Positions 1 to 64,000 of a stretch of DNA of 64,000 nucleotides are shown here, one piece after another. Within the stretch, counting starts at the first letter, position 1. Each line of letters opens with the position of its first letter. Origin of the DNA: Aquificaceae bacterium (GTDB lineage Bacteria > Aquificota > Aquificia > Aquificales > Aquificaceae); NCBI GenBank assembly GCA_026981975.1, contig JALSHV010000010.1, positions 149,376 through 213,375 of the forward strand, read 5' to 3'. The notes under the pieces are model-generated. The model saw only the letters and a list, made by a program, of their open reading frames with translations, searched no databases and was not told the DNA's origin. Made by a program: the position numbers and the translations under genes.

Positions 1-2
1 AT

Positions 3-1671
<1,669 letters not shown>

Positions 1672-1724
1672 CTAATAATAAAGGTAACACGTAGGTAACT
1701 CAAAACGGGTATATTAAAATCACT

Positions 1725-2147
1725 GTGAGATGGAAGCTGATAGCGGTAGCTTTGTTAAGCGGAGTAGTAATAGCTTCCGATCAGGAAGCAGAAATCCTGA
1801 GACTCATAGAAGAAGTTAAAAAGGCTCCTCCTGAGGAAAAATACAAGGTGATGAACGAACTCAAACTTCATCTTAGAGAACTCAATAGAAGGGAAAGAGA
1901 AGAAATGATAAGGAAAATTTACGAGGAATTCAGAGAGAATAGAGAAGATAGACATGAAAGAGAAGAGATTTACGAACAGCATGAAGAGTATGAAGAACAC
2001 AGAGAAAAGTATGAAGAGGAATTTGAAGAAAAGTATTACGAAAAACACGAGGAAAGGGAAATAGAAAGAGGGGAAGATAAATCCGAATACATAGACGGTA
2101 AAGACGGACACGAGAATTACGATCATCATTATGAAGATGAGGATTGA
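1725..2147 (+). CDS. exported Glu/Arg/His-rich low-complexity protein
   Basis: 140 residues, not assigned to a named family. A GTG start gives a short signal peptide (MRWKLIAVALLSGVVIAS). The mature part is almost entirely charged: a helical Lys/Glu/Arg region to about residue 70, then a Glu/Tyr/His-rich tail ending DGHENYDHHYEDED. Such composition can bind divalent metals; that is inference. It begins what looks like an operon with the following outer-membrane protein (12 nt gap), response regulator and kinase. A TATATT box lies 9 nt before the GTG and no Shine-Dalgarno is visible. The tail codons are strongly GAA/GAG biased, so the opposite-strand 124-aa ORF here is a shadow. Confidence 0.6.
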   Translation: MRWKLIAVALLSGVVIASDQEAEILRLIEEVKKAPPEEKYKVMNELKLHLRELNRREREEMIRKIYEEFRENREDRHEREEIYEQHEEYEEHREKYEEEFEEKYYEKHEEREIERGEDKSEYIDGKDGHENYDHHYEDED

Positions 2148-2159
2148 TAAAAGTTAAAG

Positions 2160-2918
2160 ATGATAGTAGCCTTAATTGTTACAGCCTTGATCGTTTTTGG
2201 GGGAAGCTCTTTTGCCTTTAAGGATTCTGACTTGGACGGTGTGGAAGATAGTGTTGATAGATGTCCAAATACACCTATACTGGTGCTAGTTGACAAACAC
2301 GGCTGTCCCTTAAAAAGGGAGCGTCTTTATATACGAATAGGGACTGGTTTTCTCAAAGATTCTCGTGAGGAAAGAAGTTATCTACTAACTTCACTGGCTT
2401 ACGCTTTAGGAGGATTCTACACTTCCTTTACTGTAAGGTATTACAACTACAGCAAACTTCACGGTAGCGGAATGGGAGATAGCACCTTATTCTTAGGACA
2501 CTCCACATACGTGGGAAAACTTTACCTCCTTCCCGGAATCAGAATAAAGATTCCTACGGGAGATAAACCTTTCTCCACAGGAGAGCTTGACTTTACACCC
2601 TCTTTTGTTATGGATTACCTTTTCGGAAAAAACGACGCATTCCTTTATTCCTCTTATACCTTCAGAGGTGATAAGCGTTATAAAAACACCTTTACTATTT
2701 CAGCGGGAGTCGGTAGGGAGTTTGGAGATGCCTTATACGCAAGTATCTCCTACGATCTATCGGAATCTGCAATTAGGAAAGGATACAACAGATACTTTTC
2801 TCTGTTTATTCTCTATGACCTTACAAGAAGCTTATACACTACCCTTAGTTACAGCAAAGGGATAAATAAAGAAGCGGTGGATCACTCTGCAACTGTAAGA
2901 CTTGGTATTAGATTTTAA
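2160..2918 (+). CDS. outer-membrane beta-barrel protein with N-terminal thrombospondin type-3 repeat
   Basis: 252 residues. A signal peptide (about 1-19, ending SSFAF) is followed by a calcium-binding TSP3/OmpA-linker motif, DSDLDGVEDSVDRCPNTP, with DxDxDG spacing and two Cys at about 37 and 51. The rest is alternating aromatic/polar beta strands and ends with a C-terminal Phe (TVRLGIRF), the usual signal for BAM-mediated insertion. The TSP3 motif normally links a barrel to a periplasmic domain; here it sits before the barrel. It lies 12 nt after the charged exported protein and 4 nt before the response regulator, suggesting the two-component system senses or controls this envelope pair. Substrate unknown. 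Confidence 0.75.
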   Translation: MIVALIVTALIVFGGSSFAFKDSDLDGVEDSVDRCPNTPILVLVDKHGCPLKRERLYIRIGTGFLKDSREERSYLLTSLAYALGGFYTSFTVRYYNYSKLHGSGMGDSTLFLGHSTYVGKLYLLPGIRIKIPTGDKPFSTGELDFTPSFVMDYLFGKNDAFLYSSYTFRGDKRYKNTFTISAGVGREFGDALYASISYDLSESAIRKGYNRYFSLFILYDLTRSLYTTLSYSKGINKEAVDHSATVRLGIRF

Positions 2919-2922
2919 AAGT

Positions 2923-3549
2923 ATGAAAGCGAAAATTTTACTGGTAGAAGATGATAGATTATTAGCTCAGAGTTTAGCAAAATACTTGAAAATGCATGAT
3001 TTTGATGTTGTTGTAGCTCATAGCTTTTCCTCTGCTGTTGACGAGCTGGAGCGGAGAAGGTTTGATCTGTATGTTCTTGACGTAAATTTAGGCGACGGTG
3101 ACGGGATTGAACTATTAGAGGATTTAAGAGCTTTTAAAGACGATACCCCCACCATATTTATAAGCGCCCTTACGGATATTAAAACGGTAACAAGAGGCTT
3201 TAATGCAGGAGCGGAAGACTATTTAAAAAAACCCTTTGATCCGGAAGAATTACTTGTTAGAATAAAAGCAAGGTTAAAAAAACAAGAAGAGACTATTAAA
3301 TACAGGGACATAGAATACAGAGAAGGGAGATTCTTCAAAGGAGAAGAGGAAATTGATCTCGGAGAAGTGCAAAGAAACATACTCTTAAAACTTTTAAGAA
3401 ATAAGGGTAGAGTGGTAACAAAGGAAGAACTCTACGACTATATGGTGAATCCGTCACCTCTTGCTTTAAGGGTTATGATCTCAAAACTGAAGAAGAAAAC
3501 AGGTATAGAAATAAAGTCCGTCAGAGGATTAGGATACACAATTGATTAA
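2923..3549 (+). CDS. OmpR-family response regulator
   Basis: 208 residues from the ATG at 2923 (chosen over the TTG at 2902, which lies inside the preceding gene). The N-terminal receiver domain (1-115) shows KILLVEDD, the phosphoacceptor Asp in VLDVNLGDGDG and the Lys in YLKKPFDPEEL. The C-terminal winged-helix domain (about 135-208) shows the OmpR/PhoB signature ELYDYM...ALRVMISKLKKK...SVRGLGYTID, though it is shorter than usual. It overlaps the histidine kinase by 8 nt, so the two are translationally coupled cognate partners. Its targets probably include the operon it sits in. Confidence 0.93.
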   Translation: MKAKILLVEDDRLLAQSLAKYLKMHDFDVVVAHSFSSAVDELERRRFDLYVLDVNLGDGDGIELLEDLRAFKDDTPTIFISALTDIKTVTRGFNAGAEDYLKKPFDPEELLVRIKARLKKQEETIKYRDIEYREGRFFKGEEEIDLGEVQRNILLKLLRNKGRVVTKEELYDYMVNPSPLALRVMISKLKKKTGIEIKSVRGLGYTID

Positions 3550-4630
3550 AAAGGTATTTCCTAAGACTCCTTATGAAAAGGAATCCTTTTTGAAAGGGTT
3601 TATTCTGTTTCTAATTACAGTAGAAGTTCTTTTGGTTTTTATATTCCTTTTACTTTACAGAAACGAAGCTATAAGCTTTAGACAATCCCTGTTCCTTGAA
3701 ATGAAGAACTACAGCTACACCTTTGAAGGGGAAAAGTTTCACTTGGACGTGGTGTCTTTAAAGGATTACCCCAATAAAAATTTTTATGAGCCGTATGAAG
3801 ATAAAGAAGGATATTTTATCTTAGTTCCCGTTCCTGTTTCTGCTAACGACGCTTTAAAGATCTTCTATCCACGGAATAAGTTTCTCAAAGATCTTAATAA
3901 CATTAAACTAAGAGTTTTGTTTCTGTTTTTCATTTCAAGCTTAATTGCTATTTTTATATCAATTACCTTTTCCCTTTACGCGCTTAATCCTTTAAGAGAA
4001 GCTCTGAGAATGATTGAGGAGATCACAAAGGACATAATTCACGATATAAATACTCCTTTAATGAGTTTAATGGTAAACATAAAAATACTTAAAAGTAAGT
4101 ATAAAGATGAGGAAATTGAAAGAATACAACTTGCTTTAAAACAACTACAGCAGTTAAGGGAAAATCTTAGACCGCTAAAAGCAAAAACACAGCTAACTTT
4201 AACAGAAGTAAATTTAAAAAAAGTAATTGATGAGGAGTTGGAAGATTTAGTGAAGATCTATCCCGATATAAGAGTTGAAAGAAAAATTGAAAGTGTAACT
4301 ATAAGAACAGATGAAACAGCTTTTAGGAGAATAATAAGTAATTTACTTAACAATGCTTTCCGCCACAACATAACCAAAGGCTGGATTAAAATAAAACTTA
4401 GCAGGGATCAGTTGAAAATAGAAAACAGCTCTTCACCGGTAAAAAATCCCCGTAGGATTTTCCAGAGATACTACAGAGAATCCCAAAGAGGTTTAGGACT
4501 TGGTCTTTCTATAGTCAAAAAACTGTGTGAGGAACTTGGTTGGAAAATTAAAGCTGACTACAAAGAAGGCGTTTTCAGTATTAGTATATACTTTAATGGG
4601 ATTCAAGCTGGGAATAGTAGGACTTCCTAA
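3542..4630 (+). CDS. membrane sensor histidine kinase
   Basis: 362 residues from a TTG start overlapping the regulator gene. TM1 is at about 18-40, followed by an 80-residue extracytoplasmic sensor loop; TM2 is at about 122-147, then a short linker in place of a full HAMP. The H-box is DIIHDINTPL, with His as phosphoacceptor; the N-box is NLLNNAFRHN; the G2 box is GLGLGLSIVKKL. The usual DxGxG G1 box is replaced by ENSSSPVKNP, so the ATP lid is degenerate but an F-box (IFQRYYRES) remains. Partner of the adjacent OmpR-type regulator. The ligand is unknown; the exported His/Glu-rich protein upstream makes a metal or envelope signal plausible. Confidence 0.9.
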   Translation: MIKKVFPKTPYEKESFLKGFILFLITVEVLLVFIFLLLYRNEAISFRQSLFLEMKNYSYTFEGEKFHLDVVSLKDYPNKNFYEPYEDKEGYFILVPVPVSANDALKIFYPRNKFLKDLNNIKLRVLFLFFISSLIAIFISITFSLYALNPLREALRMIEEITKDIIHDINTPLMSLMVNIKILKSKYKDEEIERIQLALKQLQQLRENLRPLKAKTQLTLTEVNLKKVIDEELEDLVKIYPDIRVERKIESVTIRTDETAFRRIISNLLNNAFRHNITKGWIKIKLSRDQLKIENSSSPVKNPRRIFQRYYRESQRGLGLGLSIVKKLCEELGWKIKADYKEGVFSISIYFNGIQAGNSRTS

Positions 4631-5711
4631 TGTAGGAAAGTCAACACTGTTCAATGCTCTTACTGAATCTTCAAAAGCTCAATCCGCTAACTATCCTTTT
4701 TGCACCGTGGAACCAAATGTAGGAGTTGTGGAAGTTCCCGATGACAGGCTTTACACAATAGCTCAAAGGGAAGGATCCGAGAAAGCAACACCTGCCTTTA
4801 TAGAATTTGTGGATATTGCAGGACTTGTAAAAGGAGCAAGTAAAGGAGAAGGTTTGGGAAATCAATTTCTTTCCCATATAAGAGAAGTTGATGCAATCGC
4901 ATTAGTTTTAAGATGTTTTGAAAATCCTCAAATAGTTCATGTTGAAGGCAATATAGATCCTGTAAGAGATGCGCAGATAGTTGATTTAGAACTTATAGCA
5001 AAGGATTTTGAAACTGTAAGTAAAAGACTTGAAAAGGTAGAAAAAATCGCCAAAAGTGGTGATAAAGAAGCAAAAAAAGAATTTGAATACTTAAAGATAT
5101 TAAAGGAATTACTTGAAAACCTTGAGCCTATACGCAAGTATACTGAATCACTACCACCAGAAACTTTACATTATGCTTCCGATAAACTGTTCTTGCTTAC
5201 AGCAAAGCCTATTATGTTTATAGCAAATATAGATGAAAAAGATCTACCTGACGGTAAAAACAATCCTCATCTTCAAAAACTACTTGAAAAAGCCCACAAA
5301 GAAAAAATTCCCCTTATAACAGTATGTGCCAAGTTAGAAGCGGAGCTTAGCTCTTTAGGAGAAGAAGGAAAAGAACTCTTGCAGGCTTACGGACTTAAAG
5401 AGCGGGGATTACACAGAGTAATAAGAGAAGGATATCGTCTGCTCAATCTTATAACCTTTTTCACTACAAATCAGAAAGAAACAAAAGCATGGACTCTTGT
5501 AAAGGGAACTAAAGCTCTTAAAGCAGCAGGGAAGATACACTCTGACATGGAAAAGGGATTTATCAAGGCGGAAGTTTTGAACTATGAAGATTATCTAAAA
5601 GCGGGTTCAATGCAAAAGGCAAAGGAAAAAGGACTTGTAAGACTGGAAGGAAAAGAATACGAAGTTAAGGACGGGGATATAATTTACTTTAGATTTAACG
5701 TGAGAAAATGA
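4596..5711 (+). CDS. ychF: ribosome-associated ATPase YchF (Obg family)
   Basis: 371 residues, close to the 363 of the E. coli protein, using the ATG at 4596 (MGFKLGIVGLPNVGKST). The ORF-track start at 4527 lies deep inside the kinase gene and is rejected. The G1 box is GLPNVGKST; switch II/G3 is DIAGLVKGASKGEGLGNQFL; the usual NKxD is replaced by NIDE, as expected for the ATP-preferring YchF/Ola1 group. The C-terminal TGS domain (about 280-371) carries FFTTNQKETKAWT. It binds ribosomes and acts in stress and translation control. The start overlaps the kinase by 35 nt without a Shine-Dalgarno. Confidence 0.95.
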   Translation: MGFKLGIVGLPNVGKSTLFNALTESSKAQSANYPFCTVEPNVGVVEVPDDRLYTIAQREGSEKATPAFIEFVDIAGLVKGASKGEGLGNQFLSHIREVDAIALVLRCFENPQIVHVEGNIDPVRDAQIVDLELIAKDFETVSKRLEKVEKIAKSGDKEAKKEFEYLKILKELLENLEPIRKYTESLPPETLHYASDKLFLLTAKPIMFIANIDEKDLPDGKNNPHLQKLLEKAHKEKIPLITVCAKLEAELSSLGEEGKELLQAYGLKERGLHRVIREGYRLLNLITFFTTNQKETKAWTLVKGTKALKAAGKIHSDMEKGFIKAEVLNYEDYLKAGSMQKAKEKGLVRLEGKEYEVKDGDIIYFRFNVRK

Positions 5712-5735
5712 AGGAATGCAGATGTAGCTAATAAC

Positions 5736-5801
5736 GGCTGAGGAAATAGCGCCTGCCGGGTTTATCCTCAGCCTGAATAGGCGCGATACAAATAACCCGG
5801 C
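5736..5801 (+). ncRNA. candidate structured RNA / leader: three mutually interlocked inverted repeats
   Basis: The 130-nt gap between ychF and rseP contains three perfect complementary pairs: GGCTGAGGA 5736-5744 with TCCTCAGCC 5765-5773 (9 bp), GCGCCT 5749-5754 with AGGCGC 5779-5784 (6 bp), and GCCGGGTT 5755-5762 with AACCCGGC 5794-5801 (8 bp). The order is A1-B1-C1-A2-B2-C2, so every pair crosses the other two, implying either a compact multi-pseudoknot or alternative folds. The block is G/C-rich in an A/T-rich genome. A further small hairpin, ACTTC/GAAGT (5822-5840), sits where the rseP ribosome-binding site would be. It resembles no family I can name with confidence. Strand is assumed from rseP. 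Confidence 0.42.
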
Positions 5802-5841
5802 GTAGGAGTATATTAATATAAACTTCGGTTAGTTAGAAGTA

Positions 5842-7158
5842 ATGGAAACACTTTTAGCCTTTCTCGTTTTGGTAGGTTTCTTAATATGGTTTCACGAATT
5901 GGGGCATTTCTTAGCTGCCAAGTTCTTCGGTGTTAGAGTTGAAATCTTTTCCATTGGATTTGGTCCACCCGTAATCTCAAAAAGAGTTGGAGATACTGTG
6001 TATCAGATCGCTGTAATTCCTTTGGGAGGATTTGTAAAACTATACGGTGAAGAAGAAAAAGTTAACGATCCCACCGCTTTTTCCGGAAAACCTCCCTGGC
6101 AGAAAATCGTTATAGCTTTAGCGGGTCCTTTCTTTAACATTATGCTTACAGTTTTACTGTTTACCGTTGTCTTTATTATAGGAATGGAAATTCCCAAACA
6201 CATGAGAGAACCAGCTATTGTAGGTTATGTAGAAAAAGACAGCTGGGGATACAAAGCAGGAGTAAAAAAAGGGGATCTTATTCTTAAAGTAGGAGAAGTG
6301 GAGATAAAGAGTTGGGAAGATTTAAGAAAAGCGGTTATAGAGAACACTCTTCAAAAAAAGGAGAAAGTCATTTTAGTTGTAAAAAGAGAAGGGAAAATTA
6401 TCACACTCACAGTATCCCTTCCCACCATTGAAACAGGACAGGAAAATCTCGGAATACAGCCTTATCTACCTCCTGTAATAGGTAAGGTTTTTGAAAAACT
6501 GAAAGGAATAGGAATTTCTCCCGCTTATCAGATAGGACTTAGAGAAGGAGACAGAATTCTAAAGGTAAACGGTAAAGAGGTCAGCAACTGGTATGAAGTT
6601 GTCAAAACAATAAGAAGCGGAGGAGGAAGACCTGTTAAACTCCTGATAGAACGGGACGGAAGACTTATAGAAAAAGTTGTTATACCCGCTAAGGATCCTT
6701 CAACTGGCCAAGCTGTTATAGGTATAGGTCCTTATATGGAAGTAATAAAAGAATCCTATTCTTTACCAGCAGCCATTTCCTTAGCTCTTCAAAGGACATG
6801 GGAGCTTTTCTATATGACTTTCAAGGTTCTGTGGGGACTTGCTACAGGAGCTATATCTCTCAAAACCTTAGGAGGACCTATAGCCATTGCTAAATTTGCA
6901 GGGCAAGCAGCGGAAAGTGGATTTGTTCCTTATCTTTCTTCCATGGCTTTTATTTCTCTTCAATTGGGTATTTTTAACCTACTTCCCTTACCCGTATTGG
7001 ACGGAGGGCTTATTTTGTTGTTTTTAATAGAACTTATCAGGCGTAAACCCTTACCTGATAAATTTAAAGAGTATTGGCAGAAGATAGGCTTTGCACTTAT
7101 CATTTCCTTGATGATTTTTGTAATAGTGAATGACATTTTAAGGCTTTTCGGAAATTAG
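5842..7158 (+). CDS. rseP: site-2 intramembrane zinc metalloprotease RseP
   Basis: 438 residues with the zinc motif HELGH at residues 18-22 in the first membrane helix. Two periplasmic PDZ domains lie at about 125-200 (GYVEKDSWGYKAGVKKGDLILKV) and 210-290 (ISPAYQIGLREGDRILKVNG). The third zinc ligand is in NLLPLPVLDGG, and a C-terminal helix follows. It performs the second cleavage in regulated intramembrane proteolysis, typically of anti-sigma factors, and clears signal peptides. The ATG lacks a good Shine-Dalgarno and is preceded by the structured element described separately. The rpsB promoter follows immediately. Confidence 0.95.
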   Translation: METLLAFLVLVGFLIWFHELGHFLAAKFFGVRVEIFSIGFGPPVISKRVGDTVYQIAVIPLGGFVKLYGEEEKVNDPTAFSGKPPWQKIVIALAGPFFNIMLTVLLFTVVFIIGMEIPKHMREPAIVGYVEKDSWGYKAGVKKGDLILKVGEVEIKSWEDLRKAVIENTLQKKEKVILVVKREGKIITLTVSLPTIETGQENLGIQPYLPPVIGKVFEKLKGIGISPAYQIGLREGDRILKVNGKEVSNWYEVVKTIRSGGGRPVKLLIERDGRLIEKVVIPAKDPSTGQAVIGIGPYMEVIKESYSLPAAISLALQRTWELFYMTFKVLWGLATGAISLKTLGGPIAIAKFAGQAAESGFVPYLSSMAFISLQLGIFNLLPLPVLDGGLILLFLIELIRRKPLPDKFKEYWQKIGFALIISLMIFVIVNDILRLFGN

Positions 7159-7167
7159 TGTTATAAT
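7159..7167 (+). promoter_or_regulatory. extended -10 promoter of the rpsB operon
   Basis: TGTTATAAT lies directly after the rseP stop codon: a perfect TATAAT with an extended -10 TG. No convincing -35 is seen at 17 bp spacing. Predicted transcription would start near 7174 and give a leader of about 75 nt to rpsB. Confidence 0.6.
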
Positions 7168-7184
7168 AGTTGAATTAAAACGCA

Positions 7185-7243
7185 CCTTTCCCGGACGGGT
7201 TGCCCGTTGGGTTACGGGAAAGGGAGGCAAAACCCGAGGAGGT
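7185..7243 (+). promoter_or_regulatory. rpsB leader hairpin, likely S2 autoregulatory element
   Basis: CCTTTCCCG (7185-7193) pairs perfectly with CGGGAAAGG (7215-7223). Inside it ACGGG (7195-7199) pairs with CCCGT (7203-7207) around a TTG loop. The inner CGGGTT (7196-7201) can alternatively pair with AACCCG (7231-7236), just before the GAGGAGG Shine-Dalgarno, giving a pseudoknot option that could mask initiation. rpsB leaders in other bacteria are known to be bound by S2; that this one works so is inference. Confidence 0.55.
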
Positions 7244-7249
7244 TAAACT

Positions 7250-8074
7250 ATGGCTGTGATTTCCATGAAAGAACTCCTTGAAGCGGGGGTTCACTTTGGA
7301 CATTCACGATCTCGCTGGAATCCTAAAATGGCACCGTATCTATACGGTGTTAAGAATGGTATTCATATAATAGATTTGAATAGAACTCTGGTCTTATTAG
7401 AAGAAATATACACTTTTATATCCGACAGCGTGGCTCAAGGAGCGGAAATACTGTTTGTAGGAACCAAACGTCAAGCGAAGGAGATAATAAAAGAGGAAGC
7501 TCAAAGGTGTAAAGCACCCTATATAAACGAAAGATGGGTAGGCGGGCTGCTTACCAATTTCCAAACTGTTAAGAAAAGTCTTCAGAAACTTGAAAAACTT
7601 GAGAAAATGGAAGAAGAAGGGATCTTTGAAATTCTACCTAAGAAGGAAGTAAGAAGACTACGCAGACAAAAGGAAAAACTCCTCAAGCTATACGGCGGTA
7701 TAAGGGAGATGACTAAGCTTCCCGATATGCTCTGGGTTGTAGATACTGTAAGGGAGGCAATTGCTGTTCGGGAAGCGAAAAAGTTAGGTATAACAGTAAT
7801 AGCCATAGCGGATTCCAATTGTGATCCTGATCTTATAGACTATCTTATACCGGGTAATGATGATGCTATAAAGTCTATAAAATTACTTACTTCAAAAATA
7901 GCGGACGCTGTTTTAGAAGGTAAGAACAGAAGGGAAAGTGCGGAAAAGGTGGAAATTAAGAAAGAAAGAAAAGTTGTCACCATAGAAGAGCATGAGAAAG
8001 AACTCTTTGAGAAAGCCATGGCGATGTCCGAAAAATACGAGGAAATAGATAAAGATATAGTGGAATACGAATAG
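7250..8074 (+). CDS. rpsB: 30S ribosomal protein S2
   Basis: 274 residues with the family signatures [19 protein letters not shown] near the N-terminus, [10 protein letters not shown], and [15 protein letters not shown]; the central coiled-coil domain follows. A C-terminal extension of about 40 charged residues ([19 protein letters not shown]) goes beyond the core fold. Strong Shine-Dalgarno GAGGAGG 7 nt before the ATG. First gene of the conserved rpsB-tsf-pyrH-frr operon. Probably autoregulated through its hairpin leader. Confidence 0.98.
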
Positions 8075-8095
8075 GCTGTATTGGAGGTGGAAGTT

Positions 8096-9681
<1,586 letters not shown>

Positions 9682-9707
9682 CAAATACTCTATAAGGGGG
9701 TGACCGT

Positions 9708-10262
9708 ATGATACAGGAAATAGAAGATATACTTAAGGAAACTGAAAAAGACATGCGCAAGAGTGTGGAATACTTTAAAACAGAAATAGCGGGTGTAAGA
9801 ACAGGAAGAGCGTCCTCCGCTCTTGTGGAAGAGCTTAAAGTAGAATACTACGGTTCTAAAGTCCCTCTTAAACAGCTGGGAACGATTTCTGTTCCCGAAT
9901 ACAATCAGATATTAATTCAAGTGTGGGATATGAACGCTGTCACCGCCGTTGAAAAAGCTATCAGGGAAGAGCTGAATCTAAATCCCAATACCCAAGGAAA
10001 CACTATAAGAGTAAATCTTCCTCCTCTCACGGAAGAAAGAAGAAAAGAATTGGTGAGAATGCTCCACAAACTTGCGGAAGAAGCAAGGGTAGCTGTAAGG
10101 AACATAAGACGTGATGCAAAAGAAATGATAGAGGATTTGGAAGGAGTTTCCGAAGACGAAAAGAAAAGATCCTTGGAAAAACTTCAAAAGATCACAGATC
10201 GCTACATAGGAGAGATAAACAAACTTCTCTCTGCAAAAGAGGAGGAGATTTTGAAAATATGA
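9708..10262 (+). CDS. frr: ribosome recycling factor
   Basis: 184 residues, the usual length of RRF. Domain I helices include KTEIAGVRTGRASSALVEEL; the domain II segment is KVPLKQLGTISVPE; the C-terminal helix has VRNIRRDAKEMIEDL. With EF-G it splits post-termination ribosomes. A GGGGGTG Shine-Dalgarno precedes the ATG. It overlaps the following TPR gene by 4 nt (ATGA). Confidence 0.97.
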   Translation: MIQEIEDILKETEKDMRKSVEYFKTEIAGVRTGRASSALVEELKVEYYGSKVPLKQLGTISVPEYNQILIQVWDMNAVTAVEKAIREELNLNPNTQGNTIRVNLPPLTEERRKELVRMLHKLAEEARVAVRNIRRDAKEMIEDLEGVSEDEKKRSLEKLQKITDRYIGEINKLLSAKEEEILKI

Positions 10263-10780
10263 TACTCAACAGGGATATACTGATTCTCATTTCCATCGCC
10301 TTGTTGATAGCTTTAGTAGCAGGCGGAGTAAATTACTGGAAAAGATATCAAGAAGAAAGATTAAACCAGTTAGCTGAAATTGTTTACGCCTATGAAAAGG
10401 AAAAAATCAGCCCAGAAGAAGCTCTTGAAAAGGTTAAGGACACTCCGTATGCGGTGTATATATCCTTAGATTTAGGAAAAGATTTTGGAGATGCGTTAAC
10501 TTCTATAAAAGAAGCCGATTTAAAGAAGCTACTCTTAGAAAGAAAAGCTTATGAACTTTATAAAAAAGGTAAACCTAAGGAAGCTCTCAAGAAACTTGAT
10601 AAAATAAATAAAAAAGACTTTAACTACCCTTCCGCTTTGCTTCTAAAAGCTTTTATATATGAAGACTTAGGATATACCGATAAAGCACGCTTAATTTACA
10701 ATGAGCTTTTTTCTGACTACGGTGAAACGTATTTCGGAAAGGTAGCCTATGCCCGATTGTTGGAACTTGAAATCCGTTAA
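10259..10780 (+). CDS. membrane-anchored tetratricopeptide-like protein (YfgM-type)
   Basis: 173 residues. One N-terminal membrane anchor (about 7-24, ILILISIALLIALVAGGVNYW) is followed by TPR-like helical repeats, visible in KRYQEERLNQLAEIVYAYEKEK and YPSALLLKAFIYEDLGYTDKARLIYNELF. The layout matches the YfgM/TPR_21 group of inner-membrane proteins with a periplasmic TPR domain, some of which assist SecYEG or BamB-linked envelope assembly. That role is inference. Translationally coupled to frr; surE starts 2 nt after its stop. Confidence 0.65.
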   Translation: MILNRDILILISIALLIALVAGGVNYWKRYQEERLNQLAEIVYAYEKEKISPEEALEKVKDTPYAVYISLDLGKDFGDALTSIKEADLKKLLLERKAYELYKKGKPKEALKKLDKINKKDFNYPSALLLKAFIYEDLGYTDKARLIYNELFSDYGETYFGKVAYARLLELEIR

Positions 10781-10782
10781 AC

Positions 10783-11541
10783 ATGCCTGTCATACTTCTT
10801 ACCAACGATGACGGATACTTCTCCGAAGGCTTAAAAGCGCTTAGGGAGTCTCTTAAACCCTTAGGTAGAGTTATAGTAGTAGCACCAGATCGCAATTTAA
10901 GCGGTGTAGGACACTCTCTTACCTTCACAATGCCATTGAGAATGAGAAAGATAGAGGAGGATTTTTACACTGTAATAGGAGGAACACCTGCAGATTGTAT
11001 CCATCTGGGCTATTACGTTATACTGGAGGGAAAAAATCCAGATATAGTTTGTGCTGGTATAAACGAAGGTCCCAATTTAGGAGAAGATATAACTTATTCA
11101 GGAACAGTATCCGGTGCTATGGAAGGGAGGATATTAGGATTCCCCGCGGTAGCTTTTTCCGCTTTTGGTAAAGAGGAAATAATGTTTGAAGAAGTTGCAG
11201 TTTCCTGTAAAAGGATAGTAAAAAAAATTTTAGAAAATGGAATACCCGAAGACACATACCTAAACGTTAACATTCCCAGCATACCTGCAGATCAGATAAA
11301 AGGTATAAAAATAACACGTCAAGGCAAAAGGAATTACAAAGAAAAAGTTTTCAAGTATCCCGCTCCTCACGGAGAAATTCTCTACTGGATTTCAGCTGAA
11401 GAGTTCGGCTGGAGAGCTGAAGAAGGGACAGACTACTGGGCTGTGCTTAACGGGTATATATCCGTAACACCGCTTCAGATAGATCTTACCAACTATAAGG
11501 CGGTGGAAAGAATTAAATTTATAGAGAACTTTAAATCTTAA
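10783..11541 (+). CDS. surE: 5'-nucleotidase SurE (survival protein E)
   Basis: 252 residues with the metal-binding motif LLTNDDGY at the N-terminus, the phosphate-binding APDRNLSGVGHSLT, GGTPADC, and INEGPNLGEDITYSGTVSGAMEGR. It hydrolyses nucleoside 5'-monophosphates, and in some species short polyphosphates, and is linked to stationary-phase survival. It starts 2 nt after the preceding gene with no clear Shine-Dalgarno, so it is probably translated by coupling. Confidence 0.96.
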   Translation: MPVILLTNDDGYFSEGLKALRESLKPLGRVIVVAPDRNLSGVGHSLTFTMPLRMRKIEEDFYTVIGGTPADCIHLGYYVILEGKNPDIVCAGINEGPNLGEDITYSGTVSGAMEGRILGFPAVAFSAFGKEEIMFEEVAVSCKRIVKKILENGIPEDTYLNVNIPSIPADQIKGIKITRQGKRNYKEKVFKYPAPHGEILYWISAEEFGWRAEEGTDYWAVLNGYISVTPLQIDLTNYKAVERIKFIENFKS

Positions 11542-11550
11542 GGAGAAAAC

Positions 11551-12885
11551 ATGAGAGCGTCAGATCTTGCACTTATTCTACAAGGTGAATTCAAAGGAAG
11601 CAATACAGAAATCAGAAGATTTTCCATTGATAGCAGGAAAGTAAAAGAAGGTGAAACCTTTATAGCAATAAAGGGGGAGAGAAGGGACGGACACAGTTTT
11701 GTAGAAGAAGCCTTTAAAAAGGGTGCAGTGGGAGCTATTGTGGAAAGAGACTTTAACCCTGTATCGGGAAGGTTCATCATAAAGGTAGAATCCACCTTTA
11801 AAGCTCTGTATAGAATTGCTCTCTTTAAAAGAGAACAGTTCAAAGGTGTTGTTACCGCAGTTGCTGGCTCTGCAGGGAAGACAACTACCAAAGAACTTGT
11901 GTATCATCTCATATCTTACGTAGATAATGCCTATAGAAGTGAAGGAAATTTCAATTCTCGCATAGGTCTTCCTCTAACACTCGCTAATATGGACATAACC
12001 TCTGGTTACGCGATTTTTGAATTAGGAGCAAGTCAAAAAGGAGATGTTCTTAAACTAACTAAATTAGTAAAACCTAAGGTAAGAATTATAACAGCTATAG
12101 GAGAAGAGCATATGGAAACTTTCGGTAGTTTGAAGGAAATAATTGAAGGGAACGGGGAAATTTTCCATAACTTCGGTTCAGAGGATACAGCAATTATCCC
12201 CTACTATTTACGGGGAACTTATAAACTTCCCCCAAGTAAGGTTATAACCTTTGGAACTGATGGAAATCTGCAGGCTGAAAACATAAGACTATCTCTTGAA
12301 GGAACAAGTTTTATTTTTAAGGGGCAAGAATTCACCATAAAGGTTTTGAACAAGAGTATAGTGGACTGTTCCTTAGCCGCTTTCGGATTTCTTATCGCAT
12401 CAGGTTACGATCCAAGGGAGTTTAGAGATCGTCTTGGAGAATTTTTACCACCCAAGGGTAGAATGAATATTCTAAACTTTGGAGATTTTTTTATTATTGA
12501 TGATACTTACAATGCCAATCCTCTCTCTATGAAAAATGCTCTTAAAACTCTTGGCGATTTAAATACAACATCAAAGAAAATAGTCGTTATAGGGGATATG
12601 CTTGAGTTAGGAAATAAAAGTGAGACGCTTCATCGGGAAATAGGGTGTTTTACAGCTCAATGTGGAATAGATTTTGCAATTTTTTTCGGTAGTGATATGA
12701 TTTTTGCTTATGAAGAGTATACTAAAAGGGGTGGTAGAGGAATTATGTTAAAGAAAAGAGAAGATGTGCTTGAAGAGATATTGAAATGGCTTAAAGATAA
12801 AAATATAATTCTCTTGAAAGGATCAAGGGGTATGCAGATGGATAAATTTATTGAAGAATTAAAGGAGATTATCTACTATGGATAA
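11551..12885 (+). CDS. murF: UDP-N-acetylmuramoyl-tripeptide--D-alanyl-D-alanine ligase
   Basis: 444 residues, Mur ligase architecture. The N-terminal UDP-binding domain has IRRFSIDSRKVKEGETFIAI; the ATP-binding P-loop is AVAGSAGKTTTKEL; the central domain has EGNFNSRIGLPLTLANM and FELGASQKGDV; the C-terminal ligase domain has DDTYNANPLSMKNAL. It adds D-Ala-D-Ala to the muramyl tripeptide in the cytoplasm. AAGGAG Shine-Dalgarno 5 nt upstream. Overlaps the PilZ gene by 8 nt. Confidence 0.96.
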   Translation: MRASDLALILQGEFKGSNTEIRRFSIDSRKVKEGETFIAIKGERRDGHSFVEEAFKKGAVGAIVERDFNPVSGRFIIKVESTFKALYRIALFKREQFKGVVTAVAGSAGKTTTKELVYHLISYVDNAYRSEGNFNSRIGLPLTLANMDITSGYAIFELGASQKGDVLKLTKLVKPKVRIITAIGEEHMETFGSLKEIIEGNGEIFHNFGSEDTAIIPYYLRGTYKLPPSKVITFGTDGNLQAENIRLSLEGTSFIFKGQEFTIKVLNKSIVDCSLAAFGFLIASGYDPREFRDRLGEFLPPKGRMNILNFGDFFIIDDTYNANPLSMKNALKTLGDLNTTSKKIVVIGDMLELGNKSETLHREIGCFTAQCGIDFAIFFGSDMIFAYEEYTKRGGRGIMLKKREDVLEEILKWLKDKNIILLKGSRGMQMDKFIEELKEIIYYG

Positions 12886-13486
12886 TGAGAAAATAGCTGA
12901 AATATTTGTTTTTGAAGATTCTTTTTTCTTCACCACCCGTGTAAGAATAAAAAGAGTAGAGGGAGATAAAGTTATACTCAGCACTACGGAACTTCTTAAA
13001 AAGTTCATAGTTATAGGAAAAAGAATACACATTAAGTATGCTACCTTTGCTTTGCCCACGAAAGTAATAGGAAAAAGTGATGAAGATCTTATAGTAACCT
13101 TACCCTCCTTAAACCCAGAAAAACCTGTAGGTGATAGAAGAAATGCAAGAGTTAAACCTTCTCACATACATCCTGTAAGACTCTATTTAGCCTTGGAAGG
13201 AGAAGAGGAAAAGGAATACACAGTAGAAGATATATCCGAAGGAGGTTTCTCCATAATAGTAAACTCCCCTGCTCTTTTGGATATGTTTCTTGATAAAGAA
13301 GTCAAAGTTCATATAGATTTTCCCGTAGAAGTGGAAGAAGTAAAGGGAACAGCCCGTATGGTTAATATTCAGGAACTTGGTCCAACCAAGATAAAATTGG
13401 GTTTTGAAATGTTCTTAGATGATGCGGACACAGTAAAGGTAAGATTTTATGTATATTCACGCATCAAAGAACTTCTCAGAGCTTAA
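12878..13486 (+). CDS. PilZ-domain protein, YcgR-like c-di-GMP receptor
   Basis: 202 residues. An N-terminal YcgR-like beta domain (about 1-85) is followed by a PilZ domain with both c-di-GMP signatures: RxxxR in DRRNARVKP (about 87-95) and DxSxxG in VEDISEGGFSI (about 124). YcgR-type proteins slow or brake the flagellar motor when c-di-GMP rises. The window contains flagellar genes (fliJ-motE, flgN-K-L), consistent with that, though the gene sits in a cell-wall/translation operon. Starts inside the murF 3' end. Confidence 0.82.
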   Translation: MDNEKIAEIFVFEDSFFFTTRVRIKRVEGDKVILSTTELLKKFIVIGKRIHIKYATFALPTKVIGKSDEDLIVTLPSLNPEKPVGDRRNARVKPSHIHPVRLYLALEGEEEKEYTVEDISEGGFSIIVNSPALLDMFLDKEVKVHIDFPVEVEEVKGTARMVNIQELGPTKIKLGFEMFLDDADTVKVRFYVYSRIKELLRA

Positions 13487-14036
13487 ATTAGAAATAAAAC
13501 GTAAAATATTTCATATAATTGCCTTGTTATTATGGATTATTCCTATTAGTTTTTTAAGTTTTTTTGAAAATATAATTATTTTTCTTCTTGTAATTGGAAT
13601 AAATACCGCAATTGTTTTGAAAATGAAACCTTTTTACTCGGTTTTTAATTTTCTTATAAAACATTTTGAAAGAGATAAAAATTTAAAATATCCGGGTATA
13701 CAGTCTTTATACGCAAACATAGGTATATTTCTTACTTATTTGATTTTCAAGGAATTAGCCTTAGTGGGGATTGTTGTTCTTGCTGTAGGAGATGGTCTTT
13801 CTACTCTTGCAGGTAAGGTGTTCGGTAAGAATAAGCTTTTTTACAACAAAGATAAAACTTGGGAAGGTTGTATAGCCTTCTTTATAGGAGCTTTTCTTAT
13901 TCTTTCCTTTTTTAAGGATTTAAAATCCTCAATTCTTATAGCGGGGATTTCTTCCCTTTTAGAAACTCTCAATGTAAGAATAGATGATAATTTCATACTC
14001 CCGCTTTCGGCTACACTTATTGCTTATTTGATGTGA
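13449..14036 (+). CDS. SEC59/DGK1/VTE5-family membrane CTP-kinase-like protein
   Basis: 195 residues, multi-spanning membrane protein. The family N-terminal motif EIKRKIFHIIALLLW and the cytidylyltransferase-like loop VGDGLSTLAGKVFGKNKLFYNKDKTWEG place it with the dolichol kinase / phytol kinase / diacylglycerol kinase group. The lipid alcohol it phosphorylates is unknown. The ATG at 13449 has AAAGGT upstream and overlaps the PilZ gene by 38 nt. The 3' end overlaps the convergent RecO-like gene by 13 nt. Local codon use is more A/T-rich than its neighbours, as usual for membrane proteins. Confidence 0.72.
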   Translation: MYIHASKNFSELKLEIKRKIFHIIALLLWIIPISFLSFFENIIIFLLVIGINTAIVLKMKPFYSVFNFLIKHFERDKNLKYPGIQSLYANIGIFLTYLIFKELALVGIVVLAVGDGLSTLAGKVFGKNKLFYNKDKTWEGCIAFFIGAFLILSFFKDLKSSILIAGISSLLETLNVRIDDNFILPLSATLIAYLM

Positions 14037-14671
14037 TAATCCAGAAAACTGTCCAAAAGTTCTTCCGCTTTATTTAAAAGAGAAATGTCCGCACGAATCC
14101 GTCCTAAAGCTCTTCCCTTTTCTATCCTTTTAAGTAAACTCAAAACAGTTCCTTCAAGCTCTATGTCTCCATCGTTAGATATCTTACCGTCGGAAAGCTT
14201 TACTCTTACTGTTTGTGACTTGTGTTTTGTTTTAATAAACAGGGGTTCTAAACCGGAAATTTTAAGATAGTCAAGTTTAAACTTTATCCTGAATATTCTA
14301 TCCTTTCCCTTAGGATTTACCCTTAGATAGTTTAGTATCAGATTGAAAACGCTTTCATCGTAAAAATTCAAATACTTCAAAACAAAGGAAGCAATCCAAC
14401 AAGCCCACTTATACCGGTGGAAGTCAAAACAGATATAAGAAAGTCTCTTAACTTCTATAACATCACAGGGAATAAGAAGATCACCTTTTTGATAGAAGTA
14501 AGCGGTAACAACGTTAAATGGTTCAAATAAACCAAAAAACTCGTGACTGTTTAAAAAACCGTCTCTTACTAAGATGTTCACTATGCCTTCAGAGCCGTAA
14601 GATATGGCAAGAATGTCTTGATCCCCTGCCCTGATCCGCTTTAGAATTAAGTATCTACCTTTTGAACTCAC
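14024..14671 (-). CDS. RecO-like DNA repair protein (divergent)
   Basis: 215 residues from a GTG start. The N-terminus (about 5-75) has the OB-fold pattern of RecO (YLILKRIRAGDQDILAISYGS, then FGLFEPFNVVTAYFYQKGDL), and the rest is alpha-helical as in the RecO C-terminal domain. The Cys4 zinc site found in some RecO proteins is absent. RecO loads RecA onto SSB-coated single-stranded DNA. The assignment rests on fold-level resemblance only. A CATAAT box lies 5 nt before the GTG, suggesting a leaderless message. Confidence 0.55.
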   Translation of the reverse strand: MSSKGRYLILKRIRAGDQDILAISYGSEGIVNILVRDGFLNSHEFFGLFEPFNVVTAYFYQKGDLLIPCDVIEVKRLSYICFDFHRYKWACWIASFVLKYLNFYDESVFNLILNYLRVNPKGKDRIFRIKFKLDYLKISGLEPLFIKTKHKSQTVRVKLSDGKISNDGDIELEGTVLSLLKRIEKGRALGRIRADISLLNKAEELLDSFLDYHIK

Positions 14672-14676
14672 TTACA

Positions 14677-14712
14677 ATTATGATGATATTAAAAAACCGC
14701 TCGCGATATACT
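14677..14712. promoter_or_regulatory. divergent promoters for the RecO-like gene and apgM
   Basis: On the plus strand TATACT (14707-14712) ends 7 nt before the apgM ATG. On the minus strand CATAAT (14682-14677) ends 5 nt before the GTG of the RecO-like gene. Neither start has a Shine-Dalgarno, so both transcripts probably start at or next to the start codon. No good -35 boxes are visible. Confidence 0.4.
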
Positions 14713-14719
14713 AAGAATT

Positions 14720-15946
14720 ATGAAAAACCTTGTAACCTCTCTTATAAGAAAAAACAATTCAAAGATAGTTCTTATAGTATTGGACGGATTGGGTGGACTT
14801 CCCTCTGAGGAGGGAAAAACAGAGCTTGAGATTGCAAAGACTCCTAATCTTGACAACTTAGCTTACAGATCCGCACTCGGTTTACACATTCCCGTTGACT
14901 GGGGGATCACTCCCGGTAGCGGTCCCGGACATTTAGCTTTGTTTGGTTACGATCCACTTCAGTATCAAATAGGTAGAGGGGTTTTGGAAACTCTTGGACT
15001 TGGAATAGAAATAGGAGAGAGAGACATAGCAGTTCGCGGGAACTACGCTACCGTTGAGTCTAAGGAGGGAAAGCTTTTAATAAAAGACAGACGCGCTGGC
15101 AGAATACCTACGGAGGAAAATAGAAGAATAAGTGCAAAGCTTCAGGAAAATATTAGAAGAATTGAAGATGTAGAAGTGATAGTAGCACCGGGGCTTGAAC
15201 ACAGAGTTGCTGTTGTTTTCAGATTCCCGCAGGCTTTACCCGTCGGAAGTGATGAGATAAACGACACCGATCCTCAAAAAACGGATACAGAACCTCTTAC
15301 ACCTAAGGGAAGAAATCCCCAAGCGGAAAGAGTAGCACGGATAGTAAGAAAGTTCCTAAGAAGAGCGGAAGAAATTCTAAAAGAAGAAAAAAAAGCAAAC
15401 TATTTACTCCTGAGAGGATTTTCCCAAAAGCCTAAGATCCCCTGTATGGAAGAACTATTTGGACTTAAATCTCTTTGTATAGCCTTCTATCCCATGTACA
15501 GAGGTATTGCTTCCTTAGTAGGAATGAAAGTCCTAAAACCTGCAGGAAATTCAGTGAAAGAAACCATCTATACTCTCCACGAGGTGTGGGAAGATTATGA
15601 CTTCTTCTTTTTACATATTAAGAAAACAGATTCCTACGGCGAAGACGGAAATCCTAAGGGGAAGGCAGGTGTTATAGAAGAATTTGATAAAACACTTCCC
15701 AAAATCCTTGATTTGAAACCTGATGTTCTTGCAATAACTGGAGATCATTCAACCCCTTCGGTTCTTAAAGGACATTCATGGCATCCAGTTCCACTGCTTA
15801 TAAATTCTCCTTATGTATTGGGTAGAACTTCCCGCAGATTTACTGAAAGAGAATGTCTTAAAGGAGAGATAGGTTTAATTCCCACTAAGAAGATAATGAA
15901 TCTACTCCTAGCCCATGCTCTTAGATTGAAAAAATTCGGTGCTTAA
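14720..15946 (+). CDS. apgM: 2,3-bisphosphoglycerate-independent phosphoglycerate mutase, archaeal type
   Basis: 408 residues. Alkaline-phosphatase-fold metalloenzyme: N-terminal metal motif VLDGLGGLP, the nucleophile region [19 protein letters not shown] with the catalytic Ser, the family insert with DINDTDPQ-like sequence ([14 protein letters not shown]), and C-terminal metal ligands in [19 protein letters not shown]. It interconverts 3- and 2-phosphoglycerate in glycolysis/gluconeogenesis. The archaeal-type enzyme is known in Aquificales. First gene of an apgM-mtnA-bioW run; stop region overlaps the possible GTG start of mtnA. Confidence 0.95.
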
Positions 15947-15947
15947 G

Positions 15948-16937
15948 ATGGAAGTTAAAGCCTTTCACTGGAAAGGAGATCATCTTCTTCTTTTAGATCA
16001 GAGAGAACTCCCCCATAGGGAGAAGTGGTTAAGATTAGAAAATCATATTCAGATAGCTGAAGCTATAAAAAATATGGCTGTAAGAGGTGCACCAGCTATA
16101 GGTTGCGTAGCCGCTTATGGATTTGTGCTGGGGGTAGAAAAAGGAGAAGATCCGCAAAGAGTATATGAAATCCTTAGCCGAACAAGACCTACCGCTTACA
16201 ATTTATTCTGGTCTCTTAACAGAATGAAAAGAGCTTTAGAACTTGGCAGAGATTTGCAGAAAGAAGCTTTAAATATAGAAAAAGAAGATTACCAAGCCAA
16301 CAGGCTCATGGGAGAGAAAGGAAGTGAACTTATTCCTCAAGGAGCAAAAATACTGACCCACTGCAACACAGGCGCTCTTGCAACCGCCGGCTGGGGAACC
16401 GCGTTGGGAGTTGTAAGATCCTCCCACAGAAAAGGGAAGAGAATAACTGTATGGGTGAACGAAACAAGACCTTATCTGCAAGGCTCTCGTCTTACCGCAT
16501 GGGAATTGTTAAAGGAAGGAATCCCTCACCGTATAATTACCGATATGACCGCGGGTTTTTTAATGAGCAAGGGAGAAGTTGATATTATCTTAGTCGGTGC
16601 GGACAGAATTGCTGCAAACGGTGATACCGCTAATAAAATAGGCACTTATACACTCTCAGTGCTTGCAAAAGCTCATGGGATACCCTTTTACGTGGTAGCT
16701 CCCTCTTCTACTTTTGATCTATCCCTAAGAGAAGGAAAAGATATACCGGTAGAGGAAAGAAGTGAAAAAGAACTCAAGCGCTGTGGTGTAGCAGAGATCG
16801 CTCCTTCCGATTCACCCGCTTATCATGTAGCTTTTGACATAACTCCCGCGGAAAATATAACAGCCATTATTACAGAAAAAGGTATAATACACCCCGTTAC
16901 GAAAGCAAATGTGGAGAAATGTCTTTCCTCAGTGTAA
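15948..16937 (+). CDS. mtnA: S-methyl-5-thioribose-1-phosphate isomerase
   Basis: 329 residues from the ATG at 15948 (a GTG at 15939 overlapping apgM is an alternative). Family motifs: [16 protein letters not shown], catalytic Cys in [37 protein letters not shown], and the catalytic Asp in [21 protein letters not shown]. eIF2B-alpha-like fold. Methionine-salvage step converting MTR-1-P to MTRu-1-P. Related ribose-1,5-bisphosphate isomerases exist in archaea, but the sequence fits MtnA. Other salvage genes are not in the window. Overlaps bioW by 19 nt. Confidence 0.92.
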
Positions 16938-17650
16938 GAATGCGTGCAAGTTTAAAAGGCAAACACGTCTCCGGTGCTGAGAGAATAGTTAAGGATAAAG
17001 AATTGGAAGAAACCCTTTCCCAACTTGTAAAAAGACCCTCTGATTACGACCAGATGGTTATAACGATTGAAAAGGTTCGCAAGCTCCGCAGAGTAGAAGA
17101 ATCCTTAAAGCTGTCTTCTTTCAACTTCAACAGTGTCAGCGAAGCAAGACAGTTCGCCCTGCGCAAATTAAAAGAATCCGGTGTGCCTGAAAGTGTAGCT
17201 TTGAAGGGGTTGAATCTTATCAGTAGGGGAGCAAATCCGCGCGGAGGAATTATGAGAGGAGCTGTTCTTATGGATATAGAAACAGGAAATCGTCTTGAAA
17301 AGGATTCTGAAAGAGGGGTAAGGACAGTTAGGATAGACTGGGAGAACAGAAGAGAAATTCTTGAAATTCTCAGAAAAAGAGGATTAACCGAGAGAACCGC
17401 CGATGCTCTTGCTTTGGCTACAAAAAATATTATCTGTGGTGTAGTGGCGGAACTCTGCTGGAGTGATGATCCTCAATACCTTACCGGCTACGTAGCTTCC
17501 CGCACATTAGGATACGTGCGAATTACTCCTCTTAAAGAAAAAGGGGATCCCTTAGGAGGCCGTATATACTTTGTTAGACGTGAAAAGCTGTTGGAAATTG
17601 TAAAATGTTTAGAAGAAGAAGCAATACTTTTAAAACGCTTACAGGACTGA
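16919..17650 (+). CDS. bioW: 6-carboxyhexanoate--CoA ligase (pimeloyl-CoA synthetase)
   Basis: 243 residues. The N-terminus [20 protein letters not shown] is the BioW signature; further conserved stretches are [18 protein letters not shown] and [20 protein letters not shown]. It activates pimelate to pimeloyl-CoA, feeding biotin synthesis, and thereby implies pimelate as precursor rather than the BioC-BioH route. The ATG at 16919 keeps the conserved SVRMRAS and has GGAG just upstream. Tail-to-tail with the cNMP-binding gene, 10 nt apart. Confidence 0.92.
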
Positions 17651-17660
17651 TTCGGAATCT

Positions 17661-18374
17661 TCATATATAAGAGATCGTTTTCAAGTAAGACTTGATCTGA
17701 GAAGGATCTCCGCTCAGTTCAGCAACTGTCCGCTTTTCTTCCTGCTCACCTTCTCTAACTTCTTCTATAAGTCTGTAGTCCTGTATAACTCCGGCTTTTG
17801 CTAAGTTGTTCAGAGCTGTGATTACCTTTTCTATATCCAATCCTGTTTCAAGAGCCGCGGTTGAAAGATCAAAAGATAGCTTGGGTTGCTCCGCATATTC
17901 CGTTTCAAAAGCAGGAGATTCTCTCATTTTGTCTATGATGTAATTTCCCATAACAATCATAAGTTTTGAATTTATAGCGTTTATAAGCCTACGATTCAAA
18001 TTGTAAAGTCTCTTTGTAAGTGTCCCTATGATATAAGCGGAAAGTTCAGGGATACTGCTAAGCACTTCAAAAAACTCATCTTTGGCAAAACTTATAACTT
18101 TAAGATCGGAAACGGCTCTTACCGTTGCGGTTCTTTCTATACCCATAAAAACACCCATCTCTCCTACTATAGAACCGGGTCCTGCTGTTCCTATAAGGAC
18201 ATCGTTTCCCATAGGATCTTTCTTTGTCACATTTACGTATCCTTTTTCTATTACAAAAATTCTGTCCGATTCTTTACCTTCTTCTATCAGGATATCTCCC
18301 AGCTTATAAGTTTCTTCCTTACCGCGGTTTTTCAAAAGATTCACGAATTCCTCACTTAATCTGGTTGCTTCCAT
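17661..18374 (-). CDS. cyclic-nucleotide-binding regulator (CRP/FNR-like)
   Basis: 237 residues. A cNMP-binding beta-roll (about 10-125) includes the phosphate-binding cassette GSIVGEMGVFMGIERTATVRAV, with the Glu and the Arg that contact cAMP in true receptors. A long C-helix (130-155) follows. The C-terminal region has a divergent helix-turn-helix pattern (LSTAALETGLDIEKVITALNNLAKAGVI). Likely a cAMP receptor: it is the last gene of an operon that also encodes an adenylate cyclase and a phosphodiesterase homologue. DNA binding is less certain than nucleotide binding. GGAGG Shine-Dalgarno upstream. Confidence 0.82.
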   Translation of the reverse strand: MEATRLSEEFVNLLKNRGKEETYKLGDILIEEGKESDRIFVIEKGYVNVTKKDPMGNDVLIGTAGPGSIVGEMGVFMGIERTATVRAVSDLKVISFAKDEFFEVLSSIPELSAYIIGTLTKRLYNLNRRLINAINSKLMIVMGNYIIDKMRESPAFETEYAEQPKLSFDLSTAALETGLDIEKVITALNNLAKAGVIQDYRLIEEVREGEQEEKRTVAELSGDPSQIKSYLKTISYI

Positions 18375-18390
18375 ATTTTCCTCCTTAACT

Positions 18391-19155
18391 TCATATTATA
18401 ATTTCATCTCCGTCTTTTAATATTTTTACATCGGGCAAAACTTCCGGTATTTCCTTAAGCAATTCACTTATAGAATTGGGTTTGAGATGCATCACGTATA
18501 TTTCTATATCGTCCCTTTTTAAACTCCTTAACTCCTCTTTAAGAATCTTAGGTGTATAGTGCTTGCTTATCTCCGCAAGATTGTGCATATAGCTGGGATA
18601 GGATATCTCCGTGATGAGAACTTTTATTTCTTTGTCTTCATTCAGTTTTTTCCATATAACAGGATTCCTGTAAGTATCAGCGGTAAATAAAAATCCCTTA
18701 CCTTCTTTTTTAACTATGTATCCTAAGGTGGGTATTGTATGATTCGCCTTGAAGGGAAAGATTTCAAAATCATTTAAAACAATAGATTTTCCTATATCTA
18801 AGGGAGTATATGTAACAGCGTAATCCCCTGAATTTATCAGTCTTATTGAACTGAATTCGGGCCATATATTCCAGTTCATTATGTAATCTTTAACTGCGGA
18901 AAGGGTATCCGAACAACCCATTACTTCCAAAGGTTGTTCACGATAACGGAACGTGTAATCTACCATAAAGGGTATGTCAACTATATGATCTAAATGAGCA
19001 TGTGTAAGAAGAACGTAATCCACATCAAGGCATTTTTCTCCAAGAGAACGCATTATATTCCCTGCATCTATTAGAATCCTCTCTGATAATTGCAGACAAG
19101 TAGTTCCCAAATCCCCAAAGCGACCTCCGTAAGCTCCAAGAACTTTAATCTTCAT
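18391..19155 (-). CDS. metallo-beta-lactamase-fold cyclic-nucleotide phosphodiesterase-like (class II PDE family)
   Basis: 254 residues from the ATG at 19155, overlapping the cyclase stop by one base (TAATG) with GGGAG upstream; the ORF-track start at 19188 is inside the cyclase gene. The zinc motif is LLTHAHLDHIVDIPF, with further ligands in FKANHTIPTLGYIV, FLFTADTYRNPVIW and the C-terminal EIYVMHLKP. The spacing and ITEISYPS resemble class II cAMP phosphodiesterases (PF02112 group), though the HxHLDH is followed by V-D rather than the classical x-[GS]. Coupling to an adenylate cyclase supports cAMP hydrolysis; another MBL hydrolase activity cannot be excluded. Confidence 0.75.
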   Translation of the reverse strand: MKIKVLGAYGGRFGDLGTTCLQLSERILIDAGNIMRSLGEKCLDVDYVLLTHAHLDHIVDIPFMVDYTFRYREQPLEVMGCSDTLSAVKDYIMNWNIWPEFSSIRLINSGDYAVTYTPLDIGKSIVLNDFEIFPFKANHTIPTLGYIVKKEGKGFLFTADTYRNPVIWKKLNEDKEIKVLITEISYPSYMHNLAEISKHYTPKILKEELRSLKRDDIEIYVMHLKPNSISELLKEIPEVLPDVKILKDGDEIII

Positions 19156-21221
19156 TACTTCTCCCTTGAAATATAAACACCGTTCCACTCAGAGGGAGGT
19201 TTTTCTATCATTTCCCTACATCTTCCAGCAAATACTCTGCTTGGTTCATCTCCGTATTTTATGCTAAGTTCGCTAAAAAGAATATAAGCGTTTTCAAAGA
19301 AACCGGATATATACTGATCCAAGGCGCTTTCAAATTCCTTCGCTTTTTTTCGGTTCTCTTCCGTATTTTCCAGCAGTTCGTAGATAATCACCGGTTTTGT
19401 TTTTCCTTTAACCACCACCAGATCCAGTTTTCTCAACAGAAAATCCTCCCTCAGTTCCTTCTTTGTGTATTCACTGATTATTATCTTAGTTCTGTAAACT
19501 TTGTTCAACCCTTCAAGACGTGAAGCGAGATTTACCGTATCCCCTATTGCAGTGTAGTCAAATCTTTGTTTAGAACCCATGTTTCCCACAACTGCTTCCC
19601 CTGTGTTTATACCTATTCCTATATCTACAACTATGCCGTATTTTTTTCTAAAAGTGGGATTGAGTTTTTCTAAGGTTTTTATCATTTCAAGAGCTGAAGC
19701 ACAAGCACGATCCGCATGATTTTCCACATCAACGGGGACATTGAATAGAGCCATTATAGCATCGCCTATATACTTATCCAACATTCCTCCTTTATTTAGT
19801 ATTATTTCCGTCATGGGAGTTAAAAATTCATTGAGTAAGTTCACTAAATCTTCAGGATCAAGCTTTTCCGATAAGGAAGTAAAACCCCTTATATCAGAAA
19901 ACAGGACTGTTAATTTTCTCTTCTCTCCACCTAATTTGAGCTTTTCCGGGTTTCTGCTTATTATTTCCAATAATTGGGGAGATACATAACTACTGAAAGC
20001 TCGTCTGAGTTCTCTTATATCCTTTTCCGCAATTAAGACTTTAAATCCCTCTTGAAAGATAACCGAAGCTGTAAAAGCAAGTAAAGGATAAAAGAGATTA
20101 AAATCCAAATTTAAAAAAGCAAAAGAGCTGTAAGAAATAAAAATATAAAAAATCAAGACACAGCTGTAAAAGAGCGTTCTTTTAGAAAAACTCCTCAACA
20201 AGGAAATAAAGTAAGGAAGTCCTGTTAGAACTGCTATGATTAGCAAATCGGAGATTACTGATTTTCTTATAAAGTGAAATTTCTCAAAATTTGAAAAAGT
20301 AAAAGCATGAAGATAAACTCCCGGTGTAACGGGATTTAAAGGTGTGGGTCTTACATCGTAGATTCCTATTTCCGTTGCACCTACAAAAACCACTTTATCT
20401 TTAAAGATTTCCGGACTTACCCTTCTTTTTACTACGTCAACTGCGGAGATGAGTTTAACATCTTTTAGCGGATAAAAATTTATCCTGTGAAATCTTCCCT
20501 CGTAAACAGGAATCTTTTTTCCACGGAAGCGCAATTCTTCTATCCCGTGAGAGGATAAAACCATTTGAAAGTCTTCTCCAGTGTAGAAACGAACAGCTTG
20601 AAGAGCTAAGGGTAAGTATATCCCACCCCTGAAGAGGTGAGCTATTGTGTATTTTCTGTAGAGAGCATCTACATCAGGTTCTGCGTTTAAGTATCCGCTT
20701 GCAAGAGCGGATTCCATAAAGGGTTTTAGATTAAGCTCAACATAGGGAATTTCTAATAAACCTACTCTGTCTGTCATAAGTTTGTATCTGAGAAATTCAC
20801 TTTCTTCCAAAAGCGCCAGTGCTTCTGGATCCTCTTTTTGTGTTGAGGAAAGCCTTAGGAAAAATCCAAGAATCACATTTCCGTTTCTTTTTATACTATC
20901 AGCTAAGAGCTTATCCACTTGAGGATTTTCCGGTTCGGAGAAAACTATATCAAGTGCCACCACCTTAGCTTCTTTTAGATTTTCTACAAGCTCTGCCAAT
21001 ACGTATCTACTCCAAGGCCATCTTCCAAGTTCGTTAATACTTTTCTCATCTATAGCTACCACAAGCACGTTTTCCGAAAGCTTAGGATATGCTCGTAAAT
21101 AGTTTCTAACCCCGAATTTGGTATCTTCTATGCGTAGAGCAACTTTTTCCAAGGGGGGTGGCTTCAAGAGATAAGCCAAAACAAATAAACTTCCCAAGAT
21201 TAGAAGAACAAAACCCCTCAC
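19155..21221 (-). CDS. CHASE2-domain class III adenylate cyclase
   Basis: 688 residues. TM1 at 1-18; extracytoplasmic CHASE2 sensor about 35-310 (VLVVAIDEKSINELGRWPWS, VALDIVFSEPE); three further TM helices about 325-395; class III cyclase domain about 430-620. Catalytic elements are intact: metal Asps in LFSDIRGFTSL and YIGDAIMALF, purine-specifying Lys/Asp in MLDKYIGD and RFDYTAIGD, and transition-state Asn/Arg in DTVNLASRLEG. The C-terminal 60 residues look helical/TPR-like. Converts ATP to cAMP in response to an envelope signal. Second gene of the operon, 9 nt after the hemerythrin-MCP gene. Confidence 0.92.
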   Translation of the reverse strand: MRGFVLLILGSLFVLAYLLKPPPLEKVALRIEDTKFGVRNYLRAYPKLSENVLVVAIDEKSINELGRWPWSRYVLAELVENLKEAKVVALDIVFSEPENPQVDKLLADSIKRNGNVILGFFLRLSSTQKEDPEALALLEESEFLRYKLMTDRVGLLEIPYVELNLKPFMESALASGYLNAEPDVDALYRKYTIAHLFRGGIYLPLALQAVRFYTGEDFQMVLSSHGIEELRFRGKKIPVYEGRFHRINFYPLKDVKLISAVDVVKRRVSPEIFKDKVVFVGATEIGIYDVRPTPLNPVTPGVYLHAFTFSNFEKFHFIRKSVISDLLIIAVLTGLPYFISLLRSFSKRTLFYSCVLIFYIFISYSSFAFLNLDFNLFYPLLAFTASVIFQEGFKVLIAEKDIRELRRAFSSYVSPQLLEIISRNPEKLKLGGEKRKLTVLFSDIRGFTSLSEKLDPEDLVNLLNEFLTPMTEIILNKGGMLDKYIGDAIMALFNVPVDVENHADRACASALEMIKTLEKLNPTFRKKYGIVVDIGIGINTGEAVVGNMGSKQRFDYTAIGDTVNLASRLEGLNKVYRTKIIISEYTKKELREDFLLRKLDLVVVKGKTKPVIIYELLENTEENRKKAKEFESALDQYISGFFENAYILFSELSIKYGDEPSRVFAGRCREMIEKPPSEWNGVYISREK

Positions 21222-21230
21222 AGGAATAAG

Positions 21231-22505
21231 TTATTCTAACTTCAGTTTTATGGGAGATTCTTCCCTTTCTATTACTTCCACAAGATTTCTTTGTTTAAAG
21301 TAATCAGCGTATTTCCTGTCCGCTTTTCCTATATGATTTATAAGCCATTCTACTAAAAAGGCTACACCTTCTTCTATATCTTCTATACTTCCTTTTTTAA
21401 CTTTTTCAATGACAGCGGGAAGTTTTTTAAGAATATCGTGATGTGATTTAAGATGTTCTTCGTAACCGGGAAAACCGTATCTTTCCATTATTTCTTCCTC
21501 ATGTTTGAGATGTATAGAAGCGTAATTAGTAAGCGTTTCAGAGAAGGTTTTTATTGCCTGTTGGATATTTCCTTCATCTATTAATTCCCATATTCTTCCC
21601 AATAGAGAAAAGAGAGTTTCGTGTTCTTTATCAATAGGTTCTATATTAAACCTTAGACTTTCAAAAAGATTCGCTTTACGGCTTAAGTTAATAAGAGCTT
21701 TTGTGTTTTCCTTGGAAGCTTCCGAGAGTTTTTCTATTCTTACCATAAGCTCTTCAAGGTTTTTTATCTGTTCAGATATAGTTCTCATCAGTTCTTCAGT
21801 GGAGCTGTCAACTTCTCCGTATTTATTGTATATTTCTGAATATTTCTTAGAAACCTTACGTGCTGCTAGAACTGATCTATCAATAACCTCTGATATATTT
21901 GAAACAACGCCTCCTATTTTTTTCGCTATTTGGCCAGTGCTTTCCGCCAATTTCCTTACTTCGTCAGCCACAACAGCAAACCCTCTGCCTATCTCACCAG
22001 CACGGGCTGCTTCTATGGAAGCGTTTAAAGCTAATAAGTTTGTCTGTTCAGCAACTTCAATTATTCTCTCAAGAAAATCTGCTATTTCCTTACCTGCTGT
22101 TTTAACGTCCTGTATCACACTTTCCAAGTTTTTCAGTTCTTCATCACTGGATCTTATAGTTTTTCTCATTTCGCTGTTTATGAATTCCACTTTTTGGGCA
22201 TGTTCTTTAAGTTTGCGACTTTCTTCCATCAGTTTTTCCAAAGTTGCATTAGCTTCCTGGGTTGCAGTGTTCTGCTGTTTAATTTTTTCCGCTAAGAGAG
22301 GGAGCTTATAATTAACCCCCGCCAGTTGAAACCAGGGTTTTGTAAGAGCTTTTTTCAGTTCTTCGTATTTCCTTAGAGTTTCTTCTAACTCTTTTATTCT
22401 TATTAAAAATTCCTTTTCCGCTTTTTCCTTCTCTTCCAGTTTCTTTTCAAGCTCTGTTAAAACCTTTACATTTTCTTCCTGCCTTTCTTCCTCGCTTTTG
22501 AACAT
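21231..22505 (-). CDS. soluble methyl-accepting chemotaxis-type protein with C-terminal bacteriohemerythrin domain
   Basis: 424 residues, no membrane helix. An N-terminal coiled coil (5-125) leads into an MCP signalling hairpin whose tip is [20 protein letters not shown] (about 160-190). The C-terminal hemerythrin domain (about 290-415) has all seven di-iron ligands: His in PIDKEH, His and Glu in HLKHEEEIM, His in EEHLKSHHD (two), His in WLINH and Asp in KADRKY. It is therefore a likely cytoplasmic O2 (or NO) sensor signalling to CheA/CheW, comparable to DcrH-type proteins but soluble. GGAGG Shine-Dalgarno. It heads the cAMP operon, which is unusual for a chemoreceptor. Confidence 0.9.
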
Positions 22506-22579
22506 TTTCAGTCCTCCGCTATGATTTAATACATTAAGTATTCGGTAAAAAGGTAGTAAGACTTTATTTACTGTTTTGC

Positions 22580-22585
22580 TAAAAT
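22580..22585 (+). promoter_or_regulatory. -10 box of gspK, leaderless configuration
   Basis: TAAAAT ends 6 nt before the GTG start of gspK and there is no Shine-Dalgarno, so transcription would start at the GTG itself. The -35 match is poor. The rest of the 86-nt divergent gap carries the leader and GGAGG site of the hemerythrin-MCP operon on the other strand. Confidence 0.4.
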
Positions 22586-22591
22586 TAAATC

Positions 22592-23446
22592 GTGATCTTG
22601 ATACTTGTTCTTTCTTTTTTCTTAATACTTTCCGCTTATGTTGTTTCAGCTCTTAACTCAGTAGCCTCTGCGGAAAGATTTGTAAATCAAATTTATCTAA
22701 AGCAACAAGCTTACCACGCTTTGACTTCCCTTATTCCCCTTATAGTGCAAGGTTTGAAAGAAGAAGATCAAAGTGTAGATTCTCTTTCCGATGCATGGGC
22801 TATGCCTTTAGAGGTGAAGACAGATAAGGGAACATTGACGGTAACCATTTACGATGAAGACAGATTTTTTAATCTGAACTATTTGCTTAAAGATGAATCT
22901 TATAAAAGGGTTTTTGAAAGGCTTTTGACTCTATTAGAAATAGATACTATTTACTTAGATTCGGTATTGACATGGTTAGGAAAAGGATACAGTAGCACAC
23001 AGAAATATCCCTCTAAGGGAGCTGAGATGGACAGTCCTTATGAGCTAATTTACACAGGCTTTTCTGAAGAAGATCTTTACGGTAAAGAGATAGGAAGTAT
23101 AACTTATCCCGGACTGCTGAGCCTTGTTACTACTTACTCCTCGGGAAAAATTAACATTAATACAGCTCCTAAATACATAATTATGGCACTTGATCCCGCG
23201 ATAGACTCCGCTCTTGCAGATAGAATAATAAGCTACAGGCAAAGTAAACCCTTTAAAAGGGTTGAGGATTTGATTCTTGTAGAAGGAGTAACCCTTGATA
23301 TCCTTTACAGAATAGAAAAGATAGTGGACGTTAAAAGTTCTCACTTTCGGGTAATAGTTACTCTTAAAAGCGGTGATGTTGAAACCACCCTTGAACTGAT
23401 ATACGATAGAAACAACGACAAAATTGTGTATAAGAGAATTTACTAA
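22592..23446 (+). CDS. gspK: type II secretion minor pseudopilin GspK-like
   Basis: 284 residues. The N-terminal hydrophobic helix ([22 protein letters not shown]) is the GspK-type transmembrane/pilin helix. The soluble part contains the helix-hairpin-helix-like GspK region ([42 protein letters not shown]). GspK caps the pseudopilus tip of type II secretion. The leader peptide before the hydrophobic helix is very short from this GTG, so the true start could be debated. Coupled to gspF by TAATG. Only these two secretion genes are here; pilD lies 4 kb away. Confidence 0.82.
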
Positions 23447-24639
23447 TGGCTGAATTCTTCTACGAAGGTATTAAAGATGGCAAAAAAGTTAAGGGTAAAG
23501 CAGAAGCTTTTAATAGAAAGGAAGTTTTACAAAGACTCAAATCCGAAGGAGTAATACCTCTTAATGTTGAGGAACTTAAAAAAGAAAAACCCTTCTGGAA
23601 AAGGGAAATACACCTTGGTGGTCCTTCTGAAGAGGATATAGCTTTCATTCTGAGACAGTTGGCGGTTCTTATTTCCTCCGGAATTCCCCTTTCAAAAGCT
23701 TTAGAGCTTATATCTTCACAGCTTGAGGATCACAGAATATCCAGCACTCTTTTACAAATAAAAGGAGATATAGAAAGAGGAGAAAGTATCTCTGGAGCTT
23801 TTAGAAAAAGTGGACTCTTTCCCTCTTTCTTACCGGAAATGCTTACCGCAGCTGAAACCGGTGAGAACCTTGAGCGCATTTTTGAGATAGCGGGAACTCA
23901 TCTGGAAACTGTAGCGGATATGAAATCTAAAGTGATAAACGCGGTTACATATCCGGCGGTGGTGATTTTCTTCAGTTTTCTTGCACTTCTCATTGCGGTT
24001 AAATTTGTTGTTCCTAAGATAGCAGGTGTGCTTGAGAGCTTTGGCAGAGAATTGCCCCCAATTACAAAGGCAATTCTTTTATTTTCAGAGCTTTTAACTT
24101 TGTTGGTGTATTTGATGCCAATTTTTATAGGTATTTTCCTATTTAGAGAAAAACTCTTAGGGAAAGGACGTATGGATTTCCTCCTTCTTAAATTACCAGT
24201 TGTAGGTAAAATAAGTTTCTTCTTCAATCTATCCCGTTTTGCCTATACTCTTTATATGACTCTATCCACTGCTGTTCCTATAACTGCAGCCTTTAAAATA
24301 GCAGTTGGAAGTATCACCAACTTTTATATGAAAGCTGAATTGGAAAAGTTTCTTACGGAAATAGAAAGAGGCAAAAGTGTATCATGGGTTCTTAAAAACG
24401 TGGGAATATTCCCTTCTCTTTTCATCAATTTAGTAGAGACAGGTGAAAACAGCGGAGAACTGGAAAGTATGCTCAAGCTCTCTGCAGAAATATACAAAAG
24501 AGAAGCTTTAAAAGCTATAAACACCTGGATAAAGCTAATAGAACCTCTTTCAATTCTTTTAATAGGTATAGTGGTAGGTATTATCGTCCTTAGTGTTCTT
24601 CTTCCGCTTACGGAGATAACTTCAGGTATAAGAAAATAA
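23446..24639 (+). CDS. gspF: type II secretion/type IV pilus inner-membrane platform protein GspF
   Basis: 397 residues with the N-terminal cytoplasmic region ([21 protein letters not shown]) and two tandem T2SSF domains (about 65-190 and 270-390). Characteristic stretches are FILRQLAVLISSGIPLSKALE, PEMLTAAETGENLERIF, LVETGENSGELESMLK and EPLSILLIGIVVGIIVL. It forms the platform above the secretion ATPase. One-base overlap with gspK. Could equally serve a type IV pilus (PilC); GspK next to it favours secretion. Confidence 0.93.
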   Translation: MAEFFYEGIKDGKKVKGKAEAFNRKEVLQRLKSEGVIPLNVEELKKEKPFWKREIHLGGPSEEDIAFILRQLAVLISSGIPLSKALELISSQLEDHRISSTLLQIKGDIERGESISGAFRKSGLFPSFLPEMLTAAETGENLERIFEIAGTHLETVADMKSKVINAVTYPAVVIFFSFLALLIAVKFVVPKIAGVLESFGRELPPITKAILLFSELLTLLVYLMPIFIGIFLFREKLLGKGRMDFLLLKLPVVGKISFFFNLSRFAYTLYMTLSTAVPITAAFKIAVGSITNFYMKAELEKFLTEIERGKSVSWVLKNVGIFPSLFINLVETGENSGELESMLKLSAEIYKREALKAINTWIKLIEPLSILLIGIVVGIIVLSVLLPLTEITSGIRK

Positions 24640-24654
24640 GGAGGAAAGAAAACT

Positions 24655-25269
24655 ATGTTGGTGGAATTAGATCACCCAATTCTACAGCATAAGTTAAACA
24701 TCATAAGAGATATTAACACTTCACAAGCAGATTTGAGAAGTATTTTACAGAGTATAGGAGAACTGACAGTTTACGAAGTTTTAAAAGATGTAAAAACCTT
24801 TAAAAAGAAAATAAAAACATGGATAGGTGTAAGAGAGTTTTCTTTTATAGAAGAGAAAAAAATAGTCTTTATAGCAATTTTAAGAGCAGGATTACCTATG
24901 TTAGAAGGTGCGCTAAGAGTAATTCCTTTTGCAAAAGTGGGATTTTTAGCATTAAAGAGAAATGAAAAAACTCTCAAAGCTGATCTTTTTTATTCAAGAT
25001 TGCCTGATATTTGTGGAAAAAGGGTTATTATACTGGATCCCATGTTAGCTACAGGAAGTTCTCTTACCGTGGCTTTGAGAGAGATTAAGAAAGGGAATCC
25101 TGAAAGAACAGAAAGCGTCCACATTGTAAGTGCACCAGAAGGGATAGGAAAGGTTTTAAAGGAATTTCCAAACCATGAACTTTACACTGTAAGTGTAGAT
25201 GAAAAGCTAAACAGTAAAGGTTACATAATTCCGGGATTGGGAGATATGGGGGATCGCCTTTATTCCTGA
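24655..25269 (+). CDS. upp: uracil phosphoribosyltransferase
   Basis: 204 residues, type I PRTase fold. Substrate and PRPP motifs: TYEVLKDV-like VYEVLKD, ILRAGLPMLEGALRVIP, the PRPP loop VIILDPMLATGSSLTVAL and the uracil-binding end YIIPGLGDMGDRLY. Salvages uracil to UMP. GGAGGAAAG Shine-Dalgarno upstream. Its stop lies 4 nt from the 3' end of the oppositely oriented tRNA-Sec gene. Confidence 0.95.
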   Translation: MLVELDHPILQHKLNIIRDINTSQADLRSILQSIGELTVYEVLKDVKTFKKKIKTWIGVREFSFIEEKKIVFIAILRAGLPMLEGALRVIPFAKVGFLALKRNEKTLKADLFYSRLPDICGKRVIILDPMLATGSSLTVALREIKKGNPERTESVHIVSAPEGIGKVLKEFPNHELYTVSVDEKLNSKGYIIPGLGDMGDRLYS

Positions 25270-25273
25270 AAAT

Positions 25274-25370
25274 CGGGAGAGGGAGGGAATCGAACCCTCC
25301 AGAGACTCCGCTACGGAGCCTCTCGCGGGATTTGAAGTCCCGGGACCGCACCAGCGAGTCAACCTCTCCC
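25274..25370 (-). tRNA. selC: tRNA-Sec (anticodon UCA)
   Basis: On the minus strand GGGAGAGG...CCTCTCCC forms an 8-bp acceptor stem and GAGGG-TTCGATT-CCCTC a 5-bp T arm, the 8/5 arrangement of bacterial tRNA-Sec. The anticodon arm is CGGGA-CTTCAAA-TCCCG with UCA at the anticodon position. The long variable arm (AGAGGCTCCG TAG CGGAGTCTCT) has about 10 bp, and the D stem is extended. The discriminator is G; no CCA is encoded. It implies selenocysteine insertion at UGA codons in this organism; selA, selB and selD are not in the window. Its 5' end overlaps the THEP1 gene by 12 nt. Confidence 0.95.
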
Positions 25371-25895
25371 TTGAGTGAACAGTTTAAGAATCTCTTGCTC
25401 CATAACTTCTCTGTTTTCTTTATTCAGTTCTATAAGCACAGCTGAGGGGAGTCTGCGAATATCCCTTACAAGAGGGTGAACATCACGTAGGGGAATGGTT
25501 ATAATAATGTCTGTTGTCGGATTGAAAACTATATCCCTTATTTGATTCCTGAAGCTCTTAGAAAAGAGTTCCATTTTTCCTACTTCATCTACAATAATAA
25601 CTTTTCCTTTGCCTTCCTTTTTTATCTTCTCAAATAAAGGTAGAACAATTCTTTCAAATCTTTCTACGTTTACACCGTAAGAGCCTACTAAATACTTTGA
25701 AGAAAAGGTTTTACTAGCAAATAGCATTTGTTCCCCTTCTGTTGTAATCACTTTAAATCCTATTCTCTTTTTGGTTTTCCGATCTCTTACCTCCTCTGTC
25801 CAGAAACCTATAGCTCTCTTGCCAAGATTATGCGCAATTTTTTTTATTAGAGTTGTTTTTCCTATACCGGGCAAGCCAGTTACAACTACTTTCAT
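25359..25895 (-). CDS. THEP1-family nucleoside-triphosphatase
   Basis: 178 residues. P-loop GLPGIGKTTLIKKIA at the N-terminus, ERLGKRAIGFWTEEV-like segment (HNLGKRAIGFWTEEVRDRKT), Walker B VIIVDEVGKMELFS and the conserved IPLRDVHPLVRDIRRLP. It closely resembles the characterised Aquifex aeolicus THEP1 as I remember it. Hydrolyses NTPs in vitro; physiological role unclear (possibly RNA or nucleotide kinase related). The last codons and the TGA stop are read out of the tRNA-Sec gene. The start overlaps the coaE stop by 4 nt. Confidence 0.93.
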   Translation of the reverse strand: MKVVVTGLPGIGKTTLIKKIAHNLGKRAIGFWTEEVRDRKTKKRIGFKVITTEGEQMLFASKTFSSKYLVGSYGVNVERFERIVLPLFEKIKKEGKGKVIIVDEVGKMELFSKSFRNQIRDIVFNPTTDIIITIPLRDVHPLVRDIRRLPSAVLIELNKENREVMEQEILKLFTQGRG

Positions 25896-26479
25896 GGATC
25901 TCTTTTAATACTCTCATAAACATCTTTAACAAGCTGTTTTGTTTTTTCAAGTCCATTGGAGTTATCTATCACGTAATCTGCAAATTTTATTTTTTGCTCT
26001 ATAGGCATTTGATTTTTCCATCTGCGATCAAAATCCTTCTCAGAAAAACCCTTTTTAAGCATGCGTTCTTTACATATTTTATAAGGAGCATATACAACCA
26101 CAGTAATATCGTAATTTCTGTAAGTTCCTTTTTCTATTAAAAGACTGGCTTCAACAAAAACTACTTCTTTCTTGCATTTCTTGAAAATGTTTTCTAACTC
26201 CTTATAGAGTTCACTATGGGTTATCTCTTCAAGTTTACGTAGTTTTTCTTTGTCACTGAATACTATATCCGCCAGTTTTTTTCTGTTTATAACTCCTTCG
26301 GCGCTTTCTATTTCCTTTCCGAACAGCTTTAAAAGAGTATCGTAAACTCTGTGTCCTTTTCTGTAAAAGGTGTGAATAATTTTATCCGCATCTACAACAA
26401 ACGCTCCCAGTTGGCGAAGGATATAACCCACTGTTGATTTCCCACACCCTATATTTCCTGTAAGAGCTACCTTTTTCAC
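25892..26479 (-). CDS. coaE: dephospho-CoA kinase
   Basis: 195 residues from a GTG start. P-loop ALTGNIGCGKSTVGYIL, the CoaE motif GAFVVDADKI, substrate-region VFVEASLLIEKGTYR and a lid helix with RMLKKGFSEKDFDRRWKNQMP. Catalyses the last step of CoA synthesis. A TATAAT box lies 4 nt, and a TATAAA box 11 nt, before the GTG; no Shine-Dalgarno is present. Divergent from kdsB with only 35 nt between the start codons. Confidence 0.94.
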   Translation of the reverse strand: MKKVALTGNIGCGKSTVGYILRQLGAFVVDADKIIHTFYRKGHRVYDTLLKLFGKEIESAEGVINRKKLADIVFSDKEKLRKLEEITHSELYKELENIFKKCKKEVVFVEASLLIEKGTYRNYDITVVVYAPYKICKERMLKKGFSEKDFDRRWKNQMPIEQKIKFADYVIDNSNGLEKTKQLVKDVYESIKRDP

Positions 26480-26483
26480 AGCT

Positions 26484-26498
26484 ATTATAATTTATAAT
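26484..26498. promoter_or_regulatory. overlapping divergent -10 boxes between coaE and kdsB
   Basis: The 35-nt gap contains TATAAT twice on the plus strand (26486-26491, 26493-26498) and TATAAT/TATAAA on the minus strand (26489-26484, 26496-26491). The boxes for the two genes physically overlap, so RNA polymerase binding should be mutually exclusive. kdsB would have a leader of about 10 nt, coaE almost none. Confidence 0.4.
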
Positions 26499-26514
26499 CT
26501 TAACAAGCCAATAA

Positions 26515-27952
<1,438 letters not shown>

Positions 27953-27953
<1 letters not shown>

Positions 27954-28834
27954 TAAGCGGTTTCTTCTTGAGTTTCTTCTTTTCCGACTTTTATAAACCT
28001 TCCCGCATCAAGGACAAAAGCACTGGCTACGAATACGGAGGAAAACGTTCCCACTATAACTCCTACAACAAAGGCGAACATTATGTTGGAAAGAGCGTAT
28101 CCTCCCAGTAAAAACAAGGTTGTAGCAGTGGCAAATGTGGTAAGTGATGTCATTACCGTTCTTGAAAGTGTCTGGTTTATAGAGAGATCCATAATCTCTT
28201 CAAGAGGTAGATTCTTTCTGATTCTGAGATTCTCCCTGATTCTGTCAAAGATGACAACGGTATCTGCCACTGAATAACCTGCAACCACTAAAAGAGCGGA
28301 AACTACTTCCAAATTTACTTCCCTGTATGTTAAAGAGTAAGCTCCTACAACCGCCAGAACGTCGTGTATAAGAGCAAGTAGTGCACCCACCCCCCATAAG
28401 GGTTTGAATCTGAAAGCCAAATAAAGGAGAATTCCTCCCAAGGCGGTTAGTATTGCTAAGATAGCTTTACGTCTGAGTTCTTCGCTTATAACTCCCCCTA
28501 TCCGTTCTTCCCGTATAAGTTCGTATTTTCCTATTTGTTTTAAGGCTGTCTTCACAAGAGATATATCCTCTCCTTTTCTAATTTTTATTATGTAAGTGTT
28601 ATCTCCTGTTTCCTGAACTAAAAAAGATTCTATTTTCTTTTGAGAAAGTTCACTTCTTATATGAGATATGGTGACTTTATTGTCAAAGCGAACCTCCATT
28701 ACACTCCCGCCTGTGAAGTCCAGCCCTAAGTTAAGTCCTCTGAAAGCAAGTAATAGGAGACTACCCACCACAAGCAGAAAGGAAATTCCGTAAGCTATAA
28801 AGCGATACTTTAAAAAGCGAAATCTTAATTCCAT
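27953..28834 (-). CDS. secF: protein translocase subunit SecF
   Basis: 293 residues. TM1 then the periplasmic head with [15 protein letters not shown], followed by the RND-like membrane bundle: [45 protein letters not shown] and [22 protein letters not shown]. With SecD it uses the proton motive force to pull exported proteins. secD is not adjacent, unlike the common secD-secF order. One-nt overlap with pilD, 1 nt gap after hpf. Confidence 0.96.
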
Positions 28835-28835
28835 C

Positions 28836-29438
28836 TCACATCAACCTACAACCAGTGTTTATGAGTCCGAAATTTCCTCCTTTTTTTCTGTAAAGAATTC
28901 TCAAATACCCAGTGTCTATATCAACAAAGGGAATGAAAAATGCTCCCGTTGATTCAAGTTCAAAGCGTGCATCCTCAACACTCATCGGCTTTTCCACGGC
29001 GAGTTCTTCTTCTACTATAAGAGGCTTTTCTCTCTCTTCAGGAGGCAGTATTTCAGGGGTATGCATTTGTTCTTTTACCTTAGCGGATTCCCTTCTCCTT
29101 TCCAGTCTTCTCTGCTTGAGTTTTATAAGTTGCCTTTCTATTTCATCAAGAACTTGATCAAGAGCTGTGAAGACATCAGCATCTTCTTCCCAGGCGTGTA
29201 TAGATCCGTGAGGCAATGTTTTTAAATACATGTGCATATCTACTCTGTAAACGGTAGGCTGACTATCTCCTGCAAACCCCTTGTGTCTTGAACGGACACT
29301 TGATATGGAGACGATGACCTCAACCTGATCTTCCCCTGCTTCTTTTAAATACCGTTTAAAGCGATTCAGTTTACCTTCTATAAAACTCTTCATTGCATCG
29401 GTAATTTGAATATCTACACCTCTGAATTCTATATTCAT
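28836..29438 (-). CDS. hpf: ribosome hibernation promoting factor, long form
   Basis: 200 residues. N-terminal S30AE domain (1-95: [65 protein letters not shown]), a charged linker (100-145), and the C-terminal dimerisation domain of long HPF ([34 protein letters not shown]). It dimerises idle ribosomes into 100S particles. Shine-Dalgarno GGAGG lies upstream of the ATG on the minus strand. Confidence 0.95.
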
Positions 29439-29465
29439 CTTCTTGACCTCCGTAAATTTACTATT

Positions 29466-31004
29466 TTACAATTTCTCAATTCTGTAACCTTTTCTCTTTA
29501 TCAGTCTTCCTATTCTCACACCGGAACCGAAAGGTTGGGTTTCCTCAAAGGAAAAAGGAATGAAAACCGTATCATCTGCTATATTGGAACTTATCTTCAC
29601 GGAGAGCTTAATATCCCCTATATTAAGTATTTCTTTTACACCCAATTTTTCAGCGGTTTTACCGTTCATAATAGCTTCTTGCTGAGGACTGAGTTCGTGC
29701 GTCCAAAGACTCCAGTGACCAATTTCTTCTGATAAAACCCTGTCAAATAACAGATATACGCCTTTTTCCTCTACAAATGCCGATGAAAAGTTTTCTTCCC
29801 AGTGTTCAATAAAAGGCAAGCTTGAATTTTCAGGAACTTCTACGTGAGGTAGAGGGAATATATCGGAAAGACAAAAAGAATTTTCGGGAGGATCTATTAC
29901 CTTAGATGCAAAGGAAGATCCAAAGGAAGATCTGTAACCGAAAAAATCTCTTTCCTGAAAAAGAAGAGTAGGCACTACAAGAGAAGCACAATTAGAGGTT
30001 AAATTGGGAAATAAGGTAAAGTGTAACACAGGTTTTTCTTTTAAAACCTGAATAAGGTTTTCGTTCATATAAACAGCAGGATTTCCAAAGACTATTAAAG
30101 AGTCCAGTTTTTCAACATCTTCCAAAAAACGGGGAAGTTCCATTATTTCCTGATTGGAAACATCACCTACTATACTGTAATCTACTTTTAGAATACTCCT
30201 TAGTTTTTTAAGAGCTTTAAATACATTGTTTTTCCACGGTGAGTGTAGCAAAACATCTCCTATGACAATCAGAGAACTACCTTCCATGAACCGTAGCAAT
30301 TCAGCTATTTTTTCTATCTCTTCCTTTAAAGGGTTATTTACTATCTCTCCTCTAACCGCTTTTGTCAAATCTTCAAGAAAACGTATAACAAGAGGAGGCT
30401 TAAGGAGAATTCTTTTTTTTGCCTTTGAAGGTGCTGTAGTGTATCTTGAAGATACGGTCACTATATAAGATCCCTTTTCAAAAGCATCTACAAGCCACCG
30501 TGTTGCCATAACTTCGGAAAATACGGGTTCACATTCAAACATCAGAATCAATTTTTTGTTTACCCATTGCTGAGGAGATAAAGACGAAGCCCTAAAGGGT
30601 AAATATACCGCATCGGAGTATATATTCTCCGTTATACGTTTTGCTACTTTGTAATCTATAAGATCCGTAAATCTATCAAGAAATATCCCTACTCTACCCT
30701 TTATGTTTCCCTTTATCCATGCAATAACTTGCTCCTTTCCTACCTGTTCCCATTCATTTCCATTTCTTCTTAATAAGGGATTCTTAACTCTTAAAGGATT
30801 GTAAGGTATTTGTTGACACAACGTTATCCCTTTTGAACATAAACTTCCTATATTATTGGGATTCAATGGATCTCCGTAAACATCTATTATTTTTTTTTCT
30901 TTTAAGTAAGCTATATATCCACAATTGCAACCGCAACCGAAACATATACCACGACGAACATCGTCAAAATCCTTTACGGTCAGGGGAATGGAGGTATAAC
31001 TCAC
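29466..31004 (-). CDS. molybdopterin-oxidoreductase-like protein, shortened, with N-terminal 4Fe-4S site
   Basis: About 512 residues from the GTG at 31004 (the ORF-track GTG at 31049 would overlap fabI by 35 nt). The N-terminal cluster motif CFGCGCNCGYIAYLKE...GSLCSKG gives C-x2-C-x3-C-x~26-C as in formate dehydrogenase/nitrate reductase catalytic subunits. The C-terminal beta-barrel (SLWTHELSPQQEAIMNGKTAEKLGV, DDTVFIPFSFEETQPFGSGVR) is the molybdopterin-dinucleotide-binding domain. The middle is about 200 residues shorter than in FdhF or NarB, and no Cys/Sec/Ser active-site loop is recognisable. It may be a degenerate electron-transfer relative (compare NuoG) or a formylmethanofuran-dehydrogenase-B-like enzyme. 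Function unknown. Confidence 0.62.
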   Translation of the reverse strand: MSYTSIPLTVKDFDDVRRGICFGCGCNCGYIAYLKEKKIIDVYGDPLNPNNIGSLCSKGITLCQQIPYNPLRVKNPLLRRNGNEWEQVGKEQVIAWIKGNIKGRVGIFLDRFTDLIDYKVAKRITENIYSDAVYLPFRASSLSPQQWVNKKLILMFECEPVFSEVMATRWLVDAFEKGSYIVTVSSRYTTAPSKAKKRILLKPPLVIRFLEDLTKAVRGEIVNNPLKEEIEKIAELLRFMEGSSLIVIGDVLLHSPWKNNVFKALKKLRSILKVDYSIVGDVSNQEIMELPRFLEDVEKLDSLIVFGNPAVYMNENLIQVLKEKPVLHFTLFPNLTSNCASLVVPTLLFQERDFFGYRSSFGSSFASKVIDPPENSFCLSDIFPLPHVEVPENSSLPFIEHWEENFSSAFVEEKGVYLLFDRVLSEEIGHWSLWTHELSPQQEAIMNGKTAEKLGVKEILNIGDIKLSVKISSNIADDTVFIPFSFEETQPFGSGVRIGRLIKRKGYRIEKL

Positions 31005-31014
31005 CGCTACTTGC

Positions 31015-31812
31015 CTATTTTTTAACGTCTTCTTCTCTGTCCATAACACCCATTATGTGATATCCGTAGTCCACGTGTATAACCTCTCCGGTGATTGCTC
31101 TTGCCCAATCACTACACAGGAAAACTGCTGTATCTCCTACTTCTTCAATAGTTATAGCTTTTCTAAAAGGATTAACTCTTACAGTATGTTCCATAAGAAG
31201 ATGAAATCCTGTTATACTGTAAGCTGCCAAGGTTCTGATCGGTCCCGCTGAAATGGCGTTTATTCTATGTCCGTGTTTTGCTAAATCGTAGGCTAAATAC
31301 CTTACGGTGCTTTCAAGAGCAGCTTTTGCTATTCCCATCACGTTGTAGTGAGGAACTACCTTCTCAGCTCCGTAATAAGAAAGGGTTATTACACTTCCAT
31401 TTCTTCCTTCCATTAAAGGAAGTAAAGATTTTGTTAATGCTATCAAGGAGTAAACGGAAATATCCATAGCTATTTTAAATCCTTCTCTGGAAGTATCTAT
31501 AACTCCTCCTTTAAACTCTTCCTTGGGAGCGTAAGCTATGGAATGAATAAATATATCTAAACTTTCCCAGTTCCTTTTGAGAACTTCAGCAAGTTCGTTT
31601 ATATCCTCATCGTAAGATACATCACATCTTATAACAAGCTCAGCTCCTAACTCTTGAGCTATTTCTTCAACTCTTTTTCTTATCTTGTCGTTGGGATAGG
31701 TAAAAGCAAGCTGAGCACCTTCCCTGTTCAAGGCTTTTGCTATACCGTAAGCTATACTTTTCTCATTGGCAATTCCTGTTACAAGAGCTTTTTTCCCTTT
31801 CAATAAACCCAT
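31015..31812 (-). CDS. fabI: enoyl-[acyl-carrier-protein] reductase (NADH)
   Basis: 265 residues, short-chain dehydrogenase fold typical of FabI. The cofactor site is ALVTGIANEKSIAYGIAKAL, followed by CDVSYDEDI, SIAYAPKEEFKG, and the catalytic Tyr-x6-Lys YYGAEKVVPHYNVMGIAKAALES; the C-terminal part has GPIRTLAAYSITGF. Last reduction in each cycle of fatty acid elongation. One base separates its start from the aldolase stop. Confidence 0.96.
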   Translation of the reverse strand: MGLLKGKKALVTGIANEKSIAYGIAKALNREGAQLAFTYPNDKIRKRVEEIAQELGAELVIRCDVSYDEDINELAEVLKRNWESLDIFIHSIAYAPKEEFKGGVIDTSREGFKIAMDISVYSLIALTKSLLPLMEGRNGSVITLSYYGAEKVVPHYNVMGIAKAALESTVRYLAYDLAKHGHRINAISAGPIRTLAAYSITGFHLLMEHTVRVNPFRKAITIEEVGDTAVFLCSDWARAITGEVIHVDYGYHIMGVMDREEDVKK

Positions 31813-32616
31813 CTATTTACCTCCTCTCAGAATTTGAAGAGCTTCTTCTACAGTCCCGCCCTCGTGAACTATTGTTGCCATAGCTTTTACCATAAGAGAA
31901 GGTTTTTTTGCTTGAAATATATTTCTACCTATGGAAAGTCCGGCAGCGCCGGCTTTTACTGCTCCCAGCACCATTTCTAAAACTTCCCTTTCAGATTTCA
32001 TTTTAGGACCACCTGCAATTACCACAGGAATGGGAGTTCCATCAACTACTATGCTGAAGCTTTCAGGATCACCCGTATAAGGAACTTTTACTACATCTGC
32101 TCCCAGCTCTGCTCCTATTCTCGCACAGTGAGCTACCACCTTAGGATCATACTGGTTTTCTATCTTCGGTCCTCTACCGTATATCATGGCAAGTAATGGC
32201 ATTTGCCACTCTTCACACGCTTTTGAAACAATACCCATATCTCTTAACATTTCCCTTTCTCCGTCCGCTCCTATGTTAACGTGAACAGATACAGCATCTG
32301 CTCCTAACTTTATAGCTTCTTCAACAGAGCATACTAAAACTTTATCGTTCTTTGAAGGAGATAGATCAGTGGAAGCGGAAAGGTGAACTATTAATCCTAT
32401 GTCTTTTCCTCCACCTCTGTGGCCTGCTCTTACCATTCCCTTATGAAGCACCACTGCATTAGCACCGCCTTGAGCTACTTCATCTACAGCCCACTTTATA
32501 TCTACTATACCCTCTATGGGACCTGAACTTACACCGTGATCCATAGGAACAATTATCGTCCTTCGTGTGGTTCTGTTCATTATTCTTTCAAGCCGAACCA
32601 ATTTACCAATACCCAT
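31813..32616 (-). CDS. DhnA-type class I aldolase (ADH synthase / fructose-bisphosphate aldolase family)
   Basis: 267 residues, TIM-barrel. Signature [18 protein letters not shown] near the N-terminus, the Schiff-base Lys in [25 protein letters not shown] and [10 protein letters not shown]. The family covers archaeal-type fructose-1,6-bisphosphate aldolase and 2-amino-3,7-dideoxy-D-threo-hept-6-ulosonate synthase, the first enzyme of the archaeal shikimate precursor route; [10 protein letters not shown] resembles the latter more. The substrate therefore remains open. In a tight operon with fabI, with 2 nt to the tonB stop. Confidence 0.85.
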
Positions 32617-32618
32617 TT

Positions 32619-33311
32619 TTATCCTCCTTGAAAACTAAAGGTTATCTCACCTATCTGCACCTCTTTGTCTTCCACCTTTTCAAACTTTATAGCTCTGACA
32701 TAAGAAAGCAGAGTATTATCTATATTAACATCTCCACTGCGTTGGAGTAAGAGAGCTTTTACTACATCTCCCGCAGCAGATACCCATATCCTTACCCTTA
32801 CAGCGCCGGGAAATTCTTGAGAAATAAGTTCAGGAGTAGGGGGAATATAGACGATTTTCCTTGTTCCGCCTTTTATTCTCAGCTTACCTCCTGTCAAAAC
32901 TGCTGATATAGCTCCTACTTCCTTTTTGACTTTTTCCTTTTTCTTAAGTTTGCTTTCTATCTTCTTCTCCAACTCTGCCAAAAGGGATATATCCTCTTCC
33001 TTCTGAAGGGGAACTTTTACATCTCCTTTTTCAGAAGCGGAAGTAAGGGTGGCACCCGCCTTTCTTTTCTTGACTGTGCCTTTTGTCTTTTGCATTACGG
33101 TTTTCTTTGCAGTAACTTTTGCTTTTACAACTGATTTCGCTCTTTTAGGTTTCTCCACTTTAATCTCCCTTATCTCAACCTTGATTGGATAAATATCAGG
33201 AATCTCTTGCACTTTAACTATAAATACCGTTGTAAGAAGAGAAAACAGAATTAGGTTTATAACAATTGATATCCCCCAGTATAAAACTTCTTCTACCGCT
33301 TCCTTTAACAT
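32619..33311 (-). CDS. TonB-family energy transducer
   Basis: 230 residues. One N-terminal TM helix (about 12-32), a Lys/Val/Ala-rich periplasmic linker ([22 protein letters not shown]), a short coiled segment, and a C-terminal TonB domain (about 145-230: [41 protein letters not shown]). Transmits proton motive force from ExbB/ExbD to outer-membrane receptors. The Pro-rich linker of classical TonB is replaced by a Lys-rich one. Gap of 28 nt to the divergent gpsA. Confidence 0.8.
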
Positions 33312-33323
33312 TTTTGTTCAAAT

Positions 33324-33331
33324 AGTATAAT
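33324..33331. promoter_or_regulatory. shared -10 element of the divergent tonB and gpsA promoters
   Basis: The octamer AGTATAAT reads TATAAT on the plus strand (33326-33331, ending 8 nt before the gpsA ATG) and TATACT on the minus strand (33329-33324, ending 12 nt before the tonB ATG). Four base pairs are shared, so the promoters must compete. No Shine-Dalgarno before gpsA. Confidence 0.45.
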
Positions 33332-33339
33332 CCTAACCT

Positions 33340-34317
33340 ATGGAGTTTTCCATTCTCGGCGGTGGAAGGTGGGGTGTGGCTCTTGGAATTCACTTAGCAC
33401 GCAGAGGCCATTCTGTTCTTATATACGATATAAACAGCGAAGCTGTTAATAAAATAAAAAAAGGTAAGCACCCTTACATTCAGAATTTCACCCTACCAAA
33501 GAGTATATACGCCACGGAAAATCTTAAAGATGTAGAAGGATTTGAAAATATCGTGTGCGCACTTCCTACCCAAGCCGTCAGGGAAGTTTTTTCAAAACTT
33601 AAACTTGGGAAAAGCAAGGTAATTTCCGCTTCAAAGGGGATAGAAATAAAAACCTTAAAACGTGTAACACAGATCATAAGAGAAACTCAACAAGAAGTTG
33701 ATCTTTTTGCTCTCTCAGGTCCTTCCTTTGCCGAAGAAGTTTCAAAGGGACTGCCTACCGCAGTGGTTTTAGCTTATGAAAAAAACAAAACAGTAGCGGA
33801 AATATTAAGAAGAGAAATAACTTCAGAAGAGTTCAGGGTGTATATAAACGCAGATATTACAGGGGTTGAACTGGGTGGTGCCATGAAAAACGTAATAGCC
33901 TTAGCTTGTGGTATATCCGACGGTCTTGGCTTCGGACACAACGCACGGGCAGCTTTAATAACAAGAGGACTCATGGAAATGACTCGCATAGGAGTAAAGT
34001 TAGGAGCAAAAAGGGAAACTTTCTTCGGCCTTTCCGGAGCCGGGGATCTCATACTGACAGCTACTTCCGATCTGTCTCGTAATAGAACTTTTGGACTTTT
34101 ACTGGGAAAAGGATATAAACCCGCGCAAGCTCTTAAAAAAATAGGTCAGGTAGTAGAAGGGGTTAAAACCGCAGAAGCTTTGTATTTTCTAACTAAAAAG
34201 GAAAAGATATACGCACCTATAACTTCTGCAGTTTACAAAGTAGTAGTTAAAGGAGAAGATTTAAAAAAGATCATTAGGGAAATGCTACTACGCTTTCCCG
34301 GCGAAGAGTTTTCTTGA
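33340..34317 (+). CDS. gpsA: glycerol-3-phosphate dehydrogenase [NAD(P)+]
   Basis: 325 residues. Rossmann motif ILGGGRWGVALGIHLARRGH at the N-terminus, NIVCALPTQAVREV, ALSGPSFAEEVSKGLPTAV, catalytic Lys in GVELGGAMKNVIALACGISDGLGFGHNARAALITRGL and SGAGDLILT. Makes sn-glycerol-3-phosphate for membrane lipid synthesis. Probably leaderless. Converges on the thioredoxin-like gene with 8 nt between stops. Confidence 0.97.
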   Translation: MEFSILGGGRWGVALGIHLARRGHSVLIYDINSEAVNKIKKGKHPYIQNFTLPKSIYATENLKDVEGFENIVCALPTQAVREVFSKLKLGKSKVISASKGIEIKTLKRVTQIIRETQQEVDLFALSGPSFAEEVSKGLPTAVVLAYEKNKTVAEILRREITSEEFRVYINADITGVELGGAMKNVIALACGISDGLGFGHNARAALITRGLMEMTRIGVKLGAKRETFFGLSGAGDLILTATSDLSRNRTFGLLLGKGYKPAQALKKIGQVVEGVKTAEALYFLTKKEKIYAPITSAVYKVVVKGEDLKKIIREMLLRFPGEEFS

Positions 34318-34325
34318 TCGGTCTG

Positions 34326-34646
34326 TCAGCCTTCAATGAACTTTTCGTAAATACTTTCTAACTTTTTCTTTAAATCTTCCACACCTTTTCTTACAATTGC
34401 ACCTCTTGACTCAAGAGCATCTACTATCTCCTGTGGTGTAAGAAGAATACCGTCTTCAGGTTCTAAAATTTTCCCGTTAACTAAAATTGCAGGAGGTGTA
34501 ATTTTGCCCTCATAAAGACTGGAAGGTATTAAACAATAATAGACATTCTCATAAGCTTTGACCACTTCAAAGAGATATCTATTGTATATTTCACATCTAC
34601 CACCGGGTGGTGTCTTGGATATAATATGAATACACAACTTTTCCAT
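34326..34646 (-). CDS. small thioredoxin-fold-like protein lacking CxxC
   Basis: 106 residues; family not recognised with certainty. The pattern CEIYNRYLFEVVKAYENVYYCL, then TPPAILVNGKILEPEDGILLTPQEIVDALES, resembles the second half of a thioredoxin fold: a cis-Pro loop (TPPA), a beta hairpin with NG turn and the last helix. There is no CxxC; single Cys residues occur at 5, 18 and 38 or so. A 30-residue helical tail follows. It sits 12 nt downstream of a TauE-type permease and behind a Shine-Dalgarno (AAGGAGG), so a sulfur-carrier or sulfur-transfer role is a guess. Confidence 0.6.
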   Translation of the reverse strand: MEKLCIHIISKTPPGGRCEIYNRYLFEVVKAYENVYYCLIPSSLYEGKITPPAILVNGKILEPEDGILLTPQEIVDALESRGAIVRKGVEDLKKKLESIYEKFIEG

Positions 34647-34658
34647 TATTTCACCTCC

Positions 34659-35567
34659 TTATATGATCCTTATTCCGAAAATGTCCCTTATTATTCCACC
34701 AAAGGTGTATCCAAATCCTATGTAAAGGAGTAAAATTCCGAGAAGAAGGCGGAGTTTTTTTTCTTTTAAAATCTTTGAGAGATAAGGACCTAAAAAAGAG
34801 CCTAAAACTATACCGACTATTTCAATACCTAACAGGTTCATATCAAGCTGAGCACCCAGCTTGAGATAATTCCCCGCACTTACTACCATGGTTATAAGGA
34901 TTGAAAGTGCACTTGTTCCCGGCACTAAAAACATGGGTATTCCCATTACTGAAACTATAAAAGGAACAAGCAAAAAACCACCCCCCACACCAAGAGCAGA
35001 TGAAACTATAGCTACTACAAAGCCCGCTGTAGCAGGAATCAATGGATTAAAAGAGTATATCTTTCCTGTAAATTCAAATTCTACTTTGTGGAAAGTTAAG
35101 GTTATAGTCCTTAAATCGGATTTCCCGACAGAGGTTATTTTATCCTCTATTTCCTTTATCTCTCTCTTTTTCTTTGTATGAAAAACATCGTAGATTATCT
35201 TGATCGCAACCACAAGAGTAAATACACCAAATAGAGGTTTATAGCTTTTTAAATCCGGCAGGAACTTATATGAAACAGTTGAACCTATAATAGCACCCAC
35301 TATACTTCCCATACCGAGAAGGATTCCAAGAATTATGATGAGTCTTTTCTGTCTCCAATAAGAAGGGACCGCTATAAGAGTAGAGGTAAATATGAGTATC
35401 TGATTCATAAGTTTTATACTGTTGGCTTGGGTTATACCAAATACTGAAATATGTCCTACCCCGGCGAGTATTCCTCCTGCTGCGCCTACTGTTGAAAACA
35501 CAAGGCCCACAAGAAGACTCCATAGAAAAGCTACTACGGGATTTATTTCCACACCAAAGGCTTCCAT
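34659..35567 (-). CDS. TauE/SafE-family membrane permease
   Basis: 302 residues with the duplicated TauE repeat. The first half contains LVGLVFSTVGAAGGILAGVGHISVFGI, the second PATAGFVVAIVSSALGVGGGFLLVPFIV with the repeated G-x-G-G-G motif. A charged cytoplasmic loop (about 120-165) separates the halves. The family exports sulfite, sulfoacetate or related anions. In a sulfur-oxidising Aquificales lifestyle this would fit sulfur-anion handling; the substrate is not readable. An AT-rich gap precedes it, with TAAACT 8 nt before the ATG. Confidence 0.85.
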   Translation of the reverse strand: MEAFGVEINPVVAFLWSLLVGLVFSTVGAAGGILAGVGHISVFGITQANSIKLMNQILIFTSTLIAVPSYWRQKRLIIILGILLGMGSIVGAIIGSTVSYKFLPDLKSYKPLFGVFTLVVAIKIIYDVFHTKKKREIKEIEDKITSVGKSDLRTITLTFHKVEFEFTGKIYSFNPLIPATAGFVVAIVSSALGVGGGFLLVPFIVSVMGIPMFLVPGTSALSILITMVVSAGNYLKLGAQLDMNLLGIEIVGIVLGSFLGPYLSKILKEKKLRLLLGILLLYIGFGYTFGGIIRDIFGIRII

Positions 35568-35601
35568 AGTTTAATAGTTTATCATTTTTTAAATTTTATA
35601 A

Positions 35602-36408
35602 CTATTTACTTTTATTTCTCCATTCCATTATTATTTCAGCAACCTGCGCTGCTTTTTGGGGATCCATGGAAGCAAGGATCTGACCCGCTTGGCGATCTTT
35701 CAGTTTTATCAGTATCTCCGCAGCAATGCGAGGATTAACCTCATTGAGTATAGCACCTGCCTCATCAGCGGGAGTCTTGCTTACAATTTTTATAAGTTTT
35801 TTAACTTCCCTTTCTTCCTCTTCAGTAAGAGGTTTCTTCTTAAGAGCTTCAAGTTTTTTTCTTTCCTCTATTAGTTTTTTCAATTTAATATCTATAATTT
35901 TTTCTACTTCTTTTAGTCTCTCTTCTCTTTTTGATTTCTCCATTTCCAATAGCTTTTCTTGAACTGCACTTCCTCCATAAGCTAAGTAAGATATTAAGAG
36001 AAATAATTTAAATCCTTTTTTTATAAGATGAACAAAACCTAATTGGAGAAATTCTTTTCTTATATTCTTTGCATGATTTTCATAAGATTCTTTATCTTTT
36101 AAAATTTCCACGACTTTTTCTTCTCTTTTTATTTCTTTTAAATTTTCAGTCTCTTTTTCTTTGAGTTTTTCTAACTCTTTCACTTTCTTTTCTATACTCT
36201 TTATTTTACTGATAAAAGCTTTTTGTTTAAAAATTATCCTAAGAGCATCTCCAGCACTGGATATTTGCTGAGAAAAATCTTGCAGTTCTTTTTCATAGTT
36301 TCTCTTTTCTATTTGCAATTTTTCAATTTCCTTATCTATCTCCTTCAAGATCCTAACGCTGGTTTTTTCTTGAATCTCTTTAATCTTCAGAATACGTTTT
36401 AGATCCAT
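35602..36408 (-). CDS. FliJ-MotE fusion: flagellar export chaperone joined to motility periplasmic protein
   Basis: 268 residues. Residues 1-124 are a continuous antiparallel coiled coil with FliJ character (LKRILKIKEIQEKTSVRILKEIDKEIEKL; REEKVVEIL...YENHAKNIRKEF). Residues 131-147 (KGFKLFLLISYLAYGGS) look like the start and membrane helix of a MotE protein. Residues 150-195 are again coiled coil, and 205-262 form an MgtE_N/MotE domain (KTPADEAGAILNEVNPRIAAEILIKL, DPQKAAQVAEIIMEW). FliJ works in the cytoplasm and MotE in the periplasm, so a fusion through the TM is topologically possible. A lost stop codon or a sequencing error is the alternative. Confidence 0.68.
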   Translation of the reverse strand: MDLKRILKIKEIQEKTSVRILKEIDKEIEKLQIEKRNYEKELQDFSQQISSAGDALRIIFKQKAFISKIKSIEKKVKELEKLKEKETENLKEIKREEKVVEILKDKESYENHAKNIRKEFLQLGFVHLIKKGFKLFLLISYLAYGGSAVQEKLLEMEKSKREERLKEVEKIIDIKLKKLIEERKKLEALKKKPLTEEEEREVKKLIKIVSKTPADEAGAILNEVNPRIAAEILIKLKDRQAGQILASMDPQKAAQVAEIIMEWRNKSK

Positions 36409-36991
36409 GCATTTCCTCCATTTTTTTTAGAATCAGCCTTAGATCTTCTTTTGTATTCATATTGATCAAACTGCAAAGTTCAGGATCAACTTCCCTTAAA
36501 GTATTTTCCTTAAGGACTTTATATCTCAGACTTCTCAACAGAGATAAAAAACTTCTTTTACCTATCTTTAAATGTTCCTCAACAATAGGATAAAGTGCCT
36601 TTGAGTAAATTCCTACAAGGGGTTGCAGTTTTCCGTTTATTGAAAATAAAGTTATTGGCTCTTCAAATTTTTCAAAAAGTAGCTGTAAAACTTCTGGTTT
36701 TATAAGAGGTATATCCGCTCCTAAAAGGAGTATTTTATCTTCCTGTGTATGCTTGAGTGCAGTATAAAGACCTACAAGAGGAGTTTGATCAGGCAGTAAA
36801 TCCTCTATTACCGGGACTTTTAAATCTTCAAACTTTCTTCTGTTCTTCGTCACAATATAAACCGAAGGACACACCTCTGAAGCAGCTTTTAAAACGTATT
36901 CTATTACTTTAAGAGATCCTATTTTAAAAAGGAGCTTGTCTTCTCCAAAACGTTTGCTTTGTCCACCTGCAAGAATATAACATTCCATCAT
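36380..36991 (-). CDS. mobA: molybdenum cofactor guanylyltransferase
   Basis: 203 residues. Nucleotide-binding N-terminus YILAGGQSKRFGEDKLLFKIG, then VPVIEDLLPDQTPLVGLYTAL, ILLLGADIPLIKPEVL and QPLVGIYSKALYP, all typical of MobA. Adds GMP to molybdopterin to make the MGD cofactor, needed by bis-MGD oxidoreductases (formate dehydrogenase, nitrate reductase). Double ATG start overlapping the transglycosylase stop (ATGATGA). The 3' end overlaps the FliJ-MotE start by 29 nt. Confidence 0.92.
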   Translation of the reverse strand: MMECYILAGGQSKRFGEDKLLFKIGSLKVIEYVLKAASEVCPSVYIVTKNRRKFEDLKVPVIEDLLPDQTPLVGLYTALKHTQEDKILLLGADIPLIKPEVLQLLFEKFEEPITLFSINGKLQPLVGIYSKALYPIVEEHLKIGKRSFLSLLRSLRYKVLKENTLREVDPELCSLINMNTKEDLRLILKKMEEMHGSKTYSED

Positions 36992-37932
36992 TCTTTAATA
37001 TAAAGAGTTGCACCGTTGTCAAGAACTATAATTTTTACAAATTCATTTCCTTCCTTAGGTGTGGGTTTTTCCGGTATATACACATAACTGCCAGCAGGCA
37101 CATAATCTCCTCGCAGATGCGGGTTCATATCTCTGAAAACCGCTTCCTTTATCTTCAAATCTGTAATAAGATTTTTTACTTTTCTGTTTTCTTTTAATTT
37201 AAAACTTTTTATCTTAAAAGTATCTAACTTTACCTTAAGCCCATATCTTTCGGGAGATCTTACTACAAGAAGAGCTGCAAAAAACTTAGGAACGTATTTT
37301 CTGGTTTGGTGGGGTAATCTGTGCTTCTTTTTCCAAAAATCCTTTCCACCAGTGCGCCTTTTAACACAGCCTTCTCCGCAATTGTAAGCTGCCAGTGCAA
37401 GTTCCCAGCTATTGAATAGAGAGTAAAGATCTCTGAGATATAAGGCTGCAGTGCGTGTTGACTTTATAAGATCAAAGCGTTCATCTACTTCCTTACTCAC
37501 TATTAGTCCGTATCTTCTTGCGGTAGAAGGCATAATTTGCCACAACCCTGCTGCTCCAGAAGGTGAGACAGCAAAAGGATTGAATTTGCTCTCTATAAGA
37601 GGTAAAAGAGCAAGCTCCTCGGGAAGGTTGTGTTCTATTAAAATAGGCTTTATATAAGGTATGTAAAGATTCGCCCTTCGCAGTGCCAGTTCAAGACTCC
37701 TTTTATCTTTAAGTAATTGCCTTAAGTGTTTTTCTATTTCTTTATTTTCAGGAACAACAATACCAAGCTTTTGAGCTTCTCTTTTTATAAAACTCTTTTC
37801 TTCCTCAGAAAATAGAAAACTTCCTTTTTTAACAATAACAACCTCTTCCTTTTTTAGTGTTATCTCCTTAACCGCAGGGGTACAACCTAAACTTATTAAA
37901 AGTATTCCTCCCGTTAAAATTTTTTTAACCAT
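36988..37932 (-). CDS. membrane-bound lytic murein transglycosylase (MltD-like lipoprotein)
   Basis: 314 residues. Lipoprotein-type signal peptide with Cys at about residue 17 (LLISLGCTPAVKEI). The SLT catalytic domain (about 95-220) has the Glu and neighbours in LPLIESKFNPFAVSPSGAAGLWQIMPSTARRYGL, and ALAAYNCGEGCVKRR. A C-terminal region (250-314) follows, resembling a degenerate LysM or glycan-binding segment. Cleaves peptidoglycan with 1,6-anhydro product. It heads the run containing mobA and fliJ-motE, so it may also help flagellar assembly. Leaderless-type promoter. Confidence 0.9.
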   Translation of the reverse strand: MVKKILTGGILLISLGCTPAVKEITLKKEEVVIVKKGSFLFSEEEKSFIKREAQKLGIVVPENKEIEKHLRQLLKDKRSLELALRRANLYIPYIKPILIEHNLPEELALLPLIESKFNPFAVSPSGAAGLWQIMPSTARRYGLIVSKEVDERFDLIKSTRTAALYLRDLYSLFNSWELALAAYNCGEGCVKRRTGGKDFWKKKHRLPHQTRKYVPKFFAALLVVRSPERYGLKVKLDTFKIKSFKLKENRKVKNLITDLKIKEAVFRDMNPHLRGDYVPAGSYVYIPEKPTPKEGNEFVKIIVLDNGATLYIKE

Positions 37933-37940
37933 TTCTGTTA

Positions 37941-37965
37941 ATTATAAGATCGGAAGGTTTATAAT
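37941..37965. promoter_or_regulatory. divergent -10 boxes of slt (minus) and hemL (plus)
   Basis: In a 40-nt intergenic gap, TATAAT on the minus strand (37946-37941) ends 8 nt before the transglycosylase ATG, and TATAAT on the plus strand (37960-37965) ends 7 nt before the hemL ATG. Neither gene has a Shine-Dalgarno. The two perfect boxes are the best evidence in the window for leaderless initiation. Confidence 0.55.
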
Positions 37966-37972
37966 TTTCTCC

Positions 37973-39247
37973 ATGAGTAATAGGGAAATTTATAAAGAAG
38001 CTCTTAAACTTCTTCCCGGAGGGGTAAACAGTCCAGTGAGAGCTTTTAAGGCTGTTGACTGTCAACCAATTGTCTTGGTAAAAGGCAAAGGGTGTAGGGT
38101 TTGGGACGCGGACGGAAATGAATACATAGACTTCTTAGCTTCTTGGGGTCCTCTTATTCTCGGACACAGCTCTCCCGTGGTAATAGAAGCTGTAAAGAAG
38201 GCTGTGGAAAGGGGTCTTTCTTTCGGTCTTACCAATCCCTATGAGGTTCAACTGGCAAGTTTGGTAGTGGATATGATCCCTTCTGTTGAAGTGGTGCGCT
38301 TTGTAAACTCAGGAACAGAAGCTACTATGTCTGCTATTCGCTTAGCAAGGGGGATAACGAGGAGGAAATACGTTTTAAAATTTGAAGGTTGTTATCACGG
38401 ACACTACGATAGCCTTCTTGTCAGTGCAGGCTCTGGGGTTGCAACTTTTGGAATACCTGGAACACCTGGTATTCCAGAGGAAATAGCGAATCTTACCATT
38501 GTAGTTCCCTTTAACAGTGAAGAAGCGGTCCGCTCAGCCTTTGAAAAATACGGTAATGATATAGCTTGTGTAATAGTTGAACCTGTGGCGGGAAATATGG
38601 GGGTTGTTCCTCCAAAAGAAGGATTTCTCTCCTTTCTAAGAGATATAACGAAAAATCACGGCTCCTTACTTATCTTTGATGAAGTTATAACGGGTTTCAG
38701 GCTTTCAGAAGGAGGAGCGCAAGAGCTTTTCGGAATAGATCCCGATATAACCTGTCTGGGAAAAATACTGGGAGGAGGAATGCCCGTAGGTGCTTACGGC
38801 GGTAGAAGGGAAATCATGTCCCAAATTGCTCCAGAGGGGCCTGTTTATCAAGCGGGAACTTTATCGGGTAACCCTGTAGCCATGGCGGCGGGGGTTGCAA
38901 CCTTACAGCAACTTAAAGATCAAAATCCCTACAGAGAACTTGAAACAAATACGAAGACACTTTCAGAAAGTATTGCTACACTTCTTTCGGATAAAGGAAT
39001 AGCACACAGGATTAATTATGTAGGATCTATGATGACAGTGTTCTTTACAGAGAAGAAAGTGGAAGATTTTGAAAGTGCAAAGAGTTCAGACACTAAGCTT
39101 TTTGCTAAATTTTTCAAAGCTCTTTTAAAGGAAGGGGTTCTGATTCCTCCTTCTCAGTTTGAAGCTTGGTTTGTAAGCACTGCTCATAAAAAGGAAGACA
39201 TTTCACAAGCTCTTGAAAGAATAGAAAAAGCGATCAGGGATCTTTAA
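37973..39247 (+). CDS. hemL: glutamate-1-semialdehyde 2,1-aminomutase
   Basis: 424 residues, class III PLP aminotransferase. Motifs: LPGGVNSPVRAFKAV, RFVNSGTEATMSAIRLARG, FEGCYHGHYDSLLVSAGSGVATFG, LIFDEVITGFRLSEGGAQ, and the PLP Lys in CLGKILGGGMPVGAYGG. Converts GSA to 5-aminolevulinate, so haem is made by the C5 route. Immediately followed by a flippase-like gene with a one-base overlap (TAATG). Confidence 0.98.
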   Translation: MSNREIYKEALKLLPGGVNSPVRAFKAVDCQPIVLVKGKGCRVWDADGNEYIDFLASWGPLILGHSSPVVIEAVKKAVERGLSFGLTNPYEVQLASLVVDMIPSVEVVRFVNSGTEATMSAIRLARGITRRKYVLKFEGCYHGHYDSLLVSAGSGVATFGIPGTPGIPEEIANLTIVVPFNSEEAVRSAFEKYGNDIACVIVEPVAGNMGVVPPKEGFLSFLRDITKNHGSLLIFDEVITGFRLSEGGAQELFGIDPDITCLGKILGGGMPVGAYGGRREIMSQIAPEGPVYQAGTLSGNPVAMAAGVATLQQLKDQNPYRELETNTKTLSESIATLLSDKGIAHRINYVGSMMTVFFTEKKVEDFESAKSSDTKLFAKFFKALLKEGVLIPPSQFEAWFVSTAHKKEDISQALERIEKAIRDL

Positions 39248-40194
39248 TGAGAAAGACTTTCGTTTACGGCACTTTTATGCTGGTTCTGATCCTTTTCTTG
39301 AGTTTTTCCTATATTTTTTTAAAAACGTTCTCAAAGGAAACTTTATACGCTCTTTTAAACCTAAAGAGACGCTACCTACTCATGTCTCTTTTTCTTATGT
39401 TCTTATATCACACCTTTGACAACTTAAGGCTTTTTATACTTTCACGAGCGGTTAATCTGCGCTACTCCTTTAGCTACGGTTATATGATGTCCTTTATAAA
39501 TACCTTTGGTGCTACGGTTACTCCCGCTCATGTAGGAGGAGAACTTGCAGCTATTTACATGCTTTTAAGAAAAGGAGCTAGTATTCATAAGGTAATGAGT
39601 GTTGTTACTATGAAAACTATTTCCGGTATGGCTTTTTTTCTCTTAGGTTTCCCACTTTTAATATGGCATCTTTACAAAAATCCTCAGCAAATAATACCTA
39701 TTTTGGAAATATTTGCTATTGTGAGTGCTTTATTTGGTCTTTTTTATCTGATAGGAAATTTTATCCTAAGAAAGCACGAAGATAGAGCTGTTGTAAGGAG
39801 ACTCAAGGACAGTTTAAGAAAATACCTATACTATTTAAAAATCTTTGGCTATAAGAGACGTCCTTACTTTATAGCTTCCGTCTTCTCCAGTATAGCTCTT
39901 TATATATGTTTCCTTCTTATAGCACCCGCTCTTATTCACGCTTTCGGGAAAGAGGAAAGCTTTACAGAGTTATTTTTAACTCAAATCAGTCTTCTATACG
40001 CTATTTTTATAAGTCCCACGCCGGGAGGGAGTGGAGTAGGAGAGCTCGGTGGACTTGCTGTCTTTAGTTCTTTTATGGAACCATTTGAACTCGGAGTTTT
40101 CGTTATTCTTTGGAGATTAATAAGCCAATACATAAGTGCCTTTATAGGAGGTTTGCTCTTTGCCCTATGTTTGTTAAAAGATATGAGACAATAA
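39247..40194 (+). CDS. UPF0104/lysylphosphatidylglycerol-synthase-TM-like flippase-domain protein
   Basis: 315 residues, multi-spanning. The pattern FINTFGATVTPAHVGGELAAIYMLLRKGAS and FISPTPGGSGVGELGGLAVFSS, two P-x-x-x-G-G-x-G-E/L motifs, is typical of the UPF0104 / AglD / MprF transmembrane domain. Such proteins move or modify lipids across the inner membrane; the substrate is unknown. Coupled to hemL by TAATG and overlapping the start of lnt by 28 nt, so it may act in envelope lipid metabolism. Confidence 0.8.
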   Translation: MRKTFVYGTFMLVLILFLSFSYIFLKTFSKETLYALLNLKRRYLLMSLFLMFLYHTFDNLRLFILSRAVNLRYSFSYGYMMSFINTFGATVTPAHVGGELAAIYMLLRKGASIHKVMSVVTMKTISGMAFFLLGFPLLIWHLYKNPQQIIPILEIFAIVSALFGLFYLIGNFILRKHEDRAVVRRLKDSLRKYLYYLKIFGYKRRPYFIASVFSSIALYICFLLIAPALIHAFGKEESFTELFLTQISLLYAIFISPTPGGSGVGELGGLAVFSSFMEPFELGVFVILWRLISQYISAFIGGLLFALCLLKDMRQ

Positions 40195-41495
40195 TACTAT
40201 CCGTAGTTCCTGCTATTCTGCTTTACTTCGCGTTTTCCAAGTTTAACTTATGGTTTTTAGCTTTTCCTGCTCTTTTTATACTTTCCTTTATAAGGAATTT
40301 TAAGTATTGGTTTCTGTGCGGATTTACTTTCTTTTTCTTATCCCTTCTTTGGTTAAGAATAGCCATGATAGACTACGGTGGGGTTTTCCCTCTTATAGCT
40401 TACTTTCTTATAGCTCTTCTGTCCGCTATTCTTGTTTTCCTTCAGTTCGGTATAAGCTGGTTACTGTGGAAATTTTCCTCTTTCAATCTTTTCTTACTTC
40501 CCTTTTTTTGGGTAGTAGCAGAGATTTTAAGATCCCATTTCCCTTACGGAGGTTTCCCTTGGTTTCTCATAGGAGAAATGTTGATTGATTTTCCCTTACT
40601 TAAGTATTATCTAACAGCAGGTGGAGTTTACTTGGGTAGTTTAATAGGTTGGTATTTAGCTATCCTTCCGAGATTCTTAATTAATTTTAAAATAATCGCT
40701 GTAGTAGTGATTTTTGTATTACCTTTGTTTTTTTTAAATACATCTTATAAAAATGTTCCTTCTTTGAAAATTGCTGTTATCCAACCTGCTGTTCCGGAAG
40801 AAATTAAGCTCAGAAAAGAAGAATTTTACAAACTTCTTCCTCAATACTGGAAATTAATAGAAAGAGCAATTGAAAAAAATCCTGATATTATTCTATTACC
40901 AGAGTCCGCTTTTCCCTTTACAGCAAGCTATCTTTATTCAGAGGGTAAGAAGCTGTTAAAATACTCTGAAAAAGCTCTTGTGATTACAGGACTTATAGAT
41001 ATAAGATACGGAAAAGAGGGTCTGCAACCTTACAATTCCGTTTTTCTTTTACATAAAGGCAGGGTTGTGGACTTCTACGATAAAGTCAAACTATTACCTT
41101 TCGGAGAATACGTTCCTTTTCCTTTTGGATTTACAAAGGAAATCTTCGGTGCTATAGGAGGTATAGACTATGTGCCGGGCGATGATATAAAGTGTATGAA
41201 AGTAGGAGATCTTCATTTAGCAACTCCCATATGTTTTGAAATTTCTTACTTTTCTTTTATAAAGAAAGCGGCAAGGTGTGCAGACTTATTAGTGGTGGTC
41301 ACCAACGACGCTTGGTTTAGAGATTCTGATGGAACCTTTCAACATCTAAGACAAGCTCAACTCAGAGCTTTAGAAAACAGAATGTATGTTGTATGGGTTA
41401 ACAATACAGGTCCTTCCGCGGTAATATCTCCAGAGGGAAAGATTTTAAAAAAGATCCCTTACGGGAAAAGAGAATTTTTGATTTACAGTTTTTAA
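40167..41495 (+). CDS. lnt: apolipoprotein N-acyltransferase
   Basis: 442 residues from the ATG at 40167 (MFVKRYETI); the ORF-track start at 40110 is inside the previous gene. An N-terminal membrane bundle (about 8-195) is followed by a nitrilase-fold domain with the catalytic triad: Glu in ILLPESAFPF, Lys in YDKVKLLPFGEYVPFP and Cys in ATPICFEISYF; NDAWF and QHLRQAQLRALENRMYVVWVNNTG follow. Adds the third acyl chain to lipoproteins. AGGAGGT lies 14 nt upstream, rather far for a Shine-Dalgarno. Overlaps spoT by 4 nt, convergent. Confidence 0.93.
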   Translation: MFVKRYETIILSVVPAILLYFAFSKFNLWFLAFPALFILSFIRNFKYWFLCGFTFFFLSLLWLRIAMIDYGGVFPLIAYFLIALLSAILVFLQFGISWLLWKFSSFNLFLLPFFWVVAEILRSHFPYGGFPWFLIGEMLIDFPLLKYYLTAGGVYLGSLIGWYLAILPRFLINFKIIAVVVIFVLPLFFLNTSYKNVPSLKIAVIQPAVPEEIKLRKEEFYKLLPQYWKLIERAIEKNPDIILLPESAFPFTASYLYSEGKKLLKYSEKALVITGLIDIRYGKEGLQPYNSVFLLHKGRVVDFYDKVKLLPFGEYVPFPFGFTKEIFGAIGGIDYVPGDDIKCMKVGDLHLATPICFEISYFSFIKKAARCADLLVVVTNDAWFRDSDGTFQHLRQAQLRALENRMYVVWVNNTGPSAVISPEGKILKKIPYGKREFLIYSF

Positions 41496-43600
41496 ATGTA
41501 AAGCCTACTGCAGTTTTCTACTCCCTCTACTGTTTCTATAGATTTTATAAGCTTTTCCAGATGTTTTTTATCAGTAACATCAACGGTAAAATCCATAATA
41601 GCCAATCCTTCTCGGGTAGTTTTAGTAAAAGATTCCCAAATATTAGATCCACCGTCCGCTATATGTTTGGTTATCTCCGATAGAATACCTATTCTATCTT
41701 TTGCCTTCACTCTTATTCTTGTTTTGAATTTACCTTGAGGTTTCCAATCCGCTTTCAATACCTTTTCAGGGAAGTTTTCCATTACGTATCTGAGATTGGA
41801 GCAGTTTTTTTCATGAAGAGTCATGCCTTTTCCACGGGTTATAACTCCGTATATTTCATCACCGGGAACCGGGTTGCAACATCTACCTATTTCATACATG
41901 ATTCCAGAAAGTCCTTCTACTGATACTTTACCACCTCCTTCTATTTTTATTTTTTCTGTTTTTTCCTTTTTCCTTGAAGATATAAGGGATATTAGTTTAT
42001 TAGGGGAAAGTCTGCCACTTCCCAAAGCTATGAAGAGATCATCTTCCTTTTTAAAGTTAACGTTAGGTCTTATCCTGTTTATCAGCTCTTCATAGGATAG
42101 GTTTAAACTTTCTCTGATCTTTTCAAAAATCCTTCTCCCTTCCGATAGGTATCTCTCTTTTTCTAATTGCTTTAAATACTGCTTTATTCTTGTCTTAGCA
42201 CGGGATGTAACTACGAACTTAAGCCAATCAGGACTCGGGTTTTTCGCTACACTTGTTATGATTTCTACCTGATCACCGTTCCTTAGCCTGTAGTTAAGAG
42301 GAACTATTCTGCCGTTTACCTTAGCACCCGCACAGTGATTACCTATTTCTGTGTGTATATGATAAGCGAAATCAACAGGTGTAGCTCCGCGCGGAAGAAC
42401 TACCAGATCTCCGTGAGGGGTAAATACAAAAACCTCTTCCGAAAATAAATCCCTTTTCAAATTGTCAAGTAGCTCAGAAGGATTCTTACTGCCTTTTATG
42501 TTATCTACAAGATCTCTCAGCCAAGAAAAGATTTCACTACTCCGGCTAAAATCCTTACCTTCTTTATAAGCCCAGTGGGCAGCTATACCTTTTTCCGCTC
42601 TTAAGTGCATTTCCTCTGTTCTTATTTGGAATTCAACCATTCTCCCCTTATGAGCTACTACCGTAGTATGTAGGGACTGATAGAGATTACTCTTAGGTAG
42701 TGAAATGTAATCTTTAAATTTACCCGGAACGGGTTTGAAAATGTTGTGAATTATACCAAGCACAGTGTAGCATTCTCCTATGCTGTTTACTACTATCCTT
42801 ACTCCCAAAAGGTCGTGAACTTCTTCAAGACTTATACCTTTCCTTATGGTTTTCTGCCAAGTGCTGTAAAGGTGCTTGGGTCTGTAAGATATATCCGCTT
42901 TTATATTTGCTTTTGAAAGCTCTTCTTTCACCTTGGGAATAACGAATTTTTTCAAATACTCTTCTAAGTTCTCAAGGGATTGACTGACAAAATTCCTTAC
43001 TTTTTCGTATTCTTTGGGATAAAGGTATTTAAAGGAAAGATCTTCAAGTTCTCTTTTAATTTCCCAAATTCCCAATCGGTGAGCTATAGGAGCGTAAATT
43101 TCAAGGGTTTCCTCTGCTATCCTTATCCTTTTTTCCCATCTCAGGTAACCAAGGGTTTTCATATTATGGAGTCTATCCGCCAGTTTAACGATAACAACCC
43201 TTATATCTTTTGCAGTAGCAAGTATTAACTTCCTAAAGTTTTCCGCTTGAGCTTCTTTTATATTCTTAAACTTTATTTTTCCTATTTTTGTAACTCCCTC
43301 TACTATATCTGCTACGTCTTTTCCGAAGAGCTTCGCTATTTCTTCATAAGTTGCATCAGTATCCTCCAAAACATCGTGGAGAAAGCCCCCTACAACGGTG
43401 ACTATATCCATGTTAAGATTTGCAAGCTTTTGAGCCACAAGAAGAGGGTGAACTACATAGGGTTCTCCCGATATTCTTTTCTGATTTCCGTGTTTTGAAG
43501 CCATATACTCATAGGCTTTTATTATTCTATCTTCCTCGCCGGGATAGTTCTTTACTATTTCTTTAAGAATTTCAGTTAGCTTAGCTTCTGTTGTAGCCAT
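41492..43600 (-). CDS. spoT: bifunctional (p)ppGpp synthetase/hydrolase
   Basis: 702 residues from the ATG at 43600 (a GTG at 43618 is an alternative). HD hydrolase domain (about 20-170) with intact GGFLHDVLEDTDATYEEI, synthetase domain (about 220-345) with YRPKHLYSTWQKT and MVEFQIRTEEMH, TGS domain (about 385-445: VFVFTPHGDLVVLPRGATPVDFAYHIHTEIGNHC), a zinc-finger-like region with RCCNPVPGDEIYG, and a C-terminal ACT domain. Both catalytic centres look functional, so this is a Rel/SpoT-type long RSH. TATATT ends 7 nt before the ATG. Confidence 0.95.
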   Translation of the reverse strand: MATTEAKLTEILKEIVKNYPGEEDRIIKAYEYMASKHGNQKRISGEPYVVHPLLVAQKLANLNMDIVTVVGGFLHDVLEDTDATYEEIAKLFGKDVADIVEGVTKIGKIKFKNIKEAQAENFRKLILATAKDIRVVIVKLADRLHNMKTLGYLRWEKRIRIAEETLEIYAPIAHRLGIWEIKRELEDLSFKYLYPKEYEKVRNFVSQSLENLEEYLKKFVIPKVKEELSKANIKADISYRPKHLYSTWQKTIRKGISLEEVHDLLGVRIVVNSIGECYTVLGIIHNIFKPVPGKFKDYISLPKSNLYQSLHTTVVAHKGRMVEFQIRTEEMHLRAEKGIAAHWAYKEGKDFSRSSEIFSWLRDLVDNIKGSKNPSELLDNLKRDLFSEEVFVFTPHGDLVVLPRGATPVDFAYHIHTEIGNHCAGAKVNGRIVPLNYRLRNGDQVEIITSVAKNPSPDWLKFVVTSRAKTRIKQYLKQLEKERYLSEGRRIFEKIRESLNLSYEELINRIRPNVNFKKEDDLFIALGSGRLSPNKLISLISSRKKEKTEKIKIEGGGKVSVEGLSGIMYEIGRCCNPVPGDEIYGVITRGKGMTLHEKNCSNLRYVMENFPEKVLKADWKPQGKFKTRIRVKAKDRIGILSEITKHIADGGSNIWESFTKTTREGLAIMDFTVDVTDKKHLEKLIKSIETVEGVENCSRLYI

Positions 43601-43607
43601 TAGAATA

Positions 43608-43613
43608 AATATA
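43608..43613 (-). promoter_or_regulatory. -10 box of spoT, leaderless configuration
   Basis: On the minus strand TATATT (43613-43608) ends 7 nt before the ATG at 43600; no Shine-Dalgarno is present. The divergent mreB, 35 nt away, does have a Shine-Dalgarno (GGGGGAA). Confidence 0.4.
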
Positions 43614-43635
43614 AGCACTTCACAAGGGGGAAAAG

Positions 43636-44661
43636 ATGTTACTGGACAGGATTTTCAGCTTCCTCTCCAACAATGTGGGAATAGATTTAGGAACTGCTAA
43701 CACAGCGGTTTACATGGAAGGTAAGGGAATTGTTATGTATGAACCTTCCATAGTTGCTATTGATGTGAAATCTAGAAAGGTATTGGCAGTAGGAAAAGAA
43801 GCTAAGGAAATGGTAGGTAAGACTCCGGAAAACATTCAGGCTATAAGACCTCTCAGAGACGGTGTAATCACAGATTTTGAAATTACCCAAGTTATGCTTT
43901 CCTACTTTATAAAAAGAGCCTTAGGAAGCACCCTTTTCAAACCAAAACCCCGTGTTGTTATAGCAGTTCCAACAGGTATAACACCTGTAGAAAAGAGAGC
44001 GGTTATAGACGCTGCTAAAAGTGCGGGAGCAAGGGAAGTGTATCTTATAGCAGAGCCTATGGCTGCTGCCATAGGAGCGGATCTTCCTGTTGATGAGCCT
44101 CTGGGAAATATGGTTGTAGATATAGGGGGAGGAACAACGGAGATAGCTGTGATTTCTCTTGCAGGTATAGTAGTTTCCAACTCTTTAAGGATTGCAGGAG
44201 ATGAAATGAACGAAGCCATAATACAGTATATAAAAAGGCAGTTCCATATCCTTATAGGGGAACAGACAGCGGAGAGAATAAAGATAGAACTCGGAAGTGC
44301 TGTTATGGAAGAAGAGAAAAAAACTATGGAAATAAGAGGTAGAGACATGACTGGTCTTCCGAAAACAATAGAGATAACAAATCATCATATAACGGAAGCC
44401 TTAGAGGATACTATAAATTCCATAATAAACGCCATAAGGGTTACCTTGGAAAGAACTCCTCCTGAACTGGCAGCAGATATAGCAGATAAGGGAATAGTCT
44501 TAGCAGGTGGAGGTTCACTGCTTAACAATATGGATAGCCGTATTCAATTGGAAACTGGTATAAAAGCTTATTACTGTGAAGAACCGCTTATAGCGGTGGC
44601 TCGTGGTGTGGGTAAAGTTTTAGACAATTTAGAACTTATCAGGAGAATCACTATGGAATGA
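43636..44661 (+). CDS. mreB: rod-shape-determining actin homologue MreB
   Basis: 341 residues. ATP-binding motifs of the actin fold: NVGIDLGTANTAVYMEGKGIVMYEPSIVAID, RPLRDGVITDFEIT, IAVPTGITPVEKRAV, AEPMAAAIGADLPVDEPLGNMVVDIGGGTTEIAVISL and GIVLAGGGSLL. Guides elongasome movement and lateral wall synthesis. GGGGGAAAA Shine-Dalgarno. First gene of mreB-mreC-mreD-mrdA; predicts rod-shaped cells. Overlaps mreC by 4 nt. Confidence 0.98.
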   Translation: MLLDRIFSFLSNNVGIDLGTANTAVYMEGKGIVMYEPSIVAIDVKSRKVLAVGKEAKEMVGKTPENIQAIRPLRDGVITDFEITQVMLSYFIKRALGSTLFKPKPRVVIAVPTGITPVEKRAVIDAAKSAGAREVYLIAEPMAAAIGADLPVDEPLGNMVVDIGGGTTEIAVISLAGIVVSNSLRIAGDEMNEAIIQYIKRQFHILIGEQTAERIKIELGSAVMEEEKKTMEIRGRDMTGLPKTIEITNHHITEALEDTINSIINAIRVTLERTPPELAADIADKGIVLAGGGSLLNNMDSRIQLETGIKAYYCEEPLIAVARGVGKVLDNLELIRRITME

Positions 44662-45455
44662 CTAACAGAAAGTTTCATACAATTGCTCTTCTGAGTATAG
44701 GGCTTGGCTTTATCCTATTTATTTTAGATTTTTCAGATATTTCCTATGTAAAAAAAATCTCAAACGCTGTTAATACTTTAACATCTCCTATACTTAAATT
44801 TAAAGAACAAATAACCTCCGAATTGAAAGAGGAAATAGGAGCTTATTTTCACAGGGTAGATGTAGAAAAGGAAAATATAAAACTGCGCAAACGCATAAAC
44901 TCTCTTCTCCTTACGGAAAAGGAGCTTGAAGCCTGTCTTTCAGAACTTAATAAGTTGAGTAAAAAAATCAAATTAAAAGATAAATTTAGAAAGTTAAAAT
45001 ACAGTATATCCCGTGTAGTTTACTACGATCCTTCAGGTTTTGATCTTTTTATAATTATAAACGGCGGGAAGGATAAAGGTTTTCGTGAAGGAGATTTAGT
45101 AGTTACAGAAGTAGCGGTAGTGGGAATAATAGAAGCTGTTTTTGGAACAACAAGCAGGGTAATAACTCCGCTTAATGAAAACTTTTCTTCTTCTGTTGTT
45201 ATTTCTGGTAAAAGAAAAAAATACATCTACAAGGGTGGATATCCGACAGGTGATCTTCTTCATGTAAACGTAGAAGATAAGGTAAAAAAAGGGGATAAAG
45301 TTTTCTTCTCAGATCCGAAACGCAGAATCCCATCTTTTCTTATAGGTCAAATTGTTCAAGTAGAAAGGGGGGAAAATCCCTTCTTTAGAAAAGTGAAGGT
45401 TAAACCTGCGGTTGATCCAAGAACTCAAGAATACATTTTTGTTATAGGGAGGTAG
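44658..45455 (+). CDS. mreC: rod-shape-determining protein MreC
   Basis: 265 residues. One TM helix (about 10-27), a coiled coil (about 60-105), and the beta-rich periplasmic domain (about 115-265) with INGGKDKGFREGDLVVTEVAVVGIIEAVF and GGYPTGDLLHVNVEDKVKKGDKV. Periplasmic scaffold that activates PBP2. ATGA overlap with mreB and one-base overlap with mreD. Confidence 0.93.
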   Translation: MTNRKFHTIALLSIGLGFILFILDFSDISYVKKISNAVNTLTSPILKFKEQITSELKEEIGAYFHRVDVEKENIKLRKRINSLLLTEKELEACLSELNKLSKKIKLKDKFRKLKYSISRVVYYDPSGFDLFIIINGGKDKGFREGDLVVTEVAVVGIIEAVFGTTSRVITPLNENFSSSVVISGKRKKYIYKGGYPTGDLLHVNVEDKVKKGDKVFFSDPKRRIPSFLIGQIVQVERGENPFFRKVKVKPAVDPRTQEYIFVIGR

Positions 45456-45913
45456 TGTTGGTCTTTTTCTTCCTGCTTGTTTGTGCTGTTTTAATAGAAG
45501 TTATATTCCTTCAGAGTTTCTTTAAACCGGGGTTTATAGCACCGGATATTGTCCTTTTCCTTCTCTTGACAAAAGCTTACTTTCACGGAAGGCAAACTCT
45601 TCTTTGGGCTGTTTTTAGCGGAGTATTATTAGATTTACTAACAGATACGGTAGGTTTAGGTATAACAACTCAAGTATTTTCACTTTACTTTTTTCTTCTT
45701 GTAATGGAGAGGTTTCTCTTTAGGACTGCATTAACTTTTTTAGCAACTGCTGGTTTAACTTTACTACTTAAAAAAATTTTAGTTTTGTTTCTTATGAAGA
45801 TGAAATTCTCCTTTGAATTTTCAGTTGGTTTTTTAATAACTTCATGGATTATAGAGTTGATACTTCTTATAAGTATGTATTTTATTTACTTAAGAAGATA
45901 TGAGCAGGCGTAA
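45455..45913 (+). CDS. mreD: rod-shape-determining protein MreD
   Basis: 152 residues from a GTG overlapping the mreC stop. Five or so membrane helices; the family pattern FFKPGFIAPDIVLFLLLTKAYFHGRQTLLWAVFSGVLLDLLTDT is visible near the N-terminus. Inner-membrane partner of MreC/PBP2. Low conservation is normal for MreD; position in the operon settles the call. Overlaps mrdA by 14 nt. Confidence 0.88.
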   Translation: MLVFFFLLVCAVLIEVIFLQSFFKPGFIAPDIVLFLLLTKAYFHGRQTLLWAVFSGVLLDLLTDTVGLGITTQVFSLYFFLLVMERFLFRTALTFLATAGLTLLLKKILVLFLMKMKFSFEFSVGFLITSWIIELILLISMYFIYLRRYEQA

Positions 45914-47672
45914 ATTTCTTTCCCTGTTAGGTCTTTTGATAGGTCTTTTTATGCTTATAGCATCAAGGTTGGCTCAACTTCAGCTTTTTGAGAGCAAAAA
46001 ATACAAAGAACTGTCCAGAAAGAACTATCTTAGAGTCAGGAATTTATACCCGCCCAGAGGAGATATATACGATAGAAACGAGGAAAAAGTAGCTTACGAT
46101 ATTCCCAAATATGTTTTAAGTCTTGATTATAAAAAGTTAGAGGATAAGGATTTAGAACCCTTAAAGAAAAATCTAAAGAAACTCTTTAATATTGATCTTG
46201 AAGAAATAATTGAAAAAAACTCTAACGGAACAGATCCACTAAGACTGAAGGAGGATCTTACTCCCGAAGATCTCAATGTGTATTACACTAACAGCTATAA
46301 ACTTCCCGGTGTGTTTGTGGAGGTAATCCCGAAAAGAATCTACCCCAACGGTAGAAGACTGTGCCATGTAATAGGTTACGTGGGATATCCATCTCGCCGT
46401 GAGTTAAAGAGGTTGAAAGGCAGAATAGCACCTCGTAGTTTTGTAGGCAAGTTAGGGATAGAGAAAAGTATGGACGATATACTTCTGGGAGATTTAGGAA
46501 AAGAGGAGGTAATGATAAATGCTCTCGGGAAAGTAATAAAAACCTTAAGTAGAAGAGAACCGATAAAAGGCAAAAGTATTGTTCTTACAATAGATATGAG
46601 AATTCAAAGAATAGTAGAAGACGTCTTTAATGAATCGGGTCAACCGGCAGGTGCTGTGGTTCTTATAAACGCTAAAACAGGAGAAATCCTTGCTTTGGCA
46701 AGCTTTCCGGGATTTGATCCCAACACTGTTTACCGTGATTGGGAAAAGCTTAGAAAAAACAAACTCAAACCTATGTTCAACAGAGTTACCAGCGGTAGGT
46801 ATCCTCCCGCTTCCGTGCTTAAAGTTCCAGTGTCCTATGCTATTCTTGAAACGGAAACCGCCTCCGCATGGGACAGGGTTATCTGCAACGGAAGTTACTT
46901 TCTCGGAAATCGTCGGTTTTACTGCTGGAATACTTACGGACATGGATCAGTTAATCTGATAAAAGCTCTACAGGATTCCTGTGACGTTTACTACTATACT
47001 TACGGTTACGATCTGGGTCCTTCTACAATGATTCGCTACGCACGTAAGTTCGGATACGGTGAGAAAATCCCCTTAGAAATTCCTGTAAAAAGGGGATTCC
47101 TACCTACCCCTGAGTGGAAGAGAAGACGCTTCAAGGAAGCTTGGTATGACGGTGATACAGTGAACTTGAGTATAGGACAGGGATATATACTTTCAACTCT
47201 TTTAGAGCAAAGTCTTATGATGATGGGTATAGCTAACAACGGTGTTATTTATAAACCCACTCTTATCAGAGAAATAAGAGATCCTTCAGGTAAGGTTTTA
47301 TGGAGAAACAAAAGAAAAGTTTGGAAAGTGATAAAGGGAAAACAAGAGTATTTCGCAATTATAAGAAGGGGATTAAGGGAGGTAGTGCGCAGGGGAACAG
47401 GCACACCCGCTTTTTCTACAATAGTGGATATAGCAGGAAAAACAGGAACAGCACAGGTTACTTTAATAAAAAGAGGCATTAAAAAAAGGAAAAAAATCCC
47501 TTGGAAATACAGAGATCATGCATGGTTCATAGGATTTGCACCTTACAGGGATCCTCTTTTTATCATAGGAGTTTTGGTAGAACACGGAGAATCAGGTGGT
47601 AAGGTGGCAGCTCCTATAGCAAGAGCTATAATGGAGAGGATATACATGGCGGGGCTTAACAAAGAGCTTTGA
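45900..47672 (+). CDS. mrdA: penicillin-binding protein 2 (elongasome transpeptidase)
   Basis: 590 residues. N-terminal TM (about 5-22), the pedestal domain (LRVRNLYPPRGDIYDRNEEKVAYDIP), then the transpeptidase domain with SxxK in RYPPASVLKVPVSYA, the second motif in QDSCDVYYYTYGYDLG (SCD, where many PBP2 have SSD) and KTG in DIAGKTGTAQV. Cross-links peptidoglycan during cell elongation. rodA does not follow; instead the gene runs 17 nt into the convergent activase gene. Confidence 0.95.
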   Translation: MSRRKFLSLLGLLIGLFMLIASRLAQLQLFESKKYKELSRKNYLRVRNLYPPRGDIYDRNEEKVAYDIPKYVLSLDYKKLEDKDLEPLKKNLKKLFNIDLEEIIEKNSNGTDPLRLKEDLTPEDLNVYYTNSYKLPGVFVEVIPKRIYPNGRRLCHVIGYVGYPSRRELKRLKGRIAPRSFVGKLGIEKSMDDILLGDLGKEEVMINALGKVIKTLSRREPIKGKSIVLTIDMRIQRIVEDVFNESGQPAGAVVLINAKTGEILALASFPGFDPNTVYRDWEKLRKNKLKPMFNRVTSGRYPPASVLKVPVSYAILETETASAWDRVICNGSYFLGNRRFYCWNTYGHGSVNLIKALQDSCDVYYYTYGYDLGPSTMIRYARKFGYGEKIPLEIPVKRGFLPTPEWKRRRFKEAWYDGDTVNLSIGQGYILSTLLEQSLMMMGIANNGVIYKPTLIREIRDPSGKVLWRNKRKVWKVIKGKQEYFAIIRRGLREVVRRGTGTPAFSTIVDIAGKTGTAQVTLIKRGIKKRKKIPWKYRDHAWFIGFAPYRDPLFIIGVLVEHGESGGKVAAPIARAIMERIYMAGLNKEL

Positions 47673-49824
47673 TATCCGTCTTGGTGATGAAAGCGGTTTT
47701 TTGAACAATTTGAGCTATGTTTGGAAATTTTCCTTTAATCTTCTCCATTTCACTTCTTATTCTTTTTAGTTCTTCCTTATCTTCTACAAAACCCTTAGGG
47801 CAAGAAGCTCCCACTATAATCCTTACCCAACCTTCTGGAAGTGGCACTTTAGACCAGGGTCTACCCTTACCATCAGGAAGCTTTACATCTACAAATGTTC
47901 TTCTGCACTCAACTGAACACCACCTGCAGGTAGTTTCTTCAGAAGTAGTTGTTCTGTATTCAAGATTTTCTATTACATCAAATCCTCTGAACCGTGTTGC
48001 TCCTGTGGTTTTTGTGTGTTCTAAAGCAACCAAGGCAGCTCCTATAGCTCCCGCTTCTCCGGGATAGGGATGTATAACTATTTCTGCGTCCGGGACTTTT
48101 GATTTGAGAAAGTCCACCTGAGATTTAACCACCGCTAAATTTCTGTGAGTTCCTCCTTGTAATATAAATTTTCTACCTATATCATTGAAGTTTGTTATAT
48201 TCCCTGCGTAAATCCAAACGTTATAGGGAAGTATATAACAAAGAGCAGCTAATATTTCTTCCGCATTCCAACCTTTTCTTTGCTGATTGACTATATCACT
48301 TTGCAGAAATACACCGCAACCCATTGTTAGCTTCGGCATCATGGTGGCTGAAAATGCTCTGTTGGCTATATCCTCAAGAGCTATCCCGAATCTCTCTGCA
48401 ACTCCCTGCAGAAAAGCACCGTTTCCTGAGGAACACTGGGAATTGAGTCTGAAATCTACAACAGCACCGTTTTTAATAATGATTATCTTTACATCAACTC
48501 CTCCCACATCACAGATACAGTCAGCATCTGGAAAGAAATGCAGTCCTGCGGTGGCATGGGCTACGGTTTCCACTATAGCTGTATCCGCTCCTAGTATATC
48601 CTTTAAAAGATCTTTTCCATAACCTGTGATTCCCAATGCTAAAATCTCTGCTTTTTTTGTTCTCTCCTTTATTTCTCTAAATATCCTCTTGGCATCTTCT
48701 ATAGGATTCCCTTTACTTAGAGCATAAGTGCTAAAAATTATTTCTCCTTTCTCTGATAAGCACACTGCTTTGGCGGTTGTTGAACCAAAATCACAACCTA
48801 TTACTACTTTTTTAACTTCCTCTGTAGACCAAATAGGGAGTGATGCTATTTGAGATTTGTATTTTTTAATGAACTCTTCAAGCTCATCTTTTGTTTTCCA
48901 CAAACCTTTTACTCCTTCCGCTTCCTTCTGTTTATACTGCCCTTCTTCTATCCACCATTTGAGCTTTTCTTTTCCTGTGTAAACTCCACCCGATTGAAAA
49001 GAAGCGGCAATGCTACATCCCATGGCTGCGTAGAAAAGTGCATTGGAAGGAACTTTAATAAGTTCTTCCGGAGATTTACCTTCGGGTAGTTTTATCCCTC
49101 TTTCCTTCCAGAGTTTACTTAAATGATATGTCCATGCTTCTCTCAGACCTTTAAAGAAAAGGTTAGGTCCTCCTAAGAGTAAAACTTCCGGTTTCGGAAC
49201 ATTTCCTTTAATCAAAACGGATAAATTTTGAATTACCACTGCCTCAAATAAACTTGCCACTATCTCCTCTACTGGAACTCCTGCTTTTAGAAGAGTATTT
49301 ATATCCGCTTCTGCAAATATACCGCATTTTGAACTAACTTTATGGATTTGTAAACCTTTGTATCCCATCTCCGATAGTCTTTCTAAAGAAAGCCCCATCT
49401 TACGGGCACATTTCTCTATGAAAGCACCTGTTCCACCAGCACAAACACTTTGCATAAAAACTTGTCTGGTTTTGTTTTTTCCTTCTCCTTTAAAGAATAT
49501 ACTCTTCATGTCTTCACCGCCTATTTCGCTTACAAATCTAACTTCCGGGTTTAATCTCTCCACAGCTTCCGCCACAGCCACCACTTCTTGAATAAAGCGC
49601 GCACCTATTAGAGTTCCGATAATACCCGCTCCAGAACCTGTGATGAAAACCCTGTCCCTTCCGGGTGTAAATCCTTTCTTTTCCAATCTAAGTAAAAACT
49701 CGTAAACTTTTTCAGCCTGTCTTGTGTTATGCCTTTCATAGGCTTTATCAATAATATTTCCTTTCAGATCTGTAAGAACGTATTTACAAGTAGTGCTTCC
49801 TACATCAAGACCTAAAATATACAT
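47656..49824 (-). CDS. double-ASKHA 2-hydroxyacyl-CoA dehydratase/benzoyl-CoA reductase activase homologue
   Basis: 722 residues with two tandem BadF/BadG/HgdC-type ATPase modules. Module 1 (1-250): LGLDVGSTTCKYVLTDL, SEIGGEDMK, the Fe-S Cys in QSVCAGGTGAFIEKC and SSKCGIFAEAD. Module 2 (320-590): IGCDFGSTTAKAVCLSEKG, CDVGGVDVK, NSQCSSGNGAFLQG and MGCGVFLQSD. Each module keeps the two Cys that hold a bridging 4Fe-4S cluster in homodimeric activases. The C-terminal 100 residues add a Cys cluster (TCRWCSVEC). ATP-driven low-potential electron donor, presumably for the adjacent protein; the true substrate is unknown. Confidence 0.88.
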   Translation of the reverse strand: MYILGLDVGSTTCKYVLTDLKGNIIDKAYERHNTRQAEKVYEFLLRLEKKGFTPGRDRVFITGSGAGIIGTLIGARFIQEVVAVAEAVERLNPEVRFVSEIGGEDMKSIFFKGEGKNKTRQVFMQSVCAGGTGAFIEKCARKMGLSLERLSEMGYKGLQIHKVSSKCGIFAEADINTLLKAGVPVEEIVASLFEAVVIQNLSVLIKGNVPKPEVLLLGGPNLFFKGLREAWTYHLSKLWKERGIKLPEGKSPEELIKVPSNALFYAAMGCSIAASFQSGGVYTGKEKLKWWIEEGQYKQKEAEGVKGLWKTKDELEEFIKKYKSQIASLPIWSTEEVKKVVIGCDFGSTTAKAVCLSEKGEIIFSTYALSKGNPIEDAKRIFREIKERTKKAEILALGITGYGKDLLKDILGADTAIVETVAHATAGLHFFPDADCICDVGGVDVKIIIIKNGAVVDFRLNSQCSSGNGAFLQGVAERFGIALEDIANRAFSATMMPKLTMGCGVFLQSDIVNQQRKGWNAEEILAALCYILPYNVWIYAGNITNFNDIGRKFILQGGTHRNLAVVKSQVDFLKSKVPDAEIVIHPYPGEAGAIGAALVALEHTKTTGATRFRGFDVIENLEYRTTTSEETTCRWCSVECRRTFVDVKLPDGKGRPWSKVPLPEGWVRIIVGASCPKGFVEDKEELKRIRSEMEKIKGKFPNIAQIVQKTAFITKTDIKALC

Positions 49825-49827
49825 AGC

Positions 49828-51333
49828 TTAAACTCTTCTCATTTTCTTGGCGATATACATCACATAATTTGCAGAAGTTCCCGCATATCCGTAGTGGGGG
49901 ATTTTCAGAAAAGCGCTTTTGAGGTTTGTATTTTCTTCCTCATAGTTTTTTATATCCTCCGGAGTTAAACCTGTTTTTTCCAAAACTTCTTCAAATTCCA
50001 AAGTAGCTCTTTTTTTAGCTTCTGTTAAAATCATCTGACATCTGGAAAGAGCGTGAACTTCTGCATCTCCCTTTATCTCTATGGGTGCATAGAGAAGATC
50101 TGGATACTTTCCGAGAACCGCCTGCATAGCTCCCGCAGACATAGTATTGGGAAGGCAACCGTAAGGAGAGAGTTCGCATACCATATGAGCGTGTTTATTG
50201 AAATATACGTAAAGAGCTTTACCTATGAGCATGTGTCCTTCTCCTCCCGCAAGCCTGAAGTGAAAAAAAGGATCTGCGAGCCTTTTAAGTTCTTCTTGCG
50301 GCGGGAGTGGATTGGGAATGTTTCCGAGAGATCTTCTAAGTCTGTTGTAAGTAAGGTGATAAAGCCAGATAAGGAATTTAAGAAGGTATTTCTTCAGGTA
50401 GTATCTCTTTACAAAGTCCTTGCTTTCTTCCATCTTCCACAGTTCCATGTGCATCAGATAATCCATCCAGACAGCAATCGGTGGAGGAATAACCTCTGCA
50501 CCTTCTTCCTCTAACCACTGTTTTATCCTATAGTTTCCTTCTCCTTCATGGGTTTGAAGCCAGAACTCTCCCGTTATTTTTACCTTAGGTTTTACTCTGA
50601 GCCTATCAACTTCTATTTCCTTCCACAGTTCTGCAATATCTCTAAGTGTTTTTACAAAATGAGAAGTGAGAATATGCCATGCTAAGGATTTCCACTTGCC
50701 CTCTACAACAGGCTTTTTTCTCAAACTCTCATAAGCGAGCTCCACACTTTCTTTAAGAACACGTTCCGTATTTCCTTCTTTAACTTCATAAGGCCTTGTT
50801 GCGTATTCCATGTCTGTAAGAAGATCTCCCATGAATACAGCATAAAGAAGTCCTAATGTAAGGGAAGTGGTTATTTCAAGCCCCCCCTCTTCCTGTTCCA
50901 TTTTTAGAATATCCACCAAGAAAAGTCTGAAATCTCTAAGATCCGTTCCTTCAAGAACCCTTTCATAAGATTCGTGATACTGTCCAAATCTACAAGGTCC
51001 ACAAGCTCCTGCTGTTACAAAGACGTAATTATCCTTTACTACTTCTCTACCCTCTTTTTCAACTCTGTCCTTAAGAAAACGAGCTAAATTTCCAGCTGTA
51101 AATATTGCAGGGCAACAAGCGCCGGGATCTATAAACTCCTTACCTACGTCAAGATCTTCTCTTTTTATCTGCGGAAGAGGTTTTGCTCTGTATCCAGCGT
51201 TTTCAAGAACTGCCTGCATCAGACGTTCGTGTTTCCATGTAAGCCCACCGAAAATAAGGGTTACTTTCTCCTTTTCCTCTGGCTTAAGAGGCCTTGGCCT
51301 ATACGCTCTATAATGCTCCGTTGTCCCTATCAT
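49828..51333 (-). CDS. 2-hydroxyglutaryl-CoA-dehydratase-D-like / DUF2229-type protein, partner of the activase
   Basis: 501 residues. Conserved Cys motifs of the dehydratase-like half found in large activase-related proteins: EFIDPGACCPAIFTAGNL, VFVTAGACGPCRFGQYHE, and CELSPYGCLPNTMSAGAM, which could ligate a 4Fe-4S cluster; also GEFWLQTHEGEGNYRIKQWLEEEGAEV. In many bacteria this region and the double ASKHA module form a single protein of about 1400 residues; here they are separate genes 3 nt apart. Its start overlaps the tetR stop by 26 nt behind a GGGGGG ribosome-binding site. Reaction unknown. Confidence 0.8.
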   Translation of the reverse strand: MIGTTEHYRAYRPRPLKPEEKEKVTLIFGGLTWKHERLMQAVLENAGYRAKPLPQIKREDLDVGKEFIDPGACCPAIFTAGNLARFLKDRVEKEGREVVKDNYVFVTAGACGPCRFGQYHESYERVLEGTDLRDFRLFLVDILKMEQEEGGLEITTSLTLGLLYAVFMGDLLTDMEYATRPYEVKEGNTERVLKESVELAYESLRKKPVVEGKWKSLAWHILTSHFVKTLRDIAELWKEIEVDRLRVKPKVKITGEFWLQTHEGEGNYRIKQWLEEEGAEVIPPPIAVWMDYLMHMELWKMEESKDFVKRYYLKKYLLKFLIWLYHLTYNRLRRSLGNIPNPLPPQEELKRLADPFFHFRLAGGEGHMLIGKALYVYFNKHAHMVCELSPYGCLPNTMSAGAMQAVLGKYPDLLYAPIEIKGDAEVHALSRCQMILTEAKKRATLEFEEVLEKTGLTPEDIKNYEEENTNLKSAFLKIPHYGYAGTSANYVMYIAKKMRRV

Positions 51334-51913
51334 AACAGCCCCCCCTGCCTGTTTTCCAAATCCCCCTTACTCCGAAGTCAACCAGTTCCTTTGCTATTTT
51401 GTAGGTATCTATATCTTCTTCTTTATCCAAGAAACCACTTACAGTTTCTTTCACAGCTCCAAGAATTACCCTTGCCATTAGTTCTGTATTACAGGGTCTT
51501 ATAACTCCTATCAGAATACCTTTGTTCAATGAACCTTTTATCATTTCCAAAATATCCTCAAAAAACTTATCTATGACAAAGAAAAGATTAGGATCGCTAT
51601 TTCTCTGAAGCACTATGCGCGCAAGTTCCCTTTCTTCAAGAGTGAAGTCTAAAACTCTTGCTATGTTTTCCGTTATCTGTTCAAGGGGATCTTCAGATAG
51701 ATTTATCACTTTTATCCTTTTTTTAAGTTCCTCTACAACTTCTTTAAGAAGTTCTTTGAAAATTTCTTCTTTACTTCTAAAGTAAAGGTAAAATGTTCCT
51801 CTGGCAACACCTGCTCTGTTTATAATGTGGGAGATTTGAGCTTCATGGTATCCTTTTTCGGAAAAAACTCTTTTTGCTGCTTCAAGAAGCCTACCTCTAG
51901 TTTGAACTGACAT
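51308..51913 (-). CDS. TetR/AcrR-family transcriptional regulator
   Basis: 201 residues. The N-terminal DNA-binding domain has RGRLLEAAKRVFSEKGYHEAQISHIINRAGVARGTFYLYFRSKEEIF, a textbook TetR helix-turn-helix; the C-terminal helical ligand domain (about 60-195) is variable. It is the first gene of a three-gene operon with the dehydratase-like protein and its activase, and a perfect palindrome covers its start codon, so it most likely represses its own operon in response to a (perhaps CoA-linked) ligand. Confidence 0.92.
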   Translation of the reverse strand: MSVQTRGRLLEAAKRVFSEKGYHEAQISHIINRAGVARGTFYLYFRSKEEIFKELLKEVVEELKKRIKVINLSEDPLEQITENIARVLDFTLEERELARIVLQRNSDPNLFFVIDKFFEDILEMIKGSLNKGILIGVIRPCNTELMARVILGAVKETVSGFLDKEEDIDTYKIAKELVDFGVRGIWKTGRGGCYDRDNGAL

Positions 51914-51919
51914 GTCAGT
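51906..51919. promoter_or_regulatory. perfect 14-bp palindrome over the tetR start codon (putative operator)
   Basis: ACTGACATGTCAGT is a perfect inverted repeat centred on the ATG of the TetR gene (51913-51911 on the minus strand). Its size and TGAC-N2-GTCA character fit TetR-family operators. A bound repressor would block initiation at a promoter whose start is at or near the ATG. Confidence 0.6.
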
Positions 51920-51952
51920 CTATTAAGATAATGAAGTTAAAAAGTAAAAGTT

Positions 51953-51970
51953 TTATGATGAATATCATAA
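51953..51970. promoter_or_regulatory. 7-bp inverted repeat in the tetR-flgN divergent gap
   Basis: TTATGAT-GAAT-ATCATAA is a perfect inverted repeat with a 4-nt spacer, 44 nt before the flgN-like start and 40 nt before tetR. AT-rich, so it could be chance, a regulator site or part of a promoter. No convincing sigma-28 or sigma-54 promoter is visible in the 100-nt gap. Confidence 0.3.
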
Positions 51971-52013
51971 TCTTATGAAAAATTTCCCGAATTAGACGAA
52001 AGTAATAAAAGAG

Positions 52014-52271
52014 ATGAATGAGCATCTAAAACAAAAGCTTGGAGAAATCAGGGAAAGGTTAATGGATCCCTTTAACGTTGAATACTTAGAAAAAGATTTC
52101 AAGGAACTGTATGAACTGATAAAAAAAGCTCCTGCGGAGGATACGTATCTTATAAAAAAAGAATTTGAAGAAATAAGGAAACTCCTTTTTAGGAATCTAT
52201 CGCTTATAGCAGGTGGTCTTAAGCCTCTTTTAGAAAGAGAAAAAGGAAGTCTTTTTTCTCGGAGGGTATAA
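52014..52271 (+). CDS. short FlgN-like flagellar chaperone
   Basis: 85 residues, all helical (LKQKLGEIRERLMDPFNVEYLEKDFKELYELIKKAPAEDTYLIKKEFEEIRKLLFRNL). No motif identifies it alone. Position directly before flgK, with a one-base overlap, and the helical character match FlgN, the export chaperone for FlgK and FlgL, though FlgN is usually about 140 residues. Weak ribosome-binding site. Confidence 0.55.
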   Translation: MNEHLKQKLGEIRERLMDPFNVEYLEKDFKELYELIKKAPAEDTYLIKKEFEEIRKLLFRNLSLIAGGLKPLLEREKGSLFSRRV

Positions 52272-53860
52272 TGTTCGGTGCTTCCTTTGGAATAATATCG
52301 CAAGCACTTGATATATACAGGAAAGCTCTTGATATACACAACAGAAATGTGCTTAATGCCAACAATCCAGATTACGTAGAAGAAAATCCTGTTATAGAAA
52401 GTTTTGCTCCTGTAGGGATAAAATTCTCAGAGGTAAGGAGAGATCAGAACATATACTACTTAAATTTGAGAAATTCAAAACTTTCCACAACCAGTTACTT
52501 AGAAGAGAGAAGCAGTATGCTTTCCAACGTTGAAGGCATATTTCAGGAGCTGTTTGAAGGAACAGGTATAAACGATTACACCAACAGGTTCTTCAAAGCC
52601 TATTTAGACTTAATGAAAGATCCCACTAACAGAGGAGGGAAAGAAGAACTCTTTTATTCAGCTCGCAGTCTCTCTGATTTTTTGAAGAACAAAGCCAAAG
52701 ACATAGACAGCTTAGACAACAGTGTTGATTTCAGCCTTAGAAGGGTTACTTCCCGTATAAATGAACTGGTAAGAAAAATTTACAACATTAACAGAGAAAT
52801 AACTGTTATGTATGCTCAAACCTACGCCCGTGGAAGAGATTACAAAAACTTCTTGGACACAAGGGACAAATATATAAGGGAACTGTCTGAACTCATAAAC
52901 ATAGACATTCGGGAAGATGAAATAGGTAGGGTGAAAATAATCACTTCCGGAGGTTTTGCTCTTGTGGATTTTCAGAGTAACTATTGGAATTTAGAATACG
53001 CAGCAGGGAAAGTATACTGGAAATCCAAGGAAGGCAACAATACAGATATTACAGATATTCTAAAGGGAGGAAAGTTAAAAGCTTTACTGGATTCAAGAAA
53101 GGATCTTCAAAGATTTAAAGGAGAAATTGAAAGTATAGCAAATTATCTTATTTCCACTGTAAAAATTCCCAGATCCAATAGCGGGACTTGGTATCTCATA
53201 AAAAACGTAGAAGATCCTACTCAACCACTTTCTGTTTACGGACTTGACGGTAATCTTGAATTTTACGATAACTCTACCGATCCACCTACTTTGATTTCTT
53301 CCATCAATGCATACGGGAGTTTAAGTCTTAACGATTTGGCTACAACCATAAACACCGATCCCGCTTTGAATACAGTTGGATTCTCCGCAACAGTGATAAG
53401 CAATCCGGACGGAACATACACTTTGAGAATAGAAAACTCCGATCCCAGATATTCAGTGATGGATTCAGGCGGTAACTTCTTTGAAAGTTCCCCAGTATTT
53501 ACGGGCAGTGGACTCTCAGACATAGAACCTGTTAATACTCTCAGAGACGATTTAGAGGATATTGATTTTTCCCTAACAGACACTTTCAGTGAATTCGGTA
53601 ACAAATGGTGGGACGATACAAAGGGTTTGGTGAACGATCTTATAAAAGACATATCAACAACTCAAGCAGATGTTAAAGACAAACTCAGAATAGAAACAGC
53701 TCTTTTAGAAGCTCTGGATCGTAAACTGAAAGAAATGCAAGGTGTTTCCATAGACAAAGAATTCATGGAACTTATGAAAATCCAAAGGACTTATGAAGCT
53801 GTTGCAAAAATAGTAACCGCTGTAGATGAACTTCTTCAAACAACCTTGAGAATGGTGTGA
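52271..53860 (+). CDS. flgK: flagellar hook-associated protein 1 FlgK
   Basis: 529 residues. Conserved N-terminus (IISQALDIYRKALDIHNRNVLNANNPDYVEENPVI) and C-terminus (GVSIDKEFMELMKIQRTYEAVAKIVTAVDELLQTTLRMV) form the D0/D1 coiled coil of axial proteins. The middle includes IYNINREITVMYAQTYARGRDYKNFLDTRDKYIRELSELI. Residues about 304-391 form an inserted domain nearly identical in pattern to one in FlgL. It forms the hook-filament junction. GGAGG overlaps the end of the flgN-like gene. Confidence 0.92.
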   Translation: MFGASFGIISQALDIYRKALDIHNRNVLNANNPDYVEENPVIESFAPVGIKFSEVRRDQNIYYLNLRNSKLSTTSYLEERSSMLSNVEGIFQELFEGTGINDYTNRFFKAYLDLMKDPTNRGGKEELFYSARSLSDFLKNKAKDIDSLDNSVDFSLRRVTSRINELVRKIYNINREITVMYAQTYARGRDYKNFLDTRDKYIRELSELINIDIREDEIGRVKIITSGGFALVDFQSNYWNLEYAAGKVYWKSKEGNNTDITDILKGGKLKALLDSRKDLQRFKGEIESIANYLISTVKIPRSNSGTWYLIKNVEDPTQPLSVYGLDGNLEFYDNSTDPPTLISSINAYGSLSLNDLATTINTDPALNTVGFSATVISNPDGTYTLRIENSDPRYSVMDSGGNFFESSPVFTGSGLSDIEPVNTLRDDLEDIDFSLTDTFSEFGNKWWDDTKGLVNDLIKDISTTQADVKDKLRIETALLEALDRKLKEMQGVSIDKEFMELMKIQRTYEAVAKIVTAVDELLQTTLRMV

Positions 53861-53870
53861 GGTATTAAAG

Positions 53871-55316
53871 ATGAAAGTGCCGGATAACTTACTTTACTCA
53901 ATTTTCCAGCAGCAGGACGAAAGGATAAGAAGAGAAATAGCCAGAAAAACTATAGAAATATCAACAGGGAGAAGGATACACAATTTATCCGATGATCCAC
54001 CTGCTACTTTTAACGTTATCAATCTTCGTCAGGAAATATCTCAGCTTTCACAGTTCTCCAAGAACAGATTGTTCGCTGATGTAAATTTAACCTACGCAGA
54101 CCTTACCTTAGAAAAAATGTCCAATAAAGTTAAGTGGTTGTATGTGAAAGCGGTTCAGGCAAAGAATGAAATACATACAGCGGATTCTCTTAGATCCCTT
54201 GCAGTTGAATTTACAGAGGCTATAGACTTTTTGTTGGACAGAGCTAATGAAAAACTGGGAGAAAACTATATATTTTCCGGATCTGCTCTTACTACAAAAC
54301 CCTTTGACTCTAACTTTAACTACTTAGGCTCCTCGGAGAGTTTTAACGTCCAGATAGATGAAGCAAACTTTACTGAAGTTTTTTTACCCGGTAATAGAGT
54401 TTTTGATACAAATGTTTACCAACTCAATACACTCTTTGATAATCCGTCATCTAATTTGGGTGTGTCGGGAACTATTACAGTTTCCTACAATACCACCACA
54501 GTAACAGCTGATTACGGTAGAGGAATATGGTATCTTACAGCAAAAGTTACTGATCCCGATGTCCCTCTTTCTTCCTATGGGCTTGACGGAGATCTTGTTC
54601 TATACGACAGTGGAATGAACGAAATTTCAAGGATAAACAACTACGGAAATATAAGCCTGAATGATCTTATAACTCAGATAAATACCACCTTCGGTGGTGA
54701 AAATATAACCGCTTCCCTTGTAAACAATCCCGACGGTAGCTACACACTAAGAGTAGAAGATACAGACGTTCCGCCTAATAACTTTATAACCGATACAGGA
54801 GAAAATATACTTGAAAACAACACTCTAAAAAATTTCGTAAAGATTTTCAATGCCCTTTCCCCTCCAGATTTAACCGCCTTCATGCACCAAGTTCCTGATG
54901 GGCGTTATACACTACGCCTTATACCCTCAGAAGCAGAAACCTTTATAAATATATCCTTTACAGGATCAGCCTTGGGAGATTTTTACACTCTCAATATTTT
55001 TCAACTTTTGGGAGAAGTAAAGGAAAAACTAAAATCAGCCTATTCCCCCGATGAATCAGACATTATGGCTATTCAAAGAAGTTACGATATTATAACCTCA
55101 AGACGTTCCGAAATAGGAAGTATTCTTTCACAGGTAAAGGCTCAGGAAAAGATTCAGGAAAACAAAATGGATATTCTCAGAAAACAAAAATCTGATAATG
55201 AGGACGCAGATCTTTCCGAGAGTATAATGGAATACACAAGATACAGAATGGCTTACGATGCTCTTATGAAAATAATAGCGGATACAAGGGATATGACAAT
55301 TTTAAAATATCTGTAA
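53871..55316 (+). CDS. flgL: flagellar hook-associated protein 3 FlgL
   Basis: 481 residues, much longer than the roughly 300 of enterobacterial FlgL. Flagellin-like N-terminus (MKVPDNLLYSIFQQQDERIRREIARKTIEISTGRRIHNLSDDPPATFNVI, with LGENYIFSGSALTTKPFD) and C-terminus (IGSILSQVKAQEKIQENKMDIL, SIMEYTRYRMAYDALMKIIADTRDMTILKYL). The extra length is in the middle: residues about 218-299 repeat the domain found in FlgK (GIWYLTAKVTDPDVPLSSYGLDG, NNPDGSYTLRVED). Second junction protein between hook and filament. Confidence 0.92.
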   Translation: MKVPDNLLYSIFQQQDERIRREIARKTIEISTGRRIHNLSDDPPATFNVINLRQEISQLSQFSKNRLFADVNLTYADLTLEKMSNKVKWLYVKAVQAKNEIHTADSLRSLAVEFTEAIDFLLDRANEKLGENYIFSGSALTTKPFDSNFNYLGSSESFNVQIDEANFTEVFLPGNRVFDTNVYQLNTLFDNPSSNLGVSGTITVSYNTTTVTADYGRGIWYLTAKVTDPDVPLSSYGLDGDLVLYDSGMNEISRINNYGNISLNDLITQINTTFGGENITASLVNNPDGSYTLRVEDTDVPPNNFITDTGENILENNTLKNFVKIFNALSPPDLTAFMHQVPDGRYTLRLIPSEAETFINISFTGSALGDFYTLNIFQLLGEVKEKLKSAYSPDESDIMAIQRSYDIITSRRSEIGSILSQVKAQEKIQENKMDILRKQKSDNEDADLSESIMEYTRYRMAYDALMKIIADTRDMTILKYL

Positions 55317-55658
55317 TTATTCTTCCTCTGTGAAAGCGCTTAAGATGGTTTCAATTATAGATATTATTACAGATATTATATTCGCAGCAAGCGCGCCTTG
55401 TGCCAATCCTATGGCTTCTTTTGGATCACCTGAAAAGAAGAGGAAAAGAGCGGGTATAAGGTGAAGATCTGCTACAAGACTGGAAGCGAGCATCTCCGTA
55501 GAGAGAACTCTCCCTTCTCCTATTTTCAGAATAGTTGCAGCAAGATTAGTTGCTACTGTGATAACTAACTCGTAAGGATTAGGGCTAGTAATAAAGCTAA
55601 TGTTGGTGGTCAGAGCCATTAAAATGAAGAAATCTGTCACTATTTTCTTGTATCTCAT
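55317..55658 (-). CDS. small membrane protein, DUF6394-like
   Basis: 113 residues, three or four hydrophobic segments (FFILMALTTNISFI, ELVITVATNLAATILKIG, LIPALFLFFSGDP, LAANIISVIISIIETILSAF) and an acidic C-terminus TEEE. The mix of membrane helices and ATNLAATILKIGEGR recalls DUF6394 proteins known from Aquificae and Epsilonproteobacteria; no function is known. It lies 19 nt after a RCK potassium channel on the same strand, so it may be an accessory subunit. The stop is adjacent to the flgL stop. Confidence 0.6.
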   Translation of the reverse strand: MRYKKIVTDFFILMALTTNISFITSPNPYELVITVATNLAATILKIGEGRVLSTEMLASSLVADLHLIPALFLFFSGDPKEAIGLAQGALAANIISVIISIIETILSAFTEEE

Positions 55659-55677
55659 GCTTTTACAAATAAAAAGT

Positions 55678-56808
55678 CTACCCTAAAATACGATAAGTTT
55701 CTTCCAGAAGTATCTTCTGAGCCTTTTTTAAGTTACGAGGTTGTCCGAAAATTATAAGAGTGTCTTCTTCTTCTATAACTGTTTCTCCGGAAACTGTTAC
55801 ATCTAAATAACCATCGGGTTTGCGTATGGCTATTATAGTTACCTTAAGCGCTCTTCTGAGATCTATATCTTTGAGTTTTTTACCAATTAAAGGAGATCCG
55901 GGTTCCACATGAAGTTCAAGTATATCTATATCCGTCTCTTCTCCGAAGGCGATTCTGTCAAATAGATCAGAAATAAAAGCGGAGCCGGTATGGAATATGT
56001 ATGCGGCGACTCTAGTAGCAAGCAGTTTACTGGGAATAAAAGCCTTATTAGCTCCCAGCTCCTCAAGTTTTTCAGCAGTTCCATCAGTGGAAGCAAAGGA
56101 GTATATGTAAAAATCTTCTCTAGAGGGTTTTATAAGGCGTGCGGTGACTATCACCGCTATATTCTTGGTGTCCTCACCCAGATTTACTATCATACCGCGA
56201 GCGTTTTTTATTCCTGCAGATAGTAAAACGGATCTTTTATAAGGTTCTTCTGTGATAAAGTATTTAATGTTGTGTTCTTGTAAGTATTTAAGAGCCTGCG
56301 GATTACTTTCAACAACAACAAATTCAATTTTTCTTTTTTTTAGAGTGCTTGCAAGCCATGCGGAGGTTTTATCGTAACCGCAAATAATATAATGTCCTTC
56401 CAAATTCTCTATTTCTCTAAGCATTTTTATTGCCCTGTAGAGGTTAATTATATCTTCCTTAAAGAATATCCTAACAATAACCGTAACTGATGTTGTAAAA
56501 ACCCCTATTCCCATAAGAGCTAAGAAAGAAGTAAAAATCCGCCCTATAAGAGTATCACTCCCACCGACAACCTCCCCGTATCCTATAGTGCCTATGGTTA
56601 TTACTGTCATGTAAAAGGAATTTATAAAGTCTCCTCCGGAGATTATCATATATCCTATTGTTCCTACTGTTATTGCTGTGTGAAGCATCATAAGAGGAAT
56701 TCTGAACTCCTTCAGAGTTTCTATGAAGCGGGTTTCGTAAATTTCTATGAGTCTTGGTTCCCTTTTCTTCTTAAGTTTACGCCTTATACGGGCTTTTAGC
56801 TTAGGCAT
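55678..56808 (-). CDS. two-TM potassium channel with RCK (TrkA-N/TrkA-C) domains
   Basis: 376 residues. Pore module with TM1 (about 33-55), a P-loop carrying the selectivity filter TIGTIGYGEV, and TM2 (about 88-112). A cytoplasmic RCK domain follows (about 125-270) with HYIICGYDKTSAWLASTL; the nucleotide-binding GxGxxG is degenerate. The TrkA-C domain is at 290-370 (DILELHVEPGSPLIGKKLKDIDL). MthK-like architecture, gated by ligand or Ca2+ in relatives. An N-terminal basic stretch of Lys/Arg precedes TM1. Overlaps the ALDH stop by 8 nt. Confidence 0.92.
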   Translation of the reverse strand: MPKLKARIRRKLKKKREPRLIEIYETRFIETLKEFRIPLMMLHTAITVGTIGYMIISGGDFINSFYMTVITIGTIGYGEVVGGSDTLIGRIFTSFLALMGIGVFTTSVTVIVRIFFKEDIINLYRAIKMLREIENLEGHYIICGYDKTSAWLASTLKKRKIEFVVVESNPQALKYLQEHNIKYFITEEPYKRSVLLSAGIKNARGMIVNLGEDTKNIAVIVTARLIKPSREDFYIYSFASTDGTAEKLEELGANKAFIPSKLLATRVAAYIFHTGSAFISDLFDRIAFGEETDIDILELHVEPGSPLIGKKLKDIDLRRALKVTIIAIRKPDGYLDVTVSGETVIEEEDTLIIFGQPRNLKKAQKILLEETYRILG

Positions 56809-58237
56809 GGTTTAAGTCAAATATAACGGTCTTTATTTCAGTGTAATCCTCAACAGCAAAAGCAGGTCCCTCTCTTCCTATTCCAGAGTTCTTGAAGCCT
56901 CCGTATGGTTGATGATCCGCTCTGAAAGTAGGTCCTTCGTTTATAAGAACCCCTCCTACTTCAGCTTTCAGAATAAACTCCCAAGCTACATTTATATCCC
57001 TTGTAAAAACTCCCAGCTGAAGCCCGTATTCAGTGTTGTTTACCAAATTTAAAGCTTCTTCTATCTCCTTATAAGGATTAATTAAAACAATAGGAGCAAA
57101 AGCTTCCTCCTTAAATAGCTTGGTATCTGGTGGCACTAAACTTACAGCTGTTGGTTCAAAAAGAGCGGATTTTTCAGCACAAGCTATACCTCCTATTTCC
57201 AACTTAGCACCTGCGTTAACCGCTTCCTCTATCCACTCTCTTATTCTTAAAGTGTCTTCCTTACTTATCATTGGTCCTACATCTGTTTCTTCTTTCATGG
57301 GATCTCCTACTTTAAGTTTTTTTATTCTTTCTTTAAGTTTTTTTCTAAACTCTTCAAATAAATCCTCATGAACAAATACTCTCTGAACAGATATACAAAC
57401 TTGTCCGGCTATTGCGTAACCTCCTATAACTGTTTTTTCCACCGCCCTATCAATATCACCATCTTTGTGAAGAACTATTGCGGAATTTGAACCCAGCTCA
57501 AGAACTACTCTTTTTATTCCCGCCTGCTTAGTTATAATCTCCCCGATTTTCTTACTGCCGGTGAAGGAAACAACCCTTATATCAGGGTGGATCGTCATAG
57601 CCCTCCCTACGTCTCCGTATCCGGGTATAACGGAAATAGCGCGTGGCGGGAGACCTGCTTCTAAAAACGCTTCCGCCATCATAATAGGTGTAAGAGGTGT
57701 TCTTTCAGAAGGTTTAAGTATTACCGCATTTCCGCAAGCTAAAGCGGGTGCTACTTTATGCATGGAAAGGTTTAAGGGAAAGTTAAAAGGAGTTATGGCA
57801 GATACTATACCCACAGGCACTCTTATATAAAAACCTGTTTTTCCTACACCGTTTGGGTGAGCGTCCACGGGAAATGTTTTACCACCTATTCTTCTTGCTT
57901 CTTCCGCAGAAAAGAGAAGAGTTTGCACAGCTCTTGAAACTTCTGCCCGTGCTTCTTTGATAGTCTTTCCTACTTCCAAGACTAACGTTTTTGCAAATTC
58001 TTCTGCTTTGTTTTCTATTATCTGAGCTGTCCTTTTGAGAATTTCATAGCGCTGATAAGCGGTTAAACTTGAAATTTCCCTGAATCCTTCTTTAGCAAGC
58101 TCCACCGCTTTAGTAACATCTTCTTCTGTTCCTCTGGGGACTTTACCGATTACCTCTCCTGTATAGGGATATACTACTTGAAGTTTCTCCTTTCTATCTT
58201 CCCGATAGCCTCCTATGATCATTTTCATTTCCCGCAT
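56801..58237 (-). CDS. NAD(P)-dependent aldehyde dehydrogenase
   Basis: 478 residues from the ATG at 58237, which has GGGAGG 8 nt upstream; the ORF-track start at 58270 lies before that site. ALDH fold: cofactor-binding IRVPVGIVSAITPFNFPLNLSMHKVAPALACGNAVILKPSERTPL, SFTGSKKIGEII, catalytic Glu in VVLELGSNSAIV and catalytic Cys in GQVCISVQRVFVHE. The C-terminal oligomerisation part has GVLINEGPTFRADHQPYGGFKNSGIGREG. The AGQVCISVQR context resembles lactaldehyde/glyceraldehyde-3-phosphate-type dehydrogenases; the substrate is not decided. Confidence 0.9.
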   Translation of the reverse strand: MREMKMIIGGYREDRKEKLQVVYPYTGEVIGKVPRGTEEDVTKAVELAKEGFREISSLTAYQRYEILKRTAQIIENKAEEFAKTLVLEVGKTIKEARAEVSRAVQTLLFSAEEARRIGGKTFPVDAHPNGVGKTGFYIRVPVGIVSAITPFNFPLNLSMHKVAPALACGNAVILKPSERTPLTPIMMAEAFLEAGLPPRAISVIPGYGDVGRAMTIHPDIRVVSFTGSKKIGEIITKQAGIKRVVLELGSNSAIVLHKDGDIDRAVEKTVIGGYAIAGQVCISVQRVFVHEDLFEEFRKKLKERIKKLKVGDPMKEETDVGPMISKEDTLRIREWIEEAVNAGAKLEIGGIACAEKSALFEPTAVSLVPPDTKLFKEEAFAPIVLINPYKEIEEALNLVNNTEYGLQLGVFTRDINVAWEFILKAEVGGVLINEGPTFRADHQPYGGFKNSGIGREGPAFAVEDYTEIKTVIFDLNHA

Positions 58238-58285
58238 TTGAACTGCCTCCCTTTTCAATTTCAATTTCAAAATAATACTGTAATT

Positions 58286-59620
58286 CTATGAGTGACGTTT
58301 GATTTCTCTTCTGAAAGCCAAATAGAGCAAGACAGCTCTTAAAAACATTTCCACCGTCATAAATCCCCAGGGAATTAAAGGGGAAGGAAAGAACTTTAAA
58401 AGAATATAAGAAGGTATTATCCTAAAAAGCCAAAAGGAACCTGTATTGACCACAAGAGGAATAGTAGTTCTACCCATACCCTTAAGTGCTCCGGAGTGAA
58501 TTACAGCAATAGCCATAGGGATCTGGGAAACTCCCACGATTATTAAATAGTAAACCGCCCAATTTATGACCTCTTTATCTCTGCTAAAAGGAAGGACAAG
58601 ATAGGGAGCAAAAATTATAAGCACAATACCGAGAATTCCCATAAAAACAGCAGTTAAAAACGCTGTGAACCTTACACCGTATTCAAGTCCTTTTATATTC
58701 CTTGCACCGAAGTTCTGACCGGATATTACAGTGCTGGCAACCATAAAGCCGAATCCTACCATAAAGGATATACTTTCAACTCTCAAACCTACTTGATGAG
58801 CTGCAAGCACTTTATCCCCAAAGCTTGCCAGAAAACCCACAAAGACGTTAAAGGAAAAACTGGAAATGGCTCTCTCCACACCTGTAGGTAATCCTATTCT
58901 TAGGAGTTTTACAAAAACATGAAGATTCGGCTTTTCTTTTAAAGGAAAAGGCTTTCTTAGTTTTAAAAAAACGTATAAATAAATAACAAAAGCAACAGAC
59001 TCCGCTACAACTATACCCCACGATGCACCCTGAATACCCAATTCTGGCAAACCTAACTTACCGTATATCAAACAGTAAGCTGTGCTTACGTTTACCACAT
59101 TCATTAAAAGAGCTACTTTCATGGGAGTTTTCGTGTCTCCCGAACCGTTAAAGCTTGCGTAAAAGGTATTTGTTATAAAACCTACAACGATGAACCAAAA
59201 AAGAGGTGTTAGATAAACCTCTGAGAGTTTTAAGACTTCCTCACTTGCTCCGAGTATGCTCATCAGTAGCAAAACAAGATCCTTACCGATAAAGATCAAG
59301 GGAAGCGCTATAAAAATGGAAATTAAAATTCCTGCAAGAAGAACAGGTGAAGGATCTTTTCCAGCTCCCACATATTGAGCCACTAAAACACTGGTGCCGG
59401 TATAGGAAACAGCCATCAGAGAGTATATGAACCACAACAAACTCATACTAAAACCCACCGCAGCAACTGCAGAAGGGGATATTCCCGACACAAGGATAAG
59501 AGCAAACATACTTTCCACCGAGTAAAGGAGATTAACCACAATAATGGGTGATGCGAGTTTGAGAATTATCTTGACATTCTGTTTCTTAGATGCAGAGGGT
59601 TCAAGAAGAATTTTCTTCAT
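58286..59620 (-). CDS. MATE-family multidrug/organic cation exporter
   Basis: 444 residues, twelve predicted TM helices in two halves. Family motifs: ASPIIVVNLLYSVESMFALILVSGISPSAVAAVGFSMSLLWF, GASEEVLKLSEVYLTPLFWF, NGSGDTKTPMKVALLMNVVNVSTAYCLIYG, and in the second half GLPTGVERAISSF, AAHQVGLRVESISFMVGFGFMVASTVISGQNFGA. DinF/NorM-like Na+ or H+ antiporter; substrate unknown. Eight nt after the preceding membrane-protein gene. Confidence 0.93.
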   Translation of the reverse strand: MKKILLEPSASKKQNVKIILKLASPIIVVNLLYSVESMFALILVSGISPSAVAAVGFSMSLLWFIYSLMAVSYTGTSVLVAQYVGAGKDPSPVLLAGILISIFIALPLIFIGKDLVLLLMSILGASEEVLKLSEVYLTPLFWFIVVGFITNTFYASFNGSGDTKTPMKVALLMNVVNVSTAYCLIYGKLGLPELGIQGASWGIVVAESVAFVIYLYVFLKLRKPFPLKEKPNLHVFVKLLRIGLPTGVERAISSFSFNVFVGFLASFGDKVLAAHQVGLRVESISFMVGFGFMVASTVISGQNFGARNIKGLEYGVRFTAFLTAVFMGILGIVLIIFAPYLVLPFSRDKEVINWAVYYLIIVGVSQIPMAIAVIHSGALKGMGRTTIPLVVNTGSFWLFRIIPSYILLKFFPSPLIPWGFMTVEMFLRAVLLYLAFRREIKRHS

Positions 59621-59628
59621 TATGAATA

Positions 59629-60411
59629 TTATTTTTCAAAGGGTTTACAAAGCAGATAAGCATGAGTTGCAAAACTAAAGTAAAGCAGAGCAGATCCGTA
59701 AATAAGAGCAAGTCCAAAGGGAGACGTTACAGGGTGCAGGGTGAGAATTCCTCCACTTATTATAAGTATGAAAGCGGTTATCATAAAAGCAAAATACATC
59801 TTCACATAATCTAACCTTAAGGTTGCTTTGAAAAAATCGTAATTGAAAACCTTAAAAACTCCTTTAAAAGCGGAAAGAAAATTCTCCTGTTGCAGTGTAT
59901 ATCCGTAAGCAACAGGAGCAACCCATATAACCACTAAGAAAACGATTAAGAGCAAGAGTATTCCTATAAAAAGAACAGGATCTATTTGACTTTCCACTTG
60001 CGGAGGTTTTTCACCTTTCAGAATAAATTCCGTAAAGTCACTTCCAAAGGAAGCGATACCTATCATTATAATACAGAATTGGAAAATAAAAGCAAGTATA
60101 AAAGTTCCCACAAATGCTCCCAAAGCGGTATCAGGATAAGAAAGTAAAAGCTCAGAGAAGGAAGTTCTTTTTATCCTATCCTCAAAAGATTGTAAATCGT
60201 CTTTATTTTCTAATATCGCTCTGTTCAAGTAAGCTCCTACGGAAAAAAGACTTATCTGCCACAGCATAGCAAAGAAGAAACCTACAATTGGGAAAGCGGA
60301 TAGCAAGAGTAGAGCCAAGGAATACATTAAGAAAAAAACGTGAACAACAGGATTAGAAATAATGCTTCTCCAGAAGTAAATCAGAACATTCCTAAAATTA
60401 GGACTGGACAT
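59629..60411 (-). CDS. multi-spanning membrane protein of unknown function
   Basis: 260 residues; I do not recognise the family. About six membrane helices: 20-45, 45-65, 95-120, 145-170, 210-230 and 235-255. Polar loops lie between them (NRAILENKDDLQSFEDRIKRTSFSE; LKGEKPPQVESQIDP). It resembles generic DUF-type membrane proteins with repeated helical pairs. It is the first gene of a minus-strand run into the MATE exporter, with TAGAAT and an AAGGAAG site upstream. Its divergent neighbour starts 30 nt away. Confidence 0.65.
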   Translation of the reverse strand: MSSPNFRNVLIYFWRSIISNPVVHVFFLMYSLALLLLSAFPIVGFFFAMLWQISLFSVGAYLNRAILENKDDLQSFEDRIKRTSFSELLLSYPDTALGAFVGTFILAFIFQFCIIMIGIASFGSDFTEFILKGEKPPQVESQIDPVLFIGILLLLIVFLVVIWVAPVAYGYTLQQENFLSAFKGVFKVFNYDFFKATLRLDYVKMYFAFMITAFILIISGGILTLHPVTSPFGLALIYGSALLYFSFATHAYLLCKPFEK

Positions 60412-60440
60412 CTTCCTTACACCTGCTATTCTAAAATTAA

Positions 60441-61211
60441 ATGGTTGTAGCTATTTTAACCGACTTTGGAACAGCAGATGGGTTCGTATCAGCTATGAAA
60501 GGGGTTATTCTTTCAGTAAATCCTTCCGTCTCTATTGTTGACATATCCCATGAAGTTCAACCCTTTGATATAATGGAAGGTGCTTTAATTCTCAAGGCTC
60601 ATTACAGATACTTTCCCAAGGGAACGATTTTCATAGCAGTTGTAGATCCCGGCGTAGGTTCGGAAAGATTACCACTGGCAATAAAGTGTGGTTCTTATTT
60701 CTTTGTAGGTCCGGATAACGGTATTATGGATCTTGTCCTTAAAGATATAAAAGAACCGCCTTCGGCGGTTGTTATAGAAAACAAAGGTGTAATTCTTCCG
60801 AGAATAAACAATACCTTTCACGGAAGAGATATATTTGCACCAGCAGCAGCGTTTTTGAGTAAGGGTGAAAAGTTAGAAAATTTAGGATCTTCTTATAGAT
60901 ACAACTTCAAACTGAAATTTCCCGACGCACAGATTGAAGAAAACCGTATATTAGGAGAGATAATCTACTTTGACAGATTCGGTAACGCGGTTACCAATAT
61001 TCCCTGTGGTAATTTCAGATGCGGAATGTTCAGGGAGGAAATAATCAAAGTAGTATCCCACTTTCAGGCAGGTGAAAGGGGAAAACTCAATCTAACCTGC
61101 GGAAGTTTCGGTTTCATGGAACTCTTTGTTCCTATGGAAAATGCAAAAGAGTTGTTCAATCTCAGAAAGGGAGAAAAAGTTAAAGTATTCGGTAAGAAGA
61201 CGTGTCTTTAA
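60441..61211 (+). CDS. SAM hydroxide adenosyltransferase (DUF62 family)
   Basis: 256 residues. N-terminal domain motifs ILTDFGTADGFVSAMKGVILSVNPSVSIVDISHEVQPFDI, AVVDPGVGSERLPLA, VGPDNGIMDLVL, and FHGRDIFAPAAAFLSKG. The C-terminal beta-barrel has YFDRFGNAVTNIP. The family hydrolyses S-adenosyl-methionine to adenosine and methionine using a water/hydroxide. The biological purpose is unclear. A TATTCT box ends 8 nt before the ATG. A perfect hairpin AACCGCC-TTC-GGCGGTT occurs inside the gene. Confidence 0.93.
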   Translation: MVVAILTDFGTADGFVSAMKGVILSVNPSVSIVDISHEVQPFDIMEGALILKAHYRYFPKGTIFIAVVDPGVGSERLPLAIKCGSYFFVGPDNGIMDLVLKDIKEPPSAVVIENKGVILPRINNTFHGRDIFAPAAAFLSKGEKLENLGSSYRYNFKLKFPDAQIEENRILGEIIYFDRFGNAVTNIPCGNFRCGMFREEIIKVVSHFQAGERGKLNLTCGSFGFMELFVPMENAKELFNLRKGEKVKVFGKKTCL

Positions 61212-61223
61212 GGAAAGTTACTA

Positions 61224-61229
61224 TACAAT
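61224..61229 (+). promoter_or_regulatory. -10 box of proS, near-leaderless configuration
   Basis: TACAAT within CTATACAATA ends 9 nt before the proS ATG. No Shine-Dalgarno (TTTTTCCT precedes the ATG). The -35 region, in the end of the preceding gene, is not a good match. Confidence 0.38.
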
Positions 61230-61238
61230 ATTTTTCCT

Positions 61239-62948
61239 ATGAGATGGAGTCGTTACTTTCTTTATACTTCTAAGGAAGATCCTGCAGATGCGGAAGCTCC
61301 TTCCCATCGCCTTTTGCTCAAAGCGGGTTTTATAAAACAGGTTTCCGCAGGTATATACGAAATCCTACCAGCGGGTTGGAGGGTTTTGAAAAAAATAGAA
61401 AACACTGTCAGAGAAGAGATGGACAAAAGTGGTGCTCAGGAATTGTTGCTGACTGTTTTAAACCCCGCGGAGTTATGGAAGGAAACGGGAAGGTGGGATA
61501 CTTACGGAAGCGAACTTTTTCGCCTAAAAGACAGAAACGAGCGAGAATACTGCTTAGGACCTACTCATGAAGAAGAGATAACTGATTTAGTGAGAAAATA
61601 CGTTCATTCTTATCGCCAGCTTCCCCTTATCCTCTATCAAATACAAGTAAAGTTCAGAGATGAAAAAAGACCCAGATTTGGTTTGATAAGAGGCAGAGAA
61701 TTTCTCATGAAAGACGCTTACTCTTTTGACAGAGACGAAGAAAGTGCAAAAATGTCTTATGAATCTATGAAATACACCTACGAAAGAATATTTAAAAAAC
61801 TGAACTTAGAAACCGTTACCGCACAGGCAAGTGTGGGACAAATAGGTGGTAGCTACTCCCACGAATTCATAGCCTTTACAGAATACGGGGAAGCAAGAGT
61901 GGGATTTTGCAAAGAGTGCGGATACGCTGCTAATGCCGAAATAATTCCCCTTAAACAAATACTTCATTCTGCTGAAAAAGAAAAACCTATTAAAAAAGTC
62001 CCAACACCAGGAGTGAAAACCATAGAAGAACTTTCCAACTTCCTTGGTATTCCTCCGGAAAAAATAATGAAAGCTGTTTTATACATAACAAACGAAAACA
62101 AGCCTTTACTTGTGCTTATAAGAGGAGACAGAGAAGTAGATGAAAACAAACTGGAAGCTGTTTTAGGAACAGACGAATTTCGTCTGGCTCAAGACGATGA
62201 GGTTAGGCATATACTCAAAACGGAAAAGGGATTCATAGGAATTTTTAACCTACCTCCTCACGTGGAAGTTTTATGGGACAATTCCCTTTACGGTGTAAAG
62301 AATTTAGTAGTTGCCCTTAATGAACCTGACTATCATTACATAAATGTAAACCCCGGCAGAGATTTCACTTACGGTGATTTTGTTGATATAGCAGAAGTAA
62401 AAGCAGGAGATCCCTGCCCGCAGTGTAGTAAACCTTTAGAAGTTAAAAAAGGACTTGAAGTAGGACATATATTTTTATTAGGAACACGCTATTCAGAACC
62501 CATGAGAGCTTATTTCACCGATAGTGATGGAAAGGAAAAGGCTTTTGTAATGGGTTGTTACGGTATTGGTATATCTCGCATAATGGCAGCTTTAGTAGAT
62601 CAGCATCACGATGAAAAAGGTATAAAATGGCCTTTGAGTGTAGCTCCCTTTGAACTTGAGATACTGTGCCTTAATATGTCTGACGAAGCCATAAGAAAAA
62701 CAGCAGAAGCTTTATACAAAGAAGCATTGGAAAAGAATATTGAAGTTCTCTTTGATGATAGAGAGGAAACTGCGGGTTTTAAATTTGCCGATGCTGATCT
62801 TATTGGAATTCCGTATCGTATAGTGGTAGGGAAAAAAGTAAAAGAAGGAAGGGTAGAAATTCAGGAAAGAAATACAGGAAATAAGCAGGACATTCCTATA
62901 AGTAATGCTATTTCCTATGTTTTGAAGTTGATAGGAAAAGAAAAATGA
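61239..62948 (+). CDS. proS: prolyl-tRNA synthetase, bacterial type
   Basis: 569 residues. Class II core motifs: motif 1 region in AGIYEILPAGWRVLKKIENTVREEMD, motif 2 in YCLGPTHEEEITDLVRKYVHSYRQLPLILYQIQVKFRDEKRPRFGLIRGREFLMKDAYSF, motif 3 in FVMGCYGIGISRIMAAL. Between motifs 2 and 3 lies the YbaK-like editing insertion (about 240-390: IPPEKIMKAVLYITNENKPLLVLIRGDREVDENKL). The anticodon-binding domain is at 465-569. Overlaps purQ by 4 nt (ATGA). Confidence 0.97.
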   Translation: MRWSRYFLYTSKEDPADAEAPSHRLLLKAGFIKQVSAGIYEILPAGWRVLKKIENTVREEMDKSGAQELLLTVLNPAELWKETGRWDTYGSELFRLKDRNEREYCLGPTHEEEITDLVRKYVHSYRQLPLILYQIQVKFRDEKRPRFGLIRGREFLMKDAYSFDRDEESAKMSYESMKYTYERIFKKLNLETVTAQASVGQIGGSYSHEFIAFTEYGEARVGFCKECGYAANAEIIPLKQILHSAEKEKPIKKVPTPGVKTIEELSNFLGIPPEKIMKAVLYITNENKPLLVLIRGDREVDENKLEAVLGTDEFRLAQDDEVRHILKTEKGFIGIFNLPPHVEVLWDNSLYGVKNLVVALNEPDYHYINVNPGRDFTYGDFVDIAEVKAGDPCPQCSKPLEVKKGLEVGHIFLLGTRYSEPMRAYFTDSDGKEKAFVMGCYGIGISRIMAALVDQHHDEKGIKWPLSVAPFELEILCLNMSDEAIRKTAEALYKEALEKNIEVLFDDREETAGFKFADADLIGIPYRIVVGKKVKEGRVEIQERNTGNKQDIPISNAISYVLKLIGKEK

Positions 62949-63628
62949 AATTTGCAGTTTGTGTTTTTCCCGGTTCTAATTGTGATTATGATACTTACTA
63001 TGTTATAAGGGATCTTTTAGAAAAAAAAGTAGATTTTGTTTATTACAATCAGAAAGATCTTTCATCTTATGACTGTGTTGTCCTACCAGGTGGATTTTCC
63101 TTTGGAGACTACCTCAGGCCCGGAGCTCTTGCGGCAAGAACTCCACTTGCTCAAGCAATAGTAGATTTTGCACTTAAAGGAAAATTAGTTCTAGGTATAT
63201 GCAATGGTTTTCAGATATTAACGGAATTAGAACTTCTGCCGGGAGCTTTGCTTCCTAATTCAAGTTTAAAGTTTATATGTAGAGATGTTTACTTGAAAGT
63301 TGAAAACGCAAATACACCCCTTACCAAGAAACTTGAAGAGGGAGAAATTCTGCGTATCCCCATAGCTCATCATGATGGGAGATACTACGTTCCACAGGAA
63401 ACTCTTAAGGAAATGGAAGAAAGAAATCAAATCCTGTTTCGCTACACAGACGAGAAGGGTATTACTTCCGAGCTTGCAAATCCTAACGGTTCTGTAGCAC
63501 ATATAGCAGGTGTTATGAATAAAGACAAAAATGTTTTCGGTATGATGCCACACCCTGAAAGAGCCTCGGAAGACATTCTTGGTAGTCACGATGGTCTTAT
63601 GCTGTGGTATTCACTTATAAGTGAGTGA
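62945..63628 (+). CDS. purQ: phosphoribosylformylglycinamidine synthase subunit I (glutaminase)
   Basis: 227 residues, class I glutamine amidotransferase. Nucleophile Cys in LVLGICNGFQILTELELLPGALLPN; His/Glu of the triad in GMMPHPERASEDILGSHDG; start MKFAVCVFPGSNCDYDTYYVI. Supplies ammonia to PurL in purine synthesis. Coupled to proS through ATGA. The CRISPR array begins 6 nt after its stop codon. Confidence 0.97.
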   Translation: MKFAVCVFPGSNCDYDTYYVIRDLLEKKVDFVYYNQKDLSSYDCVVLPGGFSFGDYLRPGALAARTPLAQAIVDFALKGKLVLGICNGFQILTELELLPGALLPNSSLKFICRDVYLKVENANTPLTKKLEEGEILRIPIAHHDGRYYVPQETLKEMEERNQILFRYTDEKGITSELANPNGSVAHIAGVMNKDKNVFGMMPHPERASEDILGSHDGLMLWYSLISE

Positions 63629-63634
63629 ATTCGT

Positions 63635-64000
63635 TCTTCAATCCCTTATAGGCACTTAATAAACTCTTATGCTTCCCATGAGTGTATATCCGATGAAAGC
63701 GTGTTTCAATCCCTTATAGGCACTTAATAAACGCGATATTTGTAAATTACCTGTAAAGTATGCTACGCTGTTTCAATCCCTTATAGGCACTTAATAAACA
63801 GAGAAAAAACAATTCCCCCGCTCGGATACCGAGATGGGTTTCAATCCCTTATAGGCACTTAATAAACTTGTATTCCCACGGCGAGTGTAGAGTTAGAATA
63901 CCCGGTTTCAATCCCTTATAGGCACTTAATAAACCCAATAGGTGGGAGGTGCAGGTATTGCTGGACATTATGTTTCAATCCCTTATAGGCACTTAATAAA
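63635..64000 (-). CRISPR. CRISPR array, trailer end (continues beyond the window)
   Basis: Six copies of a 30-nt repeat. The plus-strand unit is GTTTCAATCCCTTATAGGCA + CTTAATAAAC, at 63635-63664, 63703-63732, 63770-63799, 63838-63867, 63905-63934 and 63972-64000 (last one cut by the window). Spacers are 38, 37, 38, 37 and 37 nt and all different. The reverse complement ends in ATTGAAAC, the usual crRNA 5' handle, so transcription should run on the minus strand with the leader beyond 64000. The repeat next to purQ is altered in its first two bases, as expected for the leader-distal end. Type I-B/III-like repeat; no cas genes are visible. Confidence 0.95.

Follow-up and report, generated by a model that had tools for sequence, protein, structure and literature searches.

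A compact RNA with three mutually crossing helices lies in front of rseP in the genome of this thermophilic Aquificaceae bacterium and belongs to a multi-copy family whose core appears, on comparison of its copies, to be the TnpB reRNA (omegaRNA) scaffold of an IS607-like transposon family in Aquificota, an ancestry that the initial annotation of this DNA did not foresee. The copies that stand alone, here called solo copies, are best explained, with a probability of about two in three, as this transposon guide-RNA scaffold domesticated to act in cis as an mRNA leader.

Structure and distribution of the RNA

The initial annotation of the window (the whole stretch of 64,000 nucleotides analysed here) had placed three stems between ychF and rseP, and all three were confirmed as perfectly paired at the positions listed in Table 1, with their strands in the order A1 B1 C1 A2 B2 C2. 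When positions 5712-5841 were dinucleotide-shuffled, 1 of 3000 shuffles had three perfect stems, each of 6 bp or more, that all cross one another, and the observed 23 bp was reached in 0 of 3000, so the suspicion that such an arrangement is unlikely by chance was well founded; elsewhere in the window there is no second site with triple-crossing stems of at least 20 bp. Nested-only folding of the gap, which is uninformative for a pseudoknot, gave a z of -1.45 and missed the element because it is a pseudoknot, as expected.

Table 1. Features of the element between ychF and rseP, in window coordinates
Feature	Position	Strand	Description	Basis
ychF (redox-regulated ATPase YchF)	4527..5711	+	stop codon lies 24 nt upstream of the element	TIGR00092
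Stem A, 5' strand	5736..5744	+	GGCTGAGGA; first base is the predicted start of transcription usual in the family where a -10 box is present	covariation, TATAAT position
Stem B, 5' strand	5749..5754	+	GCGCCT	C-G/G-C double changes at three pairs
Stem C, 5' strand	5755..5762	+	GCCGGGTT; immediately abuts B	double changes at 3-4 pairs
Stem A, 3' strand	5765..5773	+	TCCTCAGCC	covariation
Stem B, 3' strand	5779..5784	+	AGGCGC	covariation
Conserved single-stranded B/C linker	5785..5793	+	GATACAAAT	family alignments
Stem C, 3' strand	5794..5801	+	AACCCGGC	covariation
P4 remnant, weak (3' hairpin of the family)	5805..5826	+	GGAGT...ACTTC, 5 bp including one G-U	
Decayed transposon right end	5824..5839	+	TTCGGTTAGTTAGAAG, versus TTCGGTTAACCAGG in transposons	alignment by eye
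rseP (RIP metalloprotease)	5842..7158	+	element sits in the rseP leader	TIGR00054

Rfam 15 holds no match to the element at the gathering score or at E≤10, in keeping with the initial annotation, which had recognised no known family, and the only extra match of the window at E≤10 is an unrelated weak one inside rseP. At tnpB-linked loci the element is likewise without an Rfam match at E≤0.5, with riboswitches, ribozymes, RAGATH-18 and HEARO included. The RNA is, as judged from its sequence, a new family, absent from Rfam 15. The sole RNA-family match in the window is a selenocysteine tRNA gene at 25275-25370 on the reverse strand (Rfam tRNA-Sec, 68.9 bits), with which ARAGORN concurs.

Downstream of stem C, the decayed right end at rseP terminates, in an alignment by eye, in a Shine-Dalgarno (SD)-like AGAAG that is used by rseP. 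The alternative pairings within 5805-5841 of the window copy are no more stable than those of shuffles, and a second hairpin proposed over the rseP ribosome-binding region was unsupported (z 0.03). The ACTTC at 5822-5826 can pair alternatively with the P4 strand GGAGT at 5805-5809 or with GAAGT beside the rseP start codon.

The host genome comprises 1.61 Mb in 29 contigs and is 99.94% complete. BLAST with the ychF-rseP gap found five copies in it, four of them diverged, with A stems that differ in sequence and still pair (GGGTGTCCA/TGGACACCC versus GGCTGAGGA/TCCTCAGCC). A covariance model in which base pairs were given for stem A only found at least 19 copies in the host genome (E from 9e-24 to 5e-6, values that are rough); within the same taxonomic family, 50 of 64 genomes have copies, and across the phylum there are matches in 81 of 136 Aquificota genomes and 22 of 30 genera. 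Copy number varies from 0 to 35 between sister species; one genome of 1,500,577 bp (G050) has 35 copies and its listed genus-mates have none.

In the 19 copies of the host genome, 98.0% of cells are paired, 14 of the 21 pairs show two-sided changes, and the covariation score is 0.415, versus 0.129 in shuffles and at most 0.076 with slid partners. Among 41 distinct copies, 98.5% of cells are paired and 105 two-sided cells are spread over 15 pairs in A, B and C, the counts for A being biased by its use in fitting the alignment and the covariation of B and C being independent of the fit because both were modelled as sequence only. Stem B alternates between C-G and G-C and stem A varies at every pair in these 41 copies, and stem C has variants such as GCTGGGG/CCCCAGC and GCGGGGG/CCCCCGC. 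Compensatory change in the three stems, which the initial annotation had set as its own test, is thus abundant in all of them, and its description of a compact, mutually crossing, pseudoknotted RNA in a leader or intercistronic position was right. Its other suggestion, a switch between exclusive hairpins, is disfavoured: A, B and C are retained together in almost all copies (96-99% of cells each) and covary in the same copies, which therefore points to one fold.

On this comparative evidence, the three crossing helices form one predicted functional fold of the ABCABC ("pseudotrefoil") type, a class with 51 sequences versus 1688 of H-type in a published survey (PMC3390330); the family shares the helix arc order of that class, a likeness of topology alone that implies no homology. 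The best-conserved unpaired segment of the RNA in the alignments is the B2-C2 linker (consensus approximately GNTAYAAAT), which probably crosses the stacked B/C helix.

Copies linked to tnpB

In sibling species, the core forms the 3' end of a long ORF, tnpB, overlapping the right end of a transposon (e.g. loci L139, L142, L143, L147 and L148). Full-length linked proteins score above the cut-offs of TIGR01765 and TIGR01766 and match TnpB/Cas12f2 models more weakly; their RuvC-like D/E/D positions are visible by eye (GIDLN..., ...LED... and ...TKDIA...), and zinc-ribbon cysteines are absent. The tnpB frame stays open through the structured RNA (e.g. L139:3900-4261), and the RNA also encodes the C-terminal tail. 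About 0.7 kb upstream of this tnpB element, which belongs to genome G060, lies an SRP RNA gene (L139 2034-2119, forward strand; Rfam Bacteria_small_SRP, 57.6 bits).

The linked copies carry a hairpin before stem A (P0, with the loop ACCUGG or GCUUGG), a further hairpin after stem C (P4), and a terminal CCAGG. P0 and the right end were detected by simple patterns, and a P0 loop CCTGG or CTTGG together with a right-end CCAGG is present in nearly all tnpB-linked copies; by complementarity, the two could pair with each other (PK0).

When the five complete elements named above were compared, ...(A)GGAGG was followed by T(T/A)A... at the left junction, and the right junction fell after ...TAACCAGG, with the start codon of the host gene a short spacer further on. 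Rejoining the flanks of L142 or L147 gives an SD, a spacer and ATG. With (A)GGAGG on the left and a spacer plus start codon on the right, the transposons therefore occupy SD sites, and we infer that the left-junction (A)GGAGG is the target-adjacent motif and that the sequence past the right end is the guide. IS607 TnpBs have the target-adjacent motif 5'-AGGAG (PMC11061315), and IS607 inserts at GG (PMC6188088); in the five elements the junctions after GGAGG and after CCAGG place GG at both ends with no target-site duplication, in agreement with IS607. In genome G048 (contig C12), a serine recombinase (resolvase) gene at 5895-6278 lies 20 nt upstream of tnpB at 4253-5875, both on the reverse strand, and the element is therefore of IS607 type; in many other copies a serine recombinase next to tnpB is absent. 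Mobilisation by a Y1 transposase (IS200/IS605) was considered and rejected, as the host genome has no Y1 transposase and the junctions and the G048 serine recombinase suit IS607 better. Loci L074, L090, L091 and L200 hold short MITE-like derivatives of about 290-360 nt that consist of a left end plus a right end, with GGAGG on the left, and are possible intermediates to the solo copies.

Two described systems resemble the linked copies. ISFba1, an IS607 element with its TnpB reRNA on RAGATH-18 (PMC11061315), likewise combines a serine recombinase with TnpB, an AGGAG-type adjacent motif (an SD sequence), and a 3' scaffold whose far end is tied by a pseudoknot to the loop of a 5' hairpin. Its reRNA is separate from tnpB, whereas the Aquificota RNA overlaps the tnpB ORF, has an ABCABC core without an Rfam match in linked or solo copies, and has solo copies that would serve as leaders. 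The ISDra2 omegaRNA (IS200/IS605, PMC10097598) is also encoded at the tnpB 3' end and right end, with a stem 1 loop that pairs beside the guide (here P0/PK0) and a further 3' stem (here P4); however, its stems 2 and 3 are nested where the Aquificota RNA has three mutually crossing helices, and the TAM TTGAT is ISDra2's.

Solo copies in front of host genes

An ORF begins 8-80 nt downstream, in the orientation of the element, in 115 of the 120 copies that had sufficient flanking sequence, and a divergent one in 30. Within the 6 positions -16 to -11 from stem A there are 24 TATAAT boxes, as against 17 across the 55 positions -75 to -21, and in many copies the transcript would therefore start at stem A; other copies are intercistronic, including the rseP copy 24 nt past ychF. 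A ribozyme was rejected since there is no known-family match and TATAAT would set the start at stem A in many copies, which leaves no obvious upstream cleavage product. The initial annotation had offered a ribozyme, a riboswitch or a protein-binding leader: the leader position stands, and there is no sign of a ribozyme or of a ligand.

Behind the host genome's own copies are rseP, hfq, ppa, a SAMP1/MoaD-like gene, rpmF, ftsZ, an erpA/iscA-like gene, tatA and rpsT, along with genes for Roadblock, DUF4149, GYD, PLP-enzyme, cytochrome c and P460 proteins. Empty orthologous sites of hfq, ppa, moaD, rpmF and ftsZ in species of the same genus have a plain AGGAGG(T) SD at the element position. The SDs behind elements are as strong as those of other genes (p 0.15), and this equality with background lends no support to a direct role in ribosome recruitment; the idea of the RNA as an IRES-like SD substitute was rejected on the same ground. 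Attenuation by intrinsic terminators is not general either: among the host genome's own copies, P4 with T4-T5 is found in L056, L062 and L067 only, and at those genes alone attenuation is possible. A 225-230 aa ORF upstream of the G050 copies proved to be an artefact of locus boundaries, the true upstream genes being ordinary host genes.

Across species, the same genes recur behind the element: htpX 11 times, hfq 6, mreB-like 6, ftsH 5, fusA 4, rpoA 4, trxB-like 4 and rho 3, with names assigned by eye except for htpX (Peptidase_M48) and hfq. Recurrence of htpX, hfq, mreB, ftsH, rpoA and rho across genera would also be expected of the main rival, a classical regulatory leader controlled by a ligand (a riboswitch) or by a protein at its site, with a regulon of about 20-35 genes in, for example, a stress or translation response and with the transposon link secondary. 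The conserved 5'-end position and the strong conservation of the unpaired linker and of the B/C sequence fit this rival as well, but tnpB-linked copies conserve these bases to the same degree, which is accounted for by their function as reRNA; moreover, gene sets are mixed, copy number ranges from none to 35 between sister species, and a consistent terminator or SD-masking alternative was not seen. We consider a leader of this kind unlikely. In the related family f2, two genera have the element ahead of rpoA, following a gene that was read as rpsD, and others have it ahead of a probable oxidoreductase gene with a twin-arginine signal (RRDFLK); the f2 loci (L198, L202, L213 and L206, L212, L214) are single copies at orthologous places.

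The host genome contains no Y1 transposase, no serine recombinase or resolvase, no TIGR01766 match and no intact TnpB, and its only TnpB traces are two short fragments of a different subfamily (G000:C8:55757-56206 and G000:C29:7938-8063 (L273)). G050 has five TnpBs of another subfamily (450-460 aa) and one Y1 transposase, and a tnpB of the RNA-linked family is absent from it. None of the G050 TnpBs (G050:C1:330885, 350676, 638212, 724926 and 796323) adjoins a copy of the RNA. None of the 19 copies in the host genome, and just 1 of the 32 distinct ones in G050, has an upstream P0-like loop, with A, B and C retained in both genomes. A strong P4 (stem score at least 6) accompanies 15 of the host genome's 19 copies and 150 of the 178 in total, against 10% of shuffles; P4 is weak in the rseP copy itself. 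Lacking a cognate TnpB, P0 and the guide-proximal pseudoknot, the rseP copy is, by prediction, not a working guide RNA.

It could be supposed that the leaders are processed and loaded in trans, as active guides, into a TnpB or a dead (TldR-like) TnpB encoded elsewhere, given the reRNA ancestry, the location of the RNA where reRNA would be made, and the existence of TldR precedents (PMC13418256). However, a genome of this completeness has no TnpB over the cut-off, P0, the partner in the guide-proximal pseudoknot, is absent from every one of the 19 own copies and from 31 of 32 distinct G050 copies, and the would-be guides, to go by their position, each match their own gene start only, so that we regard guiding in trans as highly improbable. 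Domestication in cis as we propose it has in common with TldR (TnpB-derived RNA-guided repressors) that a host took over a TnpB system, but what the Aquificota hosts would have kept is the RNA instead of the protein, and they would carry it in cis, as part of mRNA leaders.

Of 68 bases of the rseP copy, 60-61 are shared with transposon-type or tnpB-linked copies in sibling species. An empty-site comparison is impossible at rseP because the relatives compared carry other genes upstream of rseP, mostly a yjbQ-like gene, and ychF is there in none. Close relatives of this rseP belong to Aquificota. In 11 genomes of genus g6, one copy forms the htpX leader, with 97.8% of pairs intact and 30 two-sided changes, all in stem A, and 7 of the 11 (G035-G037, G042-G044 and G046) have no match to the linked TnpB family. 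At htpX, the structure is retained at an orthologous position without mobile machinery, as would be looked for in a domesticated leader.

The near identity of the rseP copy to its transposon counterparts, together with the occurrence of short left-end-plus-right-end derivatives, could be taken to mean that solo copies are neutral relics, right ends that have not yet decayed, and it is conceivable that young copies, that of rseP among them, persist as an unavoidable scar on which selection is weak. Relics of this sort are very unlikely to account for the family, as, in a genome that lacks the machinery, 98% of pairs still hold and compensatory changes are numerous, P0 is gone from 19 of 19 own copies while A, B and C are retained, and the htpX copy has been kept genus-wide with its two-sided changes. 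Intact pairing at this level without transposon machinery shows, as far as the copies themselves can tell, that the solo-copy fold has been under continued selection.

A proposed route to domestication

Under domestication as a leader, the transposon would have jumped into SD sites, its left end and tnpB would have been lost afterwards, and the right-end RNA would have remained as the leader of the host gene and then been domesticated; guidance of DNA cleavage would no longer be the scaffold's role in the host genome. At an mRNA 5' end or between cistrons, the knot-like fold may shield the message from ribonucleases and may keep the ribosome-binding site open, at fixed spacing, at high temperature. 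Ribonuclease protection and fixed spacing are favoured because the element stretches from +1, or from immediately after a stop codon, to just short of the ribosome-binding site. Anatomy, rather than a rooted tree, is the argument for this direction, in which transposon RNA became a leader; in the reverse case a transposon would have picked up an existing leader. We also lean, if only slightly, towards a wider proposal, in which hosts repeatedly domesticated the scaffold of a TnpB transposon that targets SDs, instead of its nuclease, and made it a knot-like leader for dozens of essential hyperthermophile genes, controlling their stability or translation.

The pseudotrefoil core and the use of solo copies as leaders are the new parts, TnpB reRNAs themselves being already known. 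To our knowledge, a three-way crossing core has not been reported for any known omegaRNA or reRNA. The open-licence literature yielded nothing that joins TnpB with SD targeting or with solo reRNA leaders, which is weak evidence of absence, and main-text passages of a study of Aquificales ncRNAs, in which riboswitches of Aquificota are described as found only sporadically, make no mention of the element (PMC4227106).

The RNA adds a strongly covarying structured family to Aquificota, and its orthologous copies (htpX, hfq, mreB, ftsH and rpoA) make the idea of domestication directly testable. A TnpB scaffold of pseudotrefoil type would be of use for the study of guide-RNA evolution and for thermostable editors. 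The family would join RNA-guided transposons that apparently dwell in SD sites, a new guide scaffold, and the reuse of that scaffold as a leader of essential genes.
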